Positions 1 to 64,000 of a stretch of 64,000 bases of DNA are shown here, piece after piece. The stretch is from assembly GCA_001314865.1 (NCBI GenBank), contig LJZR01000016.1:1-64000 (forward strand), written 5' to 3'. The number at the start of each line of letters is the position of its first letter. Position 1 is the stretch's first letter. The position numbers were made by a program, and so were the translations under genes. The stretch is from Phormidesmis priestleyi Ana (GTDB lineage Bacteria > Cyanobacteriota > Cyanobacteriia > Phormidesmidales > Phormidesmidaceae). Below the pieces are notes generated by a model that was not told the origin of the DNA, made no database searches, and saw only the letters and a list, made by a program, of their open reading frames with translations.

Positions 1-106
1 CATTCTGCTCAACGAAGGTATTCGGGCATGGTTGAGTCCTCAGGACCAGCCACATGAGCAGTTTGTCTTCCCTGAAGAAGTTCTGCCTCGCGGTAACGCG
101 CTCTAA
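1..106 (+). CDS. psbD: Photosystem II D2 protein, 3' end only
   Basis: This is the last 34 codons and the stop of psbD; the rest lies outside the window. The reading frame begins at base 2 and contains [18 protein letters not shown] and ends PRGNAL, the typical D2 C-terminus. D2 binds the PSII reaction-centre pigments and quinone A in the thylakoid membrane. In most cyanobacteria the psbC start codon lies inside the last codons of psbD. Here the matching triplet is GCG instead of GTG, so this copy cannot start psbC. In that respect it looks like the stand-alone psbD copy many cyanobacteria carry. Confidence 0.95.
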
Positions 107-148
107 TTCGCGCCTTAACTTCTACTGATTGCCTAGTTTCTGTTCCAA

Positions 149-200
149 AGAGGGCTATGCTGAAATGCGTAGGTTTAACTTGCTTTTAAGCTAGCCCTCT
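149..200 (+). other. Hairpin in the psbD-psbC spacer
   Basis: A perfect 9-bp inverted repeat (AGAGGGCTA at 149-157, TAGCCCTCT at 192-200) encloses a 34-base loop between the psbD stop and the psbC ribosome-binding region. It is followed by CCCTTTAAAAAG, not a long T-tract, so it fits an mRNA-processing or stability element better than a strong terminator. Its function is inferred only. Confidence 0.5.
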
Positions 201-210
201 CCCTTTAAAA

Positions 211-257
211 AGATCGTATTCCCTGAAGAGGTACTCCCCCGTGGTAACACTCTCTAA
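211..257 (+). pseudogene. Relic of a second psbD 3' end overlapping the psbC start
   Basis: Read in its own frame, this segment encodes [14 protein letters not shown] and a stop at 255-257, the last residues of D2, a second time within about 150 bases of the intact psbD end. Nothing upstream of base 210 resembles D2. The relic contains the GAAGAGGT Shine-Dalgarno stretch (225-232) and the GTG at 241 that starts psbC, in the usual overlapping arrangement. It was probably kept because psbC needs these bases, while the rest of the original psbD was lost or replaced. Confidence 0.85.
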
Positions 258-1623
258 TAATTTTGTTGGAGGCGGTCGCGACCAAGAATCCACCGGGTAT
301 GCATGGTGGTCTGGTAACGCCCGACTAATTAATCTTTCCGGTAAGCTGCTGGGTGCACATGTTGCCCATGCTGGTCTGATTGTTTTATGGACTGGTGCGA
401 TGACTTTGTTTGAAGTCTCTCACTACGTTCCTGAGAAGCCTATGTACGAACAAGGCGCAATTTTGATTCCCCACCTGGCAACGCTAGGTTGGGGTGTCGG
501 CCCTGGCGGTGAAGTCATCAGCACCTTTCCCTACTTTGTAGTAGGTGTGCTTCACCTCATTTCTTCTGCTGTGCTGGGTTTAGGCGGTGTATATCACGCT
601 GTTCGCGGCCCTGAAACACTAGAAGAATACTCCAGTTTCTTTAGCCAAGACTGGAAAGACAAAAATCAGATGACTAATATCATCGGCTACCACCTAATTC
701 TGCTAGGACTGGGTGCGTTTTTGCTGGTGATTAAGGCTTGTTTCCTAGGTGGCGTTTACGACACTTGGGCCCCAGGCGGTGGTGATGTTCGTGTCATCAC
801 TAACCCCACCCTGAATCCTGCCGTTATCTTTGGCTATTTGCTAGCCTCTCCGTTTGGCGGTGAAGGTTGGATTGTCGGCGTTAATAATATGGAAGACATT
901 ATCGGCGGCCATATCTGGGTTGGCTTGATTTGTATTTCTGGTGGGATATTCCACATTTTGACCAAGCCGTTTGGCTGGGCACGTCGCGCGCTCATTTGGA
1001 ACGGCGAGGCTTACCTCTCCTACTCCATCGGCGCTGTGTCTTTAATGGCGTTCATCTGTGCTTGCTACGTTTGGTTTAACAATACGGCTTACCCCAGTGA
1101 GTTCTATGGTCCTACCAATGCAGAAGCTTCTCAGGCTCAGGCTATGACCTTTTTGGTTCGTGACCAGCGCCTAGGGGCTAACATTGGTTCGGCTCAAGGT
1201 CCGACAGGCTTGGGTAAGTATCTCATGCGCTCCCCTACTGGAGAGATCATCTTCGGTGGTGAGACCATGCGTTTCTGGGACTTTGATGGTCCTTGGCTAG
1301 CGCCCTTGCGGGGAACGAATGGCCTTGACCTCGACAAGCTCAAGAATGACATTCAGCCTTGGCAAGTGCGTCGCGCTGCTGAGTATATGACTCACGCGCC
1401 CAACGCTTCTATTAACTCTGTAGGTGGCATCATCACTGAGGTTAACTCTGTTAACTTTGTGAACCCACGTCAGTGGTTGGCGTCCTTCCATTTTGTAATG
1501 GCCTTCTTTTTCCTAGTGGGTCATCTATGGCATGCAGGCCGCGCCCGTGCTGCTGAAGGTGGTTTTGAGAAAGGACTAGATCGCGAAGCAGAGCCAGTGC
1601 TGGCAATGCCTGACCTAGACTAA
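241..1623 (+). CDS. psbC: Photosystem II chlorophyll-binding protein CP43
   Basis: CP43 is a six-helix inner antenna protein of PSII in the thylakoid membrane that also helps ligate the oxygen-evolving Mn cluster. The 460-residue protein starts at GTG (VVTLSNN...), typical for cyanobacterial psbC, with GAAGAGGT eight bases upstream. The large lumenal loop carries GGETMRFWD, with Glu341 and Arg344 matching the Mn-cluster ligand Glu354 and Arg357 of standard numbering. The protein ends [11 protein letters not shown] as usual. The family's WLEPLRG stretch reads WLAPLRG here, a small deviation. The gene sits behind psbD but is separated by a 134-base spacer and a psbD relic instead of overlapping it directly. 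A strong terminator follows. Confidence 0.97.
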
Positions 1624-1716
1624 TAAGCAAAGATGAATGAGCCAGGCTTAGCGAAAGCTTTGCAGGCTTCGATTAGCAAGGCTTAAGTTTCTGTTTTAAG
1701 TCTTATGGCTCAAATA

Positions 1717-1748
1717 AAAAGCCTCCGACCAATTGGCCGGGGGCTTTT
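1717..1748 (+). terminator. Rho-independent terminator after psbC
   Basis: The stem AAAAGCCTCCG/CGGGGGCTTTT continues with CC/GG after one mismatch and closes on the loop AATT. The A-rich left and T-rich right arms make it an intrinsic terminator about 95 bases after the psbC stop. Confidence 0.85.
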
Positions 1749-1802
1749 CATTGCTAGGCTGTTATCACGTTAGCGATAGAACTTAAGCGATAGAACTTAA
1801 CT

Positions 1803-2111
1803 ATGCTCGATCAGCCCTATTACCTGCTGCGCTCCAAAACGACGGGACAGTATTTGGTGGCGCGTCCGTTTTTACCAGGCAGACATCCGGAGGAGCCCAC
1901 TGACCCTTATTTGCTACTGTTTGTTGCTGATTTTGATGCGCTGAGCTATTTGAATACTCATGCAGGTGAGTTTGCCTCTCAGTTTGCGATAGAACAGGGC
2001 GATCGCAGACAGATCAAAGCCATTTCAGCGCGCTGGGGCTATAAAGGCGTTGGCATTGTGAACGATCCCTTAGTTCCCCAGGTGGACTTTATCGCGCTTA
2101 ATCAGTCCTGA
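1803..2111 (+). CDS. Small conserved cyanobacterial protein of unknown function
   Basis: This is a 102-residue soluble protein without signal peptide or membrane helix. It begins MLDQPYYLLRSKTTGQYLVA and contains PYLLLFVADFDALSYLNTHA. The composition, the HIP1 site inside it and the codon use match neighbouring genes, so it looks real. The overall pattern resembles small hypothetical proteins conserved in cyanobacteria, but I cannot name a family or function. It lies between the psbC terminator and the cobalamin gene, with its own upstream space. Confidence 0.7.
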   Translation: MLDQPYYLLRSKTTGQYLVARPFLPGRHPEEPTDPYLLLFVADFDALSYLNTHAGEFASQFAIEQGDRRQIKAISARWGYKGVGIVNDPLVPQVDFIALNQS

Positions 2112-2144
2112 CTTAATAAAGCAAATTGAAACTACTCATCATGC

Positions 2145-2198
2145 CAATCTATTCACGTCAATCCATTCACGCCAATCCATTCACGCCAATCCATCAGC
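2145..2198. repeat. 14-bp tandem repeat, about four copies
   Basis: Units of CAATCCATTCACGC start at 2145, 2159 and 2173, and a degenerate, shortened fourth starts at 2187. They lie in the spacer upstream of the CbiG-CobJ gene. No known regulatory motif is recognised. Confidence 0.85.
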
Positions 2199-2272
2199 TG
2201 CTCAATGGAAAACCGTGACGAAGGCATATCCTCTCGTGTAGCCACTTCTCGTTAGCATCTATTAGCATCTAT

Positions 2273-4141
2273 ATGTTCACCAAACTTGCTGCAATCACTA
2301 CCACACCTGCAGGCTTACGCTGCTTAGCACCACTTTATGACGCGGGGGCTCAGCTGTGGATTGCGCCTAAAATGGAACCCACTGCACAGGCGTTGGGCCT
2401 CACCTACCAAACTTACGACACATCCTTAGCTGAATACTTAAAAGATGCTTGGAACAGCTACGACGGATTCGTTTTTTGTCTAGCTAGCGGTGCGGTGATT
2501 AGGCTTATCTCGCCGCTCTTGACCAACAAGACGAGCGATCCAGCCATTATCGTGGTTGATCCGAGCAGTCAATTCGTGATTAGCCTATGTGGTGGGCATC
2601 AGGGCGGGGGCGATCGCCTCACGCGTCGCATCAGCCAAATCTTAGGCGCTCAGCCCGTGGTTACTGGCGCTGCAAACGCGCTGGGCTTACCGGCGATAGA
2701 TACCCTAGGCGAGCCCTTTGGTTGGGTGAAGGGAAGCGGCGATTGGTTGGGCGTGAGCAGTGCGATCGCGCATCAGCAACCGGTTCAAATTTTGCAGGAA
2801 GCCGGCAGTGAACTATGGCAAAAGCATTTGCCAGCAGGGCATTCCTTTCAGTTTAATTTTCCAGAATTTGAGGATCGAGAGAGTCAGCCCAAGCCACAGG
2901 CAAGAGTTTGGATTAGCCCAACTCAAAGAACCTTTGCGCCAAATTCAGAGCTGCCCAGAGTGCAATGGCATCCCCGCGTGCTGTGGATAGGGGTTGGCTG
3001 CGAGCGCGGCACCGATGAGGCATTGATTGCACAGGCAATAGAAAGTACCTGCCGTCAGCATCACCTAGCCATAGAATCAGTAGCCGGGATCGCAACGTTA
3101 GACCTAAAAGCTGATGAATTGGGACTGTTGAAATATGTAGAAAAGCGGAACTGGCCGCTACGATGCTTTGAGGCCAAGACGCTAGCCGTTATTCAGGTGC
3201 CGACACCTTCCGATGTGGTGAACCAAGAGGTCGGAACACAGAGTGTTGCCGAGGCAGCAGCGATTGTAGCGGCCGGAGGAGAGGCCAACTGCCTGCGAGT
3301 GAAAAAGCAAGTGGTGAAGCAAACGGGAATGAAGGGAGCGGTCACAGTTGCGATCGCCCAGGCCAAGCACGAATACACAGGTCGCATTGGCAAACTTTGC
3401 TTAGTCGGCACTGGCCCTGGCAGCCTCAACCAAATTACCCCTGCGGCCAAAGCGGCTATTACCGATGCGGATGTCGTCATTGGCTATGCGCTATATGTGA
3501 GTCTAATTCGGCCTTTGCTGCGACCCGGTCAAATTATCGAAGGATTGCCAATTACCCAAGAGCGTCAGCGGGCTGAACGAGCCATTGAACTGGCCAAACA
3601 AGGGCTCACGGTGGCCGTCATTTCTTCGGGCGACTGCGGCATTTATGGCATGGCGGGCCTAGTGCTAGAGCAGCTCAGAGCCGACAACTGGGATGGCAAA
3701 ACGCCAGCGGTACAAGTACTCCCAGGCGTAAGCGCTTTGCAGTCAGCGGCTTCGCGGGTAGGGGCTCCGCTCATGCACGACTTTTGTGCCATTAGCCTGA
3801 GCAATCTACTGACGCCGTGGGAGGTCATTCAGCGTCGGCTCCGCTCAGCTGCCGAAGGCGATTTTATCGTGGCCCTATACAATCCCAAGTCGCAGACTCG
3901 CCAAGACCAAATTGTGTTTGCTCGTGATGTATTTTTGCAGCATCGAAGCGCTGAGACGCCCGTGGCATTGGCGCGATCGCTCTACCGTCCCGACGAGCAA
4001 ATCACCCTCACCAATCTGGGCGATATGCTAAAGCACCCAATTGACATGCTCACAACCGTCATCATCGGCAACCGCAGCAGTCGTAATTACCAGGGTTGGT
4101 TTATCACACCCCGCGGTTATCTGAGTGATCTGGCTGAGTGA
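2273..4141 (+). CDS. cobJ: CbiG-CobJ fusion: precorrin-3B C17-methyltransferase with cobalamin ring-opening domains
   Basis: The 622-residue protein joins two corrin-pathway enzymes. Residues about 1-125 match the CbiG N-terminal domain (LASGAVIRLISPLL, then a GGHQGGGDRLTR stretch). About 237-355 match the CbiG C-terminal domain (GVGCERGTDEALIAQAI). About 375-620 form a SAM-dependent tetrapyrrole methylase of the CobJ/CbiH type, with GTGPGSLNQITPAA, SSGDCGIYGMA and LYNPKS. In the pathway, CobJ methylates C17 with ring contraction and CbiG opens the lactone. Such fusions are known in cyanobacteria. No cobalamin riboswitch is visible upstream, only short tandem repeats. Other corrin genes are absent from the window. 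Confidence 0.9.
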   Translation: MFTKLAAITTTPAGLRCLAPLYDAGAQLWIAPKMEPTAQALGLTYQTYDTSLAEYLKDAWNSYDGFVFCLASGAVIRLISPLLTNKTSDPAIIVVDPSSQFVISLCGGHQGGGDRLTRRISQILGAQPVVTGAANALGLPAIDTLGEPFGWVKGSGDWLGVSSAIAHQQPVQILQEAGSELWQKHLPAGHSFQFNFPEFEDRESQPKPQARVWISPTQRTFAPNSELPRVQWHPRVLWIGVGCERGTDEALIAQAIESTCRQHHLAIESVAGIATLDLKADELGLLKYVEKRNWPLRCFEAKTLAVIQVPTPSDVVNQEVGTQSVAEAAAIVAAGGEANCLRVKKQVVKQTGMKGAVTVAIAQAKHEYTGRIGKLCLVGTGPGSLNQITPAAKAAITDADVVIGYALYVSLIRPLLRPGQIIEGLPITQERQRAERAIELAKQGLTVAVISSGDCGIYGMAGLVLEQLRADNWDGKTPAVQVLPGVSALQSAASRVGAPLMHDFCAISLSNLLTPWEVIQRRLRSAAEGDFIVALYNPKSQTRQDQIVFARDVFLQHRSAETPVALARSLYRPDEQITLTNLGDMLKHPIDMLTTVIIGNRSSRNYQGWFITPRGYLSDLAE

Positions 4142-4182
4142 TCTGGCGAAAGACACACCGTTCTGATGGTACTGACCTGATG

Positions 4183-5787
4183 TTACTGCTGGGCGCTGCT
4201 CCTCAAATTGCCAACATTTGGTGCTCCGACCCTATTTACAGGACAGGTTTTTCTGAATCGATCAAATTCAGGCTCTATCCAAGATAGGGCAAAGTGGCTC
4301 ACGGTATTAATGCGCGGCTCACTGCGCTGAATCGCATCCATCTGCGCTTCCAAAGAAGGACGATTGCGCTGCGCGGTTCCCCACAGGCCCGCGATCGCCG
4401 GTTTTACCATAGCTGGATTCTGCTTGACTCTGAGTACCCGTTCTACTTCTTCTACGATACAGCTCGGATCTCCACAGACTGCATAGGCCATCGGATGAAA
4501 TTCTAACGAGGTCGGGAAGCGATTCCAATGCTGCAACCGAGCATCATAGCCAGTATTGCCGACTGCTTGGTTGCCCCCTGGAAAAAAGACGGCCCCCGCA
4601 GGAATTCCGGCTTGCTGCGCTGGTGCAGCAGCTATCTGCAAAAAGTCTACAATGCCTTGAATGGCATGAGCCACACTCAACCGCCATAGCTCTAGTTGGA
4701 GGCCGGGTCTGCGCACAGCGGCAGGCGCTAAATCTTTAGGTGCAACAGCAGGCGGGTTGCGACTTTGCCACATCGGTTCGCCTTCTGTCGGATATAGAGC
4801 ATCTACCTGGGCGACATCCGTGTCGGTAATATAGCCTTTTTGTAAAAACCGTTGGATCAGTGCCCGGCCTTTGTTATTAGTCGCTCTTTGAATCAATGCC
4901 TGGTTGGCCGCTGGACCATAAATCCACAGATTGCTCACTTCGCTGGCCACAGAAGCGGCACCTGTTAACCGCGGATAGCGGACATAGTCATAGAGTGCAG
5001 CATCAGGATTGCGGGCCAAAACGGCGCGAACCATTTGCAGATAGTCAGCCCTGGCAGTTGGATTATAAGGGTCAATAAAAGATTCTTCGGAGGTGCCACT
5101 AGTACCGTTATCGGCATAGTCACGAGTATCGGCTCCTGAGCGATTTCGAGCCAGCACATGGCGACGGTCGGCTCTTTGTCCGTAAGAGTAGCCAAAGTTG
5201 ATGGTAAACATCCAGGCATAGGGTTTAATGCTTTGCTTACGGGCCGCTGCGATCGCCTCTGCTAGCAAATCTCGGTCGGCATCAGCACTCGACTGCACCA
5301 CGCTCGGCCACACCGTAGGATTGTCGTTTTTAGGGAGCAGCACCTGCCCATTGGCAAAGGCCTCAATATAGACCTCGTTGTAGCCTAGATTTACAATCTT
5401 ATCCATCACTGCATCTAAGCGACCCGGCTGCAAATCACAGGGGTACAATCTGAGCCAAATGGCCTGGTTTCTAGGCCAGTTCTGTTGCCGACAAGTTTGT
5501 AGCGCTTGAGAATGCCGCCGTCTTATCGCTTCATACTGCTGCTGGGCAGCCTCATCGCCCTGCAAGCTAGCAAGTCGCAAAGATTCCTTTCGTTCAGCGT
5601 CGGCAGCTGGTAGCTGGCAAAATCGATTTAGCTGAGATTGGCTGGTCTGCGCCTGTACCGATAAGGGCACCACTCCCTGCATCATCAGCGGCAATAACCC
5701 TGCAATGACAACGAGTGTCACAAATCGTTTCCAGTGCCGACTTATACGCCCTTTAGTAGTGCTCTTAAAGTTGTCTTTCAAGACCAT
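4183..5787 (-). CDS. Exported glycosyl-hydrolase-like protein (GHL10/DUF187 type)
   Basis: I chose the ATG at 5787 because an AGAGAG stretch lies five bases upstream and the first residues (MVLKDNFKS...) lead directly into a basic region and a hydrophobic segment (VTLVVIAGLLPLMMQGVVPL) ending in AQA, which fits a signal peptide or anchor. The frame stays open to 5949, giving 588 residues if the longer form is used. The mature part has an alpha/beta-barrel style (LGYNEVYIEAFANGQVLLP, KPYAWMFTINFG, DYVRYPR, FHPMAYAVCGDPSCI) like the family-10-like hydrolases related to DUF187. Substrate is unknown; a cell-wall or exopolysaccharide glycan is a reasonable inference. Confidence 0.7.
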   Translation of the reverse strand: MVLKDNFKSTTKGRISRHWKRFVTLVVIAGLLPLMMQGVVPLSVQAQTSQSQLNRFCQLPAADAERKESLRLASLQGDEAAQQQYEAIRRRHSQALQTCRQQNWPRNQAIWLRLYPCDLQPGRLDAVMDKIVNLGYNEVYIEAFANGQVLLPKNDNPTVWPSVVQSSADADRDLLAEAIAAARKQSIKPYAWMFTINFGYSYGQRADRRHVLARNRSGADTRDYADNGTSGTSEESFIDPYNPTARADYLQMVRAVLARNPDAALYDYVRYPRLTGAASVASEVSNLWIYGPAANQALIQRATNNKGRALIQRFLQKGYITDTDVAQVDALYPTEGEPMWQSRNPPAVAPKDLAPAAVRRPGLQLELWRLSVAHAIQGIVDFLQIAAAPAQQAGIPAGAVFFPGGNQAVGNTGYDARLQHWNRFPTSLEFHPMAYAVCGDPSCIVEEVERVLRVKQNPAMVKPAIAGLWGTAQRNRPSLEAQMDAIQRSEPRINTVSHFALSWIEPEFDRFRKTCPVNRVGAPNVGNLRSSAQQ

Positions 5788-6238
5788 TTGTCTCTCTCTT
5801 TTTGCTCGTCTTTTCAGGAACGGGTTAGCTCTATCTTCAGACCTAGCCAATACTAGGGCGTTTTTATCGACACTCTTTAAACGGCTGTGCCACCTACTAA
5901 TTTGCTCCCAAGAGTAATATCTTTTGACCCATGCCTTTCGGCTAATCAAAAGTTGCTAACCAATTGCCAATGTCAAAAATATCCTATTAACAGCAGCAAA
6001 AATTAAAGACTTCTGACTGTATAAAAAGTCATAAGAAGCCTGTGATAAAGCTATTGATTCTTTTCAAGCGTGTTAAGTCGTGAACAGTATAAGAATTAAG
6101 AAATTTTCTATGAAAATTATTGATTAAATCTTGCCGGTAAAGACAAGTCAGTAAAGACAAAACTGATGAAAACAAGGTGAAAAAAAATAGCTACTTCTAA
6201 ATAACTACCTCTGAATAAATAGCCACTTCTTAATTGCG
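5788..6238. other. AT-rich spacer without a recognised gene
   Basis: The first 160 bases carry the in-frame upstream extension of the hydrolase-like gene. The remainder is AT-rich with runs such as AAATTTTCTATGAAAATT. It probably holds the promoter of the minus-strand hydrolase-like gene. No RNA gene or strong terminator is seen. Confidence 0.5.
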
Positions 6239-6676
6239 TTAGCTACTCATCGCTTCATCTTCCGCATTGATTTCTTCGGTTTCCTCTATCTCCTCCAAGC
6301 ACGCTAGCAATGCCACTAGCTTCATCCGCCGGATATAAGGCCAGCCACCTTCTTGCTCAATGTCTTTTATTAACCGGTAAAGCCGCTGACGGTTAGTCGG
6401 CAGTGACTCTCTAAAAAGGGTCTCTCGAATGTCATAGTGCAGCTCGTTAAGTAGCCTCAGCAGCGCCAAGAGGGCCAGACAGTCGCCTTCTCGGCGCTTT
6501 GCCGCCGTCTGTACAATCTGTGCAAGTTCGGCTAGATCCGTCGGCAGACTGTCGGTGGCGATCGCCGATAAAGTGTCTGTAATATTCGTCAGCCCATCAG
6601 CCGATTTATTGGTTGATGGGTCTTGGGAAGATAGATTTGTAGCAGCGGAGGAGTCAGAATTACTCACGGTTCTCAA
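6239..6676 (-). CDS. Small acidic protein of unknown function
   Basis: This is a 145-residue soluble protein. The first 45 residues are Ser/Thr-rich and probably disordered. Residues about 45-135 form a predicted helical domain (LAELAQIVQTAAKRREGDCL, then ALLRLLNELHYDIRETLF and RLYRLIKDIEQEGGWPYI). The tail is acidic (EEIEETEEINAEDEAMSS). No signal peptide is visible. I do not recognise the family. It is divergent from psbO with about 200 bases between them, so the two may share a promoter region. Confidence 0.65.
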   Translation of the reverse strand: MRTVSNSDSSAATNLSSQDPSTNKSADGLTNITDTLSAIATDSLPTDLAELAQIVQTAAKRREGDCLALLALLRLLNELHYDIRETLFRESLPTNRQRLYRLIKDIEQEGGWPYIRRMKLVALLACLEEIEETEEINAEDEAMSS

Positions 6677-6881
6677 CTTTATGTAACTTTACTTAGTTGC
6701 TTTCAATTGCGTCTCAACCTGTCAGAGCCTAAGTGATCAGCTAGCTACGGTGCAAGCCGATGAAGAAAAACAGCGTATAGATCAGATGGAAACCATAGGA
6801 AACCGGGCGATCACCATGTAAAATGGACTACTAAATCCACTTCCTTTTTTTGTTTAATATTCATCAGTCTTGAGGTAGACC

Positions 6882-7718
6882 ATGAGGTATCGCGCCCTAC
6901 TCGCTGCGTTTTTTGCTATCTGTTTGAGTGTCCTAACAGCCTGTAGTGAGGCTCCCACGGCAACTAGCAACATTCCCCTAACCTATGACGAAATTCGCAA
7001 CACGGGTTTAGCTAACAGCTGCCCACAGGTCGATGAAACCCGGCGTGGTCAAATTCCGCTTGAGCCGGGTGTTTCTTACAAGCTAGTAGATCTTTGTATG
7101 GAGCCTACCAGTTTCTTTGTTAAGCAAGGATCTACCAACCAACGCAAAGAATCCGAATTCATTGCGGGCAAGTCACTCACTCGCTACACAACTTCCCTAG
7201 AGCAAGTCAGTGGAGATATCACCCTTCAAGACGATGGCAGCTTAGTTTTTGACGAAAAGCTAGGAATGGACTTTCAGCCGATTACCGTTTTGCTGCCAGG
7301 TGGCGATCAAATTCCTTTTCTTTTCACCATTAAAGGACTTAATGCTAAGAGCCAGCCTGGACTCAGCGCAATCACCACCTCTACCGACTTCGTCGGCGAC
7401 TTCCGGGTTCCTTCCTACCGCACCTCTAATTTCTTAGACCCCAAAGCACGGGGTCTGACTACTGGCTATGACAATGCCGTGGCCTTGCCAGCGCGTGCCG
7501 ACTCCACTGATCTGAGCCGTGAGAATGTAAAAGCATTTGATGTAGGCAAAGGGACTATTTCATTGCAAATCTCAAAGGTTGATAGCAAAACAGGCGAAGT
7601 GGGCGGAACGTTCATTTCTGAACAGCCTTCTGATACCGATATGGGAACAGCTGCCGCTGACGATGTGCGCCTGCAGGGTGTATTTTACGGTCGAATTGAA
7701 TCAGATATGGATGCGTAA
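6882..7718 (+). CDS. psbO: Photosystem II manganese-stabilising protein
   Basis: PsbO is the 33-kDa extrinsic subunit that caps and stabilises the Mn4CaO5 cluster on the lumenal side of PSII. The 278-residue precursor has a signal sequence ending in a lipobox-like LTAC (Cys21), as in several filamentous cyanobacteria, so a lipid-anchored form is possible. Diagnostic stretches include LTYDEIRNTGLANSCP, GMDFQPITVLLPGG, STDFVGDFRVPSYR and LDPKARGLTTGYDNAVALP. The two conserved cysteines of the mature protein are present (ANSCP and DLCMEP). It is monocistronic and ends in a strong terminator. Confidence 0.97.
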   Translation: MRYRALLAAFFAICLSVLTACSEAPTATSNIPLTYDEIRNTGLANSCPQVDETRRGQIPLEPGVSYKLVDLCMEPTSFFVKQGSTNQRKESEFIAGKSLTRYTTSLEQVSGDITLQDDGSLVFDEKLGMDFQPITVLLPGGDQIPFLFTIKGLNAKSQPGLSAITTSTDFVGDFRVPSYRTSNFLDPKARGLTTGYDNAVALPARADSTDLSRENVKAFDVGKGTISLQISKVDSKTGEVGGTFISEQPSDTDMGTAAADDVRLQGVFYGRIESDMDA

Positions 7719-7770
7719 GCCTGTAATCACAGTTTAAGCCTGTCAAAACAAACTTACTCATCAATTACTG

Positions 7771-7803
7771 AAAGAGGATGCTCTAAAGCATCCTCTTTTT
7801 TTT
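7771..7803 (+). terminator. Rho-independent terminator after psbO
   Basis: A 12-bp perfect stem (AAAGAGGATGCT at 7771-7782, AGCATCCTCTTT at 7787-7798) with loop CTAA is followed by a T-run. Confidence 0.92.
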
Positions 7804-8001
7804 GTTTAATACGGTTACTGTCTCATCGCTGAGAAGGAGTTCAGTAAAAACCCAATTGCTTGCCGAAAAATCGTTAATTAGGCTAAGTGGGTCATCAGGC
7901 ATCTCTGCACATAGCAATGTGCACTGGAAAAAGGATTGAAAAAGAGTGCCTTGTCCCATCTGCCAAGTGGCCTTAACTGATACTTAACGGCCTTGTATAA
8001 T

Positions 8002-8781
8002 ATGCGTGCTTCGTCAAATCAGGTTATTAAGAGCCAGTCGCTTGAAATTTTAACCAACTATCAAAAGACCCGCTCGCCAAAGGTTCGAAATCGGTTAGTA
8101 CAAATGAATATTGGGCTAGTGCGCCGGGAAGCACACCGCTGGCTGCACAGCTCTGGAGAGACCTTTGATGACCTGATGCAGGTAGGTAGCATGGGTTTGA
8201 TTCGAGCAATTGAAAGATTCGATTTGCAAAAAGGCTACGCCTTTAGCTCTTTTGCAATTCCTTATATTCGTGGCGAAATTCAGCACTATTTAAGAGACAA
8301 AGGTACGGTAGTGCGTATTCCTAGACGCTGGCAAACCCTGCAAAATCAGTCTGCTAAAGCTATTCGTCAGCTACAAGAGCATCTTAACCGCAGGCCAAGC
8401 GACCAGGAAGTCGCAGATGAGCTAGAAATTACCGTGGAAGAATGGCAGCAGGTGAGGTTAGCTAGCCGCAATCGTAACTTGCTGAGCTTGGATGCACCAG
8501 TGAAGGAAAGCGATAGTGGTACTTCGTCTTTGGGCGATTTACTGCCAGATTCTCGCTACCGCAGCTTTCAGTTAGCTCAAGAAGATCAAATACGTTTGCA
8601 GCAGGCTCTTTCTCAGCTAGAGAAACGTACTCGCGAAGTCGTGGAGTCGGTATTCTTGCAGGATTTTACTCAGAAGGAAACGGCTGAGCGATTAGGTATT
8701 AGCTCAGTGACGGTATCTCGCCGGGTGAAGAAGGGCTTGAAGCATTTGCAGGTCATCATGCAGCCCACTGGGGAAACCTAA
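8002..8781 (+). CDS. sigF: RNA polymerase sigma factor, group 3 SigF type
   Basis: This sigma-70-family factor has region 2 (FDDLMQVGSMGLIRAIERFD, FSSFAIPYIRGEIQHYLRDK), region 3 (RRPSDQEVADELEITVEEW) and region 4 with a helix-turn-helix (QKETAERLGISSVTVSRRVK). Its length (about 260 residues) and VVRIPRRWQ stretch match cyanobacterial SigF, which in model strains controls type IV pilus and surface genes. The ATG at 8002 is preferred; an in-frame TTG at 7993 would add three residues. No strong Shine-Dalgarno is visible. The lipoprotein gene downstream carries a GspC/PilP-like domain, consistent with a link to cell-surface machinery. Confidence 0.88.
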   Translation: MRASSNQVIKSQSLEILTNYQKTRSPKVRNRLVQMNIGLVRREAHRWLHSSGETFDDLMQVGSMGLIRAIERFDLQKGYAFSSFAIPYIRGEIQHYLRDKGTVVRIPRRWQTLQNQSAKAIRQLQEHLNRRPSDQEVADELEITVEEWQQVRLASRNRNLLSLDAPVKESDSGTSSLGDLLPDSRYRSFQLAQEDQIRLQQALSQLEKRTREVVESVFLQDFTQKETAERLGISSVTVSRRVKKGLKHLQVIMQPTGET

Positions 8782-8936
8782 TCGTAATTGTATGGCTTAG
8801 TGTGAGTCAGTACCCTTAGTGGCAGTCAGATGCTAACGTTTCAACCTAATTTGCTGAATCTTTGGGGTGAGCGTTAGTTTTTCACTGAGTTGTGTCTACT
8901 CTAAGTGAGCTTAACCAGTCCTGGGAGGGATCAGAC

Positions 8937-9959
8937 ATGCGGCGTCTGCTGCTTATTTCGTTGGTAACTATTCCATTAACCGGTTGCCAATTTTTCAACC
9001 GAGACGGCAACACCGTTGTCGATATTGTTGAGTCTGTTGAGTCTGGGGAAGCTTTAGATGGGATTTCGGTGCCTCAGCTAGATGGCAATGGGCAGGCGGA
9101 GCCTGAAAAGGAAGCCTTTGATTCTCCCACTGTAGAAAAGAAACCTGGGGCTGTGGTATCTGCTGATTTGATTAACTCAACCGATCCGGATGCTCGGGCA
9201 AAATCGGTTGCTCGCAATCGAACCGATCCATTTGCAACGCTACCGATTTTGCCCGAGCCAATCGTGATTGTTCCAGAAGTCAACACTCGAACTGCTGAGG
9301 CAGGTACTCGTGCGGCGAGTAATACTACTGCCAGTTCTGGTAATACTAGTAGACCTGTACCAGCACCGCCCGTACGAGTGCAGGCGCCTAATCGACCTTT
9401 GGTGATGCCTTCGCCGATTGCAACACTGCCCACTATTCCGCAGCCAATCATTGCTCCGACTATTTCGGTGTCGGGTGTGGTTCAGATGGGGAACGAGCAT
9501 TATGCGATTGTGCGTTCGGGCAACGAGCCTGAGCGATATGTGCGAGTAGGCGATCGCCTCGCTGGCGGCAGCGTTAGGGTAAAGCGGATCGAAACGCTGT
9601 CCTTTGAGCCTCGGGTTATTTTAGAAGAAAACGGAATCGAAGTTGTCAGGCCGATTACGAATGGTGAGTCGGTTTCTGAAGAAGAAGGACCATTTGCCTT
9701 TGCACCCAATGCCTTAGCGGTTCCTGCAGCGGTAGTACCTAGTTCGGGGCGACTACTTCCCATGATGCCTCCATCTGCAGCGCTGATTGCGCCAAGCATT
9801 ACTACGCCTAGTCGGACGACTCCGGGCGCATCGCAACCTGCTCGCTCGCTACCGCCTACGCCGGGATTCGTGCCTGGTTCACTGCTACTACAGCCTGCTG
9901 AATTAACTTCTCAAGCCGTTTTCCCTAACTTTAGGCTACCTCTGTCTGAGAGAGGCTAA
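8937..9959 (+). CDS. Proline-rich lipoprotein with a GspC/PilP-like domain
   Basis: The start at 8937 is chosen because GGGAGG lies nine bases upstream and the protein then begins with a lipoprotein signal (MRRLLLISLVTIPLTGC, lipid-anchor Cys17). The open frame extends back to a GTG at 8892. Long Pro/Thr/Ala-rich linkers surround a compact domain at about residues 178-242: SVSGVVQMGNEHYAIV, then YVRVGDRLAGGSVRVKRI and VILEENGIEVVRP. That pattern (a beta module with VGD and a trailing LEENG) resembles the HR domain of type II secretion GspC and pilus protein PilP. It could be a periplasmic adaptor of a pilus or secretion machine. The exact family is not certain. Confidence 0.72.
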   Translation: MRRLLLISLVTIPLTGCQFFNRDGNTVVDIVESVESGEALDGISVPQLDGNGQAEPEKEAFDSPTVEKKPGAVVSADLINSTDPDARAKSVARNRTDPFATLPILPEPIVIVPEVNTRTAEAGTRAASNTTASSGNTSRPVPAPPVRVQAPNRPLVMPSPIATLPTIPQPIIAPTISVSGVVQMGNEHYAIVRSGNEPERYVRVGDRLAGGSVRVKRIETLSFEPRVILEENGIEVVRPITNGESVSEEEGPFAFAPNALAVPAAVVPSSGRLLPMMPPSAALIAPSITTPSRTTPGASQPARSLPPTPGFVPGSLLLQPAELTSQAVFPNFRLPLSERG

Positions 9960-10021
9960 TCGAGTCTAGATTTTTCTGCCTGGTCAATAAACCATACAGC
10001 TAGCGGCTAAAGATTGCCTAT

Positions 10022-10056
10022 CAAAGGCCACCGAAATAGTCCTCGGTGGCCTTTTG
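10022..10056 (+). terminator. Rho-independent terminator after the lipoprotein gene
   Basis: The left arm CAAAGGCCACCGA (10022-10034) pairs with TCGGTGGCCTTTTG (10043-10056) over at least 12 bp, followed by a T-rich stretch. Confidence 0.9.
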
Positions 10057-10125
10057 TTTTGATAGCCGTCGCTAGGGCCGTCATCGGATGCATTCGTACG
10101 GTGACTGACCGCTTAGCCTTTAGTA

Positions 10126-10144
10126 CATAATGATTCTCACTATC
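10126..10144. promoter_or_regulatory. Fur-box-like site upstream of psaE
   Basis: CATAATGATTCTCACTATC matches 15 of 19 positions of the classical Fur consensus. It lies 277 bases before the first psaE and just after the terminator of the previous gene, so psaE is the only gene it could serve on the plus strand. Fur represses iron-related genes when iron is sufficient. Control of psaE is an inference. Confidence 0.5.
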
Positions 10145-10420
10145 ACTCGTGTAGGAAGCTAAGTCGCTAAAGCGATGGGGGGGGTAGAGAACGTAAGGGG
10201 GGTAGAAAACAGTGTCCTTATAAAGGCTCCCTTGAGGGAGAACAGTAAGCAGCTAAGAGGAAGCGGGAAGCAATCGATCTCTTTGTAAAAGTTATCTTTT
10301 TGCAGCAATAAAACTTAAACAGTAAAAGTTAGAGTTATTCCCAGCAGAGTAGTAATCTAAGGAGGCGAGTGGCTGCTAGTAGCTGCCGTTTTATCTAACA
10401 TTTTAAGAGGGTTAGTATTC
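10145..10420 (+). promoter_or_regulatory. Long psaE leader/promoter region
   Basis: This G-rich then AT-rich segment precedes psaE. It includes a strong AAGGAGG (10360-10366) that is not followed by a credible start codon, and AAGAGGG near 10406, which is the likely psaE ribosome-binding site. A short ATG frame at 10177 would give about 40 residues of no recognisable character, so I do not call it a gene. Confidence 0.4.
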
Positions 10421-10639
10421 ATGGTTCAGCGTGGTTCTAAGGTTAGAATTCTTCGCCCGGAGTCCTACTGGTATCGGGAAGTTGGCTCTGTTGCTTCAAT
10501 TGATCAAAGCGGGATTAAGTACCCTGTCGTCGTTAGATTTGACAAGGTTAACTATGCTGGGATTAATACCAACAACTTTGGCGAGTCTGAGCTGGTGGAA
10601 GTAGAAGCCCCTGCTAAGAAAGCTGCTAAGAAAGGGTAG
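10421..10639 (+). CDS. psaE: Photosystem I subunit IV (PsaE), standard-length copy
   Basis: PsaE is a small SH3-like stromal subunit of PSI that helps dock ferredoxin and supports cyclic electron flow. The 72-residue protein begins [18 protein letters not shown] and contains [23 protein letters not shown] split across the standard core, ending in a short Lys/Ala tail ([10 protein letters not shown]). AAGAGGG lies about 10 bases upstream of the ATG. A second psaE follows 245 bases downstream, after a strong hairpin. Confidence 0.96.
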
Positions 10640-10678
10640 ATTCAATTCACCCTTCGGATTGAATGCTTTAGTCATGAG

Positions 10679-10718
10679 CTTGTGTAGAGACCAATGAGAA
10701 ATTGTGTCTCTACACAAG
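10679..10718 (+). terminator. Hairpin between the two psaE genes
   Basis: A perfect 13-bp stem (CTTGTGTAGAGAC at 10679-10691, GTCTCTACACAAG at 10706-10718) has a 14-base loop and is followed by a T-rich stretch. It probably ends or attenuates the first psaE transcript. Confidence 0.75.
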
Positions 10719-10884
10719 TTTGGCTATTTTGGCTATTTGCTATTTTGTCTATATTAACGATCGAAAATATTCTTACGACGAGTGTTTTGACTCGTGGGTT
10801 TGACTAGTGAGCTTAACTGAGCTTAACAATGTGACAGAATAAAACAATGTCATACTGTTAAACTCACTAGCTTGTCTATTTTTT

Positions 10885-11394
10885 ATGGTTCAGCGTGGTT
10901 CTAAGGTCAGAATTCTTCGACCTGAGTCTTACTGGTATCGAGAGGTCGGTTCTGTCGCGTCGGTCGATACCAGTGGCATTAAGTATCCGGTTGTGGTGCG
11001 CTTTAGTAAGGTTAATTACTCTGGTATAAACACTAATAATTTTTCAGTAGCTGAGCTAGAAGAGGTTGAACCGCCTAGTCAGGCGGATGCTGCTAAGAAT
11101 GCGGCTGCTAAGAATGCGGCAGCGCAAAAAACAGCAAAGACTGCGACTCAGAAATCTGCGATTCAGAAATCGGGTGGCAGATTTACAGACCAGTCGGCGA
11201 GCCAGTCTAATGACCAATCAGCAGGTCAATCGGTGGGTCAACCGGTGGATGTTGCCGCTGGCAAGCCAACGACAGGGAAGCCAATTGATAGTGCTGTCTA
11301 TGGTAAGGGCTCTGCAAACATGGCTGACAGCATCAGTCAAGATAAGCCGGTTTATCGAAACCCAGCGCCCAAAGCAAAGAGTAAGAAGCTTTAG
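10885..11394 (+). CDS. psaE: Second PsaE copy with a long C-terminal extension
   Basis: The first 62 residues differ from the upstream PsaE at only about eight positions and keep the whole SH3-like core. About 107 further residues follow: an Ala/Lys stretch (built partly from a 15-bp repeat at 11089-11118), a Ser/Gln/Asp-rich stretch, and a basic end ([10 protein letters not shown]). Normal PsaE is about 65-75 residues, so the tail more than doubles it. No membrane helix is visible. No Shine-Dalgarno is obvious before the ATG, unlike the first copy. The tail may be disordered and could tether PSI to a partner; that is speculation. The gene is followed by mutM. Confidence 0.9.
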
Positions 11395-11397
11395 CGT

Positions 11398-11431
11398 TGC
11401 TAGCGCATTGCGAGTGCTAGCGCATTGCGAG
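11398..11431. repeat. 17-bp direct repeat, two copies
   Basis: TGCTAGCGCATTGCGAG occurs at 11398-11414 and again at 11415-11431, immediately after the second psaE stop codon. Confidence 0.9.
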
Positions 11432-11487
11432 ATAGTACAGTTGGCATTGCATAATTATATTGCTGAAAACTTTGCTGGAAACTTATA

Positions 11488-12345
11488 GTGCCTGAGCTAC
11501 CAGAGGTAGAGACTGTTCGTCGTGGGCTGAGCCGAGTCTCGCTCAATCAACCGGTGAGGGGGGGAGAGGTTCGGTTGGCCCGGACGATTGCTTTTCCTGA
11601 GCGAGCGGAGGACTTTTTGCCGGGAGTAGAAGGGAGTCAGTTGGTTGCTTGGCATCGTCGTGGGAAGTACCTGCTAGGTGAGTTGCAGCGATGCGCCAAT
11701 ACGGGGTTAGAGCCTGCGGGATGGCTAGGTGTGCATTTGCGGATGACGGGGCAACTGCTGTGGGTGAATCAAGGTGAGGAATTACAAACACACTGTCGGG
11801 TGCGACTGTTTTTTGATGGCGATCGCGAGTTGCGCTATGTCGATCAGCGAACGTTTGGACGGCTATGGTGGGTGCCGCCGAGTGAGTCTGTCGAGTCGGT
11901 AATGACAGGCTTACAAAAGCTAGGGCCGGAACCTTTTTCGGCTGAGTTTTCGGTGGCCTATTTGGCGAATGCCCTCAAAGGCCGAAAAAGGCCGATTAAG
12001 AATGCGCTGTTGGATCAATCGCTGGTAGCAGGTGTTGGCAATATTTATGCCGATGAGGCGCTGTTTATGAGCGGCATTCGGCCTATGGTGATGTGCGATC
12101 GCCTTAGCAAGCAGCGAGTTGCTCGACTGCATGAAGCGGTTATTCAGGTGCTAAAAACCAGCATTGAATCGGGTGGAACAACCTTTAGTGATTTTCGGGA
12201 TGTGCATGGCACAAATGGCAATTACGGCGGCGTAGCCTGGGTATATGGGCGAAAGGACGAACCTTGTAGAACCTGCGATCGCCCGATTGTGAAGTTGCAG
12301 CTAGCGGGTCGCTCGGCTCACTATTGTCCGAAGTGCCAGCGCTAG
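11488..12345 (+). CDS. mutM: Formamidopyrimidine-DNA glycosylase
   Basis: MutM/Fpg excises oxidised purines such as 8-oxoguanine and nicks the abasic site. The 285-residue protein starts at GTG with MPELPEVETVRRGL; after removal of Met, the catalytic Pro and Glu are at the N-terminus. It contains the H2TH region (KNALLDQSLVAGVGNIYADE), GGTTFSDFRD, and a C-terminal zinc finger (CRTCDRP...YCPKC). It lies directly downstream of psaE, a neighbourhood known from other cyanobacteria and sensible for cells under photo-oxidative stress. Confidence 0.95.
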   Translation: MPELPEVETVRRGLSRVSLNQPVRGGEVRLARTIAFPERAEDFLPGVEGSQLVAWHRRGKYLLGELQRCANTGLEPAGWLGVHLRMTGQLLWVNQGEELQTHCRVRLFFDGDRELRYVDQRTFGRLWWVPPSESVESVMTGLQKLGPEPFSAEFSVAYLANALKGRKRPIKNALLDQSLVAGVGNIYADEALFMSGIRPMVMCDRLSKQRVARLHEAVIQVLKTSIESGGTTFSDFRDVHGTNGNYGGVAWVYGRKDEPCRTCDRPIVKLQLAGRSAHYCPKCQR

Positions 12346-12419
12346 AAACAAAATCGTAGTCAACAAAATCCTAGCAACAGAGCGATACAATATGACCAGT
12401 CATTATCAATGAGAAATCG

Positions 12420-12635
12420 ATGCCGGTAAAAAAAGGTGATTTTGTTCGGTTAGTGCGAGAAAAGTTTGAGAATAGCTTAGAAGCTAAGGCAAGCGATCGC
12501 CGCCTTTCGAGCTATCTATTTGAAACAAGGGGCGAGATTTTAGAGACTCGCGATGACTACGCCCTAGTAAAGTTTGGCCGTGTACCGACGCCCAACTCCT
12601 GGCTAAAGCTAGACCAGCTAGAGAAGTTTGAATAG
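12420..12635 (+). CDS. ndhO: NAD(P)H-quinone oxidoreductase subunit O
   Basis: NdhO is a small cyanobacterial/plastid-specific subunit on the cytoplasmic side of the NDH-1 complex, which carries out cyclic electron flow around PSI. The 71-residue protein ([20 protein letters not shown], then [38 protein letters not shown]) matches the family along its whole length. It follows mutM by 75 bases and converges on ppk. Confidence 0.93.
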
Positions 12636-12672
12636 CGACTGTTGAGTACCTGTTTTTGTATGCCTGTTTTTG

Positions 12673-12702
12673 AGTAGCGACTAAAAAAGTCGCTACTTTT
12701 TT
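12673..12702 (+). terminator. Rho-independent terminator after ndhO
   Basis: The 10-bp stem AGTAGCGACT (12673-12682) / AGTCGCTACT (12688-12697), with an A5 loop, runs into TTTTTT. It sits between convergent ndhO and ppk and may also stop ppk transcripts. Confidence 0.88.
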
Positions 12703-12707
12703 AACGG

Positions 12708-15080
12708 CTATTTTTTGCTGAGTGCCATTGTCATTAACGTTTTATGAGTGCTGCGCTCGGGTTCGTCTGCTTTGGGTTGACGCTGCTGGTAGGTGCCGTC
12801 GGACTGCATTTCCCACGCCTGACGATTGTCTTGTAAACAGATGTCTAGCAACTGGTCTAGCTCTTTTTGTAGCGACGGATCTTCGATGGGGACAAGGGCT
12901 TCTACCCGCCGGTCGAGGTTGCGGGGCATCCAGTCAGCAGAGCCGATGTAGTAGCGATCGCAGCCGTCGTTATGAAAGTAAAAAATGCGTGAGTGCTCTA
13001 AAAATCGGCCAATGATACTGATGACTCGAATATTTTCGCTGATGTTTGGAATGCCTGGTCTCAAACAGCAAATGCCTCGGATAATCAAGTCTATTTCAAC
13101 GCCAGCCTGCGATGCTTGATAGAGCTCTTGAATAATTTTGGGATCGACTAGGGCATTCATTTGCACGATAATGCGGCCTTTTTTCCCAGCTTGGGCGAGC
13201 TTGGCTTCCTGTCGAATAAACGCAGTCATTTGATCTCGCAGACTGACTGGGGCAATCAGCAGCTTTTTGTACGACTGCTGTCGGGAATAGCCTGTAAGGT
13301 AGTTGAACAGATCGGTTAAATCGGTGCCTAGCTCTGGGCGACAGCTGAGCAGTCCGATATCGGTGTAAAGCCGCGCGGTTTTGGGGTTGTAGTTGCCAGT
13401 CCCAATATGTACATAGCGACGAATCATGTCCTTTTCACGGCGGACGACCAGCGAAACTTTGGTATGAGTTTTGAGTCCTACGAGGCCGTAGACAACGTGA
13501 ACGCCAGAGCGCTCTAGCGTACGAGCCCAGTTGATATTGTTTTCTTCGTCAAAGCGGGCTTTTAGCTCTACGAGCGCGACAACTTGCTTGCCGTTTTCGG
13601 CAGCTTTGACGAGGGCGTTGACGATGGGAGAATCGCCAGAAGTGCGATACAGCGTCATTTTGATAGCGAGGACGCTCGGATCGCTAGCCGCCTGGGTAAT
13701 AAAGGCTTGGACAGTGCCCGAAAAGGCGTGATAGGGATGGTGAACGAGGCGATCGCGACGACGAATAAGTGAGAACACATCTTCACCTTCTGCATGGCTA
13801 GCGGCTTTCCAAGAAGCCGGTGTAACCGGTGACCAATGAGTATCTTTGAGCTCAGAGAGCGGCAAAGCCATCAGACCCATTAGATCGCTAAGGCCAATAG
13901 GCCCCTCAACTTCATAGACATCTTCTTCTTGGATATTGAGTTCGCTCATGAGGGTGGCGCGCATAGTAGGCAGCATCCCTGCTGCTAACTCCATTCTGAC
14001 AACTGAGCCACCGAGTCTGCGCTTTCGCAGTTCTTGCTCAATGGCCAACATCAAATCATCGGCTTCGTCTTCTTCGACCGATAGATCAGCATTGCGAGTG
14101 ACACGAAAGGTGTAACAGTTGTTGACACTCATGCCCGGAAATAGCGCCTCAATATTGTGAGCAATGACTTGCTCCATGGGTACGCCTAGCCAATGACAAG
14201 CGGTGGCGGTTTTTAGCTTGCCTTGGTTATCCAATAGTTTCCTGAGGCTATCTGGCAACTGAACAAAGCGAGGCAATACTTTGGGCACTTTGACTCGGGC
14301 AAAGTGAGGTTCTGAAGATTCTTGATCGTGGATTTCGACAGCCAAGTTGAGGCTGAGATTAGAGATATAGGGAAAGGGATGGCCGGAGTCTACCGCTAGA
14401 GGGGTAAGCACTGGAAAGACATGCTCGTCGAAATATCGATCTAGGTAAGCGCTTTGCTCAGCGGTGAGATCTGAATAGTCAAGCAGGCAAATGCCGCTTT
14501 CGAGCATACGAGAGCGAAGCTGCGTTTGAAAGTAACTGTGCATCTGCGTAATCATCGGGCGAAGCCGCTCGCTGATGGCCTGTAATTGTTCTGTAGGCGT
14601 GCGACCATCGGGTGTACGCTTGCTGACATCGGCTTCAATTTGTTGTTTGGTGGCGGCGACACGCACCATAAAGTATTCGTCTAGGTTAGAGCTGAAGATG
14701 GCTAGAAACTTTAGCCGCTCTAGCAGGGGTGTGCGTTCATCTAGCGCTTCGTGAAGAACACGACGGTTGAACTCTAGCCAGCTGAGCTCGCGGCTGAGAT
14801 ACCATTGGGCGTCACTTAGCGATACCGAGTCGCTTAACGAGTCGCTTAACGAGTCGCTTAACGAGTCGCTTAACGTAGGGGTTTCTGCTGATGGGGTATC
14901 CGACTGGAGATCCGATTTGATCTGGGGCTCATCTGTTGACTTATCTGGCTTATCGTCTTTATTGATCCGCTTGTTCGTGAGCTTTGCTTCAGATTTTGTT
15001 TCAGATTTTACTTCAGATTTTGCTTCAGATTTTGGACCGGACTGATTCCCTTTCTTTTGACTGGCAGCGCCCTTACTCAT
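12708..15080 (-). CDS. ppk: Polyphosphate kinase 1
   Basis: PPK1 makes long-chain polyphosphate from ATP. I prefer the ATG at 15080 (MSKGAASQKKG...), because the longer frame to 15194 would overlap the upstream gene. After about 85 low-complexity residues (two 12-bp repeat tracts), the enzyme begins at WYLSRELSWLEFNRRVLHEA and follows the family: NLDEYFMVRVA, PYISNLSLNLAV, HHPYHAFSGTVQAF, the phospholipase-D-like YVHIGTGNYNPKTARLYTD with the autophosphorylated histidine, and YYIGSADWMPRNLDRRVEA near the end. The core length is normal; only the N-terminus is unusual. Confidence 0.95.
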   Translation of the reverse strand: MSKGAASQKKGNQSGPKSEAKSEVKSETKSEAKLTNKRINKDDKPDKSTDEPQIKSDLQSDTPSAETPTLSDSLSDSLSDSLSDSVSLSDAQWYLSRELSWLEFNRRVLHEALDERTPLLERLKFLAIFSSNLDEYFMVRVAATKQQIEADVSKRTPDGRTPTEQLQAISERLRPMITQMHSYFQTQLRSRMLESGICLLDYSDLTAEQSAYLDRYFDEHVFPVLTPLAVDSGHPFPYISNLSLNLAVEIHDQESSEPHFARVKVPKVLPRFVQLPDSLRKLLDNQGKLKTATACHWLGVPMEQVIAHNIEALFPGMSVNNCYTFRVTRNADLSVEEDEADDLMLAIEQELRKRRLGGSVVRMELAAGMLPTMRATLMSELNIQEEDVYEVEGPIGLSDLMGLMALPLSELKDTHWSPVTPASWKAASHAEGEDVFSLIRRRDRLVHHPYHAFSGTVQAFITQAASDPSVLAIKMTLYRTSGDSPIVNALVKAAENGKQVVALVELKARFDEENNINWARTLERSGVHVVYGLVGLKTHTKVSLVVRREKDMIRRYVHIGTGNYNPKTARLYTDIGLLSCRPELGTDLTDLFNYLTGYSRQQSYKKLLIAPVSLRDQMTAFIRQEAKLAQAGKKGRIIVQMNALVDPKIIQELYQASQAGVEIDLIIRGICCLRPGIPNISENIRVISIIGRFLEHSRIFYFHNDGCDRYYIGSADWMPRNLDRRVEALVPIEDPSLQKELDQLLDICLQDNRQAWEMQSDGTYQQRQPKADEPERSTHKTLMTMALSKK
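14827..14874 (-). repeat. 12-bp tandem repeat in ppk, four exact copies
   Basis: GAGTCGCTTAAC is repeated four times exactly (plus strand reading) and encodes the Leu-Ser-Asp-Ser repeat of the PPK N-terminal extension. Frame is preserved because the unit is a multiple of three. Confidence 0.95.
14986..15033 (-). repeat. 12-bp tandem repeat in ppk, four near-identical copies
   Basis: Units of GCTTCAGATTTT with single-base changes encode a Lys-Ser-Glu-(Ala/Val/Thr) repeat near the N-terminus of PPK. Confidence 0.9.
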
Positions 15081-15160
15081 GTTTTTTCTCTTGCTTTTCT
15101 CTTGCTTTTCTCTTGTTTTAATCTGTAAATATGCTTGAATAATTTTTTGCAGCAAACACG

Positions 15161-15367
15161 CTAGAAGACTTTTTCTTCTTGGCCGATCCACCACTCGCCA
15201 AGCTTCATGAGGTCATTGTGCAGCTCAGCGAGCTGGCGGTTAAATTCTTCGGTGCTCAGCTCTGGGCGGCGCTCTTTGAGCTTGGCTAGCCGGAGTTGGA
15301 TGAGTAGCCAGGGTTTGCTGATGCCATCGGTGGCTTCTATGTATTTGGCGAGTTCATCGCTGGTCAT
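15161..15367 (-). CDS. Small conserved hypothetical protein
   Basis: The 68-residue protein (MTSDELAKYIEATDGISKPW, with LIQLRLAKLKERRPELSTEE) is helical and soluble, without signal or membrane segments. Its position just upstream of ppk on the same strand suggests a shared transcript. The composition is like a real protein, but I cannot name a function. It is short, so the call rests on codon pattern and context. Confidence 0.6.
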   Translation of the reverse strand: MTSDELAKYIEATDGISKPWLLIQLRLAKLKERRPELSTEEFNRQLAELHNDLMKLGEWWIGQEEKVF

Positions 15368-15448
15368 AAGTTGTATTAGCTCTGTTGAGCTTAATTGTAT
15401 AGCAATCGCTAAAACGCAGATGTATAGCGCAAGCTATGCAATTTAAAA

Positions 15449-15480
15449 ACACCGCTGAAAGGGATGTCTTCCAGCGGTGT
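15449..15480. terminator. Hairpin upstream of the small gene
   Basis: Arms ACACCGCTG (15449-15457) and CAGCGGTGT (15472-15480) form a 9-bp stem. Neither side has a clear T-run, so termination is uncertain. It lies between two minus-strand genes. Confidence 0.45.
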
Positions 15481-15541
15481 CTTGGTTTAAGCGATGTTTT
15501 GGTTTAAGCGGTGTAGAGTGCAATAAAGGGTCACTAAATAA

Positions 15542-15584
15542 GCCGTCTAAGTTTGTCGCTCAGTGCGTAGCAAACTTAGACGGC
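15542..15584 (-). terminator. Terminator of the TM-helix protein gene
   Basis: A 14-bp perfect stem (GCCGTCTAAGTTTG at 15542-15555, CAAACTTAGACGGC at 15571-15584) starts 16 bases after the stop of the minus-strand gene. In that direction the stem is followed by TTATTTAG. Confidence 0.8.
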
Positions 15585-15599
15585 GTTTATCTTTCCCGT

Positions 15600-17321
15600 T
15601 TACCGCTTCAATTCATTGAGCCATTCTTGTAGCTGTTTGCCTGCCACGTCTCGACCGCCGAGACCAAATGCGATCGCGATCGCCACAGCAACTGCACCCA
15701 AAAGCAAACCAAAAGCCAGGTTTACAATATTGGGAGCCACGCCCATTTGGGCCAGAGCCAAAGCGCCAACAAAGGCCAAAATGACCACACGAGCAGACTG
15801 AGCGAGCATCCCGGAAGATCCGCCCGCTTTAATGACGCGGTAAGCCAGGTTGGCAATGTAGAGTCCAATCGCAAAGATCACCACGCCGACGAGCACCTGA
15901 GCGGCGATGCCCAAAACTGCGGTAACAATGTCCGTTAGCTGATCTAGCTGCAGAATTTCGGTGGCGGTGACTAGGCCAAAGAGCACGATACCGACGAGCA
16001 CAACGAGGCCAGCAATTTCAGAAGGCGATTTGCTGCTGCTAGTGCTAGTGCTAGTGCTGCTGCTGTAGCTAGACGGCTGAATTACGGTTGAACCAGGCTG
16101 AATTCCAGTAGTGCCAGCCATGTTGGGATCGTAGGCTGCTGGCGGCGGAGTAGTGGGCTCAGACGTCGGTGGAGCCATGTCGGGCAAGCCTAAAATGCCT
16201 AGCACGCTATCAAAACCGGCACTTTCTAACACACTGGTGACTAGCTCTGAGACAAACTTACCGATAAAGTAAAAGACCGTTAAGACAACCCCTGCGGCTA
16301 GCAACAGCGGGATAAAATCGAGCACCTGATTGAGCATACTGACCGCAGGGACAGAAATAGCGGCAATATCCAGCTCTTGAAGGGCAGCGATCGCTACCGG
16401 AATCAAAATAAAGACATATGCAATGGTGCCGACTAACCCTGACAGAGAAAGCCCAGAGCCAGGAACTGTGCTAGATGAGAGGCCTAAGCGACTACCTAAT
16501 CCGTCAATGCCAGAAGCCGCCAGCAAATTGGTGACAATGCCTCGAACAATCTTGGCAATTAGCCAGCCAATGGCAAAGATAATGATTGCCGTGATGATTT
16601 GTGGAATAGCAGATAGGAACTGGTCGAGTAAGCCCTGAACAGGATCCAGCAAACCTTCTAATGCCAGCGCACCCAAAATGGCCGGCAGGAAGAGTAAAAA
16701 GATGAACCAGTAGAGCGCATTGCCAAGCGTTTCATGAATTTTGATTGAATTCTCGCGAGGATCAACACCCGTGTTTTCGGCTAATCGCTCATCGAGATCA
16801 AAACCTTCAAGAAACCGGTTAACCAGGGTTCTGACAATTGTGGCAATGACCCAGGCAACCGCTAATAATATGCCAGCGCTAAAAATTCGGGGGATGTACT
16901 GAAGAACCGTATCCAGTAGACTGGTGAGCGGGTCAGAGACGGAAGTCAGCTGCAGTGCATTGAGAAATCCAATGACCGCAAATAGACCGATTGTCCAAAA
17001 AACAGCTGTACTAATCCACTTAGCCAGATTTATGGTATTGGTACCACTGCCACTAATGCTCGCAGCAATGCGCTCGTCAACATCGGTTTTGTTCAGTAGG
17101 CTTCGAACGATCCAAGCTGCGATCGCAGCTACGATGAATCCTAGAATCAAAAATAGGGCAGCCCCAATTAAGGTGCCTAATGAGCCAGCAGGAAAGAGGC
17201 CTGTAAAACGCTCGCCCAAAGCTCCAGGGTCAAATTCTCGGGTAGTTACCTGAGCAAGATAGGAGGGTGGCTCCAATCCAGGCAAGCGATCACCAATAGG
17301 GGGCGACATGGGATGAATCAT
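15600..17321 (-). CDS. Mechanosensitive-channel-like membrane protein with TM-helix repeats
   Basis: The 573-residue protein contains repeated modules, each with a long hydrophobic helix and a short amphipathic linker: IPRIFSAGILLAVAWVIATI, then IPQIITAIIIFAIGWLIAKI and later IAAQVLVGVVIFAIGLYIAN. These match the conserved TM-helix repeat family often annotated as mechanosensitive ion channel. A Ser/Thr-rich linker with a hexanucleotide repeat (about 16038-16057) and a Pro-rich stretch (EPTTPPPAAYDP) separate the first four modules from the last two. The canonical MscS pore and cytoplasmic domain are not seen, so channel activity is unproven. The location is probably the plasma membrane. Confidence 0.75.
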   Translation of the reverse strand: MIHPMSPPIGDRLPGLEPPSYLAQVTTREFDPGALGERFTGLFPAGSLGTLIGAALFLILGFIVAAIAAWIVRSLLNKTDVDERIAASISGSGTNTINLAKWISTAVFWTIGLFAVIGFLNALQLTSVSDPLTSLLDTVLQYIPRIFSAGILLAVAWVIATIVRTLVNRFLEGFDLDERLAENTGVDPRENSIKIHETLGNALYWFIFLLFLPAILGALALEGLLDPVQGLLDQFLSAIPQIITAIIIFAIGWLIAKIVRGIVTNLLAASGIDGLGSRLGLSSSTVPGSGLSLSGLVGTIAYVFILIPVAIAALQELDIAAISVPAVSMLNQVLDFIPLLLAAGVVLTVFYFIGKFVSELVTSVLESAGFDSVLGILGLPDMAPPTSEPTTPPPAAYDPNMAGTTGIQPGSTVIQPSSYSSSTSTSTSSSKSPSEIAGLVVLVGIVLFGLVTATEILQLDQLTDIVTAVLGIAAQVLVGVVIFAIGLYIANLAYRVIKAGGSSGMLAQSARVVILAFVGALALAQMGVAPNIVNLAFGLLLGAVAVAIAIAFGLGGRDVAGKQLQEWLNELKR

Positions 17322-17658
17322 ATTTTGAAAGGAGTGAAGTTTCTAAGCGTCAACGAGTATCAAATATCAACCAAATTTGTTGATATTTAGCAATAGGGTA
17401 CCGTCTTTGCGTTGTCTTTACTAAAATCCCTGAGGATTGTCGAATCTTTGTAACAAAGACATAACCGTATATATACCATTGGATACTTGTGCATCAAAAT
17501 ACGAGTGATTTTAATCACTTTAAAGATGTGATCTAACAAGTTTTTTGTTTTTATCGCAATAGTTTTGTGCTTTTGCTCGGACTGGTTTTAATTAAAAGTA
17601 TTGATTAAAAGTATTGAGAAAAGTACTAAAAGCGCATGAGAAAACGTTAAAAACGCAT
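17322..17658. other. AT-rich spacer between the TM-helix gene and gyrA
   Basis: Apart from the likely promoter of the minus-strand membrane protein gene, it holds short AT-rich direct repeats (AAAAGTATTGA twice near 17600-17620). No gene is seen. Confidence 0.5.
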
Positions 17659-17709
17659 AAAAAAAGAGCAACTAAGATGTCTTTCAAAAACATCAGTTGC
17701 TCTTTTTTT
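17659..17709 (-). terminator. Terminator downstream of gyrA
   Basis: AAAAAAAGAGCAACT (17659-17673) pairs with AGTTGCTCTTTTTTT (17695-17709), with an inner GATG/CATC stem. The arms are A-rich and T-rich on both strands, so it can work for the minus-strand gyrA. Confidence 0.88.
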
Positions 17710-17758
17710 TGGAGGTTTTGATGGATAGGATGCAAATCTGATTGCAGATTTTATCAGG

Positions 17759-20458
17759 CTAGCTCTCCGGCTGCTCGTCTGCTGACAATGGATCTAGATC
17801 GCTAAAGTCGAGATCAGTCTCTTCTAATTCGGTCACGACCTGAGTCTCAGCAATCACCTCGGCGACAGTTTCAGCGGCTTGATCTGAAAGTAGAGCATCT
17901 TCCTCTTCTTCTAGATGGGGGACGAGGGCAACGGCAGCGATCGCATCATCGTTATCTAACTTTTGCAGCTGCACACCCGTTGCCATCCGCGACTGAATAG
18001 AAATCGCATCAATGGCCTGACGCATAATGATGCCACGCTGACTCACAATCATTAGCTCATCGTCGGCGCTAGCAATCCGCAGGGCGACCAGCTCGTCATT
18101 GTCCTTGCGGAACTTCATCGCGACTAGCCCCATACCCGCCCGATTTTGCAATCGGAAGTTAGAAACGGGGACGCGCTTGCCCAGTCCACCAGCAGAGACC
18201 ACGAGTACCCATGGCCCTTGGCTGCCGTTCTGGCTACCGACTGAAATTTCCTCATCGCTGTCGTCTTCAGCGCCAGTTGCGGCAGCCTCTTCAGCCGCAG
18301 CTTCAATGGCAGCGACAATTTGTGAGGATAAAATATCCATACTGATGAGGCGATCGCCATCTCGCAAAGACATGGCTCGCACGCCTTTAGTCGGTCTGCC
18401 GAGTGGACGTAGCTGCGCATGATCGGTTTTAAAGTGGATGGTCATTCCCCGCTGCGAACCAATCAAGATGCTATCTTCACTGCGGGCAAGACGCACCCAT
18501 CTAAGCTCGTCGCCTTCTTCAAGAGAAATGGCAATGAGTCCATTTGTCCGAATGCGACTAAAGGCAGAGAGCGCAGTTTTTTTGACAAAGCCGCCCTGCG
18601 TCAGCATGACCAGGTACTCATCTGCGCTAAATTCGCTGACGCTGATGACAGAGGTGACTTTTTCTTCTTTAGGAATGGGTAGCATCTGCACCAGCGGGTA
18701 GCCTTTGGCTGTGCGCGAACTCTCGGGAATTTGGTAAGCCCGTAGCGAGTAAGAAATGCCTTTATCGGTAAAGAAAAGAACGTGATCATGCGAGCAGCAG
18801 GTGATGAAGTGCTCAATACCGTCGTCTTCTTTCATCTTGGTGCCAGACTTACCTCGGGTGGCTCGGTTTTGAGCCTCAAAGGTGTCTATGAGCATGCGCT
18901 TGATGTAGCCCTGCTCGGTGACGAGAATAGCGACCTGCTCATTGGCAATGAGTGAAATGTCGGAGAGGTCATTTTCGTCGGGCTCTAAAACGGTGCGGCG
19001 CTCGTTGGAGTGGGCATCGCGGATGGCGATGATTTCTTCTTTGATGATGGCAAGGATGCGATCGCGATTCGCCAGAATATCTTCTAGGTCTGTGATTTTT
19101 ATGACTAAGTCTTCATGCTCCTGCTGAATCTTCTCCGCTTCCAAGGCCGTTAGGCGACGCAGCTGCATCTGCAAAATAGCGTCGGCCTGCGTTTCAGAAA
19201 GGCCGTAAGACTCCACCAGCTCGGTTTTGGCACTAGCAGCATCGGCAGATCCACGAATCAGGGCAATCACAGCATCCAAATTATCTAGCGCAATCAGGTA
19301 GCCCTGCAACAAATGGTCGCGCTCTTGCGCCTTGCGAAGCTGATAGCGCGTCCGCCGAGTAATGGTTTCAACTCGGAAGTCGAGAAATACTTGAAGAAAA
19401 TCGCGCAGGGTGAGCAGCTGCGGCTCACCGTTGACCAGGCCCAGCATATTAACGCCAAAGTTGCTTTGCAGCGGCGTTTGCTTGTACAGGTTGTTGAGCA
19501 CGACACGCGGATACGCATCCCGCTTGAGTTCAATGACGATGCGCATACCATCTCTATCGCTCTCATCACGCAGGTCAGAAATGCCCTCTAAACGGCGTTC
19601 GTTCACCATTTCAGCAATTCTTTCAATCATTGCGGCCTTATTGGTCTGATAGGGCAGCTCGGTGATGATAATGGTTTCGCGATCGGGGCGACCTCTGTTT
19701 TCCTGGGTCTCAATCGTGGCAACGCCGCGCATCGTGACAGACCCTCTGCCCGTGGTATAGGCTTCGCGGATGCCGCGAGTTCCCATAATTTGCGCACCCG
19801 TGGGAAAGTCAGGCCCTGGAATATACTGCATTAGCTCCAGACTCGTCAGGTCTGGGTTATCAATCAGCGCAATGGTGCCGTTAATCACCTCACCGAGGTT
19901 GTGAGGTGGAATATTGGTCGCCATTCCAACTGCAATGCCCGATGAGCCATTAATAATGAGCTGTGGAATGCGAGCAGGCAGCACAACCGGCTCCTGCTGA
20001 GAGCCGTCAAAGTTATCCGCAAAGTCTACGGTCTCGGCTTCAATATCTTGCAGGAGGGATACGCCCGTGAGCGCCTGAAGCCGACATTCGGTATATCTCA
20101 TGGCCGCTGGCGGATCATTATCGACGGAGCCAAAGTTGCCGTGCCCGTTGATCAGCGGATGGCGCATGGAAAAGTCTTGAGCCATCCGCACTAGCGCGTC
20201 ATAGACCGAAGTGTCGCCGTGCGGGTGATACTTACCGAGCACTTCACCGACCACACGAGCGCACTTACGAAAAGGCCGATCGGCCGTTAAACCTAGCTCG
20301 TGCATCGCATATAAAATGCGCCGATGCACCGGCTTGAGTCCATCCCTCGCATCTGGAAGGGCCCTACCCACAATGACGCTCATGGCGTATTCAAGATAGG
20401 CGCGAGACATCTCATTGCGCAAATCGGTTGGGATGATGCGCTCTTGAGGACTACTCAT
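17759..20458 (-). CDS. gyrA: DNA gyrase subunit A (cyanobacterial GyrA/ParC-type)
   Basis: GyrA forms the DNA-cleaving half of gyrase, which introduces negative supercoils. The 899-residue protein has the breakage-reunion domain with the catalytic Tyr122 (PPAAMRYTE) and the quinolone-region [12 protein letters not shown], with Thr at position 83. The C-terminal beta-pinwheel has repeats such as [42 protein letters not shown] and RGIIMRQ. The usual GyrA box (QRRGGKG) is replaced by [10 protein letters not shown], as seen in cyanobacterial homologues. An acidic tail of about 60 residues ends the protein. Several GyrA-like paralogues are common in cyanobacteria, so a ParC-like role is possible. 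Confidence 0.9.
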
Positions 20459-20858
20459 GTAGAAAGCTCCGGGAATTTACGGGAGAACGAAGAGAAAAGG
20501 AATTGCTATCAAAATATCTAGCAATAGGCAGAAGTAGGCAGCTGCAAGATATTAGTGGTCTGTTAAAGTTTCTACAGGAATCTACAGGAAAGGGTTAGCG
20601 TCTGACTCAATGTTTTTAATCCACCTTTTTTGAGTCCACTCTTTTCAATCCACTTGTAATCCACCTTTTTGAAGGGTGCTTTATAAGGGGTTTTATAGCG
20701 TGAAAAAAGCCGAACTTAAAGGCAGTAATTTTAGGACTGTTTTTAATAGGGCGAATATACCTCAAATTAAGTATAAGTGTGGCTATTATTCTATCACGGA
20801 TTGCCCCTTTATTTCTGGGGTGATAGCAGGTAGTTGAATTGTATTTTTAAGCGCTGTA
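20459..20858. other. Divergent promoter region between gyrA and the deacetylase gene
   Basis: The 400-base AT-rich spacer has imperfect repeats of AATCCACCTTTTT/AGTCCACTCTTTT (about 20619-20672). It probably carries promoters for both flanking genes. No RNA gene is recognised. Confidence 0.5.
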
Positions 20859-21824
20859 ATGCTTATGAAGTGTGGGTTTCCCGTTTTTTATAGTCCTCGT
20901 TTTGCCGACCACAATACGGGGGCTATGCATCCTGAAAACGCAGGGCGTCTGACGGCAGTCGTCGAATACTTGAAAGGCTGTCAAAAGAAGTATGAAGATG
21001 TTGGTTCGCAGGAGCTGAGTTGGGCTGGCAAAATAGTCTGGGTTGAACCGTCTGTGAGGGATGTTTTAGAAGATGTTTGTCGCGTTCATGACTCAGATTA
21101 TATCGAGTCCCTGAAAACCTTTGCCCAGAAGGGGGGAGGTTTTTTAGATGCGGATACGGTGATGTCCTCTCAAAGCTATGCGCTGGCGCTGCTGGCGGTA
21201 GCTGCTTGGCTTCAGGCGGCAGACTGGGTAAGCGCACAAGGCTCACAGGCATTTGCGTTGGTGAGGCCGCCGGGGCATCATGCCGAACGCTCACGGGGCA
21301 TGGGGTTTTGCCTGTTATCGAATGCGGCGATCGCAGCTCACTACGCACTAGCCAAGCTAGGAGCACAGCGAGTAGCCATTTTAGACTGGGACGTGCATCA
21401 CGGAAACGGGACGCAGTCACTGGTTGAGGGCAATCCCAATATTGCCTATTGTTCGTTTCATCAGGCGGATGCTTATCCGGGTACTGGTGGGGCGAATGAA
21501 ACGGGAGATCACCGCAATGTGCTGAATTTGCCAATGGCGGCGGGCGCTGGGCGAGTGGACTATCAGCAGCGTTGGCAGGCCGAAGCAGCGCCTTTTTTGA
21601 GAGGCTTTGGGGCTGATTTTATGATTGTTAGTGCAGGTTACGATGCGACTCAATCAGACCCACTCGCTGGCCTTTGCTTGCAGCCTGATGACTACGGCTG
21701 GCTGACCCAAATGTGTTTGCAGCTGACGCCCAAGATTTTGTTTGGGCTGGAAGGGGGCTATGATTACCGTGCTTTGGCTGAGTCGGTAGCTGCGACTATT
21801 CGGTGCGCTGTGCAGGGCGCGTAG
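20859..21824 (+). CDS. Histone-deacetylase-family zinc deacetylase
   Basis: Bacterial members of this family remove acetyl groups from polyamines, acetoin-related substrates or proteins. The 321-residue protein covers the whole arginase-like domain: HPENAGRLTAVVEYL, the active-site RPPGHHAERSRGMGFCLL with the His pair, the zinc-binding DWDVHHGNGTQ, and VSAGYDATQSDPLAG. GLEGGYDYRAL completes the C-terminal part. No signal peptide is present, so it acts in the cytoplasm. Its physiological substrate is not evident from neighbours. A second in-frame ATG two codons downstream is equally possible as the start. Confidence 0.9.
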   Translation: MLMKCGFPVFYSPRFADHNTGAMHPENAGRLTAVVEYLKGCQKKYEDVGSQELSWAGKIVWVEPSVRDVLEDVCRVHDSDYIESLKTFAQKGGGFLDADTVMSSQSYALALLAVAAWLQAADWVSAQGSQAFALVRPPGHHAERSRGMGFCLLSNAAIAAHYALAKLGAQRVAILDWDVHHGNGTQSLVEGNPNIAYCSFHQADAYPGTGGANETGDHRNVLNLPMAAGAGRVDYQQRWQAEAAPFLRGFGADFMIVSAGYDATQSDPLAGLCLQPDDYGWLTQMCLQLTPKILFGLEGGYDYRALAESVAATIRCAVQGA

Positions 21825-21852
21825 TTGAATTGGCTTTAGGTTGAGGCTTCTT

Positions 21853-22983
21853 ATGAATCAGAAGGGTACAGTCAGCATGTTGAAGATGTTTCGTAGACTA
21901 TTCAGCTTATTTCGACGCTCTAAAAACCGTGACGATGCTGGCTTGCCGTTACCTAGCTTAAAGCCATCGACATCCGATTTTCCCCAGCCTACAGACCTTA
22001 AACCTAAGAAACCCGTGTCAGAGCCAGTGCCAGAAATTCCTAGCCCGAGAGAAGATTCATCGTTTGATTTGACGGTGCCTGCCAGAAAACCCCTCCACCT
22101 AGGGCCGCCACCTCAAAATCCGCAGATTGAAAAGTTGAAGCGGGTGCTTAACGTCTTACGAGCCTATGTGGTGAATTTTGGATGGCCCCAGGAGTCAATG
22201 GAACTGAGGGCTATTGTCGGTGCGATTGTGGCTAATTTGCCGACGGTAGAAGTCGCCAATCGCGATCTGGAACGATTTATTGATCAGGCGATCGCAGCTT
22301 CTAAAAGCCTAGATATGGAGTCAGGCCTGATAGATGTAACGGCGCAGCTTTTGGCCGAACAGGTGTTCGTTTGGCTACGCGAACAGCAAACGACGGTCAG
22401 TAACGTTGTGAGCGCCTACTTACAGCAGTTTGCGCCAGACGATGAAACTTGGGAGGCAAGCAAAATTTTGGGCCTCGTACAAACGGTGGTGGCCGTCCTC
22501 AACGATGGATCTTTAAGTCGGTCGGGGGGACGGATGCTCGTGCAAAAAGTAGTTGAGGCGTTTGATTTAGATCAGGCGCTGAGCCGATGGGTCGCGCCGG
22601 AGTGGGTGGCATTGGCTCAGCAAGTGGCGAGCTATGTCCATCAGAGCGAACTGCAAATGCAGGTTAGATCTATCGCCTGGGCCTATATTCAGCAGTTTCA
22701 GGCAATTTTAAGCCCGCAGCTGATTGATCAAATTCTCAATAATGGACCACTGAATTTGTCTCCGGCGGCGGTGTTGTCTGGGAATTTTACAGACTTTTCT
22801 CAAATGCTGTTCTATAAGTTTCAGCTATTAGAAGCTGACCCAGTGGTCACCAAATCTCACGAGGCGATCGCACTCAATGTTCGCCAGGCCATTCTCGACT
22901 TTCAGGCTCGTCAAGAGACCCCTATAAACGCAACCAAAAGTGTACCGACAGGTGACTTGGAAGTCAGCAGTCCGCTCAGGTAG
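21853..22983 (+). CDS. Helical protein of unknown function
   Basis: I chose the ATG at 21853; an in-frame TTG at 21841 would add four residues. The protein begins with a basic patch (MLKMFRRLFSLFRRSKNR), has a Pro-rich linker to about residue 85, and then about 270 residues of predicted helices (KLKRVLNVLRAYVVNFGWPQ, then MELRAIVGAIVANLPTV and VAPEWVALAQQVASYVH). No catalytic motif, signal peptide or clear membrane helix is seen. The basic amphipathic N-terminus could touch membranes or nucleic acid. It follows the deacetylase by 28 bases and may share its transcript. Confidence 0.7.
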   Translation: MNQKGTVSMLKMFRRLFSLFRRSKNRDDAGLPLPSLKPSTSDFPQPTDLKPKKPVSEPVPEIPSPREDSSFDLTVPARKPLHLGPPPQNPQIEKLKRVLNVLRAYVVNFGWPQESMELRAIVGAIVANLPTVEVANRDLERFIDQAIAASKSLDMESGLIDVTAQLLAEQVFVWLREQQTTVSNVVSAYLQQFAPDDETWEASKILGLVQTVVAVLNDGSLSRSGGRMLVQKVVEAFDLDQALSRWVAPEWVALAQQVASYVHQSELQMQVRSIAWAYIQQFQAILSPQLIDQILNNGPLNLSPAAVLSGNFTDFSQMLFYKFQLLEADPVVTKSHEAIALNVRQAILDFQARQETPINATKSVPTGDLEVSSPLR

Positions 22984-23310
22984 TTCCCAATAGTCCTAAA
23001 TAGTCTAGTTCCCGATAGTCCCAAAGGGTCTCAAAGCCCAGGCACTGGTATCGTGCCTTCCCTGCCAAAAGCGTGTGAATCAAACCTGTCGTTCGTCCTG
23101 ATGGGCCACATAATTCGGCTACATAATTTGTCGATAGTCTAGTCATTGCGCCTGAAGGGTGCTAGATTGCTGCGATGTTGGGGTTATATGCACAGCAGAA
23201 CTCGAAATTCATCCGCAACTCGTTTGAAATTCACGAAGCGATCGCATAGCCCTTCCTCCTGGAAGCTCGCCCCTGTCGCAATTTACTCAACATTCCTTAC
23301 AGGTTGAAAA
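22984..23310. other. Spacer with short AGTCC-type repeats
   Basis: The first 50 bases contain AGTTCCCAATAGTCC-like repeats, then a small GGCAC/GTGCC hairpin at 23041-23057. The rest probably carries the promoter of the next gene. No gene is seen. Confidence 0.45.
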
Positions 23311-23697
23311 ATGGCCTTTTTTGAAAACTTTACTTCCGTTATTCGAGACAAATGGTTGGACTACTTTAGAGCCAATCGCACCTGGTTAGAGGTACAGATG
23401 ACTACGACTTCTGTGCGGACGCCTGAAGGCGGACGTCGGCCTTCTTCCTTTTTGATTTTGGGCGTTGTGAATGCGCTAGAGCCCAAGCTCTCTAATCTGA
23501 TGGTGCCTTTCTATCAGCTCAATTCTGACGAAGACGCACTGATTGACGTACTGGGTTTGAACTTTGACCCCGAAGCCGTGCTAGACAATGGCGAAGTCGG
23601 TAAAACAATTGATGCGTCCCTTGAAGGCGATACGCCGCTGCTGAGCAGCGAGCCCAGTAATATTCCTCAAAACGATGACGCTTGGCCCCCTAGCTAA
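23311..23697 (+). CDS. DUF5331-like small cyanobacterial protein
   Basis: The 128-residue soluble protein begins MAFFENFTSVIRDKWLDYFR, then RTWLEVQM and TPEGGRRPSSFLILGVVNAL, and continues LEPKLSNLMVPFYQLN and LIDVLGLNFDPE. This resembles a cyanobacteria-restricted family I recall as DUF5331. The function is unknown. The last 40 residues are acidic and probably disordered. It is followed 63 bases later by another low-complexity gene on the same strand. Confidence 0.7.
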   Translation: MAFFENFTSVIRDKWLDYFRANRTWLEVQMTTTSVRTPEGGRRPSSFLILGVVNALEPKLSNLMVPFYQLNSDEDALIDVLGLNFDPEAVLDNGEVGKTIDASLEGDTPLLSSEPSNIPQNDDAWPPS

Positions 23698-23760
23698 GCG
23701 CTCTAACCAATTCCTCGTGATAACATTGATTGGCAATTTACGTATACAGCGGAGAGATCG

Positions 23761-24282
23761 ATGGTAGAGCGTCCTATCAAAAAAAGTGAGCGCGAGGCAG
23801 CAGCCAAGAAAGCTGAACCCGCACCGGCTAGTAACGCTCCTAAACCCATTAAGAAGGCTGATCGCACAGACGATGGCGAAAGCCGTAGCTACAGCCGCGA
23901 TGATGAAGGCAAAAGCCGGGATAAGCGCAAAGGTAAGGGTAAGGGCAAAGGTCGAGATAAGGACGATGCACCCAGAACACCTGTGAACCCTGCTTTTGTT
24001 CGGGGCCCTAAACCTTCTGCGAAGGTAGCCGAGCCTGAGGTTGCAGAAGTTACCGAAGCAGAAGTTACCGAAGCAACTGAGTCTACAGAGTCTACAGAAG
24101 CAACTGAGGCGACTGAGTCTACAGAAGCGACTGAGGCGACTGAGTCTACAGAAGCAGCTGAAGCGACTGAGGCAATTGTTGAGAAGGAGCCAGCTGCCGA
24201 GGTGCCAGTTGACAGAACGCCACCTGAGCCGGAGGCAGACTCTACTGCTAGCGAGTCTGCTGACTCTACCGAATCTGCTTAG
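23761..24282 (+). CDS. Basic-head, acidic-tail low-complexity protein with Thr-Glu-Ala repeats
   Basis: The 173-residue protein has a Lys/Arg-rich first half (MVERPIKKSEREAAAKKAEP; KRKGKGKGKGRDKDD) and an acidic second half made of Glu-Ala-Thr / Glu-Ser-Thr repeats from about residue 93 to 140. No folded domain, signal peptide or membrane helix is apparent. The start codon follows GGAGAG within about 10 bases. Such charge-split proteins often bind RNA or ribosomes in cyanobacteria, but that is only an analogy. The alternative of a spurious frame is unlikely, because the repeat keeps frame and the other frames give only Leu/Gln runs. Confidence 0.7.
   Translation: MVERPIKKSEREAAAKKAEPAPASNAPKPIKKADRTDDGESRSYSRDDEGKSRDKRKGKGKGKGRDKDDAPRTPVNPAFVRGPKPSAKVAEPEVAEVTEAEVTEATESTESTEATEATESTEATEATESTEAAEATEAIVEKEPAAEVPVDRTPPEPEADSTASESADSTESA
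24036..24175 (+). repeat. In-frame tandem repeat encoding Thr/Glu/Ala/Ser
   Basis: Degenerate units built from GAAGTTACCGAAGCA and from ACTGAGTCTACAGAAGC(A/G)ACTGAGGCG are repeated in frame. Copies of the second, longer unit are nearly identical, which points to recent expansion. Confidence 0.85.
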
Positions 24283-24442
24283 CGACCAATTGGCCGTTTA
24301 GCGTAGCGGATTTTTGAAATATTGGCACTCAAATATTGGCTACTGGTACTAGGCCATTAGCCGCAGATATCTATATCGATAGATAGGCTTGAACAGTATT
24401 GGGTGACATTAGGTGACATTAGAGTGATGAAAAGGGCAGCGT

Positions 24443-24483
24443 GATAAAAAAGGCCTCTACATTCGTTAGTGGTCTTTTTTATC
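24443..24483 (+). terminator. Rho-independent terminator
   Basis: GATAAAAAAGGCC (24443-24455) pairs with GGTCTTTTTTATC (24471-24483) with one G-T pair. It probably ends the transcript of the repeat-protein gene about 160 bases upstream. Confidence 0.8.
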
Positions 24484-24520
24484 GTCACATTTGTCGTCAC
24501 AGAGTTGCCAAAAAAAACGT

Positions 24521-24611
24521 CAAAAAAAATCCCCAATACTCACGAGCATTGGGGAATGGTCAGGGTGCATCTACCAAATAACTATTCCTAGATAGCCAGG
24601 TGAGTCAGGAT
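24521..24611. repeat. Structured repeat element, copy 1
   Basis: The element runs CAAAAAAAATCCCC, then a hairpin (TCCCCAAT 24530-24537 / ATTGGGGA 24548-24555), then AGGGTGCATCTACCA, a small CTAT/ATAG hairpin, and AGTCAGGAT. The same ordered blocks recur immediately downstream in copy 2. Confidence 0.7.
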
Positions 24612-24628
24612 AAATAACGTGAAAATGG

Positions 24629-24759
24629 CAAAAAAAATCCCCTGACATTTGCTCCAAAGGCATTCGGTTCAGGAATTGCCTTATCAGGATTGAACGTCAG
24701 GGAAACATTAGGGTGCATCTACCATTTAGGTATACTTCGCTGCGAAGCTTAGTCAGGAT
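24629..24759. repeat. Structured repeat element, copy 2
   Basis: It repeats the blocks of copy 1 in the same order: CAAAAAAAATCCCC, a longer hairpin (CCCTGAC 24640-24646 / GTCAGGG 24696-24702), AGGGTGCATCTACCA, a CTTCGC/GCGAAG hairpin, and AGTCAGGAT. The stem sequences differ between copies while pairing is kept. Confidence 0.7.
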
Positions 24760-25008
24760 TGTTTTGTCGTTTTGTGCTTGAGTGCTGGCGGAATAATTAA
24801 GACGTAGCTGACCAAGTTGAAATGGGCCGAATAATATTATCAGGCTAAAAAGTCTGCAAACATTTTGTAGAATGCATGGAGATTTTATCTGAGTTTTTTC
24901 TCAGCGGCTTTCTTCAGCGGCTTTTCTCAGCAACGTCTTTTGGCGATTTGAGTCAATTAGGCATATGAGCCTGTTTAATTTATCTGCGCTTTCCAGTGCA
25001 TAGTTGTA
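24760..25008. other. Spacer before the ABC binding-protein gene
   Basis: AT-rich sequence with short TCTCAGC-type repeats (24895-24930). It likely carries the promoter of the next gene. Nothing else is recognised. Confidence 0.4.
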
Positions 25009-26847
25009 ATGATTTTTTCCTTGTTTGCCCGCATCGTTTCTATTCGTAATGCAAGGCAGATTCTAGGCAAATCTTTGCTGGTTTTTCCTTTGATGGGGTT
25101 GCTGGTTATTTCAGGTTGTGGGCCTAACGATACGACAAGGCAATCGGATAGACAGGATGACCTGGGTGTAGATAATACCAACAGCCGAGAAGACTCCGTC
25201 GTTAGATTGCTCTATAGCCGAATTCCGACGACGTTGAACCCGCATGTGGCCAATGGCTTTCAAGACTTTGAAGCAGCCCGGATTGTGTATGAACCGTTGG
25301 CTACCTACGAACCGAATGGCGATTTGCTGCCGGTGCTCGCGGCGCTTATTCCAACGTCTGAAAATGGCGGTGTTTCGCCAGATGGCCGGACGGTTACCTG
25401 GCGGCTAAAGCCGGATGTGCGCTGGTCGGACGGTCAGCCTTTTACGGCTGAAGATGTGGTGTTTACCTATCAGTATGTAAGCAACCCAAAAACAGCAGCG
25501 GTAACAGCTCAGTATTATGAGGCAATTGAAAAGGTAGAAGCGGTTGATCCGCTGACGGTAAAAATTACCTTTAAGCAGCCAAATCCGTCTTGGGCGCTGC
25601 CCTTTACTGGCAAAAATGGCATGATTTTGCCTAAGCATGTGTTTGCCGACTATCAGGGGATTAACGCGCGGAATGCGCCTGCGAACATTCAGCCAGTGGG
25701 GACAGGGCCCTATCGCTTTATTGCGGCTATAGATGGGCGTTGGACGTTTGCGGCGAATGAACAGTTTCGCGATGGGTTGCCTGCTTTTAAGCTGGTTGAG
25801 CTAGAGGGAGGCGTGGCGCCCTATGTGGCGGCGAGGCGCGTGCTGCGTGATGGCGATGCTGATTTTGCCTACAATTTGCAGCTGAGCATTGAGGATCGCA
25901 AGTCGCTGGTGAGTGATGGCGTGGGGCAGGTATATGCTACGTTTGGCGGGTATGTAGAGCGGTTGATGCTGAACCTAACGGACCCCAATAAGGAGACTGA
26001 AAAGGGTGAGCGTTCTAGTGTGGAAAATCCGCATCCTTTTTTGAGTGATGTGCGGGTGCGTAGAGCGGTGGACGCTGCGATTGATCGAGATGCGATCGCC
26101 CGTCAAATATACGGCAACGCAGGTCAGCGCACCAATCAGCTGCTGCCTTACCCAGAGCAATACGCCAACCCCAACATTTACTACAAGCACAGTCTTGAGC
26201 AAGCTAATCAGTTGCTAGATGAAGCGGGCTGGATTGATAGCAACAACAACGGCATTCGAGACAAAGACGGGGTTGAAATGCGAATGGTGTTTCAAACGCC
26301 TATTAACCCAGTGCGTCAGCAAACCCAGTCAATGATTAAAGAGAATTTGGCAGCAGTAGGGATTGATGTAGACATTAGCCGCGTTGTTGAAGAGGACTTT
26401 TTCTCAGCCGATCCGGCTCAGACACGTAGCCTTAACCACTTTTATGCGGATATGCAAGAGTACAACATTGGCAGCGATACACCTGACCCGGCGATTTATA
26501 TGAGCTGGTGGCTGTGCAATGAAATTGCCTCAATGGAAAACCAGTGGCAAAAGCCCAATAATGGCCGCTACTGCAATCCTGAATATGACAGGGTGTGGGA
26601 GCAGGCAAGTAAGGAGCTAAACCCAGAGAATCGGGCGGTGCTGTTTCAACGGTTGAATACGATTTTGGCGCAGGACTATGTAGTGATTCCGCTGATAAGG
26701 CGGGCGGTGACGAATGGGTTGAGCGATCGCATCACAGGCGTAGACCCCACGCCTTGGGACACCAGCACTTGGGACATTGGCACCTGGGCAGCGGTAGATG
26801 CCCCTGAACCAGAGACGATAGACGCGCCGCCAAAAGAGGGTAGTTAA
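25009..26847 (+). CDS. Peptide/nickel-type ABC transporter substrate-binding lipoprotein
   Basis: This is a family-5 extracellular solute-binding protein of 612 residues. It has a lipoprotein signal (LLVISGC, lipid Cys37), an acidic linker, and the family hallmarks: YEPLATYEPNGDLLPVLA, WRLKPDVRWSDGQPFTAEDV, VGTGPYRF, VRRAVDAAIDRDAIA and DTPDPAIYMSWWLCN. It would capture oligopeptides or a related ligand outside the plasma membrane. No permease or ATPase gene lies next to it. A DppC-like permease gene occurs 20 kb away at 46.1-47.1 kb on the other strand, and scattered transporter genes are usual in cyanobacteria. It converges with the FAD enzyme with only 9 bases between them. Confidence 0.9.
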   Translation: MIFSLFARIVSIRNARQILGKSLLVFPLMGLLVISGCGPNDTTRQSDRQDDLGVDNTNSREDSVVRLLYSRIPTTLNPHVANGFQDFEAARIVYEPLATYEPNGDLLPVLAALIPTSENGGVSPDGRTVTWRLKPDVRWSDGQPFTAEDVVFTYQYVSNPKTAAVTAQYYEAIEKVEAVDPLTVKITFKQPNPSWALPFTGKNGMILPKHVFADYQGINARNAPANIQPVGTGPYRFIAAIDGRWTFAANEQFRDGLPAFKLVELEGGVAPYVAARRVLRDGDADFAYNLQLSIEDRKSLVSDGVGQVYATFGGYVERLMLNLTDPNKETEKGERSSVENPHPFLSDVRVRRAVDAAIDRDAIARQIYGNAGQRTNQLLPYPEQYANPNIYYKHSLEQANQLLDEAGWIDSNNNGIRDKDGVEMRMVFQTPINPVRQQTQSMIKENLAAVGIDVDISRVVEEDFFSADPAQTRSLNHFYADMQEYNIGSDTPDPAIYMSWWLCNEIASMENQWQKPNNGRYCNPEYDRVWEQASKELNPENRAVLFQRLNTILAQDYVVIPLIRRAVTNGLSDRITGVDPTPWDTSTWDIGTWAAVDAPEPETIDAPPKEGS

Positions 26848-26856
26848 GCGAATACA

Positions 26857-28485
26857 TCAGCCAGTTGAGACCGCCGCCACCATGCTAAGTGCCACCGCTT
26901 CTGCCACCTTGATGCCGTCTACAGCGGCTGAGAGAATTCCCCCGGCATAGCCTGCCCCTTCTCCAGCCGGATAAAGCCCCTGAGTATTCAAGCTTTGGAA
27001 AGCTTCGTTGCGTTTAAGGCGCAGGGGTGAGGAGGTTCTGGTTTCTACGCCTGTTAGGACAGCATCATGCATGGCAAAGCCTTTAATTTGCTGGTCAAAA
27101 GCTGGGATGGCTTCGCGGATAGCAGCGATCGCCCAAGCTGGCAAGCTCTCGCTCAAATCTCCTAACCGAACACCAGGTCGATAAGACGGCTTCACAGATC
27201 CGAGATTAGTTGAAGCCTTGCCAGCCAAAAAGTCTCCGACGAGTTGCCCCGGTGCTTCGTAAGTACCCCCGCCTAATTCAAATGCCTTTTTCTCCCACTC
27301 TCGCTGCAACGCCATCCCTGCTAGCGGCCCACCTGGATAGTCTTCTTCAGGCGTAATCCCCACCACAATGCCACTGTTTGCATTTCTGCCGCTGCGCTCA
27401 TATTGGCTCATGCCATTGGTGACGACCCGCCCAGGTTCTGAAGTGGCCGCAACCACTTGCCCACCCGGACACATACAAAAGCTATAAACCGTTCTGCCGT
27501 TGGTACAGTGATGAACCAGCTTATAGTCGGCAGCGCCCAAAATGGGATGTCCGGCATTCTCTCCATAGCGACATTCGTCAATGAGCGGCTGCGGATGCTC
27601 AATCCGAAAGCCGATAGAAAAAGGCTTGGGCTCAATGTATACACCTTGCTGATGTAGCATTTCAAAGGTATCGCGAGCACTGTGACCGACTGCTAAGACC
27701 ACATGCTCGCTGGCTATCAACGATCCATCCTCTAGCGTGACGCCTTTTATTTTGCGATGCTGTGGGTTACCGTCAACCGCAATCAAGGCCACTTTGCTCT
27801 GAAATCGAATTTCTCCCCCTAGAGCGATGATTTGATGGCGAATATTTTCGACAATTTTAACTAGCCGGTAGGTCCCAATATGCGGTTTGTTAATGAACAG
27901 AATTTCAGGAACTGCGCCGTTGTTCACTAGCTCAGTGAGCACTTTTCTGCCGTGATGATCGTTGTCTTTAATCCGGCTGTATAGCTTGCCATCTGAAAAG
28001 GTGCCTGCCCCGCCTTCGCCAAACTGCGCGTTCGACTCGGGGTGAAACTTGCGCTTACTCCAAAAGCCAAAGGTGTCTTGCGATCGCTCATGCACCGCCT
28101 TCCCTCGCTCTAACACAATTGGCTTAAATCCCATCTGCGCGAGCAACAGCGCGCAAAACATTCCACAAGGCCCCAAGCCAATCACTACAGGTCGAGATTT
28201 CAGCTCAGCAGGAGCTTGGGCGACATATCGATAAGTCGTATCCGGCGTCTGAAAAATGCGATTGTTTGTTTTAAACTGCTTGAGCAATTGCTTTTGTCTG
28301 GGGGTATTTACATCTACGGTATATACCAGCGAAATGGCGTCTTTTTTCCGGGCATCGTAGCTGCGTTTGAATACAGAAAAGCTATTGAGTTCATGAGCAG
28401 AAAGCTTGAGTTTCTTTAAAATGGCTTCGCGTAAGTCTTCTTCAGTGTGATCTAGAGATAACTTAACTTCAGTGAGGCGCAGCAT
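26857..28485 (-). CDS. FAD-dependent NAD(P) oxidoreductase (COG2509-type)
   Basis: The roughly 540-residue flavoprotein has an N-terminal ferredoxin-like domain (residues 1-90, YDARKKDAISLVYTVDVN) before the FAD-binding GxGxxG-like VVIGLGPCGMFCALLLAQMG. It also has ERGKAVHERSQDTFGFW, the conserved QFGEGGAGTFSDGKL, HCTNGRTVYSFCMCPGG and the C-terminal GLYPAGEGAGYAGGILSA. The last three are typical of this widespread but poorly characterised family. The ATG at 28485 is preferred over an in-frame GTG at 28497. Reaction and substrate are unknown. A four-unit 16-bp tandem repeat sits just upstream. Confidence 0.85.
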   Translation of the reverse strand: MLRLTEVKLSLDHTEEDLREAILKKLKLSAHELNSFSVFKRSYDARKKDAISLVYTVDVNTPRQKQLLKQFKTNNRIFQTPDTTYRYVAQAPAELKSRPVVIGLGPCGMFCALLLAQMGFKPIVLERGKAVHERSQDTFGFWSKRKFHPESNAQFGEGGAGTFSDGKLYSRIKDNDHHGRKVLTELVNNGAVPEILFINKPHIGTYRLVKIVENIRHQIIALGGEIRFQSKVALIAVDGNPQHRKIKGVTLEDGSLIASEHVVLAVGHSARDTFEMLHQQGVYIEPKPFSIGFRIEHPQPLIDECRYGENAGHPILGAADYKLVHHCTNGRTVYSFCMCPGGQVVAATSEPGRVVTNGMSQYERSGRNANSGIVVGITPEEDYPGGPLAGMALQREWEKKAFELGGGTYEAPGQLVGDFLAGKASTNLGSVKPSYRPGVRLGDLSESLPAWAIAAIREAIPAFDQQIKGFAMHDAVLTGVETRTSSPLRLKRNEAFQSLNTQGLYPAGEGAGYAGGILSAAVDGIKVAEAVALSMVAAVSTG

Positions 28486-28498
28486 GAGCGTTAGCACA

Positions 28499-28562
28499 GT
28501 GAAAAGGAATACGAGTGAAAAGGGGTATGAGTGAAAAGGGGTATGAGTAAAAAGGAGTATGG
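28499..28562. repeat. 16-bp tandem repeat, four copies
   Basis: Units GTGAAAAGGGGTATGA (two exact, two with a few changes) run from 28499 to 28562 between the FAD enzyme start and mnmE. Confidence 0.92.
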
Positions 28563-28614
28563 GCTTACTATTTTAGCAACTCAGCTGTGATGGCGCGGTA
28601 TTTGTTCCCCTCCA

Positions 28615-30021
28615 TCACTTGCCAATACAGAAGCGGCTGAAGATTTCGTCAAGCATAGATTCAGTCATTTCTTCGCCAGTGACCTCACCCAACGCTTGGA
28701 TGGCAATGCGCAAATCAATGGTCCAAAAGTCTAAAGGCAACTCGTCAGTAATTGTGGACTGAACTTGAGATAGGGCCGTTTGAGCACGGAGCAGCGCAGC
28801 GGCCTGACGCTGATTAATCGCGATATCGGTGTCGGCGGCGGTGAGGCGGCGGTGGTGAATGGTTGTCAGAATGGCTTGTTCTAGCGCCTCAATACCTTGG
28901 TTTTGGGCCGCAGCGGTGTGAACGGTGGGCGCGGCAGGCAGGCAGTTCGGCACGCAGGAGGACAGATCAATTTTATTGATCACTAGAATGTGTGGTTTAG
29001 TTTTAATTTGCTCGTAGAGCGTTTGGTCGGCAGGTGTCCATCCCTGGGTCGCATCTAGCGTGAATAAAACTAGGTCAGCAGATTGGGCGGCAGATTGCGA
29101 TCGCGCAATGCCAATTTTCTCCACCTCATCCACCGATTCACGAATACCGGCTGTATCGAGCACTTGCACCGGAATGCCGCCCACAATGAGCTGTGATTCC
29201 ACCACATCGCGGGTGGTGCCGGGCAGATTGGTCACAATCGCGCGATCGCTACGACTCCAGGCATTGAGTAAGCTAGATTTACCGACATTGGGCTGACCAA
29301 TAATGGCGACCTTGAGCCCTGATCGCAGCAGCGCACCTTGGTCAGCGGTCGCGAGGATGTGAGTAATTTGGTCCAGGATGGCGTTTAGCTGCGATCGCAC
29401 ATCAGTTTCATCCAAGGGCGGCAAATCGTCAGCAAAGTCCACCCTTGCTTCAATTTCGGCCAGCACATCTAAGCATTGGCGGCGCAGGTTTCGAATCGCC
29501 CCTGCGAGCTTGCCGCGAATCCCCATCAGCGCATTTTGGGCAGCCTGCGGCGACTGCGCGCCCACCAAATCAGCCACGCCTTCGGCCTGTGTTAAATCCA
29601 ACCGACCGTTTAGGAAAGCACGCAGCGTAAACTCTCCTGGCTGAGCGAGCCTTGCGCCCTGCTGCAAACACAGCTGCAACACTTGCTGCACCACCACAAT
29701 GCCGCCGTGACAATGGAACTCCACCACATCTTCACAGGTATAGGAGCGTGGCGAATACATCAGCAACAGCAAGGCCTCATCAATCAACTGCTGAGTATCC
29801 GGCGCTTGCACATAGCCATACAAAATACGATGACTCTCCCAAGCTTGCTGACCGGGCGCATGAAACAGTTGCTGAGCAATCGAAATCGCCTCCGCCCCAG
29901 AGAGCCGGACAATGCCCACACTGCCCTGCTGCGGCACAATCGCCGTGGCAATCGCCGCAATTGTTTCGCCTTGTTGAACGGCATGGGTCAAAGTTGAGTC
30001 GCTAGACCGGGTTCCTGACAT
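28615..30021 (-). CDS. mnmE: tRNA modification GTPase MnmE
   Basis: MnmE, with MnmG, modifies the wobble uridine (cmnm5U) of several tRNAs. The protein has the folate-binding N-terminal domain ([51 protein letters not shown]), a helical domain, and a G domain with [13 protein letters not shown], the GTTRD switch, DTAG and NKID. It ends in FCIGK, whose Cys is conserved in the family. I prefer the ATG at 30021; an open frame extends to 30072 but the added residues do not look like the family. No MnmG gene is in the window. Confidence 0.95.
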
Positions 30022-30116
30022 TATGAAGGGCACTGTGAAGAGAATCGTATCGTTTTGTAATGTTCCGTACAAACACAGAATCAGACCGTTTTGTGCATTG
30101 GGTCACTACTATAGAA

Positions 30117-30184
30117 TGAACCGGTAGACAGAATAAATTGGTAGACAGAATAAACTGGTAAACAGAATGAACCGGTAGACAGAT
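30117..30184. repeat. 17-bp tandem repeat, four copies
   Basis: Units of TGAACCGGTAGACAGAA with a few substitutions start at 30117, 30134, 30151 and 30168, upstream of mnmE. A minus-strand frame through the array is an artefact of the repeat. Confidence 0.92.
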
Positions 30185-30367
30185 ATCGCTTTGGCTCCCT
30201 GCCAAAATTGCGATCGCAATGTCAGACTTAAGGAAGCGAATCTAAAAGCACAAAATACAAAACGCTAACGAACCGTGACCTACTCATTCATTTTAAACCC
30301 ATTCATTTAGACACCCAAACGACGTTAGAAAATCTTGAAACGATAGAAAAGTTGCCGTTGGAGACCC

Positions 30368-31060
30368 ATGCTAGATCCAGTCTCAAAATCTAACCGGGCC
30401 AGCGGTCATTCATCAGCTGAAATGGAGCCTCCATTTCGCAGGTATGCTCATCGATCCGAGGACGATTCTATCCAAGAGCGATATCCCGATGCGGATCTAC
30501 AACCTTACGCTAAACCCAAAAAACGGCAGCAGTCTCAACGATTACAGGCAAGAAGCTCACTCTATCAAAAGAACATCTTGCTCAAATGCTTAGATGCGCT
30601 GTATTGGAAGCGTGTCATGCGTTACTTGCACATCCGTTTTTTGCGAATGCGAAGCAGTCCGGGGGCGATCGCACGGGGAGCCGCAGCCGGTGCCTTTGCC
30701 GGTTCATTTCCGTTCATTGGTCTACAAACGATTATTGGCGTTGCGATCGCCTCCGTCCTTCGCGGCAGTAAAGTCATCGCTGCCGCCAGCACATTGATCA
30801 GCAATCCACTCACCTATGTGCCGCTTTTTGCGCTGAACTTCCATATTGGCAGGCTACTGCTTAGGCTTCCTCCTATCACATCACTACCTGCCTCGCCCGC
30901 AGCGATGGATGAGTGGCTAGCCATGGGCAAAGATGTTGCAGCAGCCATGATGCTCGGTTCCTTAATTGTCGCTATTGCAGCTAGCCTCATCAGCTACTAT
31001 ATTGCGCTCCAAATCGCTCGGCATGTGCAGAAAGCAAAAGCCGCTAAGCGCCGCCGCTAA
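30368..31060 (+). CDS. DUF2062 membrane protein
   Basis: The 230-residue protein has a polar N-terminal third rich in charged residues and a DUF2062 domain from about residue 85: YLHIRFLRMRSSPGAIARGA, GAFAGSFPFIGLQTIIGVAI, LISNPLTYVPLFALNFHIG and two or three hydrophobic helices. It ends in a Lys/Arg cluster that would sit on the cytoplasmic side. Family function is unknown; members are often found near glycosyltransferases. Here it neighbours a SIMPL protein and a membrane kinase. Confidence 0.8.
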   Translation: MLDPVSKSNRASGHSSAEMEPPFRRYAHRSEDDSIQERYPDADLQPYAKPKKRQQSQRLQARSSLYQKNILLKCLDALYWKRVMRYLHIRFLRMRSSPGAIARGAAAGAFAGSFPFIGLQTIIGVAIASVLRGSKVIAAASTLISNPLTYVPLFALNFHIGRLLLRLPPITSLPASPAAMDEWLAMGKDVAAAMMLGSLIVAIAASLISYYIALQIARHVQKAKAAKRRR

Positions 31061-31178
31061 TGTCAACCGCCTAGAAATTACGAATAGCGATTGTATAAGT
31101 GCAACACCATTGCTCCGGCATTGCACCTATATGTTTTATATAAAGACAGTACGCCAGATAATTGAGGAAGCGCCCAGT

Positions 31179-31952
31179 ATGCTAAAACTCATGAGCGATC
31201 GCTATATCACCGGTTCACGATGCTTTGGTATGGTGCTAGCAGCCATGGCCGCTAGCTACGGGCTGTCTGCCAGTCCTGCGATCGCTCAGCCCCTTCCTTC
31301 GCGATCGCTTAAGCAAATCTCCCAACCCATGGAAAATACGCTTCGTGTGACCGGCCAAGGTAGTGAATCTATTCCTACGACACTCACTCAGGTAACCCTT
31401 GGCGTACTGGTAGAAGCCGCTACCGCGCAGGCCGCACAACAGCAAGCCGCCCAGCAGTCTACAGCCGTAATTGAAGCACTGCAATCGCAAACGGTAGAAA
31501 GACTAGAAACAACCGGCATTTCACTCTCACCCCGCTACGAATATACTGACGATAGACAAATACTCAGGGGCTATCAGGCAACCAACAGCATCAGCTTTAA
31601 AGCCCCAACCGCCCAAGCAGGAGACATTATTGATAAAGCGGTCAACGCTGGCGCAACTCAAATTGACGGTATCAGCTTTGTTGCAGAGGATGCCACTATT
31701 GAGACTGCTCGTCAAAGCGCTTTGAGCGCGGCTGTAGAAGATGCTCAGCAGCAGGCAAACACCGTTTTAGCCGCGCTGGGGCTTTCAAGCCAATCGGTCG
31801 TCAATATTGAAATTGGGCCAGTCAACGAGCCGCCTCCACAGTATGGGATGCGCTCAGCAGATGCGGCAAACTTTGCAGAAGCCGCCAGCACGCCAATATT
31901 GGGACAAACGCAAACGATTAGCGCACAGGTCACCCTCACGATTAAGTACTAG
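31179..31952 (+). CDS. Exported SIMPL-domain (DUF541) protein
   Basis: The ATG at 31179 is chosen because GAGGAAG lies eight bases upstream and the protein then begins with a signal peptide (FGMVLAAMAASYGLSASPAIA). The open frame extends back to 30966 inside the previous gene. The mature part is a SIMPL/DUF541 domain: LRVTGQGSESIPTTLTQVTL, STAVIEALQSQTVERLETTG, then YRGY-like ILRGYQATNSISFKA and ARQSALSAAVEDAQQQANTV. Family members form periplasmic or outer-membrane-associated rings of unclear role. It should act outside the plasma membrane. Confidence 0.85.
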   Translation: MLKLMSDRYITGSRCFGMVLAAMAASYGLSASPAIAQPLPSRSLKQISQPMENTLRVTGQGSESIPTTLTQVTLGVLVEAATAQAAQQQAAQQSTAVIEALQSQTVERLETTGISLSPRYEYTDDRQILRGYQATNSISFKAPTAQAGDIIDKAVNAGATQIDGISFVAEDATIETARQSALSAAVEDAQQQANTVLAALGLSSQSVVNIEIGPVNEPPPQYGMRSADAANFAEAASTPILGQTQTISAQVTLTIKY

Positions 31953-32065
31953 CTTGAGTATCTAGGCTGAAACTGAGTCCAGGTACTCAAGCTAGAAGAT
32001 GAGAAAACTCAGCGTCTAGCCGCCTTGTCTGGGTAAACTGGGTGGCAAGGGGATGCTGAAAATAC

Positions 32066-34255
32066 ATGCTAGGACAGACGCTTTTTGGACGCTACAAACT
32101 AACACGCATTTTAGGCGCAGGTGGATTTGGCCAAACCTATCTGGCAATTGATACACAGCAAAGCAGTCGGCCTTGGTGCGTGGTTAAGCAGCTAAAGCCC
32201 GCGAGTCAAGATACCAACTTTTTAACAGTCGCTCGCCGTCTGTTTGAAACCGAGGTAAAAACGCTTGAGCGATTGGGATCTCATAGCCAAATTCCTCAAC
32301 TACTCAACCATTTTGAAGAAGACAACGAGTTCTACCTCGTTCAAGAATATATTGACGGCCAGTCTTTAGAGAGCGAAATTAAGGAAAAAGGTCAGTTCAG
32401 TGAATCTGAGGTAATTGCACTCCTCGAAGAAGTTCTGCTCGTCCTCCAATTTATTCACAATCACCATGTGGTGCATCGCGATCTTAAACCCGACAACCTG
32501 ATTCGTCGTCGTCATAGTCAGGGCATTGTGCTGATTGACTTTGGCGCGGTTAAAGAAATTCGTACGCGCCTGATTACAGGAGAGCAAACGGGGCTAACCA
32601 TTGGTATTGGTACCCAGGGCTATACCCCCAGTGAGCAGCTTTCGGGTAAACCTCGTTACAGCAGCGATATTTATGCGTTAGGGATGACGGCGATTCACGC
32701 GGTTACAGGCAAGTCGCCGACCGATCTCCCCGAAGACTTTGGCAGCCTTGACCCCCGCTGGCAAGACTATGCGCAAGTGAGCCCAGGACTCGCAATTTTG
32801 CTAGGGAAAATGACTCGCCATTACATTCACCAACGCTACAGCAGCACTGAAGAAGTGCTCAAAGATCTCAAGCGGCTAGATGAATTACCCGCCGAAGCAG
32901 CGGCTGCCGATACCTATTTAGAAACCTCTTTTCCTGAGGGCAGCTCTAAATCACCACCCGTACTGCGCTGGCAAATGGGCAACCGGGCAAAGGTTTTAAC
33001 GGGGGCGATCGCCACCCTGCTCACTAGCCTTGCTGTGCTAGGGCTCAGCCAAAAAGGCGCATTTGTTGCCAGTGAGCTAGCCGCTCACGACTGGCTAGTG
33101 AGTACCCAGCCCGATTTAGGCCCTGATCCACGGCTACTCATAGTAGAAATTACCGATGATGACTTAAGAGCCCTAGACATGCGAACCCCTTCAGATGAGG
33201 TTGTCGCAAGCGTCATTAACAATCTTCAGCAGCATCAACCTGCCAGCATTGGGCTAGATCTGCTGCGCGATGTGCCCGAAGGCACAGGCAATGAAGCGCT
33301 CAGAGAAAGTCTAAAAAATCCTAATGTAGTGGTAATTACCAAGCTGGGTAGCCTAGCGGGCGATAGTGCGATCGCCCCACCCCCCGGCACTGACTTCAGC
33401 CAAATTAGCTTTAGCGACGTTGTCATTGACCCAGACGTGCGCGTGAGACGCGTGCTCATGCTCGACTTTTTGACTGAAGAGATACTGAAAGGTGAAATCG
33501 GCAAAAATCTAGGTGAAAATATTGATAATCGCATAGATGACAATGCGACCAAACAGCCTATTTTTTCGTTAGGAACCGAGCTGGCCCTTCGCTACTTGGC
33601 ACAGTACAAAGACCTAGCGCCTGCCGATTCAGATTTCTTACCGTCAGATCTTTTGCAAATAGGCGACATTATTTTTGAGCCGATTGAGCCCAACTTTGGT
33701 GGGTATCAAAATGCAAACACAGCCGGCTATCAAATATTTTTACACTATCGTTCGCCCGAGAATGTTGCTTCTATCATCCGTTTTACAGATGTGCTCAACA
33801 ACAATTTTGACCCCAATTTAGTCAAAGACAAGATTGTTTTCATTGGATCTACCTCTGACAACAGTCGTAATGCGTTTTTAACCTCCTACAACACAGGCGG
33901 CAATCTTCAACAAATGCCCGCTGTCATGCTGCACGCACAGGTCACAAGTCAAATTCTTTCCACTGTGATAAATCAGCAGCCGTTGCCCTGGACATGGCCA
34001 GAATGGGCAGAAATCACTTGGATTGTAGCCCTTACAGGCATCGGCGGCACTTTAATGGTGCTCACGCAAAAAGGCCCTGTACTCATTGCCTTTGGAGTCA
34101 GTGGCCTCACCGTGGCTTGCCTGGTTAGCGTACTCTGCTTTCAGTTTGGCGGCTGGGTGCCCATGACGACGCCCATGAGTGCGTTTTTCCTGTCTGCAGC
34201 GGGTGCTCGCATCAGCAAGAGCTACCAGCGTCGGTACTGGGAAGCCCATCAGTAA
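32066..34255 (+). CDS. Ser/Thr protein kinase with C-terminal CHASE2 sensor domain
   Basis: The 729-residue protein has an N-terminal Hanks-type kinase domain (residues about 8-275): glycine loop LGAGGFGQTY, catalytic HRDLKPDN, DFGAVKE in place of the usual DFG-loop, and GTQGYTPSEQL. A hydrophobic helix (about 312-330) leads to a CHASE2 domain (AHDWLVSTQPDLGPDPRLLI, then ASIGLDLLRD and VVIDPDVRVRRVL), and three hydrophobic helices end the protein. The kinase faces the cytoplasm and CHASE2 the periplasm, a layout known among cyanobacterial kinases. The ligand is unknown. The downstream terminator is strong. Confidence 0.9.
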   Translation: MLGQTLFGRYKLTRILGAGGFGQTYLAIDTQQSSRPWCVVKQLKPASQDTNFLTVARRLFETEVKTLERLGSHSQIPQLLNHFEEDNEFYLVQEYIDGQSLESEIKEKGQFSESEVIALLEEVLLVLQFIHNHHVVHRDLKPDNLIRRRHSQGIVLIDFGAVKEIRTRLITGEQTGLTIGIGTQGYTPSEQLSGKPRYSSDIYALGMTAIHAVTGKSPTDLPEDFGSLDPRWQDYAQVSPGLAILLGKMTRHYIHQRYSSTEEVLKDLKRLDELPAEAAAADTYLETSFPEGSSKSPPVLRWQMGNRAKVLTGAIATLLTSLAVLGLSQKGAFVASELAAHDWLVSTQPDLGPDPRLLIVEITDDDLRALDMRTPSDEVVASVINNLQQHQPASIGLDLLRDVPEGTGNEALRESLKNPNVVVITKLGSLAGDSAIAPPPGTDFSQISFSDVVIDPDVRVRRVLMLDFLTEEILKGEIGKNLGENIDNRIDDNATKQPIFSLGTELALRYLAQYKDLAPADSDFLPSDLLQIGDIIFEPIEPNFGGYQNANTAGYQIFLHYRSPENVASIIRFTDVLNNNFDPNLVKDKIVFIGSTSDNSRNAFLTSYNTGGNLQQMPAVMLHAQVTSQILSTVINQQPLPWTWPEWAEITWIVALTGIGGTLMVLTQKGPVLIAFGVSGLTVACLVSVLCFQFGGWVPMTTPMSAFFLSAAGARISKSYQRRYWEAHQ

Positions 34256-34301
34256 AGGCTTTGCAGCACCGCTATATTCGAACCGCCACGATCAGAATAA
34301 A

Positions 34302-34340
34302 AAATCGCCCGATGATTCGCATAGGATCATCGGGCGATTT
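34302..34340. terminator. Shared terminator between kinase and glycosyltransferase genes
   Basis: AAATCGCCCGATGAT (34302-34316) and ATCATCGGGCGATTT (34326-34340) form a 15-bp perfect stem with a 9-base loop. The convergent flanking genes can both use it. Confidence 0.88.
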
Positions 34341-34366
34341 GTATGAACCTGTTCATGTGTGTTCTG

Positions 34367-35728
34367 TTACGGCTTAGCGGCCTGTGCTAGCACCTGTAAA
34401 TACTGCTTGGCAATTAACTCAGGCGTGAAGTGAGATTCCATATACTGACGGCCCGCTTCCCCTAGCTGAGTAGCGCTAGCGCGATTATTCGCCAAGCTAA
34501 GAATAAAGTCAGCAAGCAGCTCGGATTCACCATTCGCAAATGCTTTCCCTCCCTTTGCCGCCTCTAGGAGTGCGCCTAAGTAGGAGTCAGGCGGGCAAAT
34601 AGCGGCAATAGGCCGACCGGTTGCCATCGCTGGATAGAGCTTACTGGGTGCAACCAAACTCTGCATCCCTTCTGATACGCTCACTAAGGCTAAATCGCAA
34701 GCCGTTAACGAGTAAGGTAATACTGACTTGGGTTGATAGGGCAAAAACAAAAAGTTGTTAAGGCCTTCTGCCGCAATCGTCTCTAAAAGGTGAGATTGTT
34801 TAGCCCCACCGCCAATACAAACAAACAATATGGGCTCGTTTTTCAGCTGCTTGGCGGCGGCAAAAATAGTGTCTATATCGTGACAGCGACCCATATTGCC
34901 TGAGTACATCACCACAAAGGGATCAACGAGGTTGTGGGTCTTGGCAAACCAGTTGTCTGCTTTCGCGATGGGCACAATTTTTTCAGGATTTGCCCAGCTG
35001 TGAATCACCGACACTTTGCCTTCAATATCCGGGCAATGGCCGACAATGCGCTGCTTCATAGAAGTGCTTAAAACAATTATGTTCTCGGCTCGTCGCCATA
35101 TTTTGCGGTTTATATAGCGCCACATTTTCGCAATCGGATGCGTTTCTTCAACGATATTTAGCTCGATTGCAATATCTGGATACAAGTCATAGAGTAAGCA
35201 AACATAGCGTATCCCTAGCAATCGGTTTGCTAGGTAGGCAATGACAGATAAAAACGGCGGTGCGGTGGTCACTAAAACAATGTCGTATTGACGCTGTTGC
35301 CGAATCAAATGCAAAATTGCTCGGAGGGAAAATAACACGCCGTTGAGCACTTTTCCTAAAAGGCGATTAGAGAAAAGCTGGGTCATGCGTGATCGCTTTA
35401 TCCACACCTGGCCATCGGTCTCAACTTGGGGTGCTTTTTCTTTTTCAAAAGCATAGCCCGGCTGCCCCGTAAACACCCTCACATCAACCCTCTGGCTGGC
35501 GAGTTGCTTAACCAGTTCTTCAATCAGCTGACCAGTCGCCGCAAAGTCAGGGGGAAAAAACTGGGTCATAATTAGCAGTCGCAAGGCAATCGGCGTGCCT
35601 GGGCTCGATTCAGCTGAGCTGCTTTTGGCTAGTCTCTCTTCACCGTTTTGTTTTCGCCAGTGAGTAGGCTCTAGGCCCATAGCCTCTGGACCTCCAGTTT
35701 TGCGAGCTGGGGGATGTTCGACTACCAT
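34367..35728 (-). CDS. GT4-family glycosyltransferase
   Basis: The 453-residue enzyme has about 48 polar residues before the GT-B fold starts at LRLLIMTQFFPPDFAATGQL. Later motifs include FVVMYSGNMGRCHDIDTIF, a nucleotide-sugar-binding region (SEGMQSLVAPSKLYPAMATG) and GEAGRQYMESHFTPE. It should add a sugar to a lipid-linked or polymeric acceptor at the cytoplasmic face of the membrane. Its start overlaps the end of the WecA-like gene by 7 bases, which suggests translational coupling. The long N-terminal tail may mean the true start is the Met at 35680. Confidence 0.88.
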   Translation of the reverse strand: MVVEHPPARKTGGPEAMGLEPTHWRKQNGEERLAKSSSAESSPGTPIALRLLIMTQFFPPDFAATGQLIEELVKQLASQRVDVRVFTGQPGYAFEKEKAPQVETDGQVWIKRSRMTQLFSNRLLGKVLNGVLFSLRAILHLIRQQRQYDIVLVTTAPPFLSVIAYLANRLLGIRYVCLLYDLYPDIAIELNIVEETHPIAKMWRYINRKIWRRAENIIVLSTSMKQRIVGHCPDIEGKVSVIHSWANPEKIVPIAKADNWFAKTHNLVDPFVVMYSGNMGRCHDIDTIFAAAKQLKNEPILFVCIGGGAKQSHLLETIAAEGLNNFLFLPYQPKSVLPYSLTACDLALVSVSEGMQSLVAPSKLYPAMATGRPIAAICPPDSYLGALLEAAKGGKAFANGESELLADFILSLANNRASATQLGEAGRQYMESHFTPELIAKQYLQVLAQAAKP

Positions 35729-36825
35729 AATCCTTTCCCTACAACAATATTAGATGGCTTAGAAGAGGTTGTTGCTACCGCTTTTAGCTGCCAAATCCCA
35801 AAGCACAATAAACCAAAGCACAATAAAACGGTTAGACCGATAGAAAGGGTCAGCCAGCTAACCAAACCCACCGATACAAAGGCCAAACTTCCAGTTGCTA
35901 ACGTTAAAGCATAAATAACCCAAACCGTGGACTGATGAGTCAAGTCGAAGCTCATGAGGCGGTGGTGCAGGTGAAGATTATCAGCACTAAAAGGAGATTT
36001 CTTACGATAGAGCCTGGCCAATATCACCGCGATCATATCGCCTAGCGGAACGGCCAAAATGACGAGTGGTAAGACTGTTGAAAATGGACTGTCGATATGT
36101 TGGGGGCCAACAATACAGAGACTCGCCAGAATAAATCCAATGAAATAAGCACCGCCATCACCCATAAAGATTTTAGCTGGGTTGTAGTTGTGGTATAAAA
36201 ATCCCAGCAAGCTGCCTAATAGGGCTGAGCCGATAATGGCAGGGACTGGCTGTGACATCGCGATTCCGAGCATCACTAAGACAGCGGTGATGATACTAGA
36301 GACGCCAGTCGCTAGGCCATCAAGACCATCGATCCAGTTGATAGCGTTAACAACACCTGCCAGCCAAAACACCGTGATAGGTAGGCTCAGCCAGCCTAAA
36401 GCGATAGGGGCTGAGAGACCTGGCAGGGTTAAGGTATCAATTTGAATGCCCAAACTCCAAAAGATAGACGCGATCGCGCCCTGCATACACAGCCTTTTGA
36501 TTGCCGATAGCTCGAACAGGTCATCGGCAAAGCCTACAAAAAAGAAGCTGCTGCCACCTAGCAGTAACAAGAGAATCGTTGATAGCGTTTCTGCCGTAAA
36601 CTCGTCTAATGCGCCTGCTAACCAAGCAAAAAAGAGAGAGACTAGAGTAGCCCCAAAAATGGCAATCCCCCCTAAGCGAACCATTGGCTGACGATGGATT
36701 TTCCTCTCAGTAGGCACATCGAACTTTTTAAATTTTAAGGCGATCAATCTAACGATAGGAGTAGTTGCAAGGGCTACGCTAGCAGAAAGTAAGCAGGTTG
36801 CTATGTAGATCCAATAGATGGCCAT
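35722..36825 (-). CDS. WecA/MraY-like undecaprenyl-phosphate sugar-1-phosphate transferase
   Basis: The 367-residue protein has about ten membrane helices and the family motifs FVGFADDLFE (Mg-binding Asp pair), NAINWIDGLDGLATG, FMGDGGAYFIGFILA and the cytoplasmic DNLHLHHRLM. Such enzymes load GlcNAc-1-phosphate or a related sugar on undecaprenyl phosphate, the first step of surface-polysaccharide assembly. It is followed by a coupled glycosyltransferase gene and diverges from galE. The WecA-type HLHHR motif argues against MraY of peptidoglycan synthesis. Confidence 0.88.
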   Translation of the reverse strand: MAIYWIYIATCLLSASVALATTPIVRLIALKFKKFDVPTERKIHRQPMVRLGGIAIFGATLVSLFFAWLAGALDEFTAETLSTILLLLLGGSSFFFVGFADDLFELSAIKRLCMQGAIASIFWSLGIQIDTLTLPGLSAPIALGWLSLPITVFWLAGVVNAINWIDGLDGLATGVSSIITAVLVMLGIAMSQPVPAIIGSALLGSLLGFLYHNYNPAKIFMGDGGAYFIGFILASLCIVGPQHIDSPFSTVLPLVILAVPLGDMIAVILARLYRKKSPFSADNLHLHHRLMSFDLTHQSTVWVIYALTLATGSLAFVSVGLVSWLTLSIGLTVLLCFGLLCFGIWQLKAVATTSSKPSNIVVGKGLW

Positions 36826-37221
36826 TGTTTATTTTCCTGTTTGGGAAAACGTTAATTGAGTGCCTAGCTGCAATTGACGACCAATTGACGAAGCTGGCAA
36901 TAGAGATGCCGATATATTTAATATTCCCAATATGTTGAGAGAACTAAGCCAAAACATCTCAGTAATTTCTTCTATGTTTTCAGTGATTGTATGTAAAAAT
37001 TTCGCAAACGGTTTTCCATTGCGCAGATAAGCCTAAATAACTCTCTATTACGCACAATTTTGTGCAAAATTATACAAATAACTTATTTTTCCTAGTCTGT
37101 TGACTCTTTATCTGCATAGCAAGGCGTATGAGGCTAGATCATGTAAGCTATCAGGTGAGAAAAAAGTTTTGTCAATAACAGTTTTGTCAATAATTGCTTG
37201 ACCTTATACAAATTAAATCTA
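36826..37221. promoter_or_regulatory. Divergent promoter region of the WecA-like gene and galE
   Basis: The AT-rich 400 bases between divergent sugar genes contain CAAAATTATACAAAT and TTTTGTCAATAA direct repeats (37168-37195). It must hold both promoters. No operator is recognised. Confidence 0.5.
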
Positions 37222-38241
37222 ATGACTACGCGAACTTCTAACGAGCTACCTACGAACGAAACAGTTTTAGTTACGGGTGGAGCAGGCTACATTGGCTCTC
37301 ATGCGGTGCTAGCACTGCAAAATAACGGCTGTAACGTCATTGTCTTAGACAACCTGGTATATGGACACCGTGACCTAATTGAAAATACGTTGGGGGTCGA
37401 GCTGATTGAGGGAGATATTGGTGACTATGCGTTGCTGTGTGAACTGTTTCAGGCTCGAAAGATATCGGCAGTCATTCATTTTGCTGCTTATGCCTATGTA
37501 GGCGAGTCGCATGACAATCCAGGCAAGTACTACCGCAACAACGTTGTTTGTACGCTGTCTCTATTAGAGGCGATGAGAGATTCTGGCGTTAAAAAAATTG
37601 TGTTCTCTTCAACCTGTGCAACCTACGGAGAGCCTGATGAAGTTCCGATCACAGAATCTCAAATTCAAAGGCCGATTAATCCTTACGGAGCCACTAAGCT
37701 CACTGTAGAAAGAATGTTACAGGACTTTGATGCTGCTCATGGCATTAAATATGTTGCCTTTAGATACTTTAATGCGGCGGGTGCTGACCCACAAGGACGA
37801 TTAGGAGAGGATCATTCTCCAGAAACGCATCTGATTCCACTGGTGCTACAGACGGCGGCTGGTCAAAGAAACGCTATTAGCATTTTTGGGACAGACTATC
37901 CTACGCCGGATGGAACCTGTATTCGAGACTACATTCACGTTAGTGATTTGGCGGATGCTCATATTTTAGGGCTGGTATATCTCACGAGCGGCCATGATTC
38001 TGAGGTGTTTAATTTAGGCAACGGTACCGGGTTTTCGGTTCGAGAAGTCATTGATACTGCCAGAGATATCACTCAAAAAGAGATTGCGGTCATCGAAAGT
38101 GAGCGGCGGCCTGGAGATCCACCCATGTTGGTAGGATCTAGCGAAAAGGCCAAAAGTCTTCTGGGCTGGAAACCCCAGTATTCTGATTTGAAGCAGATTA
38201 TTGAGCATGCATGGCAGTGGCACCAAAAGCGCCATTTGTAG
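37222..38241 (+). CDS. galE: UDP-glucose 4-epimerase
   Basis: GalE interconverts UDP-glucose and UDP-galactose (or the N-acetyl forms). The ATG at 37222 is chosen; an in-frame TTG at 37198 would add eight residues. The extended-SDR fold is clear: VLVTGGAGYIGSHAVLAL for NAD binding, IHFAAYAYVGES, the catalytic Ser (VFSSTCATYGEP) and Tyr-Lys pair (YGATK), then RYFNAAGADP and GTCIRDYIHVSDLADAHILG. It would supply activated sugar to the surrounding polysaccharide genes. Confidence 0.95.
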   Translation: MTTRTSNELPTNETVLVTGGAGYIGSHAVLALQNNGCNVIVLDNLVYGHRDLIENTLGVELIEGDIGDYALLCELFQARKISAVIHFAAYAYVGESHDNPGKYYRNNVVCTLSLLEAMRDSGVKKIVFSSTCATYGEPDEVPITESQIQRPINPYGATKLTVERMLQDFDAAHGIKYVAFRYFNAAGADPQGRLGEDHSPETHLIPLVLQTAAGQRNAISIFGTDYPTPDGTCIRDYIHVSDLADAHILGLVYLTSGHDSEVFNLGNGTGFSVREVIDTARDITQKEIAVIESERRPGDPPMLVGSSEKAKSLLGWKPQYSDLKQIIEHAWQWHQKRHL

Positions 38242-38295
38242 GAACAGTTCACAGTTCATAGTTATTGGGATGAAGCGTTGCAGAAGGAGTGTTTC

Positions 38296-39735
38296 TTACG
38301 ACGCTTTTCTTCTGAAAATAGGCGGCTGTTTTTTGGCCTGACCGATTTCTATCGGCTTGAGTGCGTTTACTTTCCAGCCGCTCATTTGCTTACTAACCAC
38401 AAAAGGGCGAACCAATAGTTTTTGCAGCTGGTGGGGCTGAATCTCAATTCGCAAAAAGCTATGAAACACTTGACTTTTAGTGCTGCGACCATGAACCCCT
38501 GCATAGAGCTTTGAGCTGGCGACTACCCGAGTATGCTGTTTGCCTTCGCTGGAAATATTTTCTAGCACCTCTGAGCCGGCCTCACGCTGTCGTCTTAAGC
38601 TGGCACCACTACCACCGCAAACCAACCAGTCGATGTGGGCATCAGCACTTTCTGTTTCTAACGTTTGCATATGCTCTAGACAGTGAGCATGACCGCTAAG
38701 GACTAAGTCAACCACAGGATTGGGCGGTAAGTCTGAGTCGGAGTCGCCCCATCTCGCCTGCTGATTTGTCCGATTTTCGGTGATGTTTGTTCTCACTTGG
38801 TTAAAGACCGTTCGTAGATGCTTGCGAACCCATAATGTTTCGGGTTGATTCCAGCGAGAAGATTCGGTTGTGTAGGGCGAATGGTGCAAATAGACGATGC
38901 GACCTATTGTGTTCGGGGTTTCCCAAGAGCGGATGAGGCTCTGTTCTAGCCAGTCGAGCTGTGGCTGATCGAAGCCTTTAGCGGTAGAAATTGTGTTCCA
39001 AGTGTTGGAATCAAGCGCGAAAAAATCTACGCCGCCGTAGCGAAATTGATAGTAACGATTAGGCAAACGAGTGAATTGCCCTGGGCGATAATTTAGGCAG
39101 CGGTCAAAGTTATTTGGTTCGGAACCGCTGCCGGTAAGGGCATCGTAATTGCTTGCAAGATGATCCGTTAGCTGGTGAGGCGATCGCGTTTGCAAATCGT
39201 CTAAAAATGTTCTGGCATAGGCTTCGCCGCCTTGTCCGCCGTAGTGTCCTAGGTCTATACCGAGGTGTCGGAGGCGATCGCACACCCCTCTTAGCAACCC
39301 TTGCCACAGCCGAGGCCCTAAAGGCAAATCAGCATAGTCGTGGTTCCCCGGCACTGGCAATAATGGACGATTAAAAACAACATCGTCCGCCTGATAATTT
39401 GGTGTGCTAGGAAGGTGAGAGAGCAGCGATTGATAAGGCTCTAAAAAACCCTTCCAATAGTTTTGATATGAGCCGACAGGATAAGTCACATCGCCCGTAT
39501 GGATTAAAAAGCGACTGTCTCCCATCTGCTGCGTGAACTGATCGGCAAAAGCAGTTGCAAAAGGAGCTAGGTCGCCCCGATGGCAGGCGCCCGAATCAGT
39601 ATCTCCCATCACCATAAAAGAAAAAGGAACTAAGCCTGAAGGCGCGTCCGAGATCACCAGCCGAGTTTGATCTATCCCAGCATTAACGATTTTAGGATGC
39701 TGCAATGGCAGCTGTAACGGTACTTTAGGAACCAT
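38296..39735 (-). CDS. Calcineurin-like metallophosphoesterase
   Basis: The 479-residue protein carries the metal-binding motifs of the family: FMVMGDTDSG (first Asp), IHTGDVTYP, PVPGNHDYAD, YLHHSPY and the final LVLSGHAHCLEHM. No signal peptide is seen at the N-terminus, although the domain is of the type found in purple-acid-phosphatase-like proteins. Long insertions after the GNHD motif are typical of cyanobacterial members. Substrate is unknown; phosphoesters or nucleotides are possible. It lies between galE and the Wzc-like kinase without an obvious operon link. Confidence 0.85.
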   Translation of the reverse strand: MVPKVPLQLPLQHPKIVNAGIDQTRLVISDAPSGLVPFSFMVMGDTDSGACHRGDLAPFATAFADQFTQQMGDSRFLIHTGDVTYPVGSYQNYWKGFLEPYQSLLSHLPSTPNYQADDVVFNRPLLPVPGNHDYADLPLGPRLWQGLLRGVCDRLRHLGIDLGHYGGQGGEAYARTFLDDLQTRSPHQLTDHLASNYDALTGSGSEPNNFDRCLNYRPGQFTRLPNRYYQFRYGGVDFFALDSNTWNTISTAKGFDQPQLDWLEQSLIRSWETPNTIGRIVYLHHSPYTTESSRWNQPETLWVRKHLRTVFNQVRTNITENRTNQQARWGDSDSDLPPNPVVDLVLSGHAHCLEHMQTLETESADAHIDWLVCGGSGASLRRQREAGSEVLENISSEGKQHTRVVASSKLYAGVHGRSTKSQVFHSFLRIEIQPHQLQKLLVRPFVVSKQMSGWKVNALKPIEIGQAKKQPPIFRRKAS

Positions 39736-39899
39736 TTAGGGGCAGTTTTGTATGAGCGAGGCTTTTGCTAGGATAGTACATTTCTTTGAGTTGGGAAAAA
39801 ATCCGACCCCAGTGAAGATAACCGCTAAAAAAGCATCAGAACGGCTCAGAGATAAAATCTACAGACAGATAATTGAGAAGAAAGACTATCGAAGAAAAA

Positions 39900-42212
39900 C
39901 TATAAATGAGACTTTGAGGCGGTTGTAGCCGTGACAAAAGATTCACTCTCAAACGCATCAACATTTGCATTTTCCCCATATTCGTAGTAACGATAGCCAC
40001 CCATCCCAGAAGATTTTACTCCGTTGGCAATCACACCCAAAGTGGTGATTTGAGAGAGCTTCAGGGTTTCAATTGTCTGGGTTAAGACAGCTTTATCGGT
40101 TTTACCCATGCGGGTTACCAGCACTAGGCCATCAGTCCCCTGACCAATCAAAGTTACGTCGGCCAATCCGGTTGTCGGTGGTGCATCGTAAATAACCAAA
40201 TCAAAACAACGCTCAAAGGTCCCCATGAGCTGTTTCATTTTTTGAGAGGCTAGCAGCTTGGTCGGGTCTGGTGGAATTTTTCCGGCGGTGAGTACAAACA
40301 ACTGACTGTTAGAGTCAACCTGCTGAATCACAGTTTTTAGGGGTAAGTCATCTGCAATCAGGTTAGAAAGGCCGATCTTGTTGGGCAGATCCAAGCGTTC
40401 GTGAACTTGAGGCTTGCGCAAGTCAGTATCGACTACTAACACTCTTTGTCCCATGGCAGTAGCAACCTGTGCAAGACTCGCCGAAACAGTCGATTTACCA
40501 TCACCGGGCAAGGCTGAGCTCACAATAATTGAGCGAATGGGTCGATCTGAACTTAGCATACGAATGTTGGTGTGCAACACTCGCAGCGCTTCTAAAAAGC
40601 TCAATTCGCTGTTGCCACCGTAGTTGTAGTGGTGCTTGCGATCGCCCCAGCGAACCTTAGAAAGATGTTTAGATAACCGAGAAATACCCGATTTTTCTCC
40701 CGAACCAGAGTCTTTAAGCTCCCGGTTAAAGGGTAGCGTACCGAGCAAAGGCAGCTTGGTCGCCGCTTTGAGTTCATCAACAGAGTGATAAACATTATCA
40801 ATTTTTTCAAGCAAGAAGGCAGCACCGAGGCCCAGTAGAAAACTAGCCACTGCACCCACGGCCAAATTTCTCGGAATGCCTGGTGAAATCGGTTTGCTGG
40901 GCCGTACGGGCGTCTCAATGAGCTGCCAGGGAATTTCGGTCTGAGCGGCTTCAATAGCTAGCGTTTCTTGGGTTACCCGAAACCGGGTTAACGCAGAAGT
41001 GGCAATTTCTAGCTCTCGTTGGAGGTCAGTATACTGACGAATCAATGAAGGTAGCTGATCTACGCCTTGCTCGGCCTGGCTTTCAGCGCTCTCCAATGTC
41101 TGACTTTGCAAGTCTATAAGCTGCAAATTGTTGGTAGCGATCGCCTGCTTGGTTCCTACTACTCGCTCGGCCTCTTGGGCCAACAATGGCAGTAAATTTT
41201 CTTTTTGCTCTTGTAAAACGCGAATCGAAAGGCTGCTGGGATCAAATCGGGTCAGCTCTTGAGCAATTTTACTTTCTACGCTGCGTAGCTCACCAAGTAA
41301 CTGCTGGTACACAGGTGCATTATCCAAAGCCCCCAAGCTGCCGTTGCCACCTTGCAAATTAGCCAATGTTTGTTGCGCTTCAGATCGCTTTTGGTCTAGC
41401 TCCAGCCGCTTTTCATTAAGCCCTGAGACCTGCCCAGACAGCTGAGAAGACTGCATCTCTGGCGTGATAAAACTATGTTCGCGTCGAAACGCTTCTAACT
41501 GATTTTGAATGGTCGTGACCTGAGCTTGTACATCAGGAAGCTGATTTTCAACAAAGTTAATTCCCTGTCTGAGATTTGTTTGCCGCTCTTCTAATGAATA
41601 CCTCAAATAAGTGTTAGAAAGTTCGTCTAAAACGCGCTGAATTTGCACCGGATCTTGGCCTGAGTAGGTCACTTCTAAGATCTTGGTATCACCCAGACGA
41701 GTGATGTTTAGGTTGCTCAGTAAAGAGAGATAGGTAAGCTCAGGGTAGGTATCGTTGAGCTTTGCGGCTAGTGGCTCAATGAGCTCGGGGCTGCGCAGAA
41801 CCTGCACCTGAGTTTCATAGTCGAGTCCGCCACTACTCCCAGCCTGCTGACCAAGGGCCGATGTCAAATCAGAGAAATCGTCAGCTGCGTTGACCGGTTC
41901 TACCAGAACTTTAAATTGCCCTTGGTAAATTTCTTTTTGTTCTAAGGTGCGAACCGTTACGAATGTCATAACAATCGCCGCGACGCCGATAATGCACCAG
42001 GCTCGTCGTCGAACAACCGACAGCACATCGCGTAAATCAGAGTCTTCTTCTTGCCGGGCATTCAGCTGCCATGCAGCCAACATTGAGGAAGCATCTACCG
42101 GCCTGTCCATCGGCCTATCCATCGGCCTGTCCATGGGCCTGATAGGTGTTGGCAGCTGAGAGATGTCGCCGTTGAGCGAAGTGACAGAGGGGGATGACTG
42201 AAAAGATTCCAT
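39900..42212 (-). CDS. Wzc-like polysaccharide co-polymerase / tyrosine autokinase
   Basis: The protein controls chain length and export of surface polysaccharide. The ATG at 42212 is preferred over an in-frame TTG at 42242. A disordered start contains a Met-Asp-Arg-Pro repeat. A Wzz domain follows with two membrane helices (VVRRRAWCIIGVAAIVMTFV and NLAVGAVASFLLGLGAAFLL) and a coiled coil between. The C-terminal BY-kinase has Walker A (SALPGDGKST), Walker A' (VLVVDTDLRKPQ) and Walker B (FDLVIYDAPP), and ends with a tyrosine cluster (GYRYYEYG). It lies 90 bases downstream of the Wza-like gene, so the two are probably cotranscribed. Confidence 0.93.
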   Translation of the reverse strand: MESFQSSPSVTSLNGDISQLPTPIRPMDRPMDRPMDRPVDASSMLAAWQLNARQEEDSDLRDVLSVVRRRAWCIIGVAAIVMTFVTVRTLEQKEIYQGQFKVLVEPVNAADDFSDLTSALGQQAGSSGGLDYETQVQVLRSPELIEPLAAKLNDTYPELTYLSLLSNLNITRLGDTKILEVTYSGQDPVQIQRVLDELSNTYLRYSLEERQTNLRQGINFVENQLPDVQAQVTTIQNQLEAFRREHSFITPEMQSSQLSGQVSGLNEKRLELDQKRSEAQQTLANLQGGNGSLGALDNAPVYQQLLGELRSVESKIAQELTRFDPSSLSIRVLQEQKENLLPLLAQEAERVVGTKQAIATNNLQLIDLQSQTLESAESQAEQGVDQLPSLIRQYTDLQRELEIATSALTRFRVTQETLAIEAAQTEIPWQLIETPVRPSKPISPGIPRNLAVGAVASFLLGLGAAFLLEKIDNVYHSVDELKAATKLPLLGTLPFNRELKDSGSGEKSGISRLSKHLSKVRWGDRKHHYNYGGNSELSFLEALRVLHTNIRMLSSDRPIRSIIVSSALPGDGKSTVSASLAQVATAMGQRVLVVDTDLRKPQVHERLDLPNKIGLSNLIADDLPLKTVIQQVDSNSQLFVLTAGKIPPDPTKLLASQKMKQLMGTFERCFDLVIYDAPPTTGLADVTLIGQGTDGLVLVTRMGKTDKAVLTQTIETLKLSQITTLGVIANGVKSSGMGGYRYYEYGENANVDAFESESFVTATTASKSHL

Positions 42213-42302
42213 GCGATCGCACGATTGAGGATAAAAGAACAATAGAGAAAATAGAAGGGTAGTGCAGTGGTCGATCCAACATCCAGCGTTAGGACGCTAG
42301 TG

Positions 42303-43772
42303 CTAGAACATCCTAAACAGAAGATTAAAGGGTGCTGTAAGCTGTAGCAGCGGATTTAAAACAGCGCCCACTGAGTCACTGAACCGAGCCCGACCATTAC
42401 GACCCACCACCACCACATCGTTGTTCAAAATCAGTGGATTGGCCTCGGCATCAAGCCCAGTCTCTAAATTCACCTTAACTTCGCGCTGAGTAACACTGCC
42501 ATTAGGGTTTAGCCGAATCAGCTCAACCGTTTCGGTCGCCCTTTGGGTAAAGCCACCCGCTGCCAGTACCGCCTGATTAAGCGTTGTATTAGGCGAAACT
42601 TGCAGCATCCCCGGACGTTCAACCTCGCCCACTACGTTGACCATGACTTCATCCGGAGAAAAATTGGCCGCTGTCAGCTCAGCTGAGTCTTGCGGGGTCA
42701 TCTCAGTTGCGACCGGAATCACCACCGTATCGCTTTGCTGTAGCACTAAATCCTGGCTAATATCGCCAGAGCGCAGTAGCGCCCAAAAGTCTAAATCAAT
42801 GATCTGCTCGGTGCCGCTACGAGTTAACCGACGCACCTGAATATTACGCAGGTCAGCAGAAGGCTTAATGCCACCGGCCCGTTGAACCACCTGAGTGACA
42901 GTGGTTCGCCCTTGTTCTTGACTATTCCCGTCAAACTCATAAGCACCCGGACGGAAAACCTCTCCCACCACCGCCACCGTAATCGCCTGCTCCACATTAG
43001 AAGCCAGGTTAGAAGCCGATAGGCGATTGGTCTCTGCAACATCGACCGATAGGGTCTCACCGATCACAATGGCATCGCCATCTCTAAGCGGCAAATCCTG
43101 CCGGACATCGCCATTGTTTAACAGTTGCCACAAATCGAGCGTGATCGCCTGCGCAGGGCCCTGACCATTGAGCCGTCTAAGCTGCACGCTTCGCAAGTCA
43201 GCCGCTTGGGTTACACCACCCGCTTTTTGTAGCGCCTGGGCAACCGTTGGAAACTGAGCATTGCCCTCAGGCGTTAGGGTATAGAGTCCGGGCTGGCTAA
43301 CCTCACCTGAAATGGCCACCCTGAGCGGTCGGGGCGTGGTGAGTACCACCGTCACCTCCGGATAGCGCAGCTCTGAGCGGTACGCCCTAGAAATAGCACT
43401 GCCAGCAGCTTGCAGAGTTAAACCATTCACACTAACGCCGCCCACAACCGGCAAATTGAGCGATCCATCCGCCGAGACTTGCTGAGGACCACTGTACTCC
43501 GGCACATTAAAAATAGAAATGTTAATCATGTCGCCAGGGCCCAGCGCGTAGGCATCGCTGAGTGCCCCTCCAGTGCCAGAAGAGGCAGAAATAGCAGCGG
43601 TTGGCGGCGAGAGCGCTACGGGTATAGTCGGCGGTGATAATGCTGGCAAATTACCTATCGCCTCAGTGCTTTGAGCCCCAGCCGCTAGATAGCCGGAAGA
43701 ACTCATGCCCGCCAAGGCAACGCCAAGTCCAACCGCCCAAGTTTGTCGCCACTTTAATCTCATTTTTACCAT
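42303..43772 (-). CDS. Wza-like polysaccharide export protein with SLBB domains
   Basis: The 489-residue exported protein has a signal peptide (TWAVGLGVALAGMSSSGYLA) and an N-terminal polysaccharide export domain (YALGPGDMINISIFNVPEYS, then VSADGSLNLPVVGGVSVNGL). Three SLBB modules follow, starting at VAISGEVSQPGLYTL, VAVVGEVFRPGAYEF and VNVVGEVERPGMLQV. It should form the outer-membrane or periplasmic channel that works with the Wzc-like kinase encoded just downstream. No lipobox is visible, as in many cyanobacterial homologues. A C-terminal hydrophobic stretch (LNPLLQLTAPFNLLFRMF) could insert in the membrane. Confidence 0.92.
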   Translation of the reverse strand: MVKMRLKWRQTWAVGLGVALAGMSSSGYLAAGAQSTEAIGNLPALSPPTIPVALSPPTAAISASSGTGGALSDAYALGPGDMINISIFNVPEYSGPQQVSADGSLNLPVVGGVSVNGLTLQAAGSAISRAYRSELRYPEVTVVLTTPRPLRVAISGEVSQPGLYTLTPEGNAQFPTVAQALQKAGGVTQAADLRSVQLRRLNGQGPAQAITLDLWQLLNNGDVRQDLPLRDGDAIVIGETLSVDVAETNRLSASNLASNVEQAITVAVVGEVFRPGAYEFDGNSQEQGRTTVTQVVQRAGGIKPSADLRNIQVRRLTRSGTEQIIDLDFWALLRSGDISQDLVLQQSDTVVIPVATEMTPQDSAELTAANFSPDEVMVNVVGEVERPGMLQVSPNTTLNQAVLAAGGFTQRATETVELIRLNPNGSVTQREVKVNLETGLDAEANPLILNNDVVVVGRNGRARFSDSVGAVLNPLLQLTAPFNLLFRMF

Positions 43773-44530
43773 GGACTTAAAACCACCTAAATGCGTCTTC
43801 TAACATCAAAAGAGAATAAATAAAGCTAACTGCTGCTGATTCAAAACAAACCGAGACCCCAACCGAACAAACCGGACATCTCAGTAGTACCCAAGCCTCA
43901 TACAAAAATATCTTGATTGAGAAAACAGTGAGTATAGAACGAGCCTAGGACAAGCCTGCAATAGCTCATTAGTCAGGCCACCGCCCAGATAACCCTAGAA
44001 ATCTGAAACGCTCTAAACCAGAAAAGACAAGATCATTATTCGATCATTCTTTCTTTCAACAACCGTATTTTCTCGGAAGTTGTTTTCAAAAGCAGTCACC
44101 AACACCGTTTTGATCCGTATATTTTCGTCAGAGAACTTGCTTGGTTTTTCACGGTCTCTCGAAACCTTCACATACTTATTAAGGGTTTGTACGAGATTAT
44201 GGCCAGGGTTACGTATATCCAAGCATATTTAGTATATTTTGAGACATGTACGACGCGATAAATACCGTGTAAAAACGTACTTGTCGCCATGTTTTCTATC
44301 TCTTTTTCTATCTCTTTAATTGATAGCCCCCCTAAAAAAGATGCAAAAAGAGATGCAGGTTTTAGCAACGCCCCATGCAGCACGGAGCCTTTACGTTTTT
44401 AGCAACGCCAAAAAACGTGAAAAAAATGGAAAACGCTAAAGCACAGAACAAACCTATAACGCTGAAAGAGAACGCTCAAAGCAAACGCTGAAAGCAAAAG
44501 CTAAAAAAATATCAAAGGGAAACATTTCGT
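43773..44530. other. Long spacer without a supported gene
   Basis: This 758-base AT-rich region separates the divergent Wza-like gene and the barrel-like gene. TTTTAGCAACGCC occurs twice (44360-44372 and 44397-44409), and AACGCT(GA)AAAG-type repeats run from 44457 to 44505. Two short minus-strand frames lack recognisable features and are not called. It likely holds both promoters and an unusually long leader. Confidence 0.5.
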
Positions 44531-45577
44531 ATGCGCGTGAAACTCATTACCTTCACTGGCGCTGTTTTGTGGGCGGTGTCTGTCATCGCAACGGTTACAA
44601 CCTCAATCGCCAAAGCAGTAGACCCTAGCACCCATTCAACTGGCTTGCCGACCACTGAAGCAGCCGAAGCGTTACTCAATACCCACGATGCTAGCTGTGC
44701 ATCCGAAGCCTGTTTGCAGTCGGAATATAGTGCATCTAAACCGTTGCCTTCGCTTGAAGAGATTCAACAAATTCAACAGGAGTTAAGAGAACTCAGCGCC
44801 TCTGAACCCGCTGATCGTCAGCGTCGGGTCTATCCCAGTATTACCATATCTAACCCAACTGGCTACGGCGCAGATCAGGGCCAGGTCTTTGCAGGTATTG
44901 GGTTTCAATCGCGTACTCGATTTAGCGGAGGTGAAAACGTTGGCACTATTTTTGGGGGCGGTAAGCGAGATGGTACGGCAGGTGTCGGCTTTGGGGTTGG
45001 TAATGCCCGTGAGTCAGTAGGGTTTCAGGTGTCTTACACGGCCGCTAGTTTTGGCGGTAGTCGCGCTCCGCTTAGCGGCGGCTTAAATGCCAAGTTGCAC
45101 AGGCGCGTAGGTAACAGTACTTCGGTTGCATTAGGGGGGGAAGGCATTATTAACTTTGGCCGATTGCCCGAAGACTCTGATGAAATTGAGTTCAACGATT
45201 TTGAAGGAACCTATTATGGCGCGGTAACCCGTGTGGTTCAGCTTAGAGAAGATTTTGAGCAGCCCTTCAGCCGCCTTGTGCTGACCGGAGGGGCCGGGTC
45301 AGGACGTTTTCGTTCTGTTGATCAAATCGTGAATGGTGAATTTGGTGTAGGCGTATTCGGTAGCGCCGCACTCCAAGTTTATCCATGGGCCAACATCATT
45401 ACCGAATGGACTGGCCAAGACTTGGCCGCAGGCGTTTCTATTGTTCCTTTTTCCAACTTTCCAATGGTCATTACGCCAGCTGTGCGCGATATCGCTGGCG
45501 AAGGGGATGGTGATCCGCGATTTGTGGTTGGTGTAGGCGTTTCTTTGAGTGAAGTGCTCTCTCTACTGGGGCTTTAG
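44531..45577 (+). CDS. Exported protein, probable outer-membrane beta-barrel
   Basis: The 348-residue protein has a signal peptide (TFTGAVLWAVSVIATVTTSI then AKA), a helical segment with a coiled-coil look (LPSLEEIQQIQQELRELSAS), and a Gly-rich domain of alternating residues (GQVFAGIGFQSRTRF, GTAGVGFGVGNARESVGFQV, LSGGLNAKLHRRVGNSTSVA). The last looks like transmembrane beta strands, and the protein ends FVVGVGVSLSEVLSLLGL. I do not recognise a named family. The small repeat protein 92 bases downstream on the same strand also has a signal peptide, suggesting a secreted pair. Confidence 0.7.
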   Translation: MRVKLITFTGAVLWAVSVIATVTTSIAKAVDPSTHSTGLPTTEAAEALLNTHDASCASEACLQSEYSASKPLPSLEEIQQIQQELRELSASEPADRQRRVYPSITISNPTGYGADQGQVFAGIGFQSRTRFSGGENVGTIFGGGKRDGTAGVGFGVGNARESVGFQVSYTAASFGGSRAPLSGGLNAKLHRRVGNSTSVALGGEGIINFGRLPEDSDEIEFNDFEGTYYGAVTRVVQLREDFEQPFSRLVLTGGAGSGRFRSVDQIVNGEFGVGVFGSAALQVYPWANIITEWTGQDLAAGVSIVPFSNFPMVITPAVRDIAGEGDGDPRFVVGVGVSLSEVLSLLGL

Positions 45578-45668
45578 AGGTTTTTTGCTTGAGTAGAGTT
45601 CTTTTTTGGATTTGGCGAACAGAGGTGCATCTTGGCTCTATTTCTACTTCACACAAGGATTTTATCTC

Positions 45669-46010
45669 ATGAAAATGTTTTACTTAGCGGGTTGTTCTTT
45701 ACTGGCAACAATCATGGTTGCGATCGCACTCCCTGCCTCTGCTGGCAATCTCTCTGACATCACTGGTCCCAACGTCTCCGATATCACTGGTCCCAATGTC
45801 TCTGATATCACCGGCCCTAATACCTCTGACATCACTGGAACCAATACCACAGCGGCTGGTAGTAGCTACACGCGAGCGAGTGCGAGCCAGCTTGCTGATG
45901 ATATTGGCGAGACCTATGCAGCCTGCGGTGATGGAGACTGCCCTGAACTATACAGGCTGCTAGAGTACGCGGCAGCTATTTTGGATGATGACGCTGTTGC
46001 GGAGGAGTAA
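45669..46010 (+). CDS. Small secreted protein with Ser-Asp-Ile-Thr-Gly-Pro-Asn repeats
   Basis: The ATG at 45669 gives a clear signal peptide (FYLAGCSLLATIMVAIALPA, cut near SAG). The open frame begins earlier but adds no plausible sequence. The mature protein starts with four near-identical 8-residue units (N-V/T/L-S-D-I-T-G-P) and then a helical part (ASQLADDIGETYAACGDGDC) with two cysteines and an acidic end. It follows the barrel-like gene and ends in a good terminator, so the pair forms a short transcription unit. The function is unknown. Confidence 0.75.
   Translation: MKMFYLAGCSLLATIMVAIALPASAGNLSDITGPNVSDITGPNVSDITGPNTSDITGTNTTAAGSSYTRASASQLADDIGETYAACGDGDCPELYRLLEYAAAILDDDAVAEE
45747..45842 (+). 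repeat. 24-bp in-frame tandem repeat, four copies
   Basis: Units start at 45747, 45771, 45795 and 45819. Each encodes Asn-x-Ser-Asp-Ile-Thr-Gly-(Pro/Thr). Most differences between units are silent, which suggests selection on the peptide. Confidence 0.92.
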
Positions 46011-46020
46011 GCTGCCTTAC

Positions 46021-46045
46021 AGGGTGTAAACCCTTACGCCCTTTT
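46021..46045 (+). terminator. Terminator after the small repeat protein
   Basis: AGGGTGTAA (46021-46029) pairs with TTACGCCCT (46034-46042) with one G-T pair and a 4-base loop, followed by TTT. Confidence 0.75.
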
Positions 46046-46090
46046 GCTGAGGGATTTGTGCTGAGGGATTTATTGGGAACTGATGAGAGT

Positions 46091-47050
46091 TTATCGTGAA
46101 CGGGCATCTAGGGCGTCTCGCAGCCCGTCACCGACATAGTTCACGCTCAATACCGTCAGGAAAATGGCCAGTCCAGGAAAAATAACCAAATGGGGTGCAT
46201 TGGCAATGTAGTTTTGAGCCTCGAAGAGCATCCGGCCCCAGGTGGGAATATCAGGGGGAAAGCCGATTCCTAAGAAACTCAGGGTTGATTCGGTAATGAT
46301 GGCATTCCCCACGCCTAAGGTCGCAGCGACTATCACTGGGCCAATGACGTTGGGCAAAATATGCCGCCCTACAATGCGAACGGGATGGGCTCCTAGCGAT
46401 CGCGCAGCCTGCACAAATTCACGCTCTTTGGTCGTCAAAAATCCAGCCCGTACCAGCCTTGCGGTGCTCATCCAGGTTAGCCCGCCAATCACGCTGACGA
46501 TGAGCACAAAAATGCCCAGTTCAGGGCCAGCCACTGTCCTCACCTGATCGCGAAACAAATAGATAATTAACAGTAGTAAGGGCAGCTGCGGTAGGGCCAA
46601 AAATAAATCGGTCAGGCGCATCAGCAGGTTATCTATCAGGCCGCCCAAAAAGCCAGCTACACTACCAACCAGCGTACCGACAACAATAGACACCAGCATC
46701 GCGGTCATTCCAACAGCCAAGCTAATCCGGCCACCCCATAGCATTCGAGCTAGCTGATCTTGGCCGCGATCATTGGTGCCCAAAGGATGCTGCCAGCTAG
46801 GCGCAAGATAGGCCAAATCAAAATTGATGGTGTTGTAAGGAACTGGATAGATCAGCGGGCCGAAAACAACGCTGGCTATGGTGATTAGCAAGATGAACAA
46901 GCCGATTAGAGCGAGGCGATCGCGCCGAAACGTTTCCCAGGCCGTTCGCTTAGCCAATTGCCTTGCTAGTGGCTGCATCGGTAGATTGTCTGCTGAAACA
47001 GCCGGACTAGACGTTGGCAAAATAACTGGAGTGGGAGCAGCCATAAGCAT
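46091..47050 (-). CDS. DppC/OppC-type ABC transporter permease
   Basis: The protein is a peptide-type ABC permease with about six membrane helices. It has the N-terminal FRRDRLALIGLFILLITIAS, HPLGTNDRGQDQLARMLWGG, and the ATPase-contact loop EFVQAARSLGAHPVRIVGRH, ending in VNYVGDGLRDALDARSR. The start is uncertain: candidates at 47107, 47050 and 47044 all overlap the end of the upstream transferase gene. The residues before the first helix are not conserved in the family. Its partner subunits are not adjacent; a matching binding protein is at 25.0-26.8 kb. Confidence 0.9.
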   Translation of the reverse strand: MLMAAPTPVILPTSSPAVSADNLPMQPLARQLAKRTAWETFRRDRLALIGLFILLITIASVVFGPLIYPVPYNTINFDLAYLAPSWQHPLGTNDRGQDQLARMLWGGRISLAVGMTAMLVSIVVGTLVGSVAGFLGGLIDNLLMRLTDLFLALPQLPLLLLIIYLFRDQVRTVAGPELGIFVLIVSVIGGLTWMSTARLVRAGFLTTKEREFVQAARSLGAHPVRIVGRHILPNVIGPVIVAATLGVGNAIITESTLSFLGIGFPPDIPTWGRMLFEAQNYIANAPHLVIFPGLAIFLTVLSVNYVGDGLRDALDARSR

Positions 47051-48233
47051 TTGAGTCGTTATTAAGCTCGTGGTTTGTGCGCCAGGTTTGGATATGCGAA
47101 ATGGCATCCCTTACGCCATTGGCATAACCATGGGCATGACCGCTGGTATCAACATGGGCATGACCGCTGGTATCAACATGGGCATAACCGCTGGCACAAT
47201 TCGCTTTCACCTTATCAGATAATTTATCAGGCGCTGGGTGAGCGCTCACGGATTGACCCGGTTGTTCTAAGTGCCCGGCTGAGCCCAGTAAAAGATTAAC
47301 GGTGGCGATCGCACCTTCTTCACCCTCTATGGTACGAACCAAATACGCACCGTATCGCTCAATACGTTGGGCCTGTCGGTCGTAGCGGCGAGGCCAAGCA
47401 AACGCGACCAGCGGCTTACCTAGCGCCTCACATTCGTGGATCAAATTATAGCCCCCGCCCCCAACCACCACATCAGCTAGCTGCAAAACATCCATCCCCG
47501 GCCAGTGAGCGATCCATCGATCCGGTGAGCAGGTGGGCGGACAGCTGGCCGCTAAGCATCGCACTGCTATAGCGGGCAATGCGGTGGCCATTTGCTCTGT
47601 CACCTGTCCCCAAAAGGCCAGTTCTTCCGGCTGACCCGATCCACACACAACAACCAAAGGAAGGGATTCAGAAATATTCCATTGGCTTTGCAACTGCTGA
47701 AAATTCAGCAAATCAGCAGCACTACGACTCAGCCAGGGAGCCGTGACTTTTGCCTGTGGCAGGTGAGCCAAGGGTGCGGCACATTCGCCGGGAATTAGAA
47801 TGCCATCGTAGTGTTGACGGGTGTATTGAGCGATCGCCTTGGCTCGAATATAGGCCGGGTTGAGATCACGATGTACCAAAACATGGCAAATATTAGACTG
47901 TTTTGGAATCAGCTGTGATAGTTCGCCTACGAGACCGCGCGGAAATGTATCGACAATCAAACAGTCGTAGGCTGTGCGATGTAGCAAAGATTCAACAAAT
48001 GCTTTGGCCTGATGAACAGAAACTTTAGCGGGCAGCTGATGCAGCTTGAGGCTGGCAGATTCAACAGCAGGCAATACTTGCTGCGCATAGGGACTATTGG
48101 TCAAAACATGAACAGGGCGATCTTGAGCGGCGACTTGCGCCAGAGATAAGGCTCGGTTCAAGTGGCCCCAGCCGCTGCCCAAGGCGTAAATGAACCAGCC
48201 TAAACCTGAATTCATTAATATCTTCCCAGACAT
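47007..48233 (-). CDS. MurG-like glycosyltransferase-fold protein with a His-rich repeat
   Basis: The 408-residue protein has a GT-B-like fold: WFIYALGSGWGHLNRALSLA at the start, VVVGGGGYNLIHECEALGKP (nucleotide-sugar-binding-like) and FAWPRRYDRQAQRIERYGAY near the end. MurG and UGT-type enzymes share these features. After the domain comes a tail with two exact units of Val-Asp-Thr-Ser-Gly-His-Ala-His and flanking partial units. The start ATG shares one base with the stop of the FHA gene (TGATG), a sign of translational coupling. Donor and acceptor are unknown. The C-terminal end is overlapped by the ABC permease gene. Confidence 0.78.
   Translation of the reverse strand: MSGKILMNSGLGWFIYALGSGWGHLNRALSLAQVAAQDRPVHVLTNSPYAQQVLPAVESASLKLHQLPAKVSVHQAKAFVESLLHRTAYDCLIVDTFPRGLVGELSQLIPKQSNICHVLVHRDLNPAYIRAKAIAQYTRQHYDGILIPGECAAPLAHLPQAKVTAPWLSRSAADLLNFQQLQSQWNISESLPLVVVCGSGQPEELAFWGQVTEQMATALPAIAVRCLAASCPPTCSPDRWIAHWPGMDVLQLADVVVGGGGYNLIHECEALGKPLVAFAWPRRYDRQAQRIERYGAYLVRTIEGEEGAIATVNLLLGSAGHLEQPGQSVSAHPAPDKLSDKVKANCASGYAHVDTSGHAHVDTSGHAHGYANGVRDAISHIQTWRTNHELNNDSNAYGCSHSSYFANV
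47122..47194 (-). repeat. 24-bp tandem repeat in the transferase gene
   Basis: Two exact 24-bp copies start at 47134 and 47158, with partial units on either side (47122-47133, 47182-47194). They encode the His-Ala-His repeat. Confidence 0.9.
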
Positions 48234-49030
48234 CAGCTTGCGTCCAAATCCATTTCGTAGTCCTGATCGCCCGATTGCTCAAAGCTGGCCGCGTCAGATT
48301 CGTTAAAGTCTACATGGCGGCTGTGCGGATTGTAGTGGTAGTGATGACGATTGTGATAGTAATCATGCCCCCAGCGACCTCGCCCATAGTGGCCGTAGTC
48401 GGGGTAAAAGGCATAGTCATCTTCGTAGCGATCGCGCCCCGGTTCAATTTGACCATTCTGGCAATCCGGACAGCCCTCAGTCGTCGGGCGTCCACATCGA
48501 CGCTTAAACAAAAATCCGACTTGGCGATCGCACAGGCCATCTGTGCCAAAGCCTTTTCCAAAGCCTGGGCCATGACTGGGCGGCACATCGCTTAGCGGCA
48601 AACCACGCCTGGCTGCGCTATCGGTCGCTAATCCTACCAGTACTTCTTGATCTGCGCTTTTATCTGTACTTTTATCTGTGCTGCTGTCTGCAACCGATTC
48701 AGCCGCAGGCAGCACAGCCACAGTAATTTCAAAAGGGCCAATGGTAATGCAATCACCATTTTTAACCGCCTGCATTGGCCGCGCCGTTCCATTAACATAA
48801 GTTCCGGTGCCTTCCTGACGATCTAAAATGGCCAGCTTGCCCTTTGCCTCAGCCAAAATGGCATGAAAAGGCAATACCTGTTCGCTTGCTAGCACCATTC
48901 GTCGCACCGACTTACCCGTCATCACGCTGGGCATTTCGCCAAACTCTCGACCAAACGCAATCGGTGTTTCTAGCGTCGGCGATCGCACCTGCTGCGTGTT
49001 GGGATCTCGCCAAGTCAGCTGTAAGCGCAT
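48233..49030 (-). CDS. FHA-domain protein with Cys-rich and Tyr/His-rich tail
   Basis: Residues about 1-110 form a forkhead-associated domain (PIAFGREFGEMPSV, VLPFHAILAEAKGKLAILDR, GTGTYVNGTARPM), which binds phosphothreonine. A Ser/Thr/Asp linker follows, then a segment with four cysteines (LCDRQVGFLFKRRCGRPTTE, then GCPDC) that could bind zinc. The tail is very rich in Tyr, His, Gly and Asp (YGHYGRGRWGHDYYHNRHHY). No membrane helix or signal peptide is seen. It may read the output of a Ser/Thr kinase and recruit the products of the coupled genes. The stop overlaps the next gene's start by one base. Confidence 0.85.
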   Translation of the reverse strand: MRLQLTWRDPNTQQVRSPTLETPIAFGREFGEMPSVMTGKSVRRMVLASEQVLPFHAILAEAKGKLAILDRQEGTGTYVNGTARPMQAVKNGDCITIGPFEITVAVLPAAESVADSSTDKSTDKSADQEVLVGLATDSAARRGLPLSDVPPSHGPGFGKGFGTDGLCDRQVGFLFKRRCGRPTTEGCPDCQNGQIEPGRDRYEDDYAFYPDYGHYGRGRWGHDYYHNRHHYHYNPHSRHVDFNESDAASFEQSGDQDYEMDLDAS

Positions 49031-49033
49031 GAC

Positions 49034-49720
49034 CTAAAAGCCTCCTGTCCGATTGACCGCATAGGCCAAAGCAGCCTGCTGAGGCGGCGTTAGCACATCA
49101 AACCCAAACGGCGTCATCGCCGCTGGCAACAGCGGCGACCGGGTTGAAAGCACCGTCTCTTCGCTGGCATCTCGCAGCGAAATTTTACCGTTCGACACCT
49201 TCACCTTATACAGCGACTGCTTTGCAGGCGTTTCAATTTCGTACCCATAGTCGCGCACCTTAATCCGATAGATGGGCGCATCGTTACCATCTTCTAGCTT
49301 TAAATCGCCATCCGCTTGTCGCCTGAGCACATACAGTTCTTGCGTTTGATCCGCGTTTTCTAGTTTCCAGTAACTGTCGTGGCTCACCACATAACCCAAC
49401 ACCTGATCAGCCGGATCTTTGATCTTTATTTTGTTGCTATCTAAGGTCAACCGCGCTAGCTCACGATCTGTCCCATCAACCAGTTTGGCTCCATCATCCC
49501 TTAGCTTCAGCGCATACTTTTCAGCTTCATCTGCCTGCTTGAACTTTATTTTGTCAGGGGTCGCCTGCACATCCTGATTGGTAGCCGTTTCACCGGCGGG
49601 TAAGCGCGCCGTGGCTTGTGGTGATACATTAGGCTCCGAGCTACAGCCCAGCACAATCAAAGAGATTGTCAGCAGGGAGAGCATGTGTAAGAGCGGCCGG
49701 TAAGCGCGATACGTATACAT
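49034..49720 (-). CDS. Lipoprotein of unknown function
   Basis: The 228-residue protein has a lipoprotein signal (LLTISLIVLGC, lipid Cys26). The mature part has repeated beta-rich segments of similar pattern (YALKLRDDGAKLVDGTDREL, LYVLRRQADGDLKLEDGNDA, YKVKVSNGKISLRDASEETV), each about 35-45 residues long, which suggests a repeat-built beta structure. No known family is recognised. The gene lies 3 bases upstream of the FHA gene on the same strand, so both are probably in one operon. Confidence 0.75.
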   Translation of the reverse strand: MYTYRAYRPLLHMLSLLTISLIVLGCSSEPNVSPQATARLPAGETATNQDVQATPDKIKFKQADEAEKYALKLRDDGAKLVDGTDRELARLTLDSNKIKIKDPADQVLGYVVSHDSYWKLENADQTQELYVLRRQADGDLKLEDGNDAPIYRIKVRDYGYEIETPAKQSLYKVKVSNGKISLRDASEETVLSTRSPLLPAAMTPFGFDVLTPPQQAALAYAVNRTGGF

Positions 49721-49782
49721 ATGAGAGAGAAAAAACAGAAAATATGAGAGATGGAAATCGTAAACTGTTTAAACGAAATGGC

Positions 49783-50661
49783 CTAGGCAGCCTTGGAAAG
49801 CGCTTTCGACAAATTGAGCGCATGGTAGGCACTAAGCAGCATTTGAGAAAATAGCCGATAGAGACCGACGGCTGAATCCTGGTTGAGCAGGGGGCTGTGA
49901 GGTGGAACCTTCACTTCCAGCCAAAGTTGGTGGTCGTTGACCTTGATTTTTTTAATCTCGACCTCGCGAGGAAGTGTAATGGCTTGATCCAAACTGCTTT
50001 TAAGGAGTACGATCGCGCCATATTTTTTACGAGAAAACTTCAGCAGCAGCTTTGCCTCAGTTCCCTTGGGCTTAGTTTTGCTTTTATGCTTACGCTTGCC
50101 ACTGCGGCTGCGCTTAAAGCCCGAGCGAATCACCGTGAGATCATTGAGCAACAAAGTAAATTCGGTCCCGTCTAAAAACTCTCCCCGCAGGCAAAACCAC
50201 GGATCTTCAAAAAACGCTTGCTTCCAACCTGGCCGCAAAGGATAAGGGCCTTTTGCCGTTTGTTTGCTTTTTAACGTCGGCGAAGAAAAATCTATCTTCA
50301 CATCAAACACAGCATCTTTGACCATATCGCGGCCCAGCATTTGGGTCAGCTGCCCAGGCAGCTGATAGCGAACATCAGCCACATTCAGCCGCCGCTGACG
50401 GGAATACAACACAATCAACACGACCATTGCCACTAGCAGCAATAGCGTTAGCACCCACAATGCCGGCAGTGTTTCTATGCCAAACAAACTCAGACCCGCG
50501 GCGACACCGCTCAGCGCAGCCCAAATGCCATACTGCTTCGATAGCTTCTCAGCCTGCTGATCTTGGCTGGCAACTTGCTTTAAGTGAGCCTGAATCTGCG
50601 CGTTTGTACAAGCAGCCTGATACAAAAGCGTTTTGCGAAATGACTGAAGACTAAACGCCAT
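49783..50661 (-). CDS. Membrane protein of unknown function
   Basis: The 292-residue protein begins with a short coiled segment, then has two closely spaced membrane helices (IWAALSGVAAGLSLFGIETL and ALWVLTLLLLVAMVVLIVLY). A cytoplasmic domain follows with WFCLRGEFLDGTEFTLLLND and a basic stretch (KRSRSGKRKHKSKTKPKG). The family is not recognised, although similar hypothetical proteins seem common in cyanobacteria. It is the first gene of the minus-strand set with the lipoprotein, FHA protein and transferase (62-base gap to the lipoprotein). Confidence 0.72.
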   Translation of the reverse strand: MAFSLQSFRKTLLYQAACTNAQIQAHLKQVASQDQQAEKLSKQYGIWAALSGVAAGLSLFGIETLPALWVLTLLLLVAMVVLIVLYSRQRRLNVADVRYQLPGQLTQMLGRDMVKDAVFDVKIDFSSPTLKSKQTAKGPYPLRPGWKQAFFEDPWFCLRGEFLDGTEFTLLLNDLTVIRSGFKRSRSGKRKHKSKTKPKGTEAKLLLKFSRKKYGAIVLLKSSLDQAITLPREVEIKKIKVNDHQLWLEVKVPPHSPLLNQDSAVGLYRLFSQMLLSAYHALNLSKALSKAA

Positions 50662-50800
50662 TGAATACCTTCCCCCAGCATCAGGAGCAGTGCAAATTTC
50701 AAAATTTATTGATAGAGGCTACCCACTCTCTAGCGAAAATCTCTCTTCCCCTCAGTAGATTTTCAAGATAAGATTTGTTTTTTCTGGCTCGGTTCGACCC

Positions 50801-52075
50801 GTGGAACATACTTTGAAAACAGGCAGCGAGGCCACAGTTGCCTATGTTTCTTTTGATGTGGTGCCTTCTCACAAAGGCGCGGCCATCCATATCGAGTCGT
50901 TTGTGAGGGCGCTGGCCCAGGCCCAGGCTAACAAAAAGACCAACCGAAAGGTCGAACTCGTAACCGTGGCCGCTCAGGCAACGGCAATGACCCGCGTAAA
51001 TTGGCCCAATGTAAATCACACGGTATTGCCTGCGGTCGGTAAAACCCTGATTGATCGCGTTCTTTGCTTTCAAGCGCATCTTCGCACTTGGCTACAGGGG
51101 CGAGCTTTTGAAACGATTCAGGTGCGATCTATTTTTGAAGGGATGGTCATTGCGCAAAACAAAGAACAGCTGTGCCGATCGCTAATTTTTGAAGTCAACG
51201 GGATGCCTTCTATTGAGCTGAAGTACCGATATCCCAAGGTTGCCGACGATCTTGAGCTTATGAACAAACTGCTGGTTCAAGAACAAATTTGCCTAGAAAC
51301 CGCAGATCATATTGTGACGCCTAGCCCCATCACCCAACAATACCTAATCAATCGCGGTATTTCAGCGGCCAAAATTCAGGTGATTCCCAATGGTATCAAT
51401 TTATCTTGCCTTAGCTACCAGCCACCACGGCCCATACCTACGATTCAAATCCTCAATATGCTGTACTTTGGCACCCTTTCTGCTTGGCAGGGTGTGGAAT
51501 TGGCTATTGAGGCGCTTGCTCTATACAGGCGAGAGCATGATGCTCAGCTCACGATTGTTGGCCCCGCTAGAGGCCAACAGGCCGAACAGCTCATGAAACT
51601 TGCGCGTAAGCTAGGTGTTGCTGAACAAGTTCATATTTTACCGGCCAAACCCCAGGCTGAGCTCACAGCGCTGATGCATCAGGCCGATGTGATTATCGCT
51701 CCCCTTAAGGCTAACGATCGCAACTTGGTGCAGGGCTGCTGCCCGATGAAGGTGCTAGAAGGAATGGGGTCAGGGACGCCTATGATTACGAGCAATTTAC
51801 CGGTTACCTTGAGCCTAGGCGAAAATGAAAAGCATTTTTTGGCGGTTCGGCCCGGTTCGGCAAAAGCGATTAAAGATGCCATGCTGCGACTGAGAACAGA
51901 CCTGGCGCTGAGAATGCGGCTTTCAAGAGAGGGGCGATCGCATGTTGTCAGCCATTACAGCTGGGAGCGATCGCACCAAGCACTTTTGCAGTTACATGCT
52001 TCAGCTAACGCCCATCCATCACTCGGCATTCATGTGAACAGTAGAATAGTGCGAACAGTGCGAACAGTGGAATAG
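50801..52075 (+). CDS. GT4-family glycosyltransferase
   Basis: The 424-residue enzyme starts at GTG (MEHTLKTGSEATVAYVSFDV). It has the GT-B fold with a donor-binding half: VIPNGINLSCLSYQPPRPIP, MLYFGTLSAWQGVELAIEAL, LTIVGPARGQQAEQLMKLAR and VLEGMGSGTPMITSNLPVTL with the acidic motif region. The last 20 residues come from short GAACAGTG-type repeats (52034-52082) and are probably not functional. It is divergent from the membrane protein gene at 50.66 kb. The acceptor is unknown, presumably a surface polysaccharide or glycolipid. Confidence 0.88.
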   Translation: MEHTLKTGSEATVAYVSFDVVPSHKGAAIHIESFVRALAQAQANKKTNRKVELVTVAAQATAMTRVNWPNVNHTVLPAVGKTLIDRVLCFQAHLRTWLQGRAFETIQVRSIFEGMVIAQNKEQLCRSLIFEVNGMPSIELKYRYPKVADDLELMNKLLVQEQICLETADHIVTPSPITQQYLINRGISAAKIQVIPNGINLSCLSYQPPRPIPTIQILNMLYFGTLSAWQGVELAIEALALYRREHDAQLTIVGPARGQQAEQLMKLARKLGVAEQVHILPAKPQAELTALMHQADVIIAPLKANDRNLVQGCCPMKVLEGMGSGTPMITSNLPVTLSLGENEKHFLAVRPGSAKAIKDAMLRLRTDLALRMRLSREGRSHVVSHYSWERSHQALLQLHASANAHPSLGIHVNSRIVRTVRTVE

Positions 52076-52125
52076 TGTGAATAGCCGATAGGCAAAGTCG
52101 CTTACAGCGACAATTACAGCGATAA

Positions 52126-53283
52126 TTACAGTGACAATAGCGTCTTCAGCAACCGTTGCTCTTGAGCCAGTGTGTGATGTTGGGCGATTTGAAGACTCGC
52201 TTGTTTACTTATCTCAGCTTTGAGATCAGAGCTTAAATCCAAATATTCCAGCACGGCTTGGCCCAGATGATGCAACTGCGATCGCTCTACCACAAACCCG
52301 CTCACCCCATGCTCAATCACCTCTGAAATCCCCCCCGCATCGCTCCCCACACACACGCACCCACAGGCCATCGCCTCCATCAACGCATTCGGCATGCCCT
52401 CCCACAGCGACGGCTGCAAATACACATCACACAGCCGCAAATGCGCCGCCACCTGAGCGGGCTGATCCAAATGGCCCGTCACAATCACCCTCGCCCCGTC
52501 CTCCGGATGCGCCGCCGCATACCCTTGCACAAAAGCCTGACTCTGTGGCCTCAGCTCACCGATGACCAACAGGCAGGCGGCCCGCTGCGCCCTCACCTCA
52601 CTGAGCGCCTGCAACAAAAACCGCTGCCCCTTTTTCTCCCTTAGCTCCCCCGAAAAGCCCAACACCACCTCATCTGCCGCAATCCCCAAACGTTCTTTTA
52701 AGGCCTTTTCGCCACCGGCATCCGGCGCTCCCTGACTAAAAAACTCGCCATCCACCACATTTGGCAGCACCTTCACCAATCGCTGGCTTAGCACTTCCAC
52801 CTTTTTCGCCATTTCGCGGCTTACAACCGTTACGATGCTTGCATTGGCTAATGTCCACTGCAAGCGAGCAAAGTCTCCTGGCGGAAACATCCCTCGATCA
52901 ATATCGTTGCCTCTAGCGCTAACAATAGAAGTCAGATCGTTATTCCGAGCAAACCAGACGGCAACAAAGCCAGCAGGAAATAAATAATGACCCCAAACGA
53001 CCTCGTACTGATTTTGGCGGTGCAGCCAGTCCAAAAAATTGAGCGTATGGGGCAAGGTCATATCCCAGTGGCGATATAGACCCATTCGATAAACGCGTAC
53101 TTTTTCCGAGTCTCCCGCCGCTGGCTCCAAGGGCAAAATTTCACCGGGCTCCAAATATCGACTCCAGGTCACCACATCCACCGAAATGCCCAAGGCTGTG
53201 AGCGATCGCACAATTCTCCTTGAACTTTGCGCCACCCCCCCAATATCAGGCGGAAATCGTTCTGTGATCCAAAGCAGTTTCAT
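52126..53283 (-). CDS. GT4-family glycosyltransferase
   Basis: The protein starts MKLLWITERFPPDIGGVAQS and follows the GT4 pattern: VVTVVSREMAKKVEVL-like segment, VLPNVVDGEFFSQGAPDAGG, VVLGFSGELREKKGQRFLLQ, and the sugar-nucleotide-binding end LQPSLWEGMPNALMEAMACG followed by GISEVIEHGVSGFVV. An in-frame Met at 53289 is an alternative start. It is convergent with the other GT4 gene. Codon use in its central part is strikingly C-rich on the plus strand compared with neighbours, but the protein is intact. Confidence 0.9.
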   Translation of the reverse strand: MKLLWITERFPPDIGGVAQSSRRIVRSLTALGISVDVVTWSRYLEPGEILPLEPAAGDSEKVRVYRMGLYRHWDMTLPHTLNFLDWLHRQNQYEVVWGHYLFPAGFVAVWFARNNDLTSIVSARGNDIDRGMFPPGDFARLQWTLANASIVTVVSREMAKKVEVLSQRLVKVLPNVVDGEFFSQGAPDAGGEKALKERLGIAADEVVLGFSGELREKKGQRFLLQALSEVRAQRAACLLVIGELRPQSQAFVQGYAAAHPEDGARVIVTGHLDQPAQVAAHLRLCDVYLQPSLWEGMPNALMEAMACGCVCVGSDAGGISEVIEHGVSGFVVERSQLHHLGQAVLEYLDLSSDLKAEISKQASLQIAQHHTLAQEQRLLKTLLSL

Positions 53284-53377
53284 AAGCAAGCTTCCCCCTT
53301 GCGCACATCCCCACCCGCTAAAATACCAGCCAGATGACCGCCAGATAACCTCGAAATAAAAGCTAAACGCTAGCTAG

Positions 53378-54427
53378 ATGACTGAATCGCCCGTTCCCCA
53401 CTACGATAAAAGGGTTGAATGGCAAAGTGCGCACCTAGCGATGGATATTAAATCAGGATTTGTAGGGGCTGTTGGCAACACGCCCCTAATTCGGCTCAAT
53501 AGTTTTAGTGAAGAAACCGGCTGCGAAATTTTGGGTAAAGCCGAATTTCTTAATCCGGGCGGGTCAGTGAAAGATCGAGCAGCCCTTTTTATTATTGAAC
53601 AGGCAGAAAAAGAAGGTCGGTTAAAGCCAGGCGGCACAGTCGTAGAAGGCACAGCAGGCAATACGGGCATTGGCCTAACACATATTTGCAATGCAAAGGG
53701 CTACAAATGCGTAATCGTCATTCCTGAAACGCAGTCCCAAGAAAAAATGGACTTGCTACGAACGCTGGGTGCAGAGGTTCGTGCTATCCCAGCCGTACCC
53801 TATAAAGATGACAATAATTACGTCAAGGTATCTGGCCGACTAGCCGATGAGCTAGACAACGCGATTTGGGCAAATCAGTTTGAGAACTTGGCCAATCGTC
53901 AGGCCCATTACGAAACGACCGCAGCAGAAATATGGGCCCAAACAAGCGGCCAGATTGATGGCTGGACAGCCGCGACCGGCACTGGCGGCACCTATGCGGG
54001 CGTTTCGATGTTCCTCAAGGAAAAGAACCCAGCCATCCGCTGCGTCGTTGCCGATCCCATGGGCAGTGGGTTGTACAGCTATGTAAAAACAGGTGAGATT
54101 CAGCCAGAAGGCAGCTCGATTACCGAAGGCATTGGAAACAGCCGCCTCACAGGGAATATGCAAGGGGCACCGATTGATGACGCCATTCAAATTGATGATC
54201 ACGAAGCGCTGCGAGTCATTTATCAGCTCCTATATAAAGAGGGGCTATTTATGGGCGGCTCAGTCGGCATTAATGTCGGCGCAGCCGTGGCGCTGGCCAA
54301 AGAAATGGGCCCTGGGCATACCATCGTGACGATTTTGTGCGATGGCGGCTCCCGCTACCAGTCGAAAATTTTTAACCGACCTTGGCTGGAGTCCAAAGGT
54401 CTATGGTCGGATGACTTTTTGCCTTAA
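53378..54427 (+). CDS. cysK: Cysteine synthase A family enzyme (PLP-dependent)
   Basis: The enzyme makes cysteine from O-acetylserine and sulfide. It has the PLP Lys65 in LNPGGSVKDRAAL, the phosphate loop GTGGTYAGVS, TAGNTGIGL for substrate binding and CDGGSRYQSKIFN near the C-terminus. At 349 residues it is somewhat longer than E. coli CysK; the extra residues are an N-terminal lead, and an internal Met at 53441 (MDIKSGFVGAVGNTPLIRLN) matches the usual family start. The ending WLESKGLW is shared by this subgroup. It is followed by redox genes, consistent with sulfur supply for glutathione. Confidence 0.92.
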   Translation: MTESPVPHYDKRVEWQSAHLAMDIKSGFVGAVGNTPLIRLNSFSEETGCEILGKAEFLNPGGSVKDRAALFIIEQAEKEGRLKPGGTVVEGTAGNTGIGLTHICNAKGYKCVIVIPETQSQEKMDLLRTLGAEVRAIPAVPYKDDNNYVKVSGRLADELDNAIWANQFENLANRQAHYETTAAEIWAQTSGQIDGWTAATGTGGTYAGVSMFLKEKNPAIRCVVADPMGSGLYSYVKTGEIQPEGSSITEGIGNSRLTGNMQGAPIDDAIQIDDHEALRVIYQLLYKEGLFMGGSVGINVGAAVALAKEMGPGHTIVTILCDGGSRYQSKIFNRPWLESKGLWSDDFLP

Positions 54428-54789
54428 GCAAACTCGTCCCTGAAATAAAGAAATAAAGATCACAGGTCATTTCCGCCCACATCAGCCTCGCTGAGCCCTT
54501 GAGTTTGAGTGTGAGCGACTCGTCAGCGCGGGCATTTTCTCAATAACTTATGCCTTTAGACAGATTTATCCCTGACTTTTGCCTTAACTTTATAAAAGCG
54601 ACTTGAAAATCGTACTCATAACGAGTATGATTTAGACTGTTATTCAAGCAGATATTCGCGGCCAATTATGCGGCCGTTATCTTACGTCGTCTGTCAAATA
54701 GCTGCCGAATAACTGCCGAGTAACTGCCGAATAACTGCCGAATAACTGTCTAAATTACTCGTCTTTTGTTTTCTTAGGAGAATTTTTTT
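54428..54789. other. Spacer and promoter region of the peroxiredoxin gene
   Basis: It includes a GCGGCC-containing direct repeat (54658-54676), an 11-bp tandem array, and a TAGGAGA ribosome-binding site just before the peroxiredoxin start. No gene is seen. Confidence 0.55.
54700..54743. repeat. 11-bp tandem repeat, four copies
   Basis: AACTGCCGAAT units (two with single changes) start at 54700, 54711, 54722 and 54733, about 50 bases before the peroxiredoxin gene. Confidence 0.92.
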
Positions 54790-55524
54790 ATGCCATTTGA
54801 AAACCGCGAGGGTCAAAAAGTCCCCCACGTTACCTTCCGCACTCGTCAAAACGACGAATGGGTAGATGTCACTAGCGATGACCTGTTCAAGGGTAAAACC
54901 GTCGTTGTTTTCTCCCTCCCAGGTGCTTTCACGCCGACTTGTTCGAGCACTCATCTTCCTGGCTACAACGAATATGCAGGCCTGTTTAAGCAAAACGGTG
55001 TAGACGACATTCTTTGCATGTCTGTCAACGACACGTTTGTCATGAACGCTTGGGCTGAAAATCAGGAATCTGAAAACGTAACCGTTATCCCTGATGGCAA
55101 CGGTGAGTTTACCGAGAAGATGGGTCTGTTGGTTGACAAGGCCGACTTGGGCTTTGGCGCGCGTTCTTGGCGCTACTCCATGCTCGTAAAAGATGGCACC
55201 ATTGACAAAATGTTCATTGAGCCCGAGAAGCCAGGCGATCCATTTGAAGTTTCCGATGCGGAAACGATGCTGAAATACATCAATGAAGAAGCGGGCAAGC
55301 CTCAGCGCGTATTCATGATTAGTAAGCCGGGTTGTTCTTTCTGTGCTAAGGCGCGAGATTTGCTAGAAGCCAATGGTATGGGCTATGAGCAGGTAGAGCT
55401 AGGCAATGGCCTGACGACTAAGTCGCTGTATGCAGTCTCGAATGCAGGTACGACTCCCCAGATCTTCATTGACGGCAATCTGATCGGTGGCGCTGATGAG
55501 CTTGAAGCCTACTTTGCAAAGTAG
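54790..55524 (+). CDS. Peroxiredoxin-5/glutaredoxin fusion
   Basis: The 244-residue protein joins a Prx5-type peroxiredoxin (residues 1-165) to a glutaredoxin (about 170-244). The peroxidatic Cys51 sits in PGAFTPTCSSTHLPGY, and the glutaredoxin CxxC is Cys182-Ser-Phe-Cys185, followed by the GSH-binding TTPQIFIDGNLIGGADEL. Hybrids of this kind reduce peroxides directly with glutathione. Strong Shine-Dalgarno TAGGAGA lies upstream. Glutathione reductase follows 330 bases later, completing the electron path from NADPH. The protein is cytoplasmic. Confidence 0.95.
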   Translation: MPFENREGQKVPHVTFRTRQNDEWVDVTSDDLFKGKTVVVFSLPGAFTPTCSSTHLPGYNEYAGLFKQNGVDDILCMSVNDTFVMNAWAENQESENVTVIPDGNGEFTEKMGLLVDKADLGFGARSWRYSMLVKDGTIDKMFIEPEKPGDPFEVSDAETMLKYINEEAGKPQRVFMISKPGCSFCAKARDLLEANGMGYEQVELGNGLTTKSLYAVSNAGTTPQIFIDGNLIGGADELEAYFAK

Positions 55525-55854
55525 TGAGAACAAAGTAGTGAGAAGTCGTCGATAGTTTAGCGGCTGCTTTACACAGATCTAAACGCAGATCCAAATGCAG
55601 ATCTATCGGTGTAGGCCTCTCAAGAATCCCTTTTTCCTTTTCAGCTGCTCATGTTATGAAGATCCGTAGGCATTGGAAGGAGGGATTCAATCCCGAAAAG
55701 GTACACAGGTTTCTTGGGTTCCCTTATGATCGGTGATGGGACTAAATTATTGATACTTTGCCTTGGCAGCGCGAACCGATTCCCCCACAATCCTCATTTT
55801 TAAGATTTTTCATTTATCTGGATTGCTAATTTTTTTGTAGGAGCAGCTTAATTT
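55525..55854. promoter_or_regulatory. Spacer before glutathione reductase
   Basis: It begins with three imperfect CAGATC(T/C)AAA units (55576-55600). A GTAGGAG ribosome-binding site ends at 55844, before the ATG. No terminator or gene is clear, so readthrough from the peroxiredoxin gene is possible. Confidence 0.5.
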
Positions 55855-57204
55855 ATGGCTTACGATTTTGACCTTTTTGTGATTGGTGGTGGATCAGGGG
55901 GGATTGCGACTGCGCGGCGAGCGGCTTCTTATGGGGCGAAGGTTGCAGTTGCGGAGAGCGATCGCCTTGGCGGCACCTGTGTAAACCGGGGCTGCGTCCC
56001 TAAAAAGCTGATGGTCTATGCCTCCCGCTTTCCTAAGTACATGGAAGAATCTGCTGGCTATGGCTGGGATATGCAAGCCAACAGCTTTAATTGGAATAAA
56101 ATGATCACCGACGTCAACAACGAGGTGAAGCGACTTAATGCTATCTATCAACACATGGTAGATAACGCTGAAGTCAAGGTTTTTCCCGTTCATGCCAAGC
56201 TGCTTGACGGGCATACGGTAGAAGTGGGCGATGAAAAAATTACCGCCGAGCGCATTTTAATCGCGGTGGGCGGTAAGCCAGTGAAGCCTGATATTCCTGG
56301 TATTGAACATGCAATTACTTCAGATGGCATGTTTGAAATGACCGAGCAGCCTAAGCGGATGGTGATTTTAGGCGGTGGCTATATTGGTTGTGAGTTTGCC
56401 TGTGTAATGAATGGCTTGGGCACCGAAGTCACTCAAGTCATTCGAAAAGAGCAAATTTTGAACGGCTTTGATAGAGATTTGCGCAATGAACTGCATGATG
56501 GCCTCATTAAACAGGGGATTAAGCTGATCACCAATGCGAAGATCCTGGGCATTGACAAAACGAGCGAAGGCGTTACAGTTACGATTGACGATGGCCAAGA
56601 GCGGACTATTGTGGCCGATGCGGTGAGCCTAGCGGCTACTGGGCGACGGCCTAAGCTAGAAAATTTAGGACTAGAGAATACGGCTGTAGAGACGCATAAG
56701 GGTGCGATCGCAGCCGATAAATACAGCCAAACTGCAGAACCGAGCATCTATGCTATTGGCGACTGTACTGACCGCATTAACCTAACGCCTGTGGCAATTA
56801 ACGAAGGTCGTGCATTAGCCGATACGCTCTACGGTGGCAAGTCGCGCATTATGAGCTACGAAGCAGTGCCTTCAGCTGTGTTTACCACACCAGAAGCAGC
56901 CAGCGTGGGGATCACTGAAGATGAAGCAATCGAGCAGTATGGCGAAGACAATATCCATGTTTTCCGTTCACGCTTTCGTTCGATGTACTACACATTGCCA
57001 AACAAAGACGAAAAAACGCTGATGAAGCTGATTGTGCATACCGAAACTGACAAAGTATTAGGCGCACATATGGTAGGCGATAGCGCAGCAGAGATTATTC
57101 AAGGGGTTGCGATCGCCCTCAAAATGGGTGCAACCAAAGCAGATTTTGACGCTACCGTCGGCATTCATCCTAGTTCCGCAGAAGAGTTTGTCACTATGAG
57201 ATAA
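55855..57204 (+). CDS. gor: Glutathione reductase
   Basis: The flavoenzyme reduces oxidised glutathione with NADPH. The 449-residue protein has the FAD-binding FVIGGGSGGIATARRAASYG, the redox-active Cys42/Cys47 pair in GGTCVNRGCVPKK, the second dinucleotide site VILGGGYIGCEFACV, and the C-terminal catalytic HPSSAEEFVTMR. The pyridine-nucleotide loop contains VIRKEQILNGFD. Position downstream of a peroxiredoxin-glutaredoxin fusion and cysteine synthase supports a joint thiol/peroxide role. Confidence 0.95.
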   Translation: MAYDFDLFVIGGGSGGIATARRAASYGAKVAVAESDRLGGTCVNRGCVPKKLMVYASRFPKYMEESAGYGWDMQANSFNWNKMITDVNNEVKRLNAIYQHMVDNAEVKVFPVHAKLLDGHTVEVGDEKITAERILIAVGGKPVKPDIPGIEHAITSDGMFEMTEQPKRMVILGGGYIGCEFACVMNGLGTEVTQVIRKEQILNGFDRDLRNELHDGLIKQGIKLITNAKILGIDKTSEGVTVTIDDGQERTIVADAVSLAATGRRPKLENLGLENTAVETHKGAIAADKYSQTAEPSIYAIGDCTDRINLTPVAINEGRALADTLYGGKSRIMSYEAVPSAVFTTPEAASVGITEDEAIEQYGEDNIHVFRSRFRSMYYTLPNKDEKTLMKLIVHTETDKVLGAHMVGDSAAEIIQGVAIALKMGATKADFDATVGIHPSSAEEFVTMR

Positions 57205-57251
57205 GCAGCCATCCGAGTAAGCCACCAGATAGGTTCCATATAGGTCATTGT

Positions 57252-57299
57252 GAGATCAACAGAAATGGGGATCAACAGAAATGGGGATCAACAGAAATA
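57252..57299. repeat. 16-bp tandem repeat, three copies
   Basis: Units of GGGATCAACAGAAATG (first and last with one change) start at 57252, 57268 and 57284, after the glutathione reductase gene. Confidence 0.92.
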
Positions 57300-57385
57300 A
57301 TAAGTATTTTGACTTACTCTCTTAATCTCTGAGACTGAGCATTTTGACCTAATTTTTCAGCTGCCAAACCCTCTGTTTCCAAAAT

Positions 57386-57421
57386 AAAGCGCCTTTAGAA
57401 TCTATTTCTAAAGGCGCTTTT
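57386..57421 (+). terminator. Terminator after glutathione reductase
   Basis: AAAGCGCCTTTAGA (57386-57399) and TCTAAAGGCGCTTT (57407-57420) form a 14-bp perfect stem with a 7-base loop, followed by TTT. Confidence 0.92.
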
Positions 57422-58136
57422 CTGTAAGCTTCACATATCTGGTGTTACGATAGCTATCGTGCCAGAAAGCAGGCCCGAAATACTCTTTAGAGATATATGA
57501 ACATTAAGTGTATTTTGCACGAAAGAAATGTGAAATTTGCATAATTCATTCTAAAAATGTTCTCTACGAACCTGTGAACCAGTGCCTCGTCGTTAGAATG
57601 TCGTGTAGAGCATAGTCAGTGAAAAGAAAAACAGTCAGTGAAAAGAAAAATAGTCAGTGAAAAGAAAATATGTAACGGTGTTTTCTCTTTACTTGTTCAT
57701 TGGGTATATTCTCTCTTGGAGAATACATCCTTTACATACCTGAAACCTCTAGATGCCTCTTATGCCGGTTGAGAGAGAGTGCCACTTACACCTTACGACC
57801 AAAAGCACCCCCCATTAACATATATGTAATTTACAGGTGTAATACGTCCATTACATCCCACGTTTAAAAACAGTCCATAGCCTAAATAGGCTATATACCA
57901 ATCCCTTTGATGTACGTTACAAGTAGATTCTCTCCACAGATTGCTTTGCCACCGTACATCATCACCAAAACTTTAGCGACATGAGCACAAAGTTCACGCT
58001 CTGTATACCACTATCTCTTCTTTAATATCTTTTACTGGTTCTTAGGCACCTTTTTATAGGCCCCTTACCGCTTAAAATCCCTTACAGATATATCCGCTAC
58101 GAACACTATTGAGTTACTCAAAAGACTCTTACTGTC
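57422..58136 (+). promoter_or_regulatory. Long gene-free leader before the Mo-nitrogenase-like gene
   Basis: This 715-base AT-rich region carries a three-unit repeat (57614-57670), a palindrome TAGCCTAAATAGGCTA (about 57880-57895) and an 8-bp inverted repeat GATGTACG/CGTACATC (57909-57916, 57953-57960). No frame of protein character was found. It probably holds a promoter and a structured 5' leader. Confidence 0.5.
57614..57670. repeat. 19-bp tandem repeat, three copies
   Basis: AGTCAGTGAAAAGAAAAAC units start at 57614, 57633 and 57652, differing only at the last few bases. Confidence 0.92.
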
Positions 58137-58427
58137 ATGATTAACCTCTCATCGAAACGCGAGCCAACATTAGACCTTCTAAAGCCTGTACGCAACTGGA
58201 TTGAAGGCATTCCGGTCGAAAACGAAAAAACAGCTCATCGCATTGTCTCTATGATCCCAGCTGCTTGTCCTTTTGAGCGCGAAGTCAAGGTCTTTAAGCA
58301 CACCATTGCTCACATCCCGCCGATGTGTAAGCTCAATCCCCTTTACGATCAGCTAATGATGCTGCGATTCAAAGCCCTGTGTTACTTGGTTGATGAGTGT
58401 GGCGTGGATGCAACTGCTATTTCATAA
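58137..58427 (+). CDS. Mo-dependent nitrogenase C-terminal-like small protein
   Basis: The 96-residue protein (LKPVRNWIEGIPVENEKTAH, MIPAACPFEREVKVFKHTIA, HIPPMCKLNPLYDQLMMLRF) matches a small cyanobacterial family named for similarity to a nitrogenase-associated C-terminal domain. It is found in both nitrogen-fixing and non-fixing species. Three Cys and several His residues could bind metal. No nif genes are in the window, so a role in nitrogen fixation is not shown. It stands alone after a very long leader. Confidence 0.8.
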   Translation: MINLSSKREPTLDLLKPVRNWIEGIPVENEKTAHRIVSMIPAACPFEREVKVFKHTIAHIPPMCKLNPLYDQLMMLRFKALCYLVDECGVDATAIS

Positions 58428-58724
58428 TGCTTAGATTGCGCAAATACAGTACCTGCACGAATATAGCGCCTGTGAAAATACAGCATATTAGCGCAGGTTA
58501 GCAATGTCACAGGCTACTTTGAAAATCGCGCTCTTCGAAAATCCACTTTGAAAAATCCACTTTGAAAAATCCACTTTGAAAATTGCGCTAGCGATTCTAT
58601 GCATTGTAGATACTTGCCCAAGTGAAAGCGGACGAAGCTCTGCCAATCGGAACTTTAACATCAAGCGGCATTACTTCGAGTTGCGCCTAGCGATGCCTAT
58701 AGGTGGGCGACTTTAGCGCTAACA
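58428..58724. other. Spacer with a 14-bp repeat
   Basis: TTTGAAAAATCCAC occurs exactly at 58547-58560 and 58561-58574. Degenerate units flank it: TTTGAAAATCGCGC at 58518-58531, TTCGAAAATCCAC just before, and TTTGAAAATTGCGC at 58575-58588. No gene or terminator is clear. Confidence 0.7.
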
Positions 58725-59621
58725 TTACTCGCGACTGCTGATCGCAACCTGCTCCAATAAGTTCATCGGCCCTAGTTCTTGAAGCTTGACCAGCTCAGAC
58801 TGATTTTTGACCAGTAGCGAACCGGCAAATCCTAAGGCGTTCACCGGAATACCCATGTAGTCTTCCTGACTGCGAGGAACCAACATCATCCATTTTCGGG
58901 TACATAGCATGTTGTAGGGTGCTGCTTGCTTGGCTTCAGCCTCAGTCGGATCAATGCCGACTGCCTTTAGCAACATTTGGTAGCGGTTGGCATACAGTGT
59001 CGTGAGCACTTTGTCCGAAAATCCCTGCTTTTGAGGTGGAAAGTTAGCAATCTCATGCTGAAACGCAAACAACGGTGAGCGTCGCCCGCCGCCAGATACT
59101 TTTGCTTTAAGGATAGCCTGCTCCACTGGGAACTCCGGCTTTTCTTCTGTACGAGGAACAACCTGCAAATGCTTATGGCGCTGACTAGAGCCAGCAATAG
59201 TTCCGCCGTTAAAGAAGGCGAGCCCATCTACCTCACTTAAGCAGCGAACCACAGCTTCAAAATCTGCCGATGTTAGCCAGCTATCCTGTTCTTCAAACTC
59301 GCGGGTAACAATTAAGAAGTGATGGTCAATGACGTTAAATTTGTTGAGCAAGCAGACGTGGGTAGGTGAAATATCTGTGACGTATAGATCTTCTTCGTAG
59401 GGTAAAAACGGGTTCTCAAATTCTGTTTTAGCCTGCTGCGCTTTAGCTTCTTCTTTTAGAGATAGGCTATCTACAATATGGATTGAAAATGGTATTGAGC
59501 CATCGTCCACCTGCTCAACAGTTGTTTCAATCGGTTGCAGCGCGCCAACGCTGAGTCCATGAGCCGTTTGTTCTTTCAGGCGTTTCCAGAGTGTACCTGT
59601 TTCCCATTCAATCTTCTTCAT
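58725..59621 (-). CDS. Diadenosine tetraphosphate phosphorylase / ATP adenylyltransferase
   Basis: The enzyme splits Ap4A to ADP and ATP, or runs the reverse reaction. The 298-residue protein has [36 protein letters not shown], the HIT-like nucleotide-binding motif [12 protein letters not shown] with the His-x-His-x-Gln core, and a C-terminal domain ([20 protein letters not shown]). This combination is the Apa1/Apa2-type family known in cyanobacteria and yeast. Its ATG overlaps the aroC stop by 4 bases (ATGA), so the two are cotranscribed. Confidence 0.92.
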
Positions 59622-60742
59622 GATGACTGCTCCGACTTAAAGCTAACAGGTATACCTAATGTTCCGCACTGTGCTTGATGTCGAAGTAAATGGTCGCATA
59701 AAACCAGCGCCACCATTGCTTCTACCATGGGCACTGCGCGAGGAAGCACGCAAGGATCGTGGCGACCTTTCCCAGTCAGGGTTGTTTCCTGGCCGGTATT
59801 GTCAACCGTTTTTTGTTCTTTGCGAATCGTTGCGGTTGGTTTGAAGGCGACTCGGATGACGATGTTTTCACCATTGGAAATGCCGCCTTGGGTGCCGCCC
59901 GCGCGATTGGTACGATTGCGGAAGGTGCCGTCTTGGCCGCGATACATCTCGTCGTTATGCTGGCTGCCCGTGAGTAGGGTTCCGGCAAAGCCAGATCCCA
60001 TTTCAAATCCTTTGGTGGCGGGTAGTGACATTGCGCCTTTGGCAAGGTCGGCACTGAGCTTGTCAAATACGGGTGAACCCAGTCCCTTAGGCACATTCCT
60101 TGCAACGCATTCGACAACGCCGCCAATTGAGTCGCCTTCTTTGCGAATCTGGTCGATGCGCTCGATCATTTGCTCGGCAACATCTTTATTGGGGCAACGC
60201 ACAATGTTGCTTTCGACCTCTTCTAAGGTGACGCTGTTAGGGTCTAGGTGGGCTTCAATGTCTTGAATGCGTTTGACGTAACCGATTACCTCTACGCCTG
60301 AAAACTGCTTGAGGATTTTTTTTGCGATCGCCCCTGCCGCCACTCTGCCGATAGTCTCTCTGGCAGAAGATCGCCCTCCTCCCTGCCAGTTGCGAATGCC
60401 ATATTTTGCATCGTAGGTCGCGTCGGCATGAGAGGGGCGATATTTTTGCGCCATTTCGTCGTAGTCCTGAGACCTAGCGTCTTTGTTTCGCACCAAAATA
60501 GAAATAGGTGTGCCCAGCGTTTTGCCTTCAAATACACCAGAGACAATTTCGCAGGTGTCGGTTTCTTTACGAGGGGTGGTAATTCGGCTCTGCCCTGGCC
60601 TACGCCGGTCAAGATCCACCTGAATTTCTTCGGCCGAAATTTCTAACAGGGGAGGACAGCCATCAATAACGACCCCGACCCCGCCCCCGTGGGACTCTCC
60701 AAAAGTGGTGATCCGAAAAAGATGACCGAACGTATTACCCAT
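59618..60742 (-). CDS. aroC: Chorismate synthase
   Basis: AroC makes chorismate, the last common step of aromatic amino acid synthesis, using reduced flavin. The 374-residue protein starts [20 protein letters not shown] and includes the family signatures [60 protein letters not shown] and [20 protein letters not shown]. The length is normal. It lies upstream of and overlaps the Ap4A phosphorylase gene. Confidence 0.97.
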
Positions 60743-60916
60743 TGCTGATTGGTTTGGAAGAAACGGTTAGAAAAGCGCAAATGTATGAAAACGCTTTTAC
60801 GATCCTACCGCATTGAGGCAAAGATGATTTTCTAAGCCTCAATGCCGCTTTCCTGAACTAGCTCCAAAGCGAGTCCAAAGCTATCGATGTTAATCGTGAC
60901 GACTTCTGTTGAAGAA

Positions 60917-61993
60917 TTATCGGGGCGTAGTTGCTCGGTTATTTTCCGGTAGCTTCAACAGCATACGAGGGTTAATTGCTTTTTGGTCTTTATAAATGCC
61001 GTAGTGCAGGTGGGGCCCTGAGGAGCGACCCGTGCTGCCGATATAGCCAATAATTTGACCCCGCTTAATGCGATCGCCCACCTGTACCCGCATGTCAGAC
61101 ATATGAGCATAAAGGGTTTCATAGCCATAGCCATGGTCAATTTTGACAGTAATGCCATAGCCACCGTTATGACCCGATAAGGTAACCACACCATCGCCTG
61201 CCGCAGCAATAATATCGCCCTGCTCGCCCGCAAAGTCTATCCCTTCATGCACTTCGTAGCCGCCGCCACCAAAAGGATTGCTGCGCAAGCCAAATTCTGA
61301 GGTCACCTCAACGACGCCAACCACAGGCCGACCATCAGGATAGGCCGATTCTTCAGCCAACGTTTTTTCTAACGCTGGTTTGATAGCAGAATCTAACGCC
61401 TTACTGAGTTCAGGAACCTGTATTTTGGCATCGTTGAGCAAATCAAACGCATCAGCCTCGTTGGCGGGGCCGCCCTGAGGTCTTAGCTTTTTAGCTAAGC
61501 TGCCACCACCCCGTACGGGTAGTACCAGCAAAGAAGCAGGATTACTCGTGGTTTCTAAATTGTTTTGTTTGGGGAGTTGGTCAGAAGTTTTTCGAGCAAT
61601 TTCCTCAGTTACGCCACTGGTTACGTCATCAGTTACGCCTGCTCGCTCTCGCAAAGAATCAATTTCTTTACCTAAATAATCAACTTCTGCTTTAACTTCG
61701 GTCGCAATTTCGTTGAGTTGGGCGTTTGTTTGGCTCAGGCGTAGATTGTTTTGCAACAATGAAAAGCAAAACCCGCCTAACAATACAGTTGGAACGCCTA
61801 AAAACAAGAGGGCTACAAAAAAGCCTCGCATAGGCGTAATGGTTATTCCTGAAGGCTTTGACTGAAAGGCGTGAGTCGCTAAAGGCTTTCGACGAATATG
61901 CTCTCGCCGCCGCTTAGCGGTTGTAGCAGCTGCGGGAGAGATATATTTACTGGTTGGTCGCTGCCGTGAGAGTTGTTGTGACTGCTGTCGCAT
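60917..61993 (-). CDS. M23 (LytM-type) metallopeptidase
   Basis: The membrane-anchored protein has a basic N-terminus, a hydrophobic helix (MRGFFVALLFLGVPTVLLGG), a coiled coil (LSQTNAQLNEIATEVKAEVD), and a C-terminal peptidase domain. The zinc site is complete: EVHEGIDFAGEQG (His and Asp), LYAHMSDM and GPHLHYGIY. Such enzymes cut peptidoglycan cross-links, or regulate other hydrolases if inactive. I prefer the Met at 61993 (MRQQSQQLSRQ); the frame extends to 62023. It is divergent from the metallo-hydrolase gene. Confidence 0.9.
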   Translation of the reverse strand: MRQQSQQLSRQRPTSKYISPAAATTAKRRREHIRRKPLATHAFQSKPSGITITPMRGFFVALLFLGVPTVLLGGFCFSLLQNNLRLSQTNAQLNEIATEVKAEVDYLGKEIDSLRERAGVTDDVTSGVTEEIARKTSDQLPKQNNLETTSNPASLLVLPVRGGGSLAKKLRPQGGPANEADAFDLLNDAKIQVPELSKALDSAIKPALEKTLAEESAYPDGRPVVGVVEVTSEFGLRSNPFGGGGYEVHEGIDFAGEQGDIIAAAGDGVVTLSGHNGGYGITVKIDHGYGYETLYAHMSDMRVQVGDRIKRGQIIGYIGSTGRSSGPHLHYGIYKDQKAINPRMLLKLPENNRATTPR

Positions 61994-62023
61994 GTATTGG
62001 GTTAAAGGCGCTTGCTTACACAA

Positions 62024-62493
62024 CGCTTTGAGGAAGAATCCGGTTAACTTAATTTCTTCTTTACAATTACGAAATTATACGGGGATCACGCGACCAAATA
62101 TAGAACGCTTCCAAATATTCGTACATAGACTCTGAGAGCTATAAGAAAAGCTTAATGCTAATTTTCAGTATTTACACTTAGCCGGATCAGCATTTCTGAT
62201 GGTGCTGTATAGGGTTACAGCCCTTTGATATTGCTGTAAAAAGCCTGAAATCGGCAGTTAAAATACAAGGTACTAAGTTAGCGACCGCATTTTGTTTGGT
62301 AGCATTTTTTACCTAAATATGCGTCTGGTACGGAGGGGTACTCCTGTCAGAAGGATTTTCTGTTTATTCCTTTGAAACATGCCAGAGGTGTCGCAGAGTG
62401 ACTGCAAAAGCACCGTATGAGTAATATGGCCTTGCCAACGCCAGCCAATATTCGTCACAGTAAAGCTAACAATATATGTATGGACGAAATTTT
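62024..62493. other. Divergent promoter region
   Basis: The 450-base AT-rich spacer separates the peptidase and metallo-hydrolase genes. A GGAGGGGTACTCC-type inverted repeat lies at 62332-62344. No gene is seen. Confidence 0.45.
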
Positions 62494-63291
62494 ATGAAAC
62501 TCACTTGGTTTGATGCCAACACCTGGCTCATTGAGGCAGGAGGACTGCGAGTTTTAGTCGATCCTTGGCTAGTGGGCGATTTAGTGTTTGCCAACATGCC
62601 CTGGTTGGTACGCGGTGTGAGGGCTCAGCCAGTAACGATTCCTCAAAATATTGACTTTATTTTGCTTTCACAAGGGCTAGCCGACCATGCTCACCCTGAA
62701 ACGCTTAGTCAATTAGATAAAGCGATTCCAGTGGTCGCTTCGCCAGATGGAGCCGAAGTTGCACAAAACGCTGGCTTTCGCTCAGTGACGGCTTTGGAGC
62801 ATGGCAAAACGCTCAAATTAGGCCGTCAGGAGAAAGGCGCTAAACAGTTAGAGGTTCGCGCTTTTATGGGTGCGGTCGTTGGCCCGGTGAAGCGAGAGAA
62901 TGCCTATGTTCTTACTTTTGTGACAGAGGGCGTGAGTTTGTATTACGAGCCTCATGGATATCCAGACAATGAGCACTTAAAATCAGTCGGTGCGGTGGAT
63001 GTGGCGATTACACCAATGGCTGATCAGACGCTGCTGAGCGTTGCGCCAGTTATTCGAGGTAGCATTGCTGCGCCTCAAATTGCTGAAATGCTAAGCCCCA
63101 AAGTGATGCTGCCAACGGCTGAAGCCGGAAAAGTTAGCTACGACGGATTAATTGCGCCGACGCTGGTGACAAAGGGGGGCTCTGCTGAGATGCGATCGCG
63201 CTTTCAGTCAGAAGGCAAAAATATTCAAGTTATTCAACCGATTTCAGGCGAAACCATCGATTTGGATTTGAAACCGATTTTGCGGGTTTAA
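62494..63291 (+). CDS. Metallo-beta-lactamase-fold protein with a degenerate metal site
   Basis: The ATG at 62494 (MKLTWFDANTWLIEAGGLRV) matches the family start; six more residues are possible from 62476. The fold is of the UlaG-like type: LVDPWLVGDL, the loop FILLSQGLADHAHPETLSQL, YYEPHGYPDNEH, and VAITPMADQT. The usual His-x-His-x-Asp-His reads Ser-Gln-Gly-Leu-Ala-Asp-His, so the first two histidines are missing. Either the metal is bound differently or the enzyme is not a typical hydrolase. Similar cyanobacterial and plastid proteins share this form, as I recall. It should be cytoplasmic. Confidence 0.82.
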   Translation: MKLTWFDANTWLIEAGGLRVLVDPWLVGDLVFANMPWLVRGVRAQPVTIPQNIDFILLSQGLADHAHPETLSQLDKAIPVVASPDGAEVAQNAGFRSVTALEHGKTLKLGRQEKGAKQLEVRAFMGAVVGPVKRENAYVLTFVTEGVSLYYEPHGYPDNEHLKSVGAVDVAITPMADQTLLSVAPVIRGSIAAPQIAEMLSPKVMLPTAEAGKVSYDGLIAPTLVTKGGSAEMRSRFQSEGKNIQVIQPISGETIDLDLKPILRV

Positions 63292-63350
63292 TTGTCGGAT
63301 TTAATAGCTAGACTTAAAGACTAATGCTGAAAAGATTAACGCTGGAAAGA

Positions 63351-63890
63351 CTAATGCTGGGTAGGGACAGATTTTAAATCCGTTTTTGAATCTGTCTTAG
63401 AGTCTTTAGAATTTGTCTTAGAGTCTTTGGAATTTGGCTTAGAATGCCTGATGACGTTGGCTTTTCGACCGCCATTCGAATCCGTCTGTACTGAAGGCAA
63501 CAGGGCCTTAAGCTCTGCAATCACCTGATCTTGTTCTGAGCGCAGGGCCTCTAGTCGTAGAATTAGCTCGTTGACCTGAACAGACTGAGAAGGCTGGCTA
63601 GGCGTTGTGGCTCGCTGCCATAGCCATTGGCTCACCACCAGCGGCAGCTTAATGACCAGGGTAAGACTGGTTTTGATCGCGCGCTTAAAAAGGTCTATGA
63701 CAATTTGAATACAGACGAGACTAGTCAGGACAGCGACGATCGCCCATGCCGGATGGCTAATTGCCATACTCAGCCAAGTTGGCACCTGAGTTACAAAAGC
63801 GGTCAGCGTGTCAAGCGTGTCTGGCAAATCCATCCAGGGAAGCGCCAGCAAAATGCGCCCAGGACGCAAAAGTAAAAGAATAGTCATCAT
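63351..63890 (-). CDS. Small membrane/coiled-coil protein with a C-terminal repeat
   Basis: The 179-residue protein begins with a hydrophobic stretch (MMTILLLLRPGRILLALPWM), has a membrane helix at about 48-66 (AWAIVAVLTSLVCIQIVIDL), a short coiled coil (NELILRLEALRSEQDQVIAE) and a tail with the repeat Asn/Thr-Ser-Lys-Asp-Ser-Lys. The latter is encoded by a 21-bp repeat (63388-63429). The function is not recognised. The gene is convergent with the metallo-hydrolase gene. Confidence 0.65.
   Translation of the reverse strand: MMTILLLLRPGRILLALPWMDLPDTLDTLTAFVTQVPTWLSMAISHPAWAIVAVLTSLVCIQIVIDLFKRAIKTSLTLVIKLPLVVSQWLWQRATTPSQPSQSVQVNELILRLEALRSEQDQVIAELKALLPSVQTDSNGGRKANVIRHSKPNSKDSKTNSKDSKTDSKTDLKSVPTQH
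63388..63447 (-). repeat. 21-bp in-frame repeat
   Basis: GAATTTGTCTTAGAGTCTTT-type units start at 63388, 63409 and 63430 (the last partial). They encode the Lys/Asp/Ser tail of the small membrane protein. Confidence 0.85.
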
Positions 63891-64000
63891 CGCAAATGTC
63901 CGTCAAAGACTTTATGCTTAAAGCGCTAACGTTTGAACGGCTGATTGGTGCTGATCGCTTAAGCGATTACTTCAATTACTATATTTCAATCACTTCGATC

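Follow-up and report, generated by a model that had tools for sequence, protein, structure and literature searches.

What does a cyanobacterium gain from a second copy of PsaE that carries a long tail? PsaE lies near the acceptor side of photosystem I (PSI), where electrons leave the photosystem. In Phormidesmis priestleyi Ana an ordinary psaE gene (psaE1) is followed by a paralogue (psaE2) whose product extends 107 residues beyond the PsaE core. The sequence comparisons described here suggest that psaE2 is a real and old paralogue, apparently under selection, with a conserved tip at the end of its tail.

A tandem pair of psaE genes

The window (the whole stretch of DNA analysed, 64,000 nucleotides long) comes from P. 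priestleyi, which PMC4971617 characterises as a polar and alpine species; we draw no link from this to cold adaptation. Both psaE genes lie on the + strand, are intact and are separated by 245 bases. psaE1 (10421..10639) encodes an ordinary PsaE of 72 amino acids, and psaE2 (10885..11394) encodes a tailed form of 169 amino acids in which residues 2-61 match PF02427. Both proteins cover positions 1-60 of this model (121.3 bits for PsaE1 and 117-119.3 bits for PsaE2, cut-off 27) and both pass NCBIfam NF002745 (110.8 for PsaE2, threshold 88), and a profile search of the 5.93-Mb genome returned these two genes as its only PF02427 matches. Over their first 62 residues the two copies differ at eight positions (27, 29, 41, 46, 54, 55, 56 and 59). 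Downstream on the same strand are mutM (11488..12345; formamidopyrimidine-DNA glycosylase, assigned by Pfam) and ndhO (12420..12635; PF11910), both of which are ancestral neighbours of psaE as judged by synteny. Neither copy has an internal stop, each matches the family in full, and two other genomes of the genus have the pair as well, so the arrangement is more than a chance occurrence. A 17-bp unit is present in two exact copies directly 3' of psaE2 (11398-11431).

The original prediction for this locus had described two psaE genes 245 bases apart at these coordinates, about eight differences in 62 core residues, a 107-residue tail on the second copy that is rich in Ala/Lys and then in Ser/Gln before a basic end, and ndhO close by. 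Translation and PF02427 bear out the two genes, the core differences number exactly eight, and the tail and the PF11910 match are as described.

PsaE2 resembles the PF02427 family in its core over the full 60-position model, including the SH3-like strands in its predicted structure, but differs from ordinary PsaE by its tail, the conserved tip of that tail and its tandem position beside an ordinary psaE gene.

Distribution and age of the pair

The original prediction had proposed a search for tailed PsaE in other genomes, and the tailed copy proved not to be confined to this strain. All seven genomes of the genus that were compared (G000, the genome of the window, and G001-G006) contain psaE, and three of them (G000, G002 and G005) contain two copies, always in the order psaE1, tailed psaE2, mutM. 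At the family level a PsaE match is present in 58 of 63 genomes, and the same three are the only ones with two copies. Of 12 relatives compared, 11 share the wider order psaE-mutM-ndhO, ten of these 11 having one psaE there; the contig of the twelfth stops inside mutM.

In a tree of flanking proteins rooted with G062, the three tandem genomes form one clade (support 0.955) with G004 as the nearest single-copy genome, G005 being represented in this tree by MutM and NdhO only and G002 by PsbO, SigF and part of MutM. In gene trees of the PsaE cores, which are too short to settle the duplication history, the PsaE2 copies cluster together (support 0.898 for DNA and 0.702 for protein) and not beside the PsaE1 copies of their own genomes. 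The duplication is old, as synonymous sites between the two copies of G000 are saturated (pS 0.82). The simplest and most likely history is that psaE was duplicated in tandem once, within the conserved psaE-mutM-ndhO neighbourhood, in an organism ancestral to one sub-clade of the genus. Alternatively, because PsaE2 sits apart from same-genome PsaE1 in the core trees, there may have been an earlier duplication followed by losses.

We also considered a phage origin of psaE2 and set it aside; the phage search matched only Prochlorococcus phage P-TIM68 (two records), over the core alone and at 53.7% identity. Among the titles and abstract openings listed for part of the matches in the open-licence literature, none dealt with a cyanobacterial PsaE that is tailed or encoded in tandem.

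Selection on the PsaE2 core

The SH3-like core of PsaE2 is encoded by 62 codons (10885..11070, + strand) and corresponds to the confident region of an AlphaFold2 model, where five strands are predicted. The original prediction had named relaxed selection on the core of the tailed copy as an outcome that would count against its reading. The core is instead under purifying selection, with dN/dS of about 0.06 (0.057, 0.057 and 0.068 for the three species pairs) compared with 0.037, 0.049 and 0.085 for the PsaE1 cores of the same genomes, these being rough estimates at dS of 0.95-2.1. The additional loop within the core of PsaE2 from G002 may nevertheless reflect some relaxation.

Two of the positions that distinguish the copies do so across species. 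Position 46 is Ala in all seven PsaE1 proteins of the genus and Ser in all three PsaE2 proteins, and position 55 is Glu in PsaE1 but Val, Met or Val in PsaE2. The PsaE2 states at both positions are common in ordinary PsaE elsewhere.

The PsaE2 tail and its tip

Most of the tail is a low-complexity basic linker (11071..11355, + strand) that cannot be aligned across the three species; short tandem repeats lie in the DNA that encodes the tail. With the division between core and tail used for this comparison, the tails are 108, 91 and 52 residues long, and the linkers range from about 37 to 96 residues. The tails end in a conserved tip of 12 residues (11356..11391, + strand), the three species sharing R[N/H]PAPKA[K/R][S/P]KK with identity at eight of 11 columns, whereas in 300 sets of shuffled tails the best block reached only three to five identical columns (five in two shuffles). 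When the last 20 residues of each tail were removed, the best block among the linkers was three columns, no better than in shuffled sequences. The codons of the tip differ synonymously among the species; the sample in which the tip is conserved is small, at three species. All three tails are strongly basic: their net charges are +8, +13 and +9, and none of 41 other long PsaE tails exceeds +6.

A degenerate DNA pattern for the tip matched once in each tandem genome, within psaE2, and had no match in the other four genomes of the genus; by this exact pattern no second protein with the tip was found in the window's own genome. A slightly widened pattern matched at 77 places in 74 of 388 genomes of the class, three of them being psaE2 itself and the other 74 being counted at the DNA level only. 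At the protein level, 24 of the 106 distinct PsaE tails of the short class contain APKA[KR].?K (mean 0.35 and maximum 3 in shuffled tails). Many ordinary PsaE proteins have a C-terminus, APKAKxKK, that is similar to the tip, and PsaE2 can be read as a PsaE that carries its tip on a long leash. By the same token, the tip may add nothing, as ordinary tails already possess a similar basic end.

The AlphaFold2 model of PsaE2 (15-row alignment, mean pLDDT 62, pTM 0.37, weak beyond the core) places a helix at residues 66-80 with falling confidence, scores most of residues 74-149 below 50 and rises to 66 in the final block, which holds most of the tip. The tail is thus predicted to be disordered.

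Expression signals

In an alignment of the three tandem genomes, the stretch upstream of psaE1 (10281..10420, + strand) shows conserved blocks, among them a GAGGG stretch that precedes the start codon. Upstream of psaE2, the alignment of the three spacers revealed neither a comparable conserved block nor a purine-rich stretch. A scan for sigma-70 promoters over 9900-11600 returned no promoter-like site on the + strand.

The spacer itself folds strongly: in the window its two halves give z of -6.3 and -4.2, and the spacers of G005 and G002 give -4.4 and -4.7. The window's spacer contains a hairpin with a 13-bp perfect inverted repeat 3' of psaE1 (10679..10718, + strand), in the half with z of -6.3. 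Across the three tandem genomes, the 107 nt that follow psaE1 gave z of -6.9, -2.9 and -5.8, and the region that follows psaE2 gave 0.5, 1.6 and 1.2. Folds after psaE in ten single-copy relatives were mixed (z from -3.4 to 1.9), some of them strong, and the psaE1 hairpin was not among the terminator-like sites reported by a terminator scan. These signals suggest that psaE2 is transcribed by reduced read-through from psaE1 beyond the hairpin and that it is translated weakly, in which case PsaE2 would probably be a minor isoform.

Other tailed PsaE proteins

In a sample of 388 genomes of the class, PsaE was matched in 373, of which 23 carry two copies, namely the three tandem genomes and 20 others. 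In 15 of these 20, a short PsaE is accompanied, at a separate locus, by a tailed PsaE whose C-terminus is NQGTE[S/A]R or closely similar. We built a profile from 23 such tails without their cores (..KQTPxxP..RxTGQG..NQGTE[S/A]R), which matched at 129 places in 115 of the 388 genomes. An open frame of at least 104 residues was present at 61 of these places, 58 of which proved on translation to be continuous with a PsaE core and three of which did not (G001, G035 and one of two in G262). A tail of this type is joined to PsaE in 58 of the 388 genomes. The profile scored the three PsaE2 tails no better than shuffled controls (E-values 2.7, 140 and 160), and we reject homology between the PsaE2 tail and this widespread tail. 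As the tail of PsaE2 is not of the NQGTE kind, tailed PsaE seems to have at least two origins.

NQGTE-tailed proteins resemble PsaE2 in having a PsaE core, a disordered-looking C-terminal tail and, in those 15 genomes, a short companion copy, but their tails are unrelated by profile and less basic, and the two genes lie apart. An example is PDB chain 7qco_V (126 aa), whose chain sequence includes the full long tail. We take 7qco to be the PSI tetramer of Chroococcidiopsis TS-821, and 7s3d is presumably the PSI of PCC 7335. In plants psaE is also duplicated (psaE1/psaE2), and the term psaE2 is used in Arabidopsis papers. That likewise gives two PsaE genes per organism, but the duplication has a separate origin, and the extra residues of several longer eukaryotic chains precede the core, unlike those of PsaE2. 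In the available portion of the paper on the TS-821 tetramer (PMC8760143), PsaE is named once, among the resolved subunits.

Further extensions were seen in single cases. One protein (L140:1498-2547, G246) has a PsaE core followed by about 289 residues with long hydrophobic stretches, in which only PF02427 was recognised; the same genome also has an ordinary PsaE (L158). The single PsaE proteins of G001 and G004 (L007 and L008) have an extension of yet another kind, and their C-termini, GKIPGEGDNTK and GDIPGEGNN, are alike.

A standalone relative of the NQGTE tail

The other 71 of the 129 profile matches are standalone ORFs or presumed to be so: 36 were translated and none had a PsaE core, and the remainder were judged from open frames shorter than 104 residues. 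The standalone form is present in all seven genomes of the genus, and in that of the window it is an ORF of 65 residues identified by the long-tail profile (G000 C68:33065-33262; L211:2566-2763). Three standalone sequences had no NCBIfam match and no Pfam match above cut-off; the lone sub-threshold Pfam match was a mucin repeat (E 0.17). Within the genus, its neighbours repeatedly include an SDR dehydrogenase and a topoisomerase-like gene; eight query loci revealed no clear recurrent neighbours outside the genus. A second standalone subtype (..TPLDERxRMTGQE..NQGT[ED]SR) was seen in genomes where the PsaE-joined form is present too (L229, L230, L250, L269 and L270).

The joined and standalone forms may be related by either fusion or fission. 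We considered whether they exclude one another, but 12 genomes have both. The uncharacterised standalone protein would, on these sequence relationships, be a candidate PSI partner.

Possible roles of PsaE2

We favour, at a probability of roughly 55%, the view that psaE2 has been retained as an alternative subunit of PSI, probably a minor one, equipped with a flexible cationic arm for docking. The idea of an alternative subunit was part of the original prediction; it gains support from a pair that recurs in three species, from a core that evolves under purifying selection and from the conserved tip, whereas the accompanying hint of a link to NDH-1, drawn from the proximity of ndhO, does not stand. 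The tandem duplication within the psaE-mutM-ndhO neighbourhood would have supplied psaE2, whose core would occupy, in a minority of PSI complexes, the place on the stromal ridge that PsaE normally takes. From the ridge, a flexible basic linker would extend and bear the cationic tip R[N/H]PAPKA[K/R]xKK. The likeliest use of such an arm would be electrostatic docking that concentrates an acidic partner locally, candidates being ferredoxin or flavodoxin, FNR and a phycobilisome linker. It might otherwise grip an anionic membrane or a neighbouring complex.

The main competing explanation, which we judge possible though clearly less probable, is that the core of PsaE2 is kept as a redundant copy for dosage, while its tail is tolerated low-complexity sequence grown by slippage and its basic end a leftover of the ordinary PsaE C-terminus without a new task. 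The short tandem repeats in the tail-coding DNA, the unalignable linkers, the basic ends of 24 of 106 short-class tails and the ordinary character of the residues at positions 46 and 55 would all fit such a copy, but the tip has been kept although linker length varies more than twofold, and all three tails are strongly basic. A role as a linker between PSI and the NDH-1 complex, at which the original prediction had hinted, is improbable: PsaE does lie near the acceptor side and ndhO is near the pair, but no feature of the tail suggests NDH, and the psaE-mutM-ndhO order with a single psaE in ten of 12 relatives marks the neighbourhood as ancestral and not specific to the tailed copy. We therefore reject the nearby ndhO as evidence for NDH.

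Least probable of all, in our estimate, is that PsaE2 is an isoform of the PSI made in far-red light (FaRLiP). Some genomes of the genus (G003 and G006) have a second PsaA/PsaB set, and pair-bearing G005 has a set beside PsaL on contig C146 that resembles this second set. However, G000 and G002 possess the pair but just two PsaA/PsaB genes, the pair is absent from G003 and G006, which have four such genes, and PsaE is not substituted during FaRLiP according to a statement in PMC8689207. As the pair does not track a second PsaA/PsaB set, we reject a far-red link. The four PsaA/PsaB matches of G005 (C146:18484-23150) are pieces of a single set adjoining PsaL, one with an in-frame TGA; they may reflect either misassembly or gene decay, and the assembly may lack a further set. 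Duplication of partner subunits alongside psaE was likewise rejected, as PsaD is single in all seven genomes and the additional PsaL matches in G003, G005 and G006 do not follow the pair.

If the conserved flexible arm of PsaE2 is real, it would be a simple means to steer electrons or to hold PSI beside a partner, and the presence of one short and one armed copy in the same organism offers a clean genetic test. More speculatively, and with less confidence than we place in the docking arm itself, PsaE with an arm may have evolved repeatedly and made the stromal ridge of some PSI a recruitment platform, here by a tandem copy with a cationic arm and elsewhere by a join to a small protein that also stands alone. 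Were this true, the join would mark the standalone protein, which the genome of the window also encodes, as an unrecognised soluble partner of PSI, and the NQGTE tail, which occurs on its own as well as joined to PsaE, would give a direct and testable lead to such a partner.
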